Notes under the pieces: generated by a model
Databases searched by the model: none
Told to the model about the DNA's origin: nothing
The model's input: only the letters and a program-made list of their open reading frames with translations
Source: a virus
Reading direction: 5' to 3' (one strand)
Length of the DNA: 28,881 bases
IMG/VR virus record: IMGVR_UViG_3300005253_000683
Location: 1 to 28,881 of that record
Part shown: in pieces, positions 1 through 28,881 of the stretch
Layout: every line of letters starts with the position of its first letter
Numbering within the stretch: position 1 is the first letter of the stretch
Made by a program: the position numbers and the translations under genes

Positions 1-430
1 CATCATTATCATGGGGTTTTTTTTGTAAGCCACGCGTTTCTATTTTTAATTAATGAATTACAAAATTAAAAAATTCAGAAGTTTTTTTAATTTTAATTTA
101 AATCCCTCTACCGCCATAATTTTTATATTGCCAACTTTTAGAATTATTACAACGGTGTTTCATAGAATGAAAACAATGACAAAGATGGCCTGCAATAGTT
201 TGCCTGTATTTTTTATTGGTTTTGCTTTTAGCTTGTTTGCTCTGATTAGCTTTAGCATATTTTTTATAATATTTAGTAATTTCAATTTTGTGCACTCGGT
301 AATATTTTTGGTGATAGTTATTTTTACATTTTTTACAGTGAGGATGAAAACCATCTTTAGTATATTTATCTTTATAAAATTCAGAAAGTGATTTTTTGCT
401 TCTACATTTTGTACATTGTTTAGTTTTCAT
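1..430 (-). pseudogene. Decayed HNH homing endonuclease, cut by window edge
   Basis: The first 110 codons are open (430 down to a TAA at 98-100). They carry an N-terminal zinc ribbon (CTKC at residues 7-10, then CKKC) and end in YGGRGI, the signature just before the catalytic part of phage HNH endonucleases. Reading on in the same frame past the TAA still gives recognisable HNH sequence (IKIKKTSEFFNFVIH, a second TAA at 50-52, then LKIETRGL). This aligns with the intact HNH gene at 13245-13619 (CKFETLDDFRNYVIN, LQIDPRGL). Where that gene has EVDRIDN, this one has QKKPHDN, so the catalytic Asp is lost. The frame is kept but two stops and active-site loss make it a remnant. The start overlaps the primase-helicase stop as ATGA. 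The C-terminal end lies outside the window. Confidence 0.75.
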
Positions 431-2718
431 TGTTTAGGCTTTCCCAAATAGGCTGAATAAACCCATGGTTGGAGATCTAATCCTCTATATGTGTACTGCC
501 GTCTATCACCAACCTTAGCACGGAAATCTATAATAGTTGGACAGGCTTGTTTTAACCATCGCCCGAAGTAAATATTATTGCCAGCTTTATGCCCCGTCTT
601 GGCACACCACATTTCCCATGCTTCATATAACTGACTTTTGGTTATATAAGCATCTGCATTTTTGGTACAACATTCTTTTATAAATGCTGTCACGGGTGCA
701 GTTATTTCTGTCAACTGTTGCAAGAGCGGTTTAGAAGATTCAGGCATGGTAAATCTACCTCGTTCTCTAAGATCTTTCAAACCTTGCAGAGCAAAGTTAA
801 TGAGTTTACCATCACGAGCTTCTTTGCGTAGTCTATCCTTCAGAGTAAAATCTTCCCTATCAACATATGAGTTAGGGAAATTAAGAATTATAGATCTGGC
901 CACAAGTGCTTTAGCCGGATCTGAAAAACCGGGAAGATCATTCATAGCGATGGTAAACCGGCAAGTTAGATAAAGATCGAATGGTTGTATGTATTTGGGA
1001 TTCACCGTGATAGAATCTCTGCCGGTTATCTGTAATATTGTTTGCAAAGCAGCATCAGCTTCACCTCTTCTTGGTGTTCTTGCATCACCAAGCGTAGCAG
1101 CAAGTTTGCCTATAAGCGAATACAACCCATGTGTGTTAGCCAACGCTTGGAAACTTGTAGCATTGTATTGGTTTTTGCCAAGCATACCATGCAGCGTTTC
1201 GAGTATCGTACTCTTGCCTGATCTTGCATCACCGATGAAGATCATTAATTTCTCTTGTGTCATATCCGGTACAAGATTATATCCGAACCACTGGGCCAAT
1301 GCTTGAATACATTCAGCATCTTCGTTAAATATCTGATTACAAGTATCTGTATATAAATTAGACCAGGCGTTCTCGTCAAAGGCATAGGGGAAAACATTAT
1401 AGGTAAATAATCGTGGATCGGGATTATGCAATATAATATTGCCCTTTATATATTCATTCACATCAAGCATACCATTTTTGAAAATTATAAGATTATTCGG
1501 GTGTAGGTGTTCTTCTTTATCAAGCCACACAGGGGGGTCTTTCTCTACCGGGCACCATCTGTTCAGAGCATCAAGAATATCATTTATTTTAGACCTGGTA
1601 GGTTTATAAGGGACTATATCCAAGCAAGTTGCAGTGGTTTTTATGAATTGTTTACCTTCAAGAAATTTATATAGCTCTCCTTTGAATAATGCTATGGATA
1701 ATTCTTCATAATGATCTTTGACCCACTGCATCCATTGGCCGCGATAATTACGGAGTATGGGTATGCCATTAAGCATATGAGACTCATTCATGAATCGTTC
1801 AGCAATAAGATAAGCCACATCATTTTCAAATACGTTAGGATCTATTTCTTTATTATCATCACCATGTTCACCGACATACTCAAATAATGAAGCCTGAGTT
1901 AATCCGCGTTGTACCCATTGCCGTAGATCCTTGATCCCTTCTGGTGGAAGTATGCACTTAATATCTTCAACTGCATCCTTGATATTGAGTAAAGTTTTCT
2001 CCATTCCTTTCTTACCAGCATCAGCATCATTGTCACCTATGATCCATACTTCGTGACCCGTGAGAGACATCTCTTTAAGGATACCCATACCCCCTTCAGC
2101 AAAAGGCCGACCAACCGCCACGAAGCCCAGATCCATAGCTGCCAATACATCAGTCGCACCTTCCACGATGATGACTGGTAGATCGGTCCCGTGAAGGACC
2201 GCATTCTGAACTCCCAATACTTGCCCAGATTGTCGTTTAGAGTCGAGTATATGGAGATGGCCACAGCCTGGCAGTTCTTGTATTGATCCTTGATCAATAC
2301 GACTGCATACTGCCGCAGATGGATTATCCGGATCATCCGAGCTAACAAGGCACCAGTCCGGCTTCGCACAAATGGGACATACAACCCCGGCATCTCCCAC
2401 TCTGATCCAGTGAAATTTTCCCGCTTTATATTTCTTATCTCCTATTGCGTGGTCTGAATTGTAGGCGTAAATAAGTCCACGCTCAGAACCTTTGACCATA
2501 AACTTCTTACCATTATGGTACCGTTTTAGTAAACCAGTAATGTCACCTTTAGCATCACGCTCTGCAAAAACCCAAGCATATTCACCAGGATAATATCCCA
2601 CACCGAGTGTCTCTAAAGACTCTACAGTGACACCAAGTTCTTCAGCAAGATGCTCTAACATGCCAGTGATGACGTTGTTTTTATAGATTTCGTGTTGTTC
2701 GGCGAAGGTTAAGTCCAC
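427..2718 (-). CDS. TOPRIM primase fused to SF3 helicase (replicative primase-helicase)
   Basis: 763 aa from a GTG start. An N-terminal zinc-binding part (CPIC, then Cys about 6 and 21 residues on, near residues 114-138) leads into a TOPRIM domain (VIIVEG near 182-187; IIGDNDAD near 226-233). The C-terminal half is a superfamily 3 (D5/P4-like) helicase, with Walker A GDARSGKS near 496-503, a probable Walker B LAATLGDA, and motif C TIAMNDLP near 589-596. It should unwind the phage fork and lay primers for the polymerase encoded upstream. An in-frame TTG at 2739 would add seven residues. I chose GTG at 2718 because GGAAGGA lies about 6 nt before it and it overlaps the preceding stop (TAGTG). 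Fold assignment is secure; exact start is moderately sure. Confidence 0.93.
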   Translation of the reverse strand: MDLTFAEQHEIYKNNVITGMLEHLAEELGVTVESLETLGVGYYPGEYAWVFAERDAKGDITGLLKRYHNGKKFMVKGSERGLIYAYNSDHAIGDKKYKAGKFHWIRVGDAGVVCPICAKPDWCLVSSDDPDNPSAAVCSRIDQGSIQELPGCGHLHILDSKRQSGQVLGVQNAVLHGTDLPVIIVEGATDVLAAMDLGFVAVGRPFAEGGMGILKEMSLTGHEVWIIGDNDADAGKKGMEKTLLNIKDAVEDIKCILPPEGIKDLRQWVQRGLTQASLFEYVGEHGDDNKEIDPNVFENDVAYLIAERFMNESHMLNGIPILRNYRGQWMQWVKDHYEELSIALFKGELYKFLEGKQFIKTTATCLDIVPYKPTRSKINDILDALNRWCPVEKDPPVWLDKEEHLHPNNLIIFKNGMLDVNEYIKGNIILHNPDPRLFTYNVFPYAFDENAWSNLYTDTCNQIFNEDAECIQALAQWFGYNLVPDMTQEKLMIFIGDARSGKSTILETLHGMLGKNQYNATSFQALANTHGLYSLIGKLAATLGDARTPRRGEADAALQTILQITGRDSITVNPKYIQPFDLYLTCRFTIAMNDLPGFSDPAKALVARSIILNFPNSYVDREDFTLKDRLRKEARDGKLINFALQGLKDLRERGRFTMPESSKPLLQQLTEITAPVTAFIKECCTKNADAYITKSQLYEAWEMWCAKTGHKAGNNIYFGRWLKQACPTIIDFRAKVGDRRQYTYRGLDLQPWVYSAYLGKPKQ

Positions 2719-2846
2719 TATGTTCCTTCCATATGCCAAAAACTATGACCACACTCAGGACACACACATAATACTTCTGTGCCTATCGAGGGACGCTCAA
2801 TAGTGTATCGGTAATGACGTTTAGAACATCTGATGTTTCGTTTCAT
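2718..2846 (-). CDS. Small zinc-ribbon protein, 42 aa
   Basis: Unrecognised small protein containing CVCPECGHSF, a single zinc-knuckle half. Another Cys lies near the N-terminus (IRCSKRH), so a four-Cys or CCCH site is possible. The open frame continues to an ATG at 2909, but that extension runs through a long inverted repeat (2881-2928), so I start at the internal ATG. Only a weak GGGGC precedes it. The stop codon overlaps the primase-helicase GTG, so the two are likely translationally coupled. The function is unknown; a nucleic-acid-binding accessory is a guess. Confidence 0.6.
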   Translation of the reverse strand: MKRNIRCSKRHYRYTIERPSIGTEVLCVCPECGHSFWHMEGT

Positions 2847-2880
2847 GTTGTGCCCCAAAAATAGATGCTGGCGGGCAAAC

Positions 2881-2928
2881 AGGGTGCGGTTCTCGGCAGA
2901 CGAAGCCAACTCTTATGTGCCGCACCCT
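2881..2928. repeat. 9-bp perfect inverted repeat with 30-nt loop
   Basis: AGGGTGCGG at 2881-2889 is complementary to CCGCACCCT at 2920-2928. It lies between the ssDNA-binding-like gene and the small zinc protein. No T-run follows on either strand, so it does not look like a simple intrinsic terminator. It could be an mRNA stabiliser or attenuator, or a protein site. Confidence 0.5.
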
Positions 2929-2946
2929 TTACCCTCTCTCTCTTAA

Positions 2947-2975
2947 CCTAACGCTTACTCCGCAGAGGGGTTAGG
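2947..2975 (-). terminator. Weak stem-loop after the 308-aa gene
   Basis: CCTAAC (2947-2952) pairs with GTTAGG (2970-2975), with a possible short inner CTC/GAG pairing. It sits 8 nt after the stop at 2983 on the minus strand. There is no clear U-tract, so it is at best a weak terminator or RNA-processing hairpin. Confidence 0.3.
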
Positions 2976-2982
2976 CGTGGAT

Positions 2983-3909
2983 TCAAAACTTAGCAACACT
3001 CTCAAGTGTTTTTTCTGCAACCTGATACCACTGTTCGGGAGTGACATCTTCTGATACTACATCAGGACCAGCGATCTCGGCAATGCTGTCATGCCATACT
3101 TTACCAATTACTTCATCATTGATAGAAGGATCTCGTAGTTCTACAATCTTATTCCACCCTTCTTGCATAGTACATGCAGTTTCAACTGGTTTAACTGGCG
3201 GCACTACAGCATCTTTCGATACTGGTTTCGGTGGTGGACCGGCAACATCTTTAGCAGCAGTCTTAGCTTTCTTAACAGCAGCTTTGTTCTTAGCTGACTT
3301 AGCAGCCATCTTTTGTGCCTTCACTTCGGCTGAATCAGGTGCAGCATCATCAGCAGGTACTCGTGCTGGATGTTTAGCCGGGGCTTTAGCAGCAGTGGCT
3401 ACTGGCTTCGCTGTCGCGTTCTTGGCACCCAGAACAGCGAACTGTTTATCTAAACTCTTTAATTCACCAGCATCAAGTCTGCGAAGTTGTGCCCCTGGCT
3501 CAGCATCATACACATCAATCCAGTTGACCTGGTATGGATACGTGGCCTCTTCATAAGTATTCTCACCAACCCTAACCTGAAACTCAAGATCGTCATACTT
3601 ACCGTTAGCAAGTTGTACCAGTGATCTACCATCCCAGTTAAATACTTTCTTGACTTGATCCATGCTGAGTGTAGGTCCTATTTCTCCACCCTTTTTCTTG
3701 ATGGCACCATAGAGGCACAAGAATGCGGTGATCTCAGCATTCCATTCACTATAATTAAACCACTCTCCTTCTTTTACATCGTAAACTTCTGTAAGCAAAA
3801 CCCTTACATTAAACCAAGGTAGTTTTATGTCAGTACCTTTTTTCTTCCTGCCATCAATGCCGTGTTCAAGAAGTCTACATCTGAATGTTCCAATTCTATC
3901 AAGTCCCAT
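2983..3909 (-). CDS. Putative ssDNA-binding protein of the recombination module
   Basis: 308 aa. Residues 1-150 form a compact, beta-rich globular part, and the only motif-like stretch is PWFNVRVLLTEVYD. Residues about 160-245 are an Ala/Lys/Pro linker of low complexity. The last 60 residues form a small helical domain ending LESVAKF. I do not recognise a family from sequence alone. A globular head with a disordered basic linker, encoded in the same operon as a Sak4-like ATPase, a Cas4-like nuclease and the primase, suggests a single-strand-binding or DUF669-like partner of Sak4; this is inference from context. The ATG at 3909 is preceded by GAAAGGG. The unusual amino-acid bias of the linker is typical of such phage proteins. 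Confidence 0.6.
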   Translation of the reverse strand: MGLDRIGTFRCRLLEHGIDGRKKKGTDIKLPWFNVRVLLTEVYDVKEGEWFNYSEWNAEITAFLCLYGAIKKKGGEIGPTLSMDQVKKVFNWDGRSLVQLANGKYDDLEFQVRVGENTYEEATYPYQVNWIDVYDAEPGAQLRRLDAGELKSLDKQFAVLGAKNATAKPVATAAKAPAKHPARVPADDAAPDSAEVKAQKMAAKSAKNKAAVKKAKTAAKDVAGPPPKPVSKDAVVPPVKPVETACTMQEGWNKIVELRDPSINDEVIGKVWHDSIAEIAGPDVVSEDVTPEQWYQVAEKTLESVAKF

Positions 3910-3913
3910 GTTT

Positions 3914-4105
3914 TTACCCTTTCAAATTTTTGTATCTTTTTGCTTTTAATATTTCTAAGGCATTATTTTCCATAGCCTTCTTGGTTTTCTCCAATTCTGT
4001 AAATAGTTTTTCTGACGGTCGTACCTCGACTCGATAACAAATAAGTAATTTTTCTAAAGCATCTATGCGTCTCCAAAGTAATTTAATTATATTTGTATTT
4101 GTCAT
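3914..4105 (-). CDS. Small coiled-coil protein, 63 aa
   Basis: Unrecognised. It is rich in Leu, Lys and Glu, with long helical stretches (RRIDALEKLLICY; LFTELEKTKKAMENNALEILKAK) that could form a short coiled coil. The ATG overlaps the stop of the upstream SEC-C gene (ATGA), and its stop is 4 nt from the next gene, so it is a bona fide operon member. No function can be given. Confidence 0.7.
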   Translation of the reverse strand: MTNTNIIKLLWRRIDALEKLLICYRVEVRPSEKLFTELEKTKKAMENNALEILKAKRYKNLKG

Positions 4106-4455
4106 TTCACCCTCTTACACTTAATACATACTTCACAACTATCCGGTATCGGTGTACCACAATCACACCGCTTTAGCCCGGCACGATCTAATAATTCACC
4201 AACATCCCGAAACGTAACTGGTTCAGGTACAGCATCAGGTTTGTACTTCGCCATGAACAACTTAAACTGTTCGTCTGATAGGATTTTACGTTTATGTTGT
4301 TCTCTCGCTATCAGTATCGACATATGTTCAAATGCAATACGGTCACATGCTGCTGCTTTGCCAGGATCTCCGTGACATAGTTTGAATTTAAGCCCGGAGT
4401 TGCAGGGGCACAGGTCGTTTCTGCCGGGTTCTGGTCCTCTTAGTTTTATGCCCAT
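4102..4455 (-). CDS. SEC-C zinc-motif protein with C-terminal Cys cluster
   Basis: 117 aa. Residues 10-28 match the SEC-C zinc-binding motif found at the SecA C-terminus and in many small proteins (PGRNDLCPC, then SG, K, CH; ligands C16, C18, C27, H28). A second Cys cluster (CDCG near residue 97, then CEVCIKC) forms another probable zinc site at the C-terminus. SEC-C motifs generally mediate protein or nucleic-acid contacts. Its role here is unknown, but it lies between recombination genes. The start overlaps the upstream stop as TAATG. Confidence 0.75.
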   Translation of the reverse strand: MGIKLRGPEPGRNDLCPCNSGLKFKLCHGDPGKAAACDRIAFEHMSILIAREQHKRKILSDEQFKLFMAKYKPDAVPEPVTFRDVGELLDRAGLKRCDCGTPIPDSCEVCIKCKRVK

Positions 4456-4649
4456 TAGTCATCGCCTTTCAGTTCTCTGTCGATAATCTCCCTACTTATA
4501 TCTCCCCGCTCATCTAAACTAATCGCTTCTTTCTTAACCCACCCCAAAGCTGCTCGCCAAGTTTTTTTACGAGCCTCATAAAATTCTTTGATACCTGGAA
4601 AATTAATTGGACCAACCTCTCCTTCATACCACTTATCAAACTGCTTCAT
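4455..4649 (-). CDS. Hypothetical protein, 64 aa
   Basis: Unrecognised, charged and mostly helical (KQFDKWYEGEVGPINFPGIK...). A GTG lies one codon upstream (4652), but the ATG at 4649 overlaps the Sak4-like gene stop (TGATG) and has a GGAG about 10 nt before it. It sits in the replication-recombination operon between the ATPase and the SEC-C gene. Confidence 0.65.
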   Translation of the reverse strand: MKQFDKWYEGEVGPINFPGIKEFYEARKKTWRAALGWVKKEAISLDERGDISREIIDRELKGDD

Positions 4650-5608
4650 CACTCACCACTCCCTTCCTCTGGAATATCACGCCATACCTCATCGAACAAG
4701 AACTTCCAAATTGAGTCATCCGCAGGATCACTAAACGATACCACAGGGAATCTTGGTGGTATGCTACGCGATTTAGCTTTGTAGTGAACTTCTGGGGCAT
4801 GGACATGGATAATCCTATTGCCTGTTGAAGTAGCCTTAGCAACTTTAGATTTCTCACTGTCTTTAGCAGCTATTACACCTTCGTTACTAATCTTAAAAAC
4901 ATGGTCAGCCCATTCAATCCACATACCCCAAATTGACGGAGTTTGTTTACCGTGCTTGGGTGCTAATTTAGGAGCATCACAAAGATAATTTTCGCCACCT
5001 GAATGAGAAATTTCAACCTGTTGCATCTGGCAAAGGATACATACATTTTTGCCACGCCTGATGAGAGTATCAAAATCTGCAAGAGGTAAACGCATGGTAT
5101 CATATAGATGACGATGCCCGGCACCGTATCCATAATGTTCAATGCTCTTTGCTATTTCGCCTTTGCTGGTTTTTATATTTTCAAGAGTCCAACTTAACCC
5201 TAATGGTTCAAGGATAGTGCCAGTATCAACAACAAGTGTCTCATAATCATCAAGAAGATTAGGTTGTTGTATTGCTGTTCTAAAATCAGCAAATGTTTCT
5301 ATGCCGGGAATATTTTTTAATGGCTCGTCAGTGATAGGATTTCTGATTTTACGACCACCATCATCAAGACCAGCAAACACAGGATTAGGTAACATTGAGC
5401 CAAGTGTGGTTTTGCCCATACCCGAATCAGCGTACACTATAATTTTTTCACCTTCTCCGGCACCATCCCAAGTTGCTACCTGGAATGTTTTATTCGGGAC
5501 CGCAGAGATTTTCTGTTGTTTAGCAGCCTTCGGCTTTGCGGACATCGGGGCAGGGGGGGCTTTTGCTAAAGGTTTCTTCTGTGTTGGTGGTTTGTTTGAT
5601 AGGGTCAT
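4649..5608 (-). CDS. Sak4-like RecA-fold ATPase (AAA_24), recombination mediator
   Basis: 319 aa. After a disordered Pro/Ala/Lys N-terminus of about 40 residues comes a P-loop core, with Walker A YADSGMGKTT near residues 59-68 and Walker B TLVVDT near 124-129, then a region typical of phage nucleotide-binding proteins of the AAA_24/Sak4 group (GAGHRHLYDTMRLPLADFD; WADHVFKISNEG). Sak4 proteins anneal or exchange single strands with a cognate SSB, and the 308-aa protein downstream is the likely partner. An in-frame ATG exists at 5620, but the ATG at 5608 has GGAGAAC 6-9 nt ahead, so I start there. The first 89 nt overlap the end of the HD-domain gene in another frame. Confidence 0.85.
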   Translation of the reverse strand: MTLSNKPPTQKKPLAKAPPAPMSAKPKAAKQQKISAVPNKTFQVATWDGAGEGEKIIVYADSGMGKTTLGSMLPNPVFAGLDDGGRKIRNPITDEPLKNIPGIETFADFRTAIQQPNLLDDYETLVVDTGTILEPLGLSWTLENIKTSKGEIAKSIEHYGYGAGHRHLYDTMRLPLADFDTLIRRGKNVCILCQMQQVEISHSGGENYLCDAPKLAPKHGKQTPSIWGMWIEWADHVFKISNEGVIAAKDSEKSKVAKATSTGNRIIHVHAPEVHYKAKSRSIPPRFPVVSFSDPADDSIWKFLFDEVWRDIPEEGSGE

Positions 5609-6227
5609 CTTGTTCTCCATTTAATTTACGATATATTTCATCAACTTTTCGTGAAGCACAATAATCGGCCAGATGAATCAGGTTGGCGAAGGCTCTCCTA
5701 TCTGGAAATGGTATACTATTTGGTCTACACATCGGGTTAGTTGTCCAGATACCCATGTGGCCCCCAATCCCTTCCAATATTCTATAGAAAGAATCATCAT
5801 TACCTAAATAAATATCAGGATACCGAGCTATTCTCTGAGCTAACGCTACCCCATGTGTCCCTGTCACACCTTTTTCAAATGGATAACCTTGTGCGTTTAA
5901 GCCTTTGCCATTCTTAACCATATCATGTAACAGGAGTGTTGCAATGATTTCATCTTGCAATGTGTGTAGAGCAATATTTTTCAACTCAGGTGAATCGTGT
6001 AATGCCCTTATTAGTTCAAGTCCCCACCATACAGCGAGCTTAGTATGTCGTACCAAGCCCCCAACACCGAGTGACACTTTAGGATGGTATTTGCCTGTTG
6101 TGCTACATGGGCAGGTCCAGAAATAGTCGGGGCAGAGTTTGTCGAAGCATGTTATCACGAAGTCTCTGATGTCTTTGTCGTGTATTAGTGATAGTTCTTT
6201 TTGGAATATGGTTTCAGCTTTAGTCAT
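5520..6227 (-). CDS. HD-domain phosphohydrolase
   Basis: 235 aa. HD-superfamily metal ligands are visible in order: H61 (GGLVRHTKLA), H101-D102 (LLLHDMVKNG), H125, H157 and D188 (HLADYCASR). The domain fills residues about 50-195. The last 35 residues are a disordered tail that overlaps the start of the Sak4-like gene. HD proteins hydrolyse phosphate esters of nucleotides or nucleic acids. Its place beside a nuclease and an ATPase suggests DNA or nucleotide processing, but the substrate cannot be read from sequence. The ATG overlaps the upstream stop (ATGA). Confidence 0.85.
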   Translation of the reverse strand: MTKAETIFQKELSLIHDKDIRDFVITCFDKLCPDYFWTCPCSTTGKYHPKVSLGVGGLVRHTKLAVWWGLELIRALHDSPELKNIALHTLQDEIIATLLLHDMVKNGKGLNAQGYPFEKGVTGTHGVALAQRIARYPDIYLGNDDSFYRILEGIGGHMGIWTTNPMCRPNSIPFPDRRAFANLIHLADYCASRKVDEIYRKLNGEQDDPIKQTTNTEETFSKSPPCPDVRKAEGC

Positions 6228-6481
6228 TTTTTATCCCTCACTGCATCACTGCTCATAACTTCTATAAAGGCAGTGTGATCTTCAAAATTATAATGTACTG
6301 GTACGCCTAATGTGTGGCTTATTAAAATAAGTTGTGTTAAACCAGATTCATCGTCAGTTTTACAACTTAATTTAGCGATGCTAAGTCTTTTACTCGCCTT
6401 TCGCTTAAATCGATCTCCGTGTTGATTACAACTTACATATTCATATCGTGGTGCATAATAATATTCCGTTTCCCAAGTCAT
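6224..6481 (-). CDS. Hypothetical protein, 85 aa
   Basis: Unrecognised. It starts MTWETEYYYAPRYEYVSC and has a mixed alpha/beta composition with a basic patch (RFKRKASKR). A GTG one codon upstream is possible, but the ATG at 6481 overlaps the nuclease stop (TGATG). It is wedged between the Cas4-like nuclease and the HD protein. Confidence 0.65.
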   Translation of the reverse strand: MTWETEYYYAPRYEYVSCNQHGDRFKRKASKRLSIAKLSCKTDDESGLTQLILISHTLGVPVHYNFEDHTAFIEVMSSDAVRDKK

Positions 6482-7719
6482 CACTCACCATCCTTCCTCT
6501 TAAATATACACTTAAACCCATCAGGCACATGGTCCTGATCAACAACCTCACGGTTATAACACTGACCTATATAGTCACACCGGAACGTAGCTTCACAGGC
6601 GTGTTCATTAGTATAGAATCTACCCGACCTAATCATAAACTGCATGTTCTGAGCTATGTCGTAAAGCTCTTGCTCAAATACTTTCAGTTCAGCATCAGTC
6701 CTGGTAAGCTCAATACACCGGAAGTAAAACTCAGGACGTTCAGTGATGTCTTTAAGCAACCGGGCACCGAACATATCAGGTGTTTCGCGGATGGTGAAGG
6801 TGCCTTCTTTGGCACCAAACTCAACCTCGGCAGGAGTGCTATTAACTTTACGATAAGCTCGTAAAATTTCATGGCCATTATCTGCACATTCACAAGCTCC
6901 AACTTCAAACTCCTGCCCACAATACATCCCGTCAGCCACGAACTTCTTACTGTCACCCTGGGTGAGTTTCTTCGGTCTGATTGTCGGCTTGTGATATACA
7001 TCATATTTGACTGTATTGATGAGTGAAGGTGTTACATCAGCCGCATACCCATCAACCAAGATACGATTAAGCTGCATTCTTCTGGCGGCATAGGTATACA
7101 TAGTAGTCTGAACATCAAGATTCAAGTGACCCCAATAAGTCGAATCGGGGTCAATAGACTTACTGGTTGATTTATGTTCCTTGACAGCAACACCATTAGC
7201 AATTTCAATTAATTTATCTATTCGACCTTTAATAAACACATCAGGTACAGGATGTCCAGTCTGAGGATTAAGCAATGGCAAAGAAAAATACTGTTCTGCC
7301 GCAACAACTGGTTCCAGTTGTTCATCATAGTACCAACGATAACCCGCAAGTGCATGGAGTAATGTCACTCGCTCGACTTCTTTAGCTTCAGGATCATTGA
7401 ACTCTATGCCCTCGTAAGCCTTGTTCAGTACACGAGTTACGGCTTCCATGATGTCATCAGGAACTTTGCCCGTACCAGCACAGATTACACATTGTTCAGG
7501 ATCAAATACATCGCCACATGCTATATTCATTTCACATTCAGGACACTCACTTCCTGGTTTTAAGCTGGCTACTTCTAAAAGCAGGTGCCAATTAGTTCCG
7601 ATGCGTTGTGACTCCTTATCTTCTACTGGTCTGATACCATAGACATATGCGTTGCGGAATCTGACAGGGCAACTTTTGAATGCACCGATTGATGATGCTG
7701 ATAGGATTAGTTTTCTCAT
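6481..7719 (-). CDS. Cas4/RecB-like PD-(D/E)XK exonuclease with probable Fe-S cluster
   Basis: 412 aa. N-terminal LSASSIGAFKSCPVRF supplies the first cluster Cys (C17). Catalytic residues follow the Cas4/RecB order: His in WHLLLE (H45), Asp in GRID (D168), E-x-K in VKEHKS (E181, K183) and the Q-x3-Y motif QTTMY (Q204). The C-terminus has three Cys (C375, C381, C387; CEATFRCDYIGQC), giving the 1+3 cysteine layout of Cas4/AddB iron-sulfur nucleases. A four-Cys zinc finger (CPEC ... CVIC) is inserted near residues 59-80. With Sak4 and the SSB-like protein it makes a phage recombination set in which it would resect ends. I chose ATG 7719 (GGAGAAACCAGA before it, ATGA overlap) over the TTG at 7743. 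Confidence 0.9.
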   Translation of the reverse strand: MRKLILSASSIGAFKSCPVRFRNAYVYGIRPVEDKESQRIGTNWHLLLEVASLKPGSECPECEMNIACGDVFDPEQCVICAGTGKVPDDIMEAVTRVLNKAYEGIEFNDPEAKEVERVTLLHALAGYRWYYDEQLEPVVAAEQYFSLPLLNPQTGHPVPDVFIKGRIDKLIEIANGVAVKEHKSTSKSIDPDSTYWGHLNLDVQTTMYTYAARRMQLNRILVDGYAADVTPSLINTVKYDVYHKPTIRPKKLTQGDSKKFVADGMYCGQEFEVGACECADNGHEILRAYRKVNSTPAEVEFGAKEGTFTIRETPDMFGARLLKDITERPEFYFRCIELTRTDAELKVFEQELYDIAQNMQFMIRSGRFYTNEHACEATFRCDYIGQCYNREVVDQDHVPDGFKCIFKRKDGE

Positions 7720-8009
7720 TCTGGTTTCTCCTTTAGGGGCCAATCTTCAGCTAAACTACCATCATCTGGGTCCTCATCATCATTAGTCCAATCAAAAGCA
7801 TGAAGTGCTGAACTTCTTACATATTCATCTCGTTCTTCTTCAGGCCATTCATCCCAAATTTCATCTTCATCCATATACTCTTCGAGCACTTGAATCTGGG
7901 CATCAAGGGCAGCGAGATTATTGTCACCAAAAAAAGTTGTAGGACGTACATTTGGCCGAATTGTTTTTAATGCTTCGATTTCTTTCGTGATTTGTTCTTT
8001 AGTTTTCAT
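7716..8009 (-). CDS. Acidic hypothetical protein, 97 aa
   Basis: Unrecognised. The N-terminal half is helical (EQITKEIEALKTIRP) and the C-terminal half very acidic (DEDEIWDEWPEEERDEY; WTNDDEDPDDGS). A DNA mimic or protein-binding role is conceivable from its charge but not shown. GGAG lies 8 nt before its ATG, and both ends overlap neighbours by ATGA. Confidence 0.7.
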   Translation of the reverse strand: MKTKEQITKEIEALKTIRPNVRPTTFFGDNNLAALDAQIQVLEEYMDEDEIWDEWPEEERDEYVRSSALHAFDWTNDDEDPDDGSLAEDWPLKEKPE

Positions 8010-8155
8010 TCTTGATTCTCCAATGTACTGTTAATTTTCAAACATCTGTGACAAATCCGCGTCCAATACCAGGTACGACCGTCTGTATATCTAAGTCCAG
8101 TCCATTTGGACCAGTCATGTTCTTTTTTCCACCAGCAAATTAGGATGCCAATCAT
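8006..8155 (-). CDS. Small Trp-rich protein, 49 aa
   Basis: Short gene supported by AAGGGGG before the ATG and by ATGA overlaps at both ends (with the genes at 8152-8409 and 7716-8009). The product begins MIGILICWWKKEHDWSKW and has a C-terminal WTRICHRCLK, one CxxC half-site. It has seven Trp in 49 residues. Function unknown; it exactly fills what would otherwise be a 143-bp gap. Confidence 0.7.
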   Translation of the reverse strand: MIGILICWWKKEHDWSKWTGLRYTDGRTWYWTRICHRCLKINSTLENQE

Positions 8156-8409
8156 TCAACCCCCTTTATCGCATCATCTACAAGATCTCTTAAATCTCGT
8201 AACGTATCAAGTAATCGCATTCTCACAATATGTTCGGGCCATTTAACCTTTTCCCATTCTTCTATATCAATACTAAAATTATATTGTATGTAACCCATGC
8301 AGTGTTGAATGTATCGTTGAGCATGACTGCCTATAACATCTATTCTAAGCTCAGGACATGATCTATCTAATATTTGTTGAATTTGATTTCTACATTGTTG
8401 TTCTGTCAT
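8152..8409 (-). CDS. Hypothetical protein, 85 aa
   Basis: Unrecognised, mostly helical (TEQQCRNQIQQILDRSCPELRI; AHQ-like middle; RLLDTLRDLRDLVDDAIKG). The ATG at 8409 overlaps the nuclease stop (ATGA) and is preferred to the GTG at 8415. No motif for a function. Confidence 0.7.
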   Translation of the reverse strand: MTEQQCRNQIQQILDRSCPELRIDVIGSHAQRYIQHCMGYIQYNFSIDIEEWEKVKWPEHIVRMRLLDTLRDLRDLVDDAIKGVE

Positions 8410-8864
8410 ACCCACTCTCCCATGAAATGCTCTAATTCCTGGACCCCATGCACTACGAAATATAATCCACTATTAGCATGGATGTTTTTCATTCGTTTTT
8501 GTTGTCCTATATCTAATTTACCGCCTGATCCACGTTTACATTCAATCTCGAAATGTGTACCAAATGATCCGATTATACCAACGATGTCACCAGCACCTTT
8601 AATTCCATATGTTCCCCACTGCCCACAATCATTCTGAAACGAACCAGAGTCATGTCTGTTACAAAATACATGGTGTTTCTTTAGCCAAGATAAACAATCA
8701 GCCAGAACTTCACACTCAAGCTTCTTAGGATCTACTGGCACCGCCGAATGTGTCCTGATACTCCCGTCTTTAGCACCGATTCGTTTCACTGGTTCTCCCC
8801 TGCGAATCTGGCCTATGGCGTTGGCGAGGTCGTTGTATACTTGTTTGCGTGTTTGGCGTTTCAT
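8406..8864 (-). CDS. VRR-NUC-like nuclease (putative Holliday-junction or flap nuclease)
   Basis: 152 aa. Residues 45-140 fit a VRR-NUC/PD-(D/E)XK nuclease: E50 in the first helix, D93 (GAGDIVGI), E108-x-K110 (FEIECKRG) and Q121 (LDIGQQKRM), then the strand GLYFVV. Small VRR-NUC proteins in phages lie in replication operons and cut branched or unpaired DNA. The position between the polymerase and the recombination exonuclease fits. AGGA precedes the ATG, and the stop overlaps the next gene (ATGA). Confidence 0.88.
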   Translation of the reverse strand: MKRQTRKQVYNDLANAIGQIRRGEPVKRIGAKDGSIRTHSAVPVDPKKLECEVLADCLSWLKKHHVFCNRHDSGSFQNDCGQWGTYGIKGAGDIVGIIGSFGTHFEIECKRGSGGKLDIGQQKRMKNIHANSGLYFVVHGVQELEHFMGEWV

Positions 8865-9040
8865 TGTATCCTACTGATAAGTCCATACCTTGTTTTGAAA
8901 TATTTAGTCTCTTCTCTGTATTCATAATAGCCACATTCTTCACAACAACTTCCAATCGGGGGGCATTTACAAGTTTTTATTTTGCTCCCATACATAAATA
9001 AAATCCATCGTTTGCTATTCCAACAAAACCCAATTTTCAT
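8861..9040 (-). CDS. Cys-rich small protein, 59 aa
   Basis: Starts MKIGFCWN and contains CKCPPIGSCCEECGYY, so a small zinc or metal site is likely. Family unknown. I prefer the ATG at 9040 because AAGGG is correctly spaced and it overlaps the preceding stop (ATGA); in-frame TTG 9079 and ATG 9070 lie further upstream. Confidence 0.65.
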   Translation of the reverse strand: MKIGFCWNSKRWILFMYGSKIKTCKCPPIGSCCEECGYYEYREETKYFKTRYGLISRIQ

Positions 9041-9219
9041 CTTGACCCTTTTAATTTCTGACCAACCCATTGCAGCCAATCACTCTTCTTCACAAGCGAT
9101 GCAAGTCTCTCCGCATGTTCTTCTGGTTCCAGTATATCAACCCGATGAATCGCACGCCTGACTGCATAGCGGATTAGGTCTATGTGTCGTTTGAATCGTT
9201 TATGTTTGGATCGGTTCAT
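9037..9219 (-). CDS. Basic hypothetical protein, 60 aa
   Basis: Unrecognised, strongly basic at the N-terminus (MNRSKHKRFKRHIDLIRYAV), then helical. It could bind nucleic acid, but no motif is seen. I use the ATG at 9219, which overlaps the stop of the small membrane protein (ATGA), rather than 9225. Confidence 0.65.
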   Translation of the reverse strand: MNRSKHKRFKRHIDLIRYAVRRAIHRVDILEPEEHAERLASLVKKSDWLQWVGQKLKGSR

Positions 9220-9365
9220 AGCCATTTGTTTTTCATACCCCGTGTTTGACCAAGTAATTCAAAAGTATTATCATCATCTTTTGATTCACCTTTTAATTTT
9301 GATTGAACAAAACACATACTTGTTATTATCAAAATTAATATTATTATTGCAATTATGTCTATCAT
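9216..9365 (-). CDS. Small single-pass membrane protein, 49 aa
   Basis: Short gene directly after the polymerase. The ATG overlaps its stop (ATGA), and AAAGG lies ahead. Residues 2-20 form one hydrophobic helix (IDIIAIIILILIITSMCFV) with no lipobox. The tail is polar and acidic (KGESKDDDNTFELLG). This predicts an inner-membrane protein with a cytoplasmic or periplasmic tail of about 29 residues. Role unknown; a lysis or exclusion function cannot be decided. Confidence 0.7.
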   Translation of the reverse strand: MIDIIAIIILILIITSMCFVQSKLKGESKDDDNTFELLGQTRGMKNKWL

Positions 9366-10657
9366 TTACAATACCTTTCACTAATCTGCCCCTCAGCGGC
9401 CAACGGTAGCCCTTGACTCCACTCTGGACCTTGCTCCATTATGTTGATCATCGTGGCCAAACTATATTCAGCTTCTTCTTTAGGTACACATGCAACTAAC
9501 TCATCATAACTATGAAGTACAATTTTGATCCCCACGTCTTCACAACACAACAACCAATACCCTAACAAATCACGACACATTGCCTGAATAAGATTCTCCG
9601 TGATTGACCCACCCCAGAGATGTCCGTGTAGATACTTAATACTATTATCTTTAGGTGACACTGAAGCATAGCGATAGTTCATTACTCGTCCTGATGGGAG
9701 TCGCATCTTAGTTGTTGTTCCCTGGCGTAAGAATTGCAAGGAAGCTGTGTCAGATATTCTGTATTCAGTCCTCTCTTTCGGATATTTGGTGGGCCACCTA
9801 AAATACTTTTCGATTTCGGTCCAGAAGGCAGGAATGTTAGAGTATTTGGTTCGGTACGTTTTGACAAGTCTATTAATGAAATCCCAGTCATATGTTTCAT
9901 TATCGAATAGGGGGCGGAGAGAATCATTTTGTCTGCAACGATCAAAGAAGGTATTAGTTCCCATTCCGTAACCGCAGCCGAGAATAGCATCTTTTCCAAA
10001 GCCTCTTCTAATATCAGCCGTTTGGCCTTCAGGAGTTTTCTTTTCTTCCTCTGTTGGCTTCCAAACTTTCGCTTGAAATAATTCCGAAGCGAACTCAGAA
10101 TAAATATCTTCACCATCTGCAAACCCTTTCACAAGATCATCCTGATGTGCTACCCAGGCCAATTCACGTGCTTCAATTTGAGCACTATCAACAATCACTA
10201 ACGTATATCCATCTGGTGCCATTATTGTATTACGCACTTGTGCTATTAGTGAGTGGATAGGACGACCGCGACCTTTGCCGCCTAAATTAAGGAGATTTAC
10301 ACCACCAGAGCCACTAAATCGTCCGGTATGTGCTCCGTAATATTTAATACTGACGGGGAGCATACCATTCATTACTTTAGCTTGGGCTTTAAGTTTTTGT
10401 ACTCGCTGTATCCACGTGGGCCATGATTTAGCTGATATACGTGCTCGGCACAATTGCCTCACTTTGTCATCAGAGTGCGTAAGGAGTAATTGGAAAGAAA
10501 CATCTGTCTTGGCGAGTGCAGGTATAATTTTTTTAGTGCCCATTTTGGTAGGAACCTGTTCCCCTTCTGGTAAAAGTTCAGCCAGAATTTTAGGAAATTG
10601 TTTGTTACTCCTGATAAGCTTTAAGATATTTTCGTGCTTTTCTTGCAATTTCATCAT
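9362..10657 (-). CDS. Family A DNA polymerase, polymerase domain only
   Basis: 431 aa. All three family A motifs are present: A, VDSAQIEAREL (D157 metal ligand); B, RRGFGKDAILGCGYG (R217/R218, K222, Y230); C, HSYDE at 382-386 (D385, E386). GRFSGSGGVNLLNL near 112-125 is the conserved template/primer region. The N-terminus begins in the thumb (LAKTDVSFQLLL). The 3'-5' exonuclease domain that normally precedes it is a separate gene 34 nt upstream, so the enzyme is split in two. It is the phage replicative polymerase. GAGAAAG precedes the ATG. Classification is certain; whether the two chains assemble is inference. Confidence 0.96.
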   Translation of the reverse strand: MMKLQEKHENILKLIRSNKQFPKILAELLPEGEQVPTKMGTKKIIPALAKTDVSFQLLLTHSDDKVRQLCRARISAKSWPTWIQRVQKLKAQAKVMNGMLPVSIKYYGAHTGRFSGSGGVNLLNLGGKGRGRPIHSLIAQVRNTIMAPDGYTLVIVDSAQIEARELAWVAHQDDLVKGFADGEDIYSEFASELFQAKVWKPTEEEKKTPEGQTADIRRGFGKDAILGCGYGMGTNTFFDRCRQNDSLRPLFDNETYDWDFINRLVKTYRTKYSNIPAFWTEIEKYFRWPTKYPKERTEYRISDTASLQFLRQGTTTKMRLPSGRVMNYRYASVSPKDNSIKYLHGHLWGGSITENLIQAMCRDLLGYWLLCCEDVGIKIVLHSYDELVACVPKEEAEYSLATMINIMEQGPEWSQGLPLAAEGQISERYCK

Positions 10658-10691
10658 CTTTCTCTAAATTCGTTTACATTTACTACAATTT

Positions 10692-11426
10692 TTACTTTGC
10701 ATAATCTAATGCCCAACTTACTCCATCAAGTGTATTCATCAATTCTTGATTCATTCCAATTTCTATTTCATCAGCTAAATCAAAATCAAACTTAAATGGG
10801 GGTTTAAGATAAAGATTAAGCGTATGACGAGCGAGATCAAGCTCAACGCCGGGATTATCAAGCCGAGGTAACAGAATTTCCAACAATAATTTCTCATCTA
10901 TAACATCTCCTAAACAATATTCTTTCATAGCCTGGCGTTGCTCAGGTGACATCGTTTCCCAATATAATCCTTTAAATTGCATGGTATCACCTTTTGGTGG
11001 TAACTTAAATAGCTTAGCCAGATCTTTTAATCCTTGTTTCATACGGCTGTCATAATATCGTGATAGATCTTCTATGTCAATAGTGTATGGTGGATAAATG
11101 TCGAATTTTTCAACCAGAATCAGACAATCGAATTTGTTGTTCTTTGCGACCAGGGTGCAGTTATGTAGTGCTTTACCAAATTTCTTTTTCAGTTGTTCGA
11201 TTGCCCAGGGCACATGAGGTCCAGGAATGAATCTTGGCTCGTTATCATTGAGTTGTATTCCAAGCCCGGTGAGGTGGAACCGGGGATCAGTGACATACTC
11301 TACGATGGACAGGGCATTCTTACCTTTGCCCATGCAGTAATCCTTATCGAAGTATGTCTCGAAGTCGAGCAGCAGGGTGTCTGTTGGCCAGTTTATTTTA
11401 TTGAGGATATTAGTTATTTTACGCAT
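10692..11426 (-). CDS. DnaQ-like 3'-5' exonuclease (split-off half of family A polymerase)
   Basis: 244 aa. DEDDy exonuclease: Exo I LLLDFETYF (D21, E23), Exo II in LVAKNNKFD, Exo III EYCLGDV with Y-x3-D. The C-terminal 50 residues (LARHTLNLYLKPPFKFDFDLADEIEIGM) look like the linker that in single-chain polymerases leads to the thumb; the chain ends WALDYAK and the polymerase gene begins 34 nt later. It presumably proofreads for that polymerase. The ATG at 11426 overlaps the end of the small membrane protein gene. An in-frame TTG at 11489 would add a hydrophobic stretch that is better explained as that other gene in another frame. Confidence 0.9.
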   Translation of the reverse strand: MRKITNILNKINWPTDTLLLDFETYFDKDYCMGKGKNALSIVEYVTDPRFHLTGLGIQLNDNEPRFIPGPHVPWAIEQLKKKFGKALHNCTLVAKNNKFDCLILVEKFDIYPPYTIDIEDLSRYYDSRMKQGLKDLAKLFKLPPKGDTMQFKGLYWETMSPEQRQAMKEYCLGDVIDEKLLLEILLPRLDNPGVELDLARHTLNLYLKPPFKFDFDLADEIEIGMNQELMNTLDGVSWALDYAK

Positions 11427-11521
11427 AATTTGATGAACCACGCGATTAATGTTAAACCAAACAAAGAGCCAACACAAAAACCCAAACAAAAATGTATTGT
11501 CTCATAAAAAGGTATTTTCAT
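11414..11521 (-). CDS. Small membrane protein, 35 aa, glycine-rich helix
   Basis: Short gene with a strong ribosome site (GGAAGGGTGATAGA before ATG) and ATGA overlap with the upstream gene; its end overlaps the exonuclease start by 13 nt. The product starts MKIPFYETIHF. One helix follows, with regularly spaced Gly (LGFCVGSLFGLTLIAWFI), then a basic end KLCVK. The Gly pattern suggests helix packing or oligomers. Function unknown. Confidence 0.7.
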   Translation of the reverse strand: MKIPFYETIHFCLGFCVGSLFGLTLIAWFIKLCVK

Positions 11522-11682
11522 TCTATCACCCTTCCGTTTCTTTTTACCAAACCCTGTTTCACTAACTTCCTATACGCTCGTTCATACTGTATAAACGACA
11601 TTCCGCCTTCAGCATACCGTTCTCTAAGAGCACGTTCTTCTTTGGTCGTTTGGTCTGGTCTGCGTTTTGAACCTTTACCCAC
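11518..11682 (-). CDS. Small basic protein, 54 aa
   Basis: GTG start with GGAG about 7 nt ahead; stop overlaps the next gene (ATGA). The sequence is basic and helical (MGKGSKRRPDQTTKEERAL; YERAYRKLVKQGLVKRNGR) and could be a small nucleic-acid-binding or helix-turn-helix-like protein. No family recognised. Confidence 0.65.
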   Translation of the reverse strand: MGKGSKRRPDQTTKEERALRERYAEGGMSFIQYERAYRKLVKQGLVKRNGRVIE

Positions 11683-11684
11683 TA

Positions 11685-11759
11685 CTATCTCCTATGTTCC
11701 CAGAGTATATGGACTAACATACAAAGCACCAATGCTATAACTGCTATTTCAATTCTCAT
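11685..11759 (-). CDS. Tiny membrane peptide, 24 aa
   Basis: MRIEIAVIALVLCMLVHILW followed by EHRR. One hydrophobic helix with a basic end. The ATG overlaps the metallophosphoesterase stop (ATGA) and GAGG lies 5 nt ahead. Its coding end carries the GGAG that serves the next gene. Being so short, it could also be a translational relay rather than a functional protein. Confidence 0.5.
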   Translation of the reverse strand: MRIEIAVIALVLCMLVHILWEHRR

Positions 11760-12454
11760 TTGAACCTCGAATCGTGATACTTTTCGCCTTTACCACACGG
11801 CATTATAATATGTTGTGGCACGCCATCAATAACTACTGCCGCCGATAGAACTGATCTCACAACGGCAAATTTGCCGTAAGCAAAAGCCATAGATTTATCA
11901 TTAATAAGACTACCCGTATCTAATCCAAACATTCTACGTAATGGATTGACAAGCCACTTTACTCCACCCGCTTGATGAAAGTGGCCGAGGATACACGACA
12001 TGCCCATTTTTTTCATTTTGTTATATGCTGGATACATACTTGTACCCGCACCTTCGCCGTGCGAATATAAAACATCATCAACTATAATTTCGTGAATCCA
12101 ATCCCATCCTGGGGTTTTCCATACATCGCCGTATTCTCGTATAAACTGAGAAGGGATATTTACAGATTCAGCAAGTCTTACAATTCTGCGGTCATGGTTG
12201 CCTAAACATACCCAAGCTGCGGGAAAAGCTCTATACCATTTTCTAAGGCACTTATATGCGAGCTTAAATTCATCTTTTGGCCCCGGCATTTCGGGATGTC
12301 GAGCATGGAAAGAAATAGAATGCCAATCAGTGATGTCACCTATGAATATTGTGGTATCAGTCTTATGTTTTTTTCTTAAATCTTTACAAAATTCCAATGC
12401 TCCGAGCCTGGAACATGGTTCATGTAAATCTGGTATCACAAGAACTCTGCTCAT
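11756..12454 (-). CDS. Calcineurin-like metallophosphoesterase
   Basis: 232 aa. The five metallophosphoesterase blocks are visible: D9-x-H11 (IPDLHEP), GDITDWH (D40), GNHDRR (N86, H87, D88), SHGEG (H132) and GHFH (H158, H160). This is a two-metal hydrolase; substrates of phage members include cyclic nucleotides, phosphoproteins and nucleic acid ends, and cannot be told here. The ATG overlaps the stop of the nucleotidase gene (ATGA), which suggests a shared role in nucleotide turnover. Confidence 0.92.
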   Translation of the reverse strand: MSRVLVIPDLHEPCSRLGALEFCKDLRKKHKTDTTIFIGDITDWHSISFHARHPEMPGPKDEFKLAYKCLRKWYRAFPAAWVCLGNHDRRIVRLAESVNIPSQFIREYGDVWKTPGWDWIHEIIVDDVLYSHGEGAGTSMYPAYNKMKKMGMSCILGHFHQAGGVKWLVNPLRRMFGLDTGSLINDKSMAFAYGKFAVVRSVLSAAVVIDGVPQHIIMPCGKGEKYHDSRFK

Positions 12455-12996
12455 TTGTCAACTCCTACATCATGGACAATACTAAGTAAATCTATTTCCA
12501 AATCTTCAACGGTATGGTCTGCTCTTTCATAACCCTTGTTCCAAGGACGGTTTACAAGTATCCCGTAACCCCCGGCTTTGTAAAACTCCTCGACATATTT
12601 ATCACAATCTTCGATAAGAAGGGTGTCCGGTCGAGCCAATAATGATTTTGGAACTCCGAGCGTCATTAAAATTACTTGATCAGAATAAAAAGGTAAATTA
12701 TTTTGAACCCATATCATTTTACCAGATGCAGTTTTGGCGTTAGGCATCATTTTAGTGAGTAAATATATTTTTTCAGGCCCAAATACATCTATAATCGCCC
12801 TTAAAATATCACGCCCATCATCCATCCATTCAAGCTTCTGCCAAAACGACCCATCGCAAAAGTCATTAACCTGGGATCGAATTTCTGGAAAAAAATGATA
12901 GGTTTGGGGGGGATAAGGTAAATTAAATTTCTCACAGACAGCTTTGTTGAAGTTTGTAATTACTCCATCCATATCAAGAAATACTGTTTCTATCAT
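12451..12996 (-). CDS. 5'(3')-deoxyribonucleotidase-like HAD phosphatase
   Basis: 181 aa. HAD motif I FLDMDGVITNF (D8, D10), motif II LLTK, motif III/IV LLIEDCDKYVEEF. Overall length and layout match NT5C-type deoxyribonucleotidases, which are common in phages and dephosphorylate dNMPs or control pools. AAAGGAACGAA precedes the ATG, and the start overlaps the end of the membrane-protein gene by 23 nt. Confidence 0.88.
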   Translation of the reverse strand: MIETVFLDMDGVITNFNKAVCEKFNLPYPPQTYHFFPEIRSQVNDFCDGSFWQKLEWMDDGRDILRAIIDVFGPEKIYLLTKMMPNAKTASGKMIWVQNNLPFYSDQVILMTLGVPKSLLARPDTLLIEDCDKYVEEFYKAGGYGILVNRPWNKGYERADHTVEDLEIDLLSIVHDVGVDK

Positions 12997-13264
12997 TTCG
13001 TTCCTTTCTAAGATAATAAACTATCATCGAAAACCAAATAGTATGTGCCATTGTAGTGAAAATTCCACCGCCGAAACTCCACCATTGATGAAGGTGCGGA
13101 TAATAGTGTAAATTCCAATAACTCCAAGCAGTAAAATAAACTGCTGCCAGAAAACTTACCCCCCGCACCCCCTCATCTTGATACATCTTGAGACAATGGA
13201 GCAAGATAAAAAACCCACTACAAAATTCAAACAGTCCGTTTACGTTATCTTGCCATTGCACCAT
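12974..13264 (-). CDS. Three-helix membrane protein, PQ-loop/SemiSWEET-like
   Basis: 96 aa from ATG 13264 (AGGAGAAATA before it; an in-frame codon at 13285 is less likely). Three hydrophobic helices: about residues 9-27, 37-54 and 63-85. The segment after helix 1 (KMYQDEGVRGVSFLA) and the tryptophan-rich second helix resemble single-repeat PQ-loop/SemiSWEET transporters in size and spacing. That is a weak likeness by eye, not a match to an invariant motif. It is at least an integral inner-membrane protein. The C-terminus YYLRKERNDRNSIS is cytoplasm-like. Confidence 0.65.
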   Translation of the reverse strand: MVQWQDNVNGLFEFCSGFFILLHCLKMYQDEGVRGVSFLAAVYFTAWSYWNLHYYPHLHQWWSFGGGIFTTMAHTIWFSMIVYYLRKERNDRNSIS

Positions 13265-13619
13265 TATTTCTCCTGTTATTAGCATTTATTTTTGTAGTAA
13301 CAAACCTAATATTTCCTTTTTCATAGTGCCCATTGTTATCTATTCGGTCAACCTCTAATCCTCGTGGGTCAATTTGTAAAACATTGATTACATAATTTCT
13401 AAAGTCATCCAATGTCTCAAATTTACACTTAATCCCGCGACCACCATAATCTTTATATCGTGGATGTCGTGGGTCAACACATCGTTGTTTTATACGGTGG
13501 AAACGATTACAAAGAGTACCTTTAAGTGTTTGGTTATATTTATTTCTCGCCTTTCGGTGTGCGTATTTACCTCTTTCTGTTTGCTGATATTCTTTGTGGT
13601 ATTCCCTTACATTAAACAT
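13245..13619 (-). CDS. HNH homing endonuclease, intact
   Basis: 124 aa. Basic N-terminus, then KDYGGRGIKC near residues 59-68 and the HNH core LEVDRIDNNGHYEKGNIRF with ANNRR at the end, the classic phage HNH_3 arrangement. It makes nicks or breaks in DNA and spreads its own gene. It is related to the decayed gene at the left edge, which has kept the zinc ribbon that this copy lacks. Start by TAATG overlap with the DUF1599-like gene; its last 20 nt overlap the start of the membrane-protein gene, so it sits neatly in the operon. Confidence 0.9.
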   Translation of the reverse strand: MFNVREYHKEYQQTERGKYAHRKARNKYNQTLKGTLCNRFHRIKQRCVDPRHPRYKDYGGRGIKCKFETLDDFRNYVINVLQIDPRGLEVDRIDNNGHYEKGNIRFVTTKINANNRRNNGAMAR

Positions 13620-14170
13620 TAGTCAGATTCCTTTTCCAAATATCTCCGTAAAGCATCTTCTGCGGCTTTTTTCGTTGGCCAGTAACCGGGTGCTTCGCCG
13701 AATCTGTGGTTGTTCCAACCTGTAGTCATTTTATGAATCCGGTTATCTTTATGTAAATATCCGCATTCAATGTTATTCCTAACATACCACCCAAGACTAT
13801 CAGTTAATTCTATTAATTTTATCTCCCACTCTTTAAGAACAACAAACAACTTGAAATACTTTTCCATCAACAAAGCCTGAAGCAGCATACTATAATTGCG
13901 GTCATCAGTAAGTTTTTCAATCCACCATTTTTCTGAACGGCAAGATTTTTCATCCACCAATTCATCAAGCCCTTGCCTAAGAGAAGTTCGGTGTTTTAGC
14001 CACATACCCCGCAATGCTTCAATGGGTGATATACCATCTAATTCAGCCGCGAGCTTGAAATTGAATAACTTATCGCCATCAGCAGAATAATCAGCCGACT
14101 TACTACACATCACATCCTTCATTCGTTTAGTTTCTCGCTCTACAAGTTCATCAAATGTTTTGAAATCCAT
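13619..14170 (-). CDS. DUF1599/Nmad1-like protein with C-terminal extension
   Basis: 183 aa. Residues 20-65 (KSADYSADGDKLFNFKLAA; EALRGMWLKHRTSL) look like the DUF1599/nucleotide-modification-associated family found in phages, which are small helical proteins of unclear function. Residues about 120-183 add a Trp-rich, charged tail (GWYVRNNIECGY; APGYWPTKKAAEDALRRYLEK) that I do not recognise. GGGAG lies 6 nt before the ATG. The identification is by eye and moderate. Confidence 0.6.
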   Translation of the reverse strand: MDFKTFDELVERETKRMKDVMCSKSADYSADGDKLFNFKLAAELDGISPIEALRGMWLKHRTSLRQGLDELVDEKSCRSEKWWIEKLTDDRNYSMLLQALLMEKYFKLFVVLKEWEIKLIELTDSLGWYVRNNIECGYLHKDNRIHKMTTGWNNHRFGEAPGYWPTKKAAEDALRRYLEKESD

Positions 14171-14269
14171 ATCATTCTCCCGATTAAAGTAATCTAATTA
14201 GTTCGACTCTCTTTCATTCTTACTCCGTCTGTTGATGTGGTCGCAAGCGAGAGAGCCGAAGTAACCAGA
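14171..14269. other. Short intergenic region with inverted repeat
   Basis: No gene. Contains arms at 14204-14212 and 14250-14258 that pair in minus-strand RNA (nine pairs, one G-U) around a 37-nt loop. No U-tract follows, so an RNA structure or operator is as likely as a terminator. Confidence 0.4.
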
Positions 14270-14650
14270 CTAAAATTTATGTATTACGTTTATGTCCATG
14301 TCAGGAGTATAACTGAGCACTCTACCCCTTGCTTCTGTAAAATATACTCCTTTGTTCTTTGCTCGTTGGAGTGTTAAGTAAATTGCATTTTGCGACAGTT
14401 TTGTATATTCTGATATTTCATCTACTTCCCAACCTTCAACCATATAATAATGATAAATCTTTGCTTCGTGTTTGGTTAAAATTGGAAAATAATCGGGTAA
14501 AATTTCTTTCACGCGGCTTAACAATTTGCCCAAGGCACGAGGACTAATATTCATTTTTGCTGCTGCTTCTTTTTGGGTCAATCCCCCAAAGTCCTGATGA
14601 CATAAGCGTAATGCTTGTTCTTGTTTTTCAGTTATTAGTCGTTTAGTCAT
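14270..14650 (-). CDS. Tandem helix-turn-helix regulator (sigma-70 region 4 / LuxR-like), paralog 1
   Basis: 126 aa. Two HTH units: LITEKQEQALRLCHQ ... GLTQKEAAAKMNISPRALGKLL, and FPILTKHEAKIYHYY ... DEISEYTKLSQNAIYLTL. The pattern 'LT..q...l.l....s..EiA..l.iS...v...l' is that of sigma region 4 and LuxR-type HTHs. It aligns over its full length with the protein at 14879-15256 (shared KRLITE, DFGG, KE-AA, FPILTK). Likely a phage transcription regulator. I start at ATG 14650 so the N-terminus matches the paralog; a GTG at 14665 is possible. Its leader contains an operator-like inverted repeat and a TTATCGGACG box. Confidence 0.8.
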   Translation of the reverse strand: MTKRLITEKQEQALRLCHQDFGGLTQKEAAAKMNISPRALGKLLSRVKEILPDYFPILTKHEAKIYHYYMVEGWEVDEISEYTKLSQNAIYLTLQRAKNKGVYFTEARGRVLSYTPDMDINVIHKF

Positions 14651-14699
14651 TATGTATGTCTTCACTATACCGAGGAATTAGTTCTTTTCTGAACCTTTT

Positions 14700-14724
14700 T
14701 AGAAATAGAAATAAAATATTTCTA
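14700..14724. promoter_or_regulatory. Operator-like inverted repeat upstream of HTH gene
   Basis: TAGAAATA at 14700-14707 and TATTTCTA at 14717-14724 form a perfect 8-bp inverted repeat with a 9-bp spacer. It lies 50 bp before the HTH gene start, in AT-rich sequence. One helical turn and a half between half-site centres fits a dimeric HTH regulator, perhaps autoregulation. Confidence 0.5.
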
Positions 14725-14733
14725 TAAATAAAC

Positions 14734-14743
14734 TTATCGGACG
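14734..14743 (-). promoter_or_regulatory. TTATCGGACG box
   Basis: One of five ATCGGAC boxes in the window, all in the same orientation and all intergenic. Here it is upstream of the HTH gene, with no good -35/-10 pair at the spacing seen for the copies at 21541 and 22641. Confidence 0.4.
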
Positions 14744-14754
14744 GCAAAGCCCAG

Positions 14755-14790
14755 AAGCTCTGACCAGCTTCCCCCAACTGGCCATCGCTT
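14755..14790 (-). other. Bulged-stem element, copy 1 (short loop)
   Basis: On the minus strand: AAGC, GAT, GGCCAG, 10-nt loop, CTGGTC, AGA, GCTT. Two helices flank a GAT/AGA internal loop that can form tandem G-A pairs. The same outer helix and internal loop recur at 18076-18136 with a different loop, and the inner helix differs by a G-U/G-C change that keeps pairing. It lies between the two HTH paralogs, about 100 nt before the second start. Confidence 0.45.
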
Positions 14791-14878
14791 CCAAACTAAG
14801 TTAAACTTGCTATTGTATGTCCATAAGCGGAATTACAACAACCCTCATGTAATATGCCCTGATATTGGCAGGGACTTT

Positions 14879-15256
14879 TCAGAATTTCTGCTTAACTGCA
14901 AAATCCATCCACGTTTCATATTCGGCTGATGTGCCTTTTTTACCTGGTACAAATATATTTGGATGCTGTAATTTATGAAGCGTACCACGCACAGTTATAT
15001 CCGATATACCTAAACGCAATCCTATTTCTTTCGGCGATAGGCCAAGTTGTGAATGTAAATTTAATATTTCTGCCTGTCGCTTCGTCAATATTGGAAATAA
15101 TTGTGGTGCTTTCTTCCGCATTTTGTGCATGTGCTCATTAACAGCTTGTATTATGATTCCAAGCTCAGCCGCCACTTCTTTCGTGCTCATGCCGCCGAAG
15201 TCGTGATGTCGCATCCGGTATATCTGTTCCTGGCGTTCTGTGATTAGGCGTTTCAA
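14879..15256 (-). CDS. Tandem helix-turn-helix regulator, paralog 2
   Basis: 125 aa, TTG start overlapping the upstream stop (TTGA), with AGGGCGG ahead. Two HTH units: RLITERQEQIYRMRHHDFGGMSTKEVAAELGI..., and FPILTKRQAEILNLHSQLGLSPKEIGLRLGISDITVRGTL. The second is a clear sigma region 4/LuxR-type HTH. Paralog of the protein at 14270-14650; the pair arose by tandem duplication. Probably DNA-binding regulators of phage genes. There is no sigma region 2, so they are not complete sigma factors. Confidence 0.8.
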   Translation of the reverse strand: MKRLITERQEQIYRMRHHDFGGMSTKEVAAELGIIIQAVNEHMHKMRKKAPQLFPILTKRQAEILNLHSQLGLSPKEIGLRLGISDITVRGTLHKLQHPNIFVPGKKGTSAEYETWMDFAVKQKF

Positions 15257-15516
15257 TATAATGTCCGCCCTACGGTGATTTTCATTACCAGTATGTGTGG
15301 CATGTTCAAAATCTTTTTAAGTTTCGCAATACATATTGAAACATCAGGTGGCCATAATTCTTTGTGATTAATCTCAATCACTTGGCACGGCCTGTGATTG
15401 TTACCGAAATACGCCATGCCGGTCAAGATTACGAAGTCACTCGTCAGTTCCTTTACAGCTCCGATTACTAATTTCTGTTTATCGAATCGTTGTTCGATTT
15501 GGATTCTGTATAGCAT
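15253..15516 (-). CDS. Hypothetical protein, 87 aa
   Basis: Unrecognised, mixed alpha/beta (MLYRIQIEQRFDKQKLVIGAV; PCQVIEINHKELWPPDVS). The ATG follows the GAAAGTGAGGTAA box used throughout the accessory region. Its stop overlaps the start of the HTH paralog (TTGA), so the two are coupled. Confidence 0.7.
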   Translation of the reverse strand: MLYRIQIEQRFDKQKLVIGAVKELTSDFVILTGMAYFGNNHRPCQVIEINHKELWPPDVSICIAKLKKILNMPHILVMKITVGRTLY

Positions 15517-15520
15517 TATG

Positions 15521-15727
15521 TTACCTCACTTTCCTGAATAATTTAGTTCGTTTGCAATTCCCGCAAGTAACGCCCCGTCTGGTTTTGGCAATCTCCTCTG
15601 GCAAAGCCGGTAAAAGGCTTCGTGTGAAACGACCATGCCCAAAACAATGACAAATTGGAATACCCATTTCACCTCTGTTGTCGTTGTACCTATTTGGTAC
15701 AAAGTGTTTCGTTTGTTTCTCTCTCAT
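15521..15727 (-). CDS. Zinc-knuckle small protein, 68 aa
   Basis: Contains CHC near residues 26-28 and CGNC near 55-58 (CHCFGHGRF...VTCGNCKRTKLF), a likely split zinc site. The ATG at 15727 has AGAGGA 6 nt ahead; the TTG at 15742 is unlikely. The last codons, KVR and TAA, are encoded by the GAAAGTGAGGTAA box that serves as ribosome site for the next gene. Confidence 0.7.
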   Translation of the reverse strand: MREKQTKHFVPNRYNDNRGEMGIPICHCFGHGRFTRSLLPALPEEIAKTRRGVTCGNCKRTKLFRKVR

Positions 15728-15728
15728 A

Positions 15729-16058
15729 TCAATTCCTCTCAATCTTAATAGTTACATTTTCAGTTGACTGATACGCATCGAGTGCTTGTTCGAGCAGTTC
15801 ACGGTCGACATCTACTACCTCATGCCTAAGATACTCATCCAGATATTGAGCCAGTGGTTTCGGTACTAATTTATTGTCTAAGTTACAAAAATCTCTTTTA
15901 CTTCTACATCTTATTTCTTCCATTATTCTTTTATTGCCCAGTTCATGTGTAGAAACTGGCCGTTCCATTATTTGCTCAATATATTCGTGCATGTCGCAAA
16001 ACCTACCAAGCAAAACACCAGTATATGCTGATACTATAACCATTTCTCGTTCTGTCAT
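15729..16058 (-). CDS. DUF7736-like phage protein
   Basis: 109 aa. The N-terminus (MTEREMVIVSAYTGVLLGRFCDMHEYIEQIMERPV, then THELGN) matches by eye a small-protein family widespread in phages, annotated as DUF7736, whose function is unknown. The middle is basic (IRCRSKRDF) and the tail acidic. Conserved ribosome box before the ATG. Confidence 0.7.
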   Translation of the reverse strand: MTEREMVIVSAYTGVLLGRFCDMHEYIEQIMERPVSTHELGNKRIMEEIRCRSKRDFCNLDNKLVPKPLAQYLDEYLRHEVVDVDRELLEQALDAYQSTENVTIKIERN

Positions 16059-16066
16059 TTTTTACC

Positions 16067-16219
16067 TCACTTTCTTAATATCCACATGCTTACTTTTTTC
16101 GGCATGAGATTATTATTAGCAAACTCTGCCACCCATGCACATGCATCACCCCAGAACTCAAATTTGTTTTGCTCTGCCGTACCATTTTCAAATTCTACGA
16201 TTACACCTACTTGATACAT
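16067..16219 (-). CDS. Small hypothetical protein, 50 aa
   Basis: Begins MYQVGVIVEFENGTAEQNKF and ends SMWILRK. Probably a small beta-strand/helix fold. Conserved GAAAGTGAGGTAA box precedes the ATG, and the next such box encodes its final RK-stop. Function unknown. Confidence 0.7.
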   Translation of the reverse strand: MYQVGVIVEFENGTAEQNKFEFWGDACAWVAEFANNNLMPKKVSMWILRK

Positions 16220-16222
16220 ATC

Positions 16223-16411
16223 TTACCTCACTTTCGTTAGTTCTTCCGGCCAAAATGATTCAATATTTCCTAACTTAAACTCTACTGTAACGCTTGGTGC
16301 TTCACTTTCATCTATTTTAATAACCGTTGCTATCTGCCCTATAAGTTCTGAATCAATAGGATTAGAATCATCTATTGAATCTCCAACCCTAACTCTATCA
16401 TTTATTTTCAT
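16223..16411 (-). CDS. Small beta-barrel (SH3/KOW-like) protein, 62 aa
   Basis: MKINDRVRVGDSIDD, then LIGQIATVIKID and VTVEFKLGNIESFWPEEL: the alternation 'gDrVrV..G..G.V..i....v.V.F' is that of small KOW/SH3-like barrels. No specific function. The ATG overlaps the upstream stop (ATGA), and the C-terminal KVR-stop is the ribosome box of the next gene. Confidence 0.65.
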   Translation of the reverse strand: MKINDRVRVGDSIDDSNPIDSELIGQIATVIKIDESEAPSVTVEFKLGNIESFWPEELTKVR

Positions 16412-16587
16412 TTCCCATACCGCCTTTCTAAACTTTTACGTGAAGCCACCACCTTCTCATAGACCAGCTTCGCTACCTGCTCAGCATCAACGATACCATA
16501 CCCGCTTATAAAGCGGTCTGCGAAGCTCTGAGCTATCTCTGGCAGTGGTTTGTCGAGTTTATTGCTTTGTTTGTTTCGCGCTCTCAT
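16408..16587 (-). CDS. Hypothetical protein, 59 aa
   Basis: MRARNKQSNKLDKPLPEIA, then SFADRFISGYGIVDAEQVAKLVYEKVV and a basic end. Helical. ATGA overlaps at both ends, and AAGG precedes the ATG. No family recognised. Confidence 0.65.
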   Translation of the reverse strand: MRARNKQSNKLDKPLPEIAQSFADRFISGYGIVDAEQVAKLVYEKVVASRKSLERRYGK

Positions 16588-16718
16588 ATTACCTTATCTT
16601 CATCCACATAAGGACAATCAATTTCACGCCGACTTTGGTCAACCATAGTACAATTCCTACACTCAAAGTTCTCACATTCAGCCGGTACGTTGTGAAAGCC
16701 GTTACGCTCGCAATCCAT
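16584..16718 (-). CDS. Cys-rich small protein, 44 aa (downstream of in-frame amber)
   Basis: MDCERNGFHNV, then CENFECRNC and DCPYVDEDKVI: six Cys in 44 residues, a likely zinc protein. It lies in the same frame as the 27-aa gene just upstream, separated only by a TAG at 16734-16736 and five codons. It may be an independent gene (GGA lies before its ATG) or the second half of one amber-interrupted protein. The stop overlaps the next start (ATGA). Confidence 0.55.
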   Translation of the reverse strand: MDCERNGFHNVPAECENFECRNCTMVDQSRREIDCPYVDEDKVI

Positions 16719-16733
16719 TTCCAGTCCATAACA

Positions 16734-16817
16734 CTATTCTTCATATTCTTCAAGTCCACGCTTGTCAAGCAGGTTCACAGCGATTTCAAGTTTCTCTACG
16801 TCTGTTAGTTGTTTCAT
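16734..16817 (-). CDS. 27-aa peptide ending at in-frame TAG
   Basis: MKQLTDVEKLEIAVNLLDKR, then GLEEYEE and TAG. It has a strong GAGGAAATAAT ribosome site and ATGA overlap with the upstream gene. Reading through the TAG would give one 77-aa protein with the Cys-rich part. Other genes in the window end in TAG normally, so genome-wide recoding is unlikely. Confidence 0.55.
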   Translation of the reverse strand: MKQLTDVEKLEIAVNLLDKRGLEEYEE

Positions 16818-16987
16818 ATTATTTCCTCTACATCTATATATTCATAGTGCACTTCAAGATTTTCAAGAAGTTCTTTATCCAAATTACCCATATCCATAGC
16901 AATCTTTCTGGCTTGCTTTGGACTTTCAGCTTCAACAATGTGTTCAGTAAACGTATTATATGGTATGTAAACGTCCCATTTTTTCAC
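16814..16987 (-). CDS. DpnD/PcfM-like small protein A, 57 aa
   Basis: GTG start preceded by GAAAGTAAGGTGATAAA and overlapping the upstream stop (GTGA). Sequence KKWDVYIPYNTFTEHIVEAE, then SPKQARKIAMDM: a strand, a second strand ending in E-A-(E/D)-S, then a helix, as in DpnD/PcfM-type domains. First of three adjacent genes of this shape. Function of the family is unknown; some lie in restriction or conjugation loci. Confidence 0.6.
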   Translation of the reverse strand: MKKWDVYIPYNTFTEHIVEAESPKQARKIAMDMGNLDKELLENLEVHYEYIDVEEII

Positions 16988-17154
16988 TTTATCACCTTAC
17001 TTTCTAATTCAGCCGTGAAATCAGGCTGTGAAACTGGTTCAAGATATTCTTCTATATTATCATCATAGTATTTATCTATTGCATCATCTTCATCTTCTGC
17101 AAGCACAATAGCAACTATGTCATCACAGTGTACTGTTACTTTATATCTTTTCAC
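16984..17154 (-). CDS. DpnD/PcfM-like small protein B, 56 aa
   Basis: GTG start with GAAATTGAGGTGG ahead; GTGA overlaps at both ends. MKRYKVTVHCDDIVAIVLAE, then DEDDAIDKYYDD shows the strand-strand-helix plan with the EDEDDA helix start, followed by an acidic tail. Paralogous in shape to its two neighbours. Confidence 0.6.
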   Translation of the reverse strand: MKRYKVTVHCDDIVAIVLAEDEDDAIDKYYDDNIEEYLEPVSQPDFTAELESKVIK

Positions 17155-17315
17155 GTTACCACCTCAATTTCTACATCCCGATAATCATCAGCATCAAGGA
17201 CAAGCTCATCAGCGTTATACTGGTCTGTTACTATGTCAATAGCTACTTCCTCACTGGGTACGTCCAGTTCTATTACTCGTTGTGATGTTTCTGTTACCTG
17301 TACTTTGACTTTCAT
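17151..17315 (-). CDS. DpnD/PcfM-like small protein C, 54 aa
   Basis: MKVKVQVTETSQRVIELDVPS, then EEVAIDIVTDQYNADELVL: two strands, the P-S-E-E-V-A helix start, then a final strand RDVEIEVV. ATG overlaps the upstream stop (ATGA), and GTGAGGATAACAAA gives the ribosome site. Confidence 0.6.
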   Translation of the reverse strand: MKVKVQVTETSQRVIELDVPSEEVAIDIVTDQYNADELVLDADDYRDVEIEVVT

Positions 17316-17686
17316 TTTGTTATCCTCACTAATGTATTCACATTAAGTAGATATACGCTCTCCATTGCCTTGTCGATATAATCAAGCTCAATACCAATCT
17401 CGTGTTGCAACCGCGACCTAACTTCGATTAGGAGTGATTTTCTGCTAATCAGATTCGGGTCAAAGTCGAACAAGTGATATTCACCGTGTTCACCATCATA
17501 ATAGATACACTCGAAAACTGGTTTTGGGCAATGTTCGCGGATAGCATCATACATGATAGCAGCTTGCGTTTGGCTATTCACACTATAATCGCCTACATGG
17601 GCGATGTCTTTTGTAAACCTTAAAAGGTCGCCATCTTTTCGATACTGTCCAAATGCGTTTTTGATTTTCGTTTCTATAATTCCCAT
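17312..17686 (-). CDS. Hypothetical protein, 124 aa
   Basis: Unrecognised. Helical start (IIETKIKNAFGQYRK), a Tyr/Asp-rich middle (CIYYDGEHGEYHLFDFDP) and a helical end. First full gene after the consensus promoter at 17712-17740, with AGGTAGGTGACAA before its ATG. Confidence 0.7.
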   Translation of the reverse strand: MGIIETKIKNAFGQYRKDGDLLRFTKDIAHVGDYSVNSQTQAAIMYDAIREHCPKPVFECIYYDGEHGEYHLFDFDPNLISRKSLLIEVRSRLQHEIGIELDYIDKAMESVYLLNVNTLVRITK

Positions 17687-17711
17687 TTGTCACCTACCTT
17701 TCATTATCACA

Positions 17712-17740
17712 ATTATACCATATTCAATAACCTGTGTCAA
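17712..17740 (-). promoter_or_regulatory. Consensus sigma-70 promoter P5
   Basis: TTGACA (17735-17740) and TATAAT (17712-17717) on the minus strand with a 17-bp spacer, a perfect match to the housekeeping consensus. It overlaps the stop codon of the upstream gene and drives the run from 17686 leftward, including the DpnD-like genes. The predicted start is near 17705. Confidence 0.9.
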
Positions 17741-18075
17741 GTATTAAATATAAATAATACCTGATATTCTCCAACGGCTGTTATCGTTACATCATTTAAT
17801 GCGACAATCTCATATCCTGCTTTGAGCAGGTCTGGGATGAAACCTTTGAACCACCGAAGCAGGTCTGCTGCTGTGGCACAGCCACAAAATTCATTTGGAC
17901 TGTGGTTAATAATGCCCGCATCCCTGTATGGTGCAGGGTGTTCGCCAGATTGGTCGTTATTATGCTCTCGCGTCATGTGACTTACAATATCTGCACACTG
18001 GAAATGCCTTGCGTGTGAATTATACGCACCACACATCCTGTCCTGCTTACTCTGTATTCTGTATACTAAACTCAT
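17737..18075 (-). CDS. Hypothetical phage protein, 112 aa
   Basis: Begins MSLVYRIQSKQDRMCGAY and contains HPAPYRDAGI, EFCGC and LLRWFKG ... QVLFIF. The order 'VYRIe...GPY..HP.P..D....CGF.s...L..WF' recalls a phage family of unknown function. The open frame reaches a GTG at 18099, but homology-like sequence begins at the ATG 18075, which is directly preceded by the bulged-stem element (its last GCTT ends one base before ATG). No good Shine-Dalgarno is exposed, so translation may be controlled by that structure. Confidence 0.65.
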   Translation of the reverse strand: MSLVYRIQSKQDRMCGAYNSHARHFQCADIVSHMTREHNNDQSGEHPAPYRDAGIINHSPNEFCGCATAADLLRWFKGFIPDLLKAGYEIVALNDVTITAVGEYQVLFIFNT

Positions 18076-18136
18076 AAGCTCTGGCCAGCCGGTAATCACG
18101 GAACACTATGCCGGATATTGCAGTTGGCCATCGCTT
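18076..18136 (-). promoter_or_regulatory. Bulged-stem element, copy 2, abutting a start codon
   Basis: Minus strand: AAGC, GAT, GGCCA, 37-nt loop, TGGCC, AGA, GCTT, then ATG at 18075. Same outer helix and GAT/AGA internal loop as 14755-14790. The loop contains CCGG twice, which can pair. Placed here it would cover the translation start of the 112-aa gene, so a cis-regulatory RNA or operator is plausible. Confidence 0.5.
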
Positions 18137-18142
18137 GTGGAT

Positions 18143-18358
18143 TTAGTGTAATCTAATCCTAAGTTTTTCCCACAATTCATCACGGTTGTAGGAACTAAAA
18201 GGTGCAAGTTGTCGATACCAACACTTTAATGCAGGAAGTGTACTGCCAATTATAAAATGATTCCCTATCGCATGAAGAGAATCCACTTCCTCTTGACTTT
18301 CCAGCGTTACTATCACTGGTACAAACTCCGGTTTTACTTCTGCTCGTTCTGCTTTCAT
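18143..18358 (-). CDS. Hypothetical protein, 71 aa
   Basis: MKAERAEVKPEFVPVIVTLE, then SQEEVDSLHAIGNH resembles a family of short phage proteins with a 'P.ITLET.EEVD.L..l.NH' core; function unknown. GATGAGGTAACT precedes the ATG. Confidence 0.65.
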   Translation of the reverse strand: MKAERAEVKPEFVPVIVTLESQEEVDSLHAIGNHFIIGSTLPALKCWYRQLAPFSSYNRDELWEKLRIRLH

Positions 18359-18360
18359 AG

Positions 18361-18528
18361 TTACCTCATCTTTCTACACCTGTGGTGGTGCTGTTTAGTG
18401 TGTTTTCCAAATTGTAATGATATTTCAATATTCCAACTACATTTATGTACCCATTTTATATTAAGTGCGATTAACATTTCACAAACACGCTCAAATTCTT
18501 TTCTACTCTGTGCTATATAGGTGTGCAT
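18361..18528 (-). CDS. Hypothetical protein, 55 aa
   Basis: MHTYIAQSRKEFERVCEMLI, then WVHKCSWNIEISLQFG and a His/Arg tail ending RKMR-stop. I start at 18528 (GGGGTGAT ahead, close to the upstream stop) instead of 18552. No family recognised. Confidence 0.6.
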   Translation of the reverse strand: MHTYIAQSRKEFERVCEMLIALNIKWVHKCSWNIEISLQFGKHTKQHHHRCRKMR

Positions 18529-18529
18529 A

Positions 18530-19255
18530 TCACCCCGTCCTTTCCGGCTCATCGGCCTGTTGTGGTTCTGCTTTGATTATAGCCCGTTCAAGTGCTTTTT
18601 CACATTCTCTTATACTTGAGGCTAATAATTTAGGTAATTCACCTGTCGATAATCGTTCTTCTCGTAATTTACCACTGAACATATCTGGTTTACCTGTGCA
18701 AAACGCTTGCCAACGTAAATCCTCAAGACTTTCTGTCTCCCGTTCTTCATCGTGGTATTCTTTACAATCGACACAAATATAGTCGTGTCCATAATGCTCA
18801 CCTGCATCCACTTGCACGATTTCTGTTTCGCCTACATAAGATTCACAACAGGAACAAAAACCAGTTGTATAACACTCATCGCAGAATAATTTATTCTCGT
18901 CCAACACAAGCTCATCGCTATCTATATGACACTTACATTCCGAACATACTACGAAAAACTTAATACCGGTATCGGGATTATCCTCAAACCACTGTAAAAC
19001 GCCGCTAACGTGGACAGGATGAGATTCATTGCTAAACGTGATTATGTCCTGCTCGTTGTTCATATCATAGATATAAGTTTTGTTTTTATCCTGTCTAATA
19101 AACTGTTCAGCGTCCTGCTTGTTGTCAATACCTGCTCTGCCGGACGACTGTATATCGTGAAACGTTCCCTGTTTGTCGATATAAAAATAATTCCATTCCC
19201 AAAAACAACCATCATATCCGCCGCCCTGGTACTGAACCAGTATGTTTGTTTTCAT
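18530..19255 (-). CDS. Multi-zinc-ribbon protein, 241 aa
   Basis: The N-terminal 90 residues begin MKTNILVQYQGGGYDGCFWE, a motif shared by uncharacterised phage and plasmid proteins. The middle holds several Cys pairs (CSEC-x-C, CDEC, CSCC, CVDC; about residues 100-165), enough for two or three LIM-like or zinc-ribbon sites. The C-terminus is a charged helix. It may bind DNA or a host protein. Start at ATG 19255 after GAAAGTGAGGATACT; the frame continues upstream but without a ribosome site. Confidence 0.75.
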   Translation of the reverse strand: MKTNILVQYQGGGYDGCFWEWNYFYIDKQGTFHDIQSSGRAGIDNKQDAEQFIRQDKNKTYIYDMNNEQDIITFSNESHPVHVSGVLQWFEDNPDTGIKFFVVCSECKCHIDSDELVLDENKLFCDECYTTGFCSCCESYVGETEIVQVDAGEHYGHDYICVDCKEYHDEERETESLEDLRWQAFCTGKPDMFSGKLREERLSTGELPKLLASSIRECEKALERAIIKAEPQQADEPERTG

Positions 19256-19262
19256 AGTATCC

Positions 19263-19373
19263 TCACTTTCTGCAATCACATTTACACTTATGCCCACGAT
19301 AATCACAACCGATTACCCGCTTGCATCGTGGGCATCGCTGCTGATTCTGTTTGTTTTGTTCTGGTTGTTTCAT
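19263..19373 (-). CDS. Small Cys-rich zinc protein, 36 aa
   Basis: MKQPEQNKQNQQRCPRCKRV, then CDYRGHKCKCDC: six Cys and a His. GGAG lies about 8 nt before the ATG, and the ribosome box of the next gene encodes its RK-stop. It follows the 23-aa membrane peptide in the same transcript. Confidence 0.65.
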   Translation of the reverse strand: MKQPEQNKQNQQRCPRCKRVIGCDYRGHKCKCDCRK

Positions 19374-19374
19374 C

Positions 19375-19446
19375 TTACATTCTCCTATTATAGCCCGTGA
19401 ACAACAAGGCCAAGTAAACTAAAACTGTTAAATACACTATTCTCAT
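19375..19446 (-). CDS. Tiny membrane peptide, 23 aa, probably leaderless
   Basis: MRIVYLTVLVYLALLFTGYN, then RRM: one hydrophobic helix with a basic end. The ATG is 7 nt from the -10 box of a perfect consensus promoter, so the message would begin at or within a base of the start codon. Its last codons contain the GGAG for the next gene, so it might act as a leader for that gene. Confidence 0.5.
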   Translation of the reverse strand: MRIVYLTVLVYLALLFTGYNRRM

Positions 19447-19452
19447 AATGTT

Positions 19453-19482
19453 ATTATACCATAACCGGATTATCGTGTCAAG
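19453..19482 (-). promoter_or_regulatory. Consensus sigma-70 promoter P4
   Basis: TTGACA (19477-19482) and TATAAT (19453-19458) on the minus strand. The intervening stretch is 17-18 bp and the six-base boxes match the consensus exactly. It drives 19446 leftward (tiny peptide, zinc protein, 241-aa protein and beyond). Confidence 0.88.
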
Positions 19483-19582
19483 TCTAAAATCATCTAAAAT
19501 ACCGGAAATCGGCCTAAATCCGAAGTCCTCACGTTAGCTGTGGTGGACAAACTCCAGTCAATGGGTATCAAACTACTCGTAA

Positions 19583-19873
19583 TTATAATTCATTCCCGTC
19601 TGTGTCCCAGTGTCCTGCAAATTGCAGACCATACCATTCCACGCCTTCAAATCCACACTTATTGCAGGTATATGGATATTTGATACTATCGCCGCAAGGT
19701 TCTGAACATTGATAATCCAAATCGTCTGTGCTGCATTTCGGACATACGCCTGGTTCTGTATCGTCTGCTGTTATTGATTCTATAAATTGCTCGAAAGTTA
19801 ATACTATTTCATCAAACGGTTTTCTGCTGTCCAAATAATCTCCGTAGCTTTTTTGTTTTTGTTCGTCTGTCAT
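19583..19873 (-). CDS. Zinc-ribbon phage protein, 96 aa
   Basis: N-terminal helix, then CPKC ... YTCNKCGFEGVEWYGLQFAGHW, a two-half zinc ribbon with an aromatic tail. Similar 'C..CG.eG.EwY.l.F.GHw' proteins occur in many phages with no assigned role. Ribosome box GAAAGTGAGGATATG lies just ahead. Confidence 0.75.
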   Translation of the reverse strand: MTDEQKQKSYGDYLDSRKPFDEIVLTFEQFIESITADDTEPGVCPKCSTDDLDYQCSEPCGDSIKYPYTCNKCGFEGVEWYGLQFAGHWDTDGNEL

Positions 19874-19882
19874 ATCATATCC

Positions 19883-20293
19883 TCACTTTCTGTTAAATAT
19901 TGCACAACCATTACTAAACGTCCCGATTCTATTGATAACAATAACATATTTGCCAATCAGTTTCGATAACGTAGTCCATACCTGGTTTAACCAGTGTTCG
20001 GCTAATTCAGGATATTCCGTATCGCCCCGGACAAATACCGATACTGCCCCACAACCACAATATTCCGATATGCTGATTTGTATATGGTCGTTTTCAAGTA
20101 ATATGCAATTTTCTCGGTATGGCCATCGTGCCCACTGATTAGGTGTATTGACAAAGGATTTATATCGTGCCGTTATAGCACAAATAATATTATTTTGTAA
20201 ATCCTGCCAATTTTCTGTTGCAAAGTCTATATCATCATAACTAAAATCGAAATAGACTATGTTATCGCCTATCGTTTCAACGCTTCGTCCCAT
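19883..20293 (-). CDS. Conserved phage protein, 136 aa
   Basis: MGRSVETIGDNIVYFDFSYD, a long helical-basic middle (ITARYKSF; WARWPYRENCILLEND), then ISISEYCGCGAVSVFVR. The order recalls a family common in phage accessory regions ('GR....g..vvY.D.s'; 'iSEYCG..svsv'). Function unknown. Start at ATG 20293 with GGGAG ahead; the last NRK-stop is the next gene's ribosome box. Confidence 0.7.
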   Translation of the reverse strand: MGRSVETIGDNIVYFDFSYDDIDFATENWQDLQNNIICAITARYKSFVNTPNQWARWPYRENCILLENDHIQISISEYCGCGAVSVFVRGDTEYPELAEHWLNQVWTTLSKLIGKYVIVINRIGTFSNGCAIFNRK

Positions 20294-20295
20294 TT

Positions 20296-20640
20296 TTATA
20301 CTCCCAATAAATCCATATTCCGTTGATAACACAATAAATCATCAGGATAATCACAACCCTGCGGAGTTTCACTATCGTAAAACTTGCCATCATAGTAGAT
20401 AAAACAATGTATATTTATAAAATAGTCAAAATAGTCAAATTTACAATCCGCCGCTTGTAATACAGCATCAGACCAATATTTGTATGGGACTTCACTTCCC
20501 CAAATACTTATTCCAAAACCTTGTTCTGCTATATTATCAGCGAAATCCATACATAGGCCACTGTTGATTTCCGCTGGTCGTAATTTATGCTCGCTGGCAT
20601 AATCTATTCGGAGACTTAATATCGCTTTTGTAATACTCAT
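20296..20640 (-). CDS. Putative papain/transglutaminase-fold protein, 114 aa
   Basis: Contains INSGLCMDFADNI (C29), IHCFIYYDGKFYD (His near residue 78, Asp near 88) and PQGCDYPDDL. A Cys at the start of a helix, then His and Asp in strands, is the order of the papain/NlpC/transglutaminase-like fold, and similar phage proteins have 'GLC.dFA ... H.fi...gk.YDaE.p.G'. Enzyme activity is inference. AGGA precedes the ATG. Confidence 0.6.
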   Translation of the reverse strand: MSITKAILSLRIDYASEHKLRPAEINSGLCMDFADNIAEQGFGISIWGSEVPYKYWSDAVLQAADCKFDYFDYFINIHCFIYYDGKFYDSETPQGCDYPDDLLCYQRNMDLLGV

Positions 20641-20642
20641 AC

Positions 20643-20969
20643 TTAATCCTGAACATAATTTGTTTTTTGCAATTCACAACGTGCTAATTCCGCTCCGATA
20701 TAACTGGCGTGTTCTATTGACAACGGCCATAGTACCAATGGCCAATTCTGCATTATATATTTACGAACATCATCGGCCGTTCCCTGATAACTGATAAAAG
20801 GCATATCGTCTTTATCCATAAAATCTAAACGAACATGTCCGTCTATACAATCAATACAAGCTCTTTCACACGTTCGACAATCTATCTTAATATAGTGAAT
20901 TAAGGCATAATATCCTGAATTATCCTGAACCCACTTAGTTTCGCCGACTTCTTTTAGTTCCCAATTCAT
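20643..20969 (-). CDS. Conserved phage protein, 108 aa
   Basis: MNWELKEVGETKWVQDNSGY, a Cys cluster (CRTCERACIDC), FISYQGTADDVRKYIMQNW and ISL/SIEHASYIGAELARCEL. The last two blocks occur together in a phage family of unknown function. First gene after promoter P3. The ATG at 20969 has AAGG at good distance; the one at 20975 is too close. Confidence 0.7.
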   Translation of the reverse strand: MNWELKEVGETKWVQDNSGYYALIHYIKIDCRTCERACIDCIDGHVRLDFMDKDDMPFISYQGTADDVRKYIMQNWPLVLWPLSIEHASYIGAELARCELQKTNYVQD

Positions 20970-21009
20970 AATCATACCTTCTCATAAACTAAACTCTATT
21001 GACAAGTAA

Positions 21010-21038
21010 AGTATAACACAAAACTTCGGACAACGCAA
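21010..21038 (-). promoter_or_regulatory. Promoter P3
   Basis: TTGCGT (21033-21038), 17-bp spacer, TATACT (21010-21015). It shares AGATTTCCC before the -35 box, GTGT before the -10 box and TTAC after it with P2. No TTATCGGAC box at the P1/P2 position; the tRNA-like sequence lies there. Confidence 0.8.
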
Positions 21039-21061
21039 GGGAAATCTTTTTATTTTTCACA

Positions 21062-21105
21062 AGCCCAGTTGCCGGAGTCGAACCGGCAAGATACCTGCTG
21101 GGCAT
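21062..21105 (-). other. tRNA 3'-half-like sequence (possible att core or tRNA relic)
   Basis: Minus strand: ATGCC, CAGCA, GGTAT (anticodon-arm-like, 91-105), then a perfect T-arm GCCGG, TTCGACT, CCGGC (21071-21087), then an acceptor-like strand ending CTGGGC (21063-21068). GCCCAG (21098-21103) can pair with that strand. No matching 5' acceptor or D-arm exists; the upstream sequence is the end of a coding gene. A tRNA half without its 5' part is what a phage attP often carries. It could equally be a degenerate tRNA. Confidence 0.5.
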
Positions 21106-21110
21106 AGTGG

Positions 21111-21428
21111 CTAACTATTAAACTTTGCGTCCATTAACCATTCTTCCTGTTCCGGCGTTACATCACCGAAAATCTCATCTTCATAATCGTGTGATATAAA
21201 TACTTTGCCATCAATTTCTCGGCTATCGGTGGTATCGATAGTCATAATAGCACCGATTAACGATTGATAGCCCATTCCGCTATCAAGTGAACCACTTTCA
21301 AGTTGTTCCTCTATTTCTTCTCTTAATTCTCTTAAACTGTTGGCATTGATTTCGTTGGCAGGATAACCGCTGATTCCGCCACCCCAATTATTGCCTAAAA
21401 CAATACCTGTCGCTTTATAGGTAATCAT
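21111..21428 (-). CDS. Hypothetical protein, 105 aa
   Basis: MITYKATGIVLGNNWGGGIS and GYPANEINANSLRELREEIEEQL suggest a small alpha/beta protein related to other phage accessory proteins. Acidic C-terminus. Conserved ribosome box before ATG 21428; transcribed from P2. Confidence 0.7.
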   Translation of the reverse strand: MITYKATGIVLGNNWGGGISGYPANEINANSLRELREEIEEQLESGSLDSGMGYQSLIGAIMTIDTTDSREIDGKVFISHDYEDEIFGDVTPEQEEWLMDAKFNS

Positions 21429-21482
21429 AAATTGCCTCACTTTCTGTTAGCCACTATTAACTTGTCAAACAACACTATGTAA

Positions 21483-21511
21483 AGTATAACACAAACTAAA
21501 CTATAATGCAA
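21483..21511 (-). promoter_or_regulatory. Promoter P2
   Basis: TTGCAT (21506-21511), 17-bp spacer, TATACT (21483-21488), with GATTTCCC upstream and GTGT before the -10. A TTATCGGACA box lies 30 bp upstream, exactly as at P1. Confidence 0.85.
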
Positions 21512-21540
21512 GGGAAATCTTACTAATTGGTGAAATATAC

Positions 21541-21550
21541 TTATCGGACA
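21541..21550 (-). promoter_or_regulatory. TTATCGGACA box upstream of P2
   Basis: Starts 30 bp from the upstream edge of the P2 -35 box. The P1 copy has the same distance, which puts both around -65, typical for an activator site. Confidence 0.5.
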
Positions 21551-21638
21551 GTTTGAAAGTACACTATATATAGTATGTTCGGATAGATTGTAAATCGCAA
21601 TATGTAGTGTATGTCATATCTGTTATCGGTCGTATTGG

Positions 21639-21665
21639 GTCTGGATAAGGAATGACTACCCAGAC
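21639..21665. repeat. Iteron pair 1: GTCTGGATA, 9 bp, TACCCAGAC
   Basis: Facing copies of GTCTGG(A/G)TA with a 9-bp spacer. Together with pair 2 (same spacing) and further single and tandem copies it forms the iteron array. Confidence 0.7.
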
Positions 21666-21701
21666 ACGAAATCGGCTGTTGTGTATTGTTATCGCTATTT
21701 G

Positions 21702-21738
21702 GTCTGGATAGGTCTGGATAGAATTATTGTACCCAGAC
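21702..21738. repeat. Iteron cluster 2: two direct copies and one facing copy
   Basis: GGTCTGGATA twice in tandem (21701-21720), then a 9-bp spacer and TACCCAGAC (21730-21738). The facing pair repeats the geometry of pair 1. Confidence 0.7.
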
Positions 21739-22048
21739 GCTTGTAAATTGTTGATAATACTGGTCTTATAGTCTATTATGTCTATTATGTCTATATACCC
21801 TTTATAAACTATCTATTAGGTATATATAAGGAATATAGGGATTAGTAGGATAGTCGTTATAACCGTCAAATATATGTATATAGATAGTTTACAAGGTCTT
21901 ACCCAGACATAATCGCCTAAAATTGTTATAAGTCTTTATGCTATAAGGGTTTATCTGTGTCTATATAGATTTTTCTACCCAGACGTACCTGGACACAAGT
22001 GTGTTTTTGGTCTGATAGTATTGATTTTCATATCGGACGTGAGTGTTT

Positions 22049-22067
22049 TACCCAGACTTACCCAGAC
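22049..22067. repeat. Tandem iterons TACCCAGAC x2
   Basis: Two copies 10 bp apart (22049-22057, 22059-22067), one helical turn, following an ATCGGACG box at 22032. Confidence 0.65.
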
Positions 22068-22237
22068 GCAAATTGTACTGACTCTAAGAAAACCACTCTC
22101 GCCGCTCCTGATTCGTCTAATTCACCTAATACGCAGTTTAGGGCTGTTCCGTTTTATGGATAATCGGACGTGATAAAATGAACAGCCGGACAACGTGGTC
22201 TGTCATCCGGCTGCTGGTGAAGTGGAGTGTGGTGTGA
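22068..22237. other. Non-coding spacer between iterons and small gene
   Basis: No gene seen. Contains an ATCGGACGTGA box (22162-22172, repeated at 22032-22042) and the terminator hairpin below. Confidence 0.5.
22183..22213 (-). terminator. Intrinsic terminator candidate
   Basis: On the minus strand CAGCCGGA and TCCGGCTG form an 8-bp GC-rich stem with a 15-nt loop, followed by TTCATTTTAT. It lies 25 bp after the stop of the 54-aa gene and would end the short P1 transcript before it enters the iteron region. Confidence 0.65.
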
Positions 22238-22402
22238 TTATTCTGACTCTGTGTAATAGCCGTTTTCGTCCCAATTAACTAAAAGACCATCATAATACAT
22301 ATCATCTTCGGCTGTTATCAATTCTATATTTTCTGTGTCTGCTATTCTTAGTTTTGCACCTATACAATATACTTGGTCGCCGATATTAAGATATGTTTTC
22401 AT
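22238..22402 (-). CDS. Small acidic protein, 54 aa
   Basis: MKTYLNIGDQVYCIGAKLRI, then ADTENIELITAEDDMYYDGL and a Tyr/Glu end. Possibly a small beta-barrel (NIGDQVYCIG start). Perfect GAAAGTGAGGTAA box ahead. Last gene of the leftward P1 transcript before the terminator. Function unknown. Confidence 0.7.
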   Translation of the reverse strand: MKTYLNIGDQVYCIGAKLRIADTENIELITAEDDMYYDGLLVNWDENGYYTESE

Positions 22403-22411
22403 TTTCTTACC

Positions 22412-22525
22412 TCACTTTCTTTTTGGGTGATAAAACATTCGGAGATACTCACGCCATAGCTGATTCGCTTCTGGTTGTGTGATATACTCCCACGATACTA
22501 ACTGCCTGAGTCTATTGCGTTTCAT
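22412..22525 (-). CDS. Small basic protein, 37 aa
   Basis: MKRNRLRQLVSWEYITQPEA, then NQLWREYLRMFYHPKRK. Basic and helical. First gene of the P1 transcript; its RK-stop is encoded by the ribosome box of the next gene. No strong Shine-Dalgarno (GTGAAGACT) before the ATG, so moderate confidence. Confidence 0.55.
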   Translation of the reverse strand: MKRNRLRQLVSWEYITQPEANQLWREYLRMFYHPKRK

Positions 22526-22582
22526 AGTCTTCACTGTTAAGCCCTCTCACACTCGCTGTGTTGGACGTTTGTTACTATGTAT

Positions 22583-22611
22583 AGTATAACACACACAAGG
22601 CACAAATGCAA
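22583..22611 (-). promoter_or_regulatory. Promoter P1
   Basis: TTGCAT (22606-22611), 17-bp spacer ending GTGT, TATACT (22583-22588). Drives the 37-aa and 54-aa genes. Confidence 0.85.
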
Positions 22612-22640
22612 GTCTTTTATTTTATTTTATGAATATTCTT

Positions 22641-22650
22641 TTATCGGACG
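22641..22650 (-). promoter_or_regulatory. TTATCGGACG box upstream of P1
   Basis: Same 30-bp distance from the -35 box as the copy at P2. Confidence 0.5.
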
Positions 22651-22851
22651 ATGAACAGGTCTGATGGGCGTTGACTGGTCTGATTCTCAATGCCCCCCGT
22701 GCCGACCCTTTGGTTATCGGATATAGGGGAGTGGACATCCCTTCCTACAAGATCCCAACACCCCGTTTTCGATGTTAGATAATCACTTAACAACTGCGGA
22801 CTCCAGCCAGAAAAAATATAAAATATTTTTCAGATTTATCCCCGAAAAGGT

Positions 22852-22871
22852 TCAGATTCCGACTAATCTGA
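22852..22871. promoter_or_regulatory. Operator-like palindrome before the rightward operon
   Basis: TCAGATT, 6-bp spacer, AATCTGA (perfect 7-bp arms), 24 bp before the first rightward gene. A third TCAGATT half-site lies at 22830-22836. Candidate repressor site for packaging and head genes. Confidence 0.45.
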
Positions 22872-22895
22872 CTGTAGTATAGAGGAACGTGTTTT

Positions 22896-23102
22896 ATGAA
22901 TATAACCGTAACTACACTTAAAGAAGGTGATGAATGTCATCTGTTCGCTGATATATTCATCCCTGACCGCAAATATTGTATGACAGCTAATCCGGTCACA
23001 TTTTCACGAAGGTACCTTTTTAATAAAGATACGCGTGATCCCGTATTGGTCATGTCTCTTGAAGATGCGAAGAAGATGGCTGAAGAGATATTGAAACTGT
23101 AA
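22896..23102 (+). CDS. Hypothetical protein, 68 aa
   Basis: First rightward gene. MNITVTTLKEGDECHLFADI, then a basic middle and a helical end (SLEDAKKMAEEILKL). Small alpha/beta protein with no recognised family. AGAGGAACG lies ahead of the ATG. Confidence 0.7.
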   Translation: MNITVTTLKEGDECHLFADIFIPDRKYCMTANPVTFSRRYLFNKDTRDPVLVMSLEDAKKMAEEILKL

Positions 23103-23127
23103 CCCCCACGTTAGAGAAGGAGATGAT

Positions 23128-23646
23128 ATGTTGATGAGCGAGTGTATTAAGATCTTAGAGAAAAATACCCCAGATTATTTCCAACATAGTAATTGGTTAA
23201 TAAATTGTCAACAGCCAATGGTTTGTAGTCTACACCTTGATAGCCTTATGGCCTCTATAGATATATTAGAAATTAAGGACAAAACAGACGATGAGATACA
23301 GAAACTCATCAAGAGTAGGATATTGACTACTCTCAGAGAAGCTATAACGAGATTGAGTCCTGAATATTTCACACCGAATCAAAAGAAGCAGAATGTGATT
23401 GAACCATTGGGCACTAATATTGTAGTTAGACCTATTGAAGAAACACCAGAAGGAGTACTCCTGCCTGAACGTGCACAAGATACCCGCGACTTTGGCATAG
23501 TATGGCTTGTTGGTCCTGATGTTAAGGTCCTCAAGCGTGGCGATCTGATTTTACTGCCATCCTGGAACGATGATAAATTGAAAGTAGATGGTATAGAATA
23601 CGTTATGCTTGCAGAGAAAAGCATAGGTGTGAGGATTTCCGAATGA
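23128..23646 (+). CDS. GroES-like co-chaperonin with helical N-terminal extension
   Basis: 172 aa. The C-terminal 83 residues follow the GroES/Cpn10 pattern: IEPLGTNIVVRPIEETPEGVL, LPERAQDTRDFGIVWLVGPDV, KRGDLILLPSW, VDGIEYVMLAEKSIGVRI. The first ~88 residues are an unrelated, mostly helical domain (SECIKILEKNTPDY; DEIQKLIKSRILTTLREAITRL) that I do not recognise. Phage GroES analogues such as T4 gp31 help the host GroEL fold the capsid protein, and the position at the start of the head operon fits. The mobile loop would be the GVLLPERAQDTRD stretch. AGGAGATGAT precedes the ATG. Confidence 0.85.
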   Translation: MLMSECIKILEKNTPDYFQHSNWLINCQQPMVCSLHLDSLMASIDILEIKDKTDDEIQKLIKSRILTTLREAITRLSPEYFTPNQKKQNVIEPLGTNIVVRPIEETPEGVLLPERAQDTRDFGIVWLVGPDVKVLKRGDLILLPSWNDDKLKVDGIEYVMLAEKSIGVRISE

Positions 23647-23846
23647 ACTATCAGCAGATAAGCGAAATCTACGACAGCTTCCCAGAGAATCAACAGAACA
23701 TACCCAAAGCAGAGTTTGTCAAACGGGCGTTGGCTACTCAGAGTGTAACCAAAGGCAGGGAGATTCTTAACGTGATGCTGGATGATAAGAAACGAGAGCG
23801 GGTCCAGCGAGCAGTTATTGACAGTGCGATAACCAGAGGAACATGA
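23643..23846 (+). CDS. Hypothetical protein, 67 aa
   Basis: Helical and basic (MNYQQISEIYDSFPENQQNI; KAEFVKRALATQSVTKGREIL). Overlaps the co-chaperonin stop (ATGA) and the next start. No family recognised. Confidence 0.7.
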   Translation: MNYQQISEIYDSFPENQQNIPKAEFVKRALATQSVTKGREILNVMLDDKKRERVQRAVIDSAITRGT

Positions 23847-23998
23847 TGAAGGTCCTAGAGCGATATGTACATCATTGGGAAGATATTATACCGCATCATG
23901 TTTACCAAAGACAAAGTGGGCGATTTACTTTATGTTGGTTAGGTTGGATAATAATATTTGATAAATTCTGGAAAAAGGAGATAACTAATGCCAGTTAG
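23843..23998 (+). CDS. Small protein with a hydrophobic stretch, 51 aa
   Basis: ATG overlaps the upstream stop (ATGA) with AGAGGA ahead. Starts MMKVLERYVHHWEDIIPHHV; the middle FTLCWLGWIIIF is hydrophobic enough for a short membrane segment, with a basic tail. Its end overlaps the next gene by 11 nt. Function unknown. Confidence 0.6.
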   Translation: MMKVLERYVHHWEDIIPHHVYQRQSGRFTLCWLGWIIIFDKFWKKEITNAS

Positions 23999-24341
23999 TG
24001 AAATATTTTCATGTGACAATAAAGGCAACCGTGTGCCAGCCGTTGTAGAAGCATCTGATCCCGTAGCTGCGAGCGGAATAACATTAACGCTTACTACTTC
24101 TGGTGAGGATTATACACAGACATTGGATGCTGGTCAGATGTATATTATAACATTTGTGGGTACAGCGGGTAAAGTAATGCTTGCGAGTATAACGGGAGTG
24201 ACATCCACGGCGGCAAATGTTGAATGGATATTTATGGCCAATGTTAATTATATCTTCCGTATGCCACTTGGCAAAACTACGTTATATTTTGAGGCTAATG
24301 AAAGTAGTAAGGTGGCGTATGTAAGGAAACTTGCAGGATGA
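23988..24341 (+). CDS. Putative small structural protein (beta-rich), 117 aa
   Basis: Thr/Ser/Val-rich with alternating strands (GITLTLTTSGEDYTQTLDAG; YIITFVGTAGKVMLASITGV; KTTLYFEANESSKVAYV). Looks like a single beta-sandwich domain, as in head-decoration or neck/tail proteins. Assignment rests on composition and position. GGAGATAACTA lies ahead of the ATG. Confidence 0.5.
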   Translation: MPVSEIFSCDNKGNRVPAVVEASDPVAASGITLTLTTSGEDYTQTLDAGQMYIITFVGTAGKVMLASITGVTSTAANVEWIFMANVNYIFRMPLGKTTLYFEANESSKVAYVRKLAG

Positions 24342-24964
24342 AAAAATGGATTTTGTCAGTGTTAATATTGATTTTCTTGTTTGCAGGGTGTTCCCTAAAT
24401 AGGAAACCCAGTCTATATGAGAATATGGTCAACGCTTCGGTGGCAATACGTAATGATTATGGTTTTGGATCTGGTGTGTTTATAGATGATAATGTTGTTC
24501 TAACCGCTGCACATGTTTTAGAACAACCAGATCTTATCGTAGAACTTGTTGATGGTACTGTATTAGAAGTTGATGATTTTTATATCGACAATAAAGAAGA
24601 TGTTGGTTTTATATTTATAAATGCTAACGAACTCTGTATCGCCAAGATTACGGCATCGCCGGGAGATATTGGAGATATTGGAGATACTGTATATCTTGTG
24701 GGATCTCCACATGAACCATCTTTGAAATTTACTATAACTAAAGGAATACTTTCACACCTTAGTAGAGATATATGGGAATGGAAAGATCTTTTACAGACTG
24801 ATGCTGAGGGTGCTTTCGGTAGTAGCGGTGGTCCATTATATGATTCTGAAGGTCGGGTGATTGGTGTTTGTGTTGCTGGACCAATTCCGGGTGGTGGTGT
24901 TACTTTATGTGAAAGTGCTAAAAGTATTTTAGAGGCATATGAAAGGTGTATGAATGCCCGCTAA
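24338..24964 (+). CDS. Lipoprotein trypsin-like serine protease (HtrA-type fold)
   Basis: 208 aa. Signal peptide MKKWILSVLILIFLFAGC with a lipobox ending in C18, so it should be exported and lipid-anchored. The protease core shows the catalytic triad: H59 in VLTAAHVL, D88 in KEDVGF, S163 in GSSGGPLYD, with GSGVFIDDN before the His. There is no PDZ domain. It sits between a structural gene and the terminase genes but is an envelope protein, so it is unlikely to be a virion part. Exclusion of other phages, envelope modification or cleavage of a host factor are possibilities. Starts by ATGA overlap. Confidence 0.88.
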   Translation: MKKWILSVLILIFLFAGCSLNRKPSLYENMVNASVAIRNDYGFGSGVFIDDNVVLTAAHVLEQPDLIVELVDGTVLEVDDFYIDNKEDVGFIFINANELCIAKITASPGDIGDIGDTVYLVGSPHEPSLKFTITKGILSHLSRDIWEWKDLLQTDAEGAFGSSGGPLYDSEGRVIGVCVAGPIPGGGVTLCESAKSILEAYERCMNAR

Positions 24965-25379
24965 AGACACGGAAAAAAACAATCACGGTAAAAAAGTAGT
25001 AGCTGGTAAACTACTCTCAAAGTTCATTCGTGAGATCGCCAGTGAAGAATATGACGATCCAATCATCAAGGCCAGAGGTGAAGAGGCCGTGATGGTGACT
25101 AAAGCCGAGGCCATCGCAAGGCATATATGGAACGTGGCTCTTGGTTATGTTGAAGAAATTGATATATACAAGGATGGAGTTAAGGTAGGCGTTAAACTTG
25201 AAACTCATAGACCAGATAAATGGGCAATTGGTATTATCTGGGATCGAATGGAAGGCAGAGTAGGTCAGGCAGATGCCAAGAGTGGCAATAATAAGGCATC
25301 GTTGGCTGATAAGGTATCTGAGCAGGGTAAGAAACGCTTGAGCCAGATAGCGAAGAGTTCTTTGACAAGTAAAGAATGA
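24954..25379 (+). CDS. Putative terminase small subunit
   Basis: 141 aa. Basic N-terminus, a helical region (AIARHIWNVALGYVEEI), RPDKWAIGIIWDRMEGRVGQ and a charged tail. Placement directly before, and overlapping, the large terminase gene (ATGA) and the R-P-D-K-W...EGRVGQ pattern suggest the small subunit, which selects phage DNA. No clear N-terminal HTH is seen, so it could be an accessory DNA-binding protein. Confidence 0.6.
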   Translation: MPAKDTEKNNHGKKVVAGKLLSKFIREIASEEYDDPIIKARGEEAVMVTKAEAIARHIWNVALGYVEEIDIYKDGVKVGVKLETHRPDKWAIGIIWDRMEGRVGQADAKSGNNKASLADKVSEQGKKRLSQIAKSSLTSKE

Positions 25380-27295
25380 TTGACGTAGCCGAAAAACTCA
25401 AACCGGAACTACGAACACCGTTTCCTAACGTGCCTGAGACATGGAAATGCATCAGGACTGGGTTGGTCGTTCCAAAACATGAGATAGAAAATATTGAATA
25501 TCGATCTCAAGTTTTACGTGATGCTGAATATGATAAGGGTTTTCAGAATGATCTGATGACGGCGAGTCGAGAATCTCTTTTGTTTTGGGTGAATACGTTT
25601 GTTTGGACATATCATCAATTTGATGTGGATGGTGACACTGGTGAGCGACACGAAGCAAAAATAGCACACCATCCATTTATCCCTTGGGAGATTCAGGATA
25701 TTCTTTTCGAGAGATTAGTATGGCATCTTGCTAATGCTAAAGATATTTTGATTAATAAATCTCGTGATATGGGTGCCTCATGGATATGTACCATATTTTT
25801 GCACTGGTTATGGTTATTCAGACCTGATTCACAACTTCTTGAACTGTCGCGTACCGAACCGTATGTGGACCAAGCCGGTAACATGAAAGCATTGTTTCAG
25901 AAACATGATTATTTGAATACCTGGTTGCCAGAATGGATGTTACCGCCAATGGTCGGCGTAGGGCAAAAATATCGCACCAAAATGCACCTCTATAACATTC
26001 TCAACGGTTCTTGTATTGATGGTGAATCAACTACTGAGCATGCAGCATCGGGTGATAGACGATTAGTTGCCTTGTTAGATGAATTCGCTAAGGTGAAACA
26101 TGCTCGATTAATGCGGAGTGCGACACGAGATGCTGCCCTGGTGCGTATTGTGAACTCGACTGTTTCTACTCCCGGTAGTGAATATTCTAAATGGAAGAAC
26201 GATGGAACGATTATAGTGTTCCCATTAATGTGGTGGGATCATCCAGATAAAGGCAGACATAGACATGTTGTTCAAAATCCAGTGACAAATGCATGGAAGA
26301 TCAGATCGCCCTGGTATGATGTTGAAGATAAAAATAGATCGCCACGCGAAATGGCAAGAGAAATTGATGCTGAAGATCTTGAAGCCGGTTCAACATTCTT
26401 CACTGTAACGAATATTGATAAACATGTAGCAATATTTGGCAGATCGCCTAAGACACGTTGGGATATTGATTTGGCAAAGGGAGTAGCCAATGATAGTATT
26501 CCAATGATTCTGAAGAAAAAAGACCTGAAGAAGATAACATGTAAGAGGGCGGTCAAGGGCAAACTCAAGGTTTGGGTTAATTTAATAAACGGTAGGTTGG
26601 ATCAGAATCTTGATTATGTTATTGGTTTCGATTTGTCTAAAGGTCAGGGTGCTTCTAATTCAGTCGGATCAGTCAAGTGTCGGCAAACTGGTGAGAAAGT
26701 AGTTGAATGGGCTGATGCTAATACACCACCGTATGAGATGGCTCGTGTTGGTATAGCTTTGGCTTTGTGGGTTGGTGGTAGAAAGAAACTTCCATTTTTG
26801 AAGTGGGAGATGAATGGTGATCCTGGTTATGATTTTGGTAAGATAGTTGTTAAACAGTTTCATTATCCATACTATTATCGTGATGTTAAGGTTGGTAATA
26901 TTAGGGATAAGAAAACTAAAAGGTATGGTTGGCATAATAATCCAAAATCTAAAGGTGAGCTTCTCAATGCGTATGATCGAGCATTGGCTCATGGTGGGTA
27001 TATCAACCATTCTATAAAAGCACTTGAGGAAGCTAAGACTTATATTTACAATGATGATGGGAGTATTGGTCCCGCGTGTTTGGTGGAAGAGAGTTCTTCC
27101 GCTAAGAAAACACATGGTGATAGAACGATGGCTGACGCGTTGACCATAGAGGACAAATATTATAAGATGAGGAATCGTGCGGAAGCATCTGAATCACGGA
27201 ATGATATGCGGACAGCAGCAGGTAGGAAAGTAGCATTAAAACAAAAACGTGCCAAGCCGAAGGGGTGGCGATCTAAGTTTGATTTTAGGGCATAG
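25376..27295 (+). CDS. Terminase large subunit (ATPase-nuclease DNA packaging motor)
   Basis: 639 aa. ATPase domain: Walker A-type NKSRDMGASW near 127-136, Walker B with catalytic Glu VALLDEF near 231-237, coupling motif near STVSTPGS. RNase H-like nuclease domain: D419 (VIGFDLSKG), D482 region (NGDPGYDFG) and D582/D587 (HGDRTMADAL). It translocates and cuts DNA at the portal. The C-terminus is very basic. Normal length for the family. The stop is TAG. Confidence 0.95.
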   Translation: MIDVAEKLKPELRTPFPNVPETWKCIRTGLVVPKHEIENIEYRSQVLRDAEYDKGFQNDLMTASRESLLFWVNTFVWTYHQFDVDGDTGERHEAKIAHHPFIPWEIQDILFERLVWHLANAKDILINKSRDMGASWICTIFLHWLWLFRPDSQLLELSRTEPYVDQAGNMKALFQKHDYLNTWLPEWMLPPMVGVGQKYRTKMHLYNILNGSCIDGESTTEHAASGDRRLVALLDEFAKVKHARLMRSATRDAALVRIVNSTVSTPGSEYSKWKNDGTIIVFPLMWWDHPDKGRHRHVVQNPVTNAWKIRSPWYDVEDKNRSPREMAREIDAEDLEAGSTFFTVTNIDKHVAIFGRSPKTRWDIDLAKGVANDSIPMILKKKDLKKITCKRAVKGKLKVWVNLINGRLDQNLDYVIGFDLSKGQGASNSVGSVKCRQTGEKVVEWADANTPPYEMARVGIALALWVGGRKKLPFLKWEMNGDPGYDFGKIVVKQFHYPYYYRDVKVGNIRDKKTKRYGWHNNPKSKGELLNAYDRALAHGGYINHSIKALEEAKTYIYNDDGSIGPACLVEESSSAKKTHGDRTMADALTIEDKYYKMRNRAEASESRNDMRTAAGRKVALKQKRAKPKGWRSKFDFRA

Positions 27296-27297
27296 AG

Positions 27298-27468
27298 ATG
27301 GCTGAAGTATTTTGCGGCGGTTGTAAAGAATATAAAGGAACTGAGAAAGTTCCTAATTCAAAAAGTACAGCTTGGATGGATGCAAGTCGCCCAAAATGTG
27401 CGATTGGTAAGAGTGCGGATAAACAAGGCTATCATTGTATAGATTATAAACCTAACGAGGATGATTAA
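27298..27468 (+). CDS. Small four-Cys zinc protein, 56 aa
   Basis: MAEVFCGGCKEYKGTEKVPN, then RPKCAIGKS and GYHCIDYKP: Cys pairs CGGC and two later Cys make a probable zinc site. Starts 3 nt after the terminase stop, with AGGG ahead, and its stop overlaps the portal start (TAATG). Function unknown; small zinc proteins between TerL and portal occur in other phages. Confidence 0.75.
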   Translation: MAEVFCGGCKEYKGTEKVPNSKSTAWMDASRPKCAIGKSADKQGYHCIDYKPNEDD

Positions 27469-28881
27469 TGCCTGAGTATTTTACTCCAAACAAATTTGCC
27501 CTTGCAGTTAAGCAGGGATTCGAGAGAAACAAACGACATCGCCGAGCGAGAGCGATGTTCATTAAGGAATATGTAGGCCGCTATTACGCCAGTGAATATG
27601 GATTAACCGGTGAAGAACCTATCAATCTGATATTCAATACTATTCGTGCGACAGTGCCTAATCTTGTGATGAAATCTGGTATTAACAAGGTATCAACAGA
27701 AATTGTGGAATACGAACAATACGCTTATTTGCTCGGACTTGCATTAGATAAGGGTGACAAACAAATAAAGATTAAAGATACATTGCGTGCTGCTATTGTT
27801 GATGCGTTCTTTATGATGGGTATAGCTAAAACTGGTTTAGCGGGCGGTGGCCAGATACTAAACTTCGGTGACATCTTCATTGATGAAGGCCAGGTGTATA
27901 CTGATCTTGTTGATTTTGATGATTTCACTGCCGATCCATCGTGTAAAGATTATCGCAAGGCAGCTTTTCTTGGTGACAGGAATCGAGTCCCGCGACAGAT
28001 TTTGTTGGATGACGATGAGTTTGATCATGATCTCGTGATGAAAATACCAAAATCAATTCATCCTAATGCTAAAGATAAAATTGAATCCCTTAGTAAGAGA
28101 AACTTTAGTGATAGTGAGATGTACACGCTTCAGGATTTTGTAGATGTCGTAGAAGTATTTGTTCCTGGGGCTAATGCGTTAATTACTATACCAGACCCAT
28201 CTCAGTTAATTCTTCCTGAATATCTTGCTGCGCGTGATTATTATGGCCCAAAGGAAGGACCATATTCCATACTTGCCTTGACACAACCTGTGCCTGGTAA
28301 TCCGTTCCCGGTAGCTCCGATTGGGATTCATTATGATCTGCATGTGATGGCCAATAAAATGATGGTCAAACAAATGGACCAGGCTGATCGCGAAAAGAGT
28401 CTTGGTATTGTAGATCCAGCAGGTGCCGATGAAGCTGAAGATATAAGAACTACTGAAGATGGTGGAATGGTGATGGGTAATCCTGATACTGTTAAAGTGA
28501 TTACTTTCGGCGGCAATAATCAAAAAAGCGAAGCCATGCTTCAACAGTGTCAGATATGGCATAATTATATGTCAGGTAATCCAGACCAGATGTCTGGTCT
28601 GGTATCTAATGCCGAATCAGCGACACAAGCTAATATTTTGCAAGCTAACGCTACTATTACTATTGAAGATTCACGCGGTATGATTTATGATTTTGCAGCG
28701 GATACTGCCGGGAAGAGAGCTTGGTATATACATACTGATCCATTTATGGACATTATGCTTTCCAGAAGGAAACCCGGTGGTGAGAATGTTCAGTTGCATT
28801 TAACACCAGAACAAAGAGATGGTGATTTTCTTGACTATACATTTACTTTGAAAGCAAGATCGATGTCACGCCTTGATCCGG
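27468..28881 (+). CDS. Portal protein, partial (runs off window)
   Basis: At least 471 codons without a stop. MPEYFTPNKFALAVKQGFER, then INLIFNTIRATVPNLVMKSG near residues 47-66, typical of the first conserved portal block. The stem-region pattern IHYDLHVMANKMMVKQMDQADREK lies near residues 286-309, and NAESATQANILQANA near 380-394 matches the 'seTAt' block of portals. It forms the dodecameric ring at the DNA-entry vertex and docks the terminase. The C-terminus is missing. Confidence 0.88.
   Translation, partial: MPEYFTPNKFALAVKQGFERNKRHRRARAMFIKEYVGRYYASEYGLTGEEPINLIFNTIRATVPNLVMKSGINKVSTEIVEYEQYAYLLGLALDKGDKQIKIKDTLRAAIVDAFFMMGIAKTGLAGGGQILNFGDIFIDEGQVYTDLVDFDDFTADPSCKDYRKAAFLGDRNRVPRQILLDDDEFDHDLVMKIPKSIHPNAKDKIESLSKRNFSDSEMYTLQDFVDVVEVFVPGANALITIPDPSQLILPEYLAARDYYGPKEGPYSILALTQPVPGNPFPVAPIGIHYDLHVMANKMMVKQMDQADREKSLGIVDPAGADEAEDIRTTEDGGMVMGNPDTVKVITFGGNNQKSEAMLQQCQIWHNYMSGNPDQMSGLVSNAESATQANILQANATITIEDSRGMIYDFAADTAGKRAWYIHTDPFMDIMLSRRKPGGENVQLHLTPEQRDGDFLDYTFTLKARSMSRLDP

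Follow-up and report, generated by a model that had tools for sequence, protein, structure and literature searches.

A predicted membrane-anchored, PDZ-less HtrA-like serine protease encoded beside the terminase genes in most members of a phage lineage

Proteases of the HtrA family are described as carrying at least one C-terminal PDZ domain, and the PDZ domain of DegS as being inhibitory, such that its removal raises proteolytic activity (both in passages of PMC11642142). Trypsin-like proteases of phages are already known, as annotations only, in the libraries used in this study, and a section of PMC10783043 also names such a serine protease for the cluster N alphaproteobacterial phages. A further relevant system is the lipoprotein Llp of phage T5, which, according to part of PMC9586334, targets the receptor FhuA from within the periplasm and causes superinfection exclusion. 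Among the papers listed by literature searches on phage trypsin/HtrA-like or envelope proteases, exclusion lipoproteins, SPFH proteins and DegS there was no functional study of such a protein, a result which does not prove absence from print.

The stretch of viral DNA analyzed here, hereafter the window (28,881 nucleotides; IMG/VR record IMGVR_UViG_3300005253_000683), encodes a protein of this type:

24338..24964, + strand: gene for a predicted membrane-anchored, PDZ-less HtrA-like serine protease of 208 amino acids (open reading frame list, Pfam, model and fold search)
24512..24514, + strand: codon of catalytic His59 (H in 43/43 alignment rows that have a residue at this column)
24599..24601, + strand: codon of catalytic Asp88 (D in 44/45 rows that have a residue at this column)
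24824..24826, + strand: codon of catalytic Ser163 (S in 47/47 rows)

The extent and strand of this gene agree with the first-pass annotation, and the complete His-Asp-Ser triad reported there is borne out by an alignment of 47 homologues, of which six are 5'-truncated and in which the sole exception at Asp88 is an E in Sinorhizobium phage AP-16-3. Pfam searches identified a Trypsin_2 domain at residues 44-177 (E=3.4e-22; 80.2 bits against a cut-off of 27.6), with the Pfam Trypsin domain likewise matching the reading frame, while the PHROG matches were to 11383 (annotated as of unknown function; 2.1e-20) and 9683 (named 'protease'; 2.7e-19). In sequence comparisons with solved structures, HtrA proteases came out nearest, the best match belonging to the DegQ family (E=1.2e-12). 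An AlphaFold2 model of the monomer generated with 26 aligned members as input attained a mean pLDDT of 91.6 and returned DegS without its PDZ domain as its top Foldseek match (E=9.7e-14); among the matches listed, VIA-align comparisons with HtrA, AlgW, DegP, DegQ and DegS gave Z values of 23.4-27.3, with VIA-align matches spanning 172-189 residues. The predicted fold is closest to the HtrA type, and the 'HtrA protease' of Rhizobium phage AF3 and a 'periplasmic serine protease' of a podovirus are among the named matches obtained with viral models. Matches to the PADLOC models RT-Protease_XI (8.8e-10) and LmuA (1.9e-8) were taken to reflect a shared trypsin domain only, and assignment as a defence protein was rejected.

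The window protein, which has a chymotrypsin-type domain with a His-Asp-Ser triad, as in HtrA proteases, terminates in the model right after the protease domain, and no PDZ domain was present at E<=0.01 among the families found in 26/26 protease members. The NCBIfam models for DegP, DegQ and DegS all scored below their curated cut-offs (best 83.3 bits against 416.2, for degP_htrA_DO; 62.1 bits against 422.95 for DegS). The protein is referred to as HtrA-like because it has an HtrA catalytic domain but is missing the defining PDZ. With DegS and AlgW, the membrane-anchored regulatory HtrA proteases, it shares the protease-domain fold, the triad and a predicted N-terminal hydrophobic anchor, yet it differs from them by its lack of a PDZ domain and by the location of its gene within a packaging operon. 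With the periplasmic DegP and DegQ, to whose solved structures it is 25-31% identical, it has the protease domain in common, but it has none of their PDZ domains. The annotated phage trypsin-like peptidases (PHROGs 9683 and 11383; Rhizobium and Sinorhizobium phages) resemble it in possessing an export-type N-terminus and a trypsin domain; those of the Rhizobium and Sinorhizobium phages are 23.5-26.5% identical to the window protease, and those of Rhizobium phages are located among other genes, with no adjoining terminase in the stretch viewed.

Several INPHARED records with HtrA matches, under the names of Salmonella, Acinetobacter, Listeria, Enterococcus and Staphylococcus (e.g., AGRM01000002.1 and CAKLQF020000002.1), look from their length and annotation like pieces of bacterial chromosome; since such records are filed as phage, counts of phage HtrA genes would be inflated. 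For the window itself, contamination by a chromosomal degP or degS gene was considered and rejected, as the gene overlaps its neighbours and is found in the same place in related phages.

Two features of the N-terminus bear on where the protease may act:

24338..24400, + strand: hydrophobic N-terminal segment, residues 1-21, putatively for export and anchoring (Kyte-Doolittle scan; helix 2-21 in the model)
24389..24391, + strand: codon of Cys18, a candidate lipobox cysteine that is rare in the family (pattern fit)

A hydrophobic segment near the start was observed in 41/41 full-length N-termini (15-residue mean Kyte-Doolittle values of 1.74-3.38), in a scan that left out six 5'-cut proteins, among them that of locus L041, and for which the start codons of some rows (L101, L103, L108 and L054) were chosen by the analyst. 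The net charge of the 41 N-termini is higher on the N side of the segment in 28, equal in eight and lower in five, a bias that, taken overall, points to a catalytic domain in the periplasm, with the topology being ambiguous for the 13 of 41 that are without it. The first-pass proposal of an exported trypsin-like protease within the packaging operon is therefore upheld as regards the hydrophobic N-terminus, export itself being predicted. Its description of a 'clear lipobox' stands to the extent that LFAG-C18 matches a pattern of the PROSITE PS51257 type. However, this pattern is fitted in just 4/41 N-termini, namely those of the window protein, the near-duplicates L039 and L040, and L043, and in the closest relatives (75% identical) Gly-Phe replaces the Gly-Cys of the window. 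The window lipobox may be a chance occurrence, because 20/40 N-termini possess some Cys in residues 5-30 (three of these 20 deriving from untrimmed reading frames). Lipoprotein anchoring is thus weakly supported, and, given the four fits, 'membrane-anchored', as a prediction, suits the whole family, and 'lipoprotein' perhaps the window protein only.

The protease gene overlaps both of its neighbours in an array of genes on the same strand:

23128..23646, + strand: protein ending in a Cpn10 (GroES-like) domain, which an N-terminal extension precedes (PF00166, E=1.9e-9)
23643..23846, + strand: small gene G6 of the same operon as the protease (open reading frame list), also found beside the locus in relatives
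23988..24341, + strand: UP1, a 117-residue beta protein whose stop overlaps the protease start (ATGA; model pLDDT 85.1)
24954..25379, + strand: TERS, named from its place at the small-terminase position; it overlaps the stop of the protease gene
25376..27295, + strand: large terminase subunit, TerL (PHROG 2, E=4.9e-14)
27468..28881, + strand: portal protein, running off the window (relative in record G003)

The model of UP1 had no match in the PDB at E<=0.001 (best 1.7e-3), the TERS product had no family match in profile searches, and the portal relative in G003 shows a weak SU10_portal match that is under the curated cut-off. The gene had been placed 'between head and terminase genes', which is imprecise: its neighbours are UP1 and the gene in the small-terminase position, and the portal and putative capsid genes are located downstream of the large terminase, while the Cpn10-domain gene sits upstream of the packaging genes. 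Its position in the operon suggests that the protease is made late in infection. Promoter-like matches within 22500-25500 number 16 against a shuffle mean of 9.3 (sd 3.1; both strands), and one of these lies on the + strand at 24261-24288, inside UP1 and 50 bp ahead of the protease gene, so that the protease may have a promoter of its own; the two terminator-like matches in the same interval are both on the - strand. Further upstream, at 21657-22067, six exact + strand copies of TACCCAGAC (0.09 expected from shuffles) occur in a long intergenic stretch separating two divergent gene blocks. These repeats are iteron-like and perhaps mark a replication origin or control region.

As regards its distribution, a search with the large terminase returned 67 loci from viral contigs. 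When loci with TerL identity of at least 45% were collapsed at 98%, 48 groups were obtained, of which we retained the 33 whose upstream sequence extends to 2,500 bp or more. A homologous protease is encoded in 27 of these 33 groups (the window's own contig being among the 27), and in 24 of them no more than 1.2 kb separates its end from the large terminase gene, the exceptions being L043, L054 and L076. Altering the upstream requirement gave 32/40 carriers at 1,300 bp and 17/23 at 4,000 bp. The protease of L031 was missed by tblastn and picked up by eye and by the family HMM, which was built from members and therefore matches those members by construction. The six groups without the protease are L017/L018, L021, L046, L049/L064, L062 and L070/L072/L073/L074. 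In 21 longer records, a Trypsin_2 search yielded one match each in 14 and none in seven, including G005, G006 and G009, which at 47.9-49.6 kb are about the size of the longest records. The gap between the protease and the small-terminase position ranges from -68 to +593 bp in most relatives, reaching 2.8 kb in L054 and 3.0 kb in L043, and in many relatives other small genes intervene, so the tight overlap with TERS seen in the window is not universal. The protease is consequently no rare oddity in this phage lineage. TerL relatives on genome contigs derive from MAGs of several phyla, four of them having 39-59% TerL identity on contigs of 31-51 kb.

A tblastn search of 50,697 phage records with the putative capsid protein gave nothing at E<=0.001, megablast with a 16.4 kb stretch of the window likewise gave no match, and the large terminase found distant partial matches only, in 132 records, none covering 80%.

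Comparison of close relatives indicates that the gene comes and goes. In L021, which at UP1, TERS and portal (91, 92 and 96% identical) is among the nearest relatives that the window has, the UP1 gene continues via the same ATGA directly into the terminase genes, with flanks of 86.4 and 86.6% identical DNA and nothing between them. Phages with 79-87% identical TerL carry either the window type of protease (55-75% identity) or a second type (25-30% identity), and a window-type protease (56-61% identity) is also present in phages with TerL identity of ~30%, where it directly follows the portal gene. The dN/dS ratios (NG86) are 0.09-0.33 in 50 of 87 protease pairs, i.e., those above 60% identity, these ratios being rough since dS exceeds 1 in most of the 50 pairs. 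The protease gene is under purifying selection and, as judged from these sequence comparisons, it is functional, exchanged, at times absent and kept near the packaging genes. The term 'moron' is consequently apt in one respect, namely the clean presence or absence between related phages that the empty site in L021 exemplifies, but it sits less well with a homologue in 27/33 groups and an overlap with both neighbours. In the protease-less L046 (2397-5156) and L049 (2319-5369), fibre-like genes for 919 and 1016 amino acids, respectively, are situated between UP1 and the small-terminase position, the junction of UP1 and the small-terminase gene thus taking different cargo.

The location of the gene in the packaging region, its position directly after the portal gene in the lineage of L007, L008 and L014, and the lack of any other recognisable head protease in the set of G003 late proteins tested would fit a prohead maturation protease of a new fold. 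Such a role is nevertheless highly improbable and was rejected, on account of the export-type N-terminus and of protease-less relatives in which the head proteins are conserved. The records of L018 (36.6 kb) and L021 (37.0 kb), both of which may be fragments, contain no Trypsin_2 match, and their putative capsid proteins match that of the carrier G003 along the full length of 372 residues with identities of 88.7 and 89.0%, compared with 79-89% among carriers with TerL identity of at least 79% ('capsid' and 'scaffold' being named by position and size, with no family model above cut-off or E<0.003). The earlier view that this is unlikely to be a prohead protease is in agreement with these data. 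An envelope role, rather than one in head building, is probable, because the protein is apparently exported and anchored and most relatives carry it.

Several envelope-directed functions may be envisaged. In line with the first-pass suggestion that it alters the host surface or blocks other phages, the anchored protease might cleave a receptor on the cell surface, or some envelope component on which adsorption or DNA entry depends. The infected cell would thereby be protected by superinfection exclusion, and the progeny, once released, would not be caught on debris. The predicted envelope location fits this idea, as do the swaps of alleles among close phages and the presence or absence of the gene, which are expected of a host-interaction trait, and T5 Llp acting on FhuA (part of PMC9586334) provides a precedent. 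Llp is likened to the protease by description, as a phage-encoded lipoprotein that works in the periplasm, where the protease, itself a candidate lipoprotein, is predicted to act, although Llp is described in that part as binding and jamming FhuA and not as an enzyme. Against this, the gene lies among packaging genes and is thus probably expressed late, while many phages make their exclusion proteins early (as stated in the same part of PMC9586334), and a term search of one review (PMC11436027) found no occurrence of protease, proteolytic or lipoprotein. Both protection of the infected cell and sparing of the progeny are accordingly regarded as conceivable but rather unlikely. A small protein with a lipobox-like start is encoded in the same lineage on the opposite strand near a primase-like gene (L085 3889-4365 in G003, with a counterpart in G004); the G003 copy has no family match.

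The suggested late expression would equally suit an aid to lysis and egress, in which envelope tethers or surface-layer proteins would be broken down by the protease, making it easier for the cell to burst. In the Rhizobium phages RHph_TM3_3_14B and RHph_X2_25, a distant relative of the gene follows an annotated lysozyme gene at a distance of about 2.9 kb. No lysis gene was, however, recognised beside the protease in the window lineage or among the G003 proteins tested, and several related phages are without the protease, which leaves this explanation improbable. A virion-borne protease for entry or surface digestion appears slightly less probable again. Collagen-like repeats occur in some phage fibres, and the L041 reading frame (3-767, cut at the contig end) has a collagen-like Gly-rich repeat directly before its trypsin domain. 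This repeat is found at one locus only: besides its own contig, a scan with L041 found a single relative, in which the match begins at query residue 43 and the repeat is missing, and the 41 full-length N-termini carry an export-type segment instead.

A further indication of function may come from genes that accompany the protease. A Cpn10 match was obtained in 9/35 related records (eight over the cut-off), the window's own contig being one of the nine; G012 and G013 have Cpn10 but no protease, and in G007 the two lie far apart. HflK/C-like SPFH proteins are encoded in eight loci, six of which have the protease within about 1.1 kb and two of which are without it in the sequence covered. These SPFH/Band_7 proteins are short (~180 residues) and encoded near the terminase genes (L054 855-1397; L062 3300-3824; further loci L103, L100, L057, L101, L026 and L029), and a search with that of L054 matched only its own contig. 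SPFH proteins of other phages have been noted previously without a tested role (parts of PMC8540360 and PMC13239085). The Cpn10 and SPFH neighbours suggest a quality-control theme in some relatives.

The explanation that we tentatively prefer, with a confidence somewhat short of even, is that the protein is a membrane-tethered, PDZ-less protease of the HtrA/DegS type, made late, which cleaves envelope proteins in the periplasm. According to this proposal, the protease would be synthesised late in infection along with the products of the packaging genes, and would be exported such that its catalytic domain, judging by the charge bias, faces the periplasm. The chief pointer to the mechanism is the missing PDZ domain: because that of DegS is inhibitory, the protease would, by analogy with DegS, probably not be gated by peptide. 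It may then cut envelope proteins of the virus-loaded cell, and envelope proteostasis or stress signalling could in this way serve the phage until lysis, the candidate targets being a stress regulator, misfolded protein, a receptor or an envelope tether. Evidence that runs counter to this proposal is the lack of the protease in 6/33 groups, the ambiguous topology of the 13 N-termini mentioned above, the absence of Cpn10 from 26/35 records and its occurrence without or far from the protease in others, and the two SPFH loci that have no protease in the sequence covered. A more specific version, which seems distinctly unlikely, is that of a constitutively active DegS mimic that would initiate the cleavage of host anti-sigma factors and so turn on the host envelope-stress regulon late, in some relatives possibly using a phage-encoded HflK/C-like SPFH protein as a membrane platform.

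Described here is a selected, apparently membrane-anchored, PDZ-less protease that is encoded next to the terminase genes in most of one phage lineage. The clean presence/absence pairs among its members make the idea of an envelope role testable. If the protease acts on the host envelope, it would represent a proteolytic route by which phages control the periplasm late in infection.
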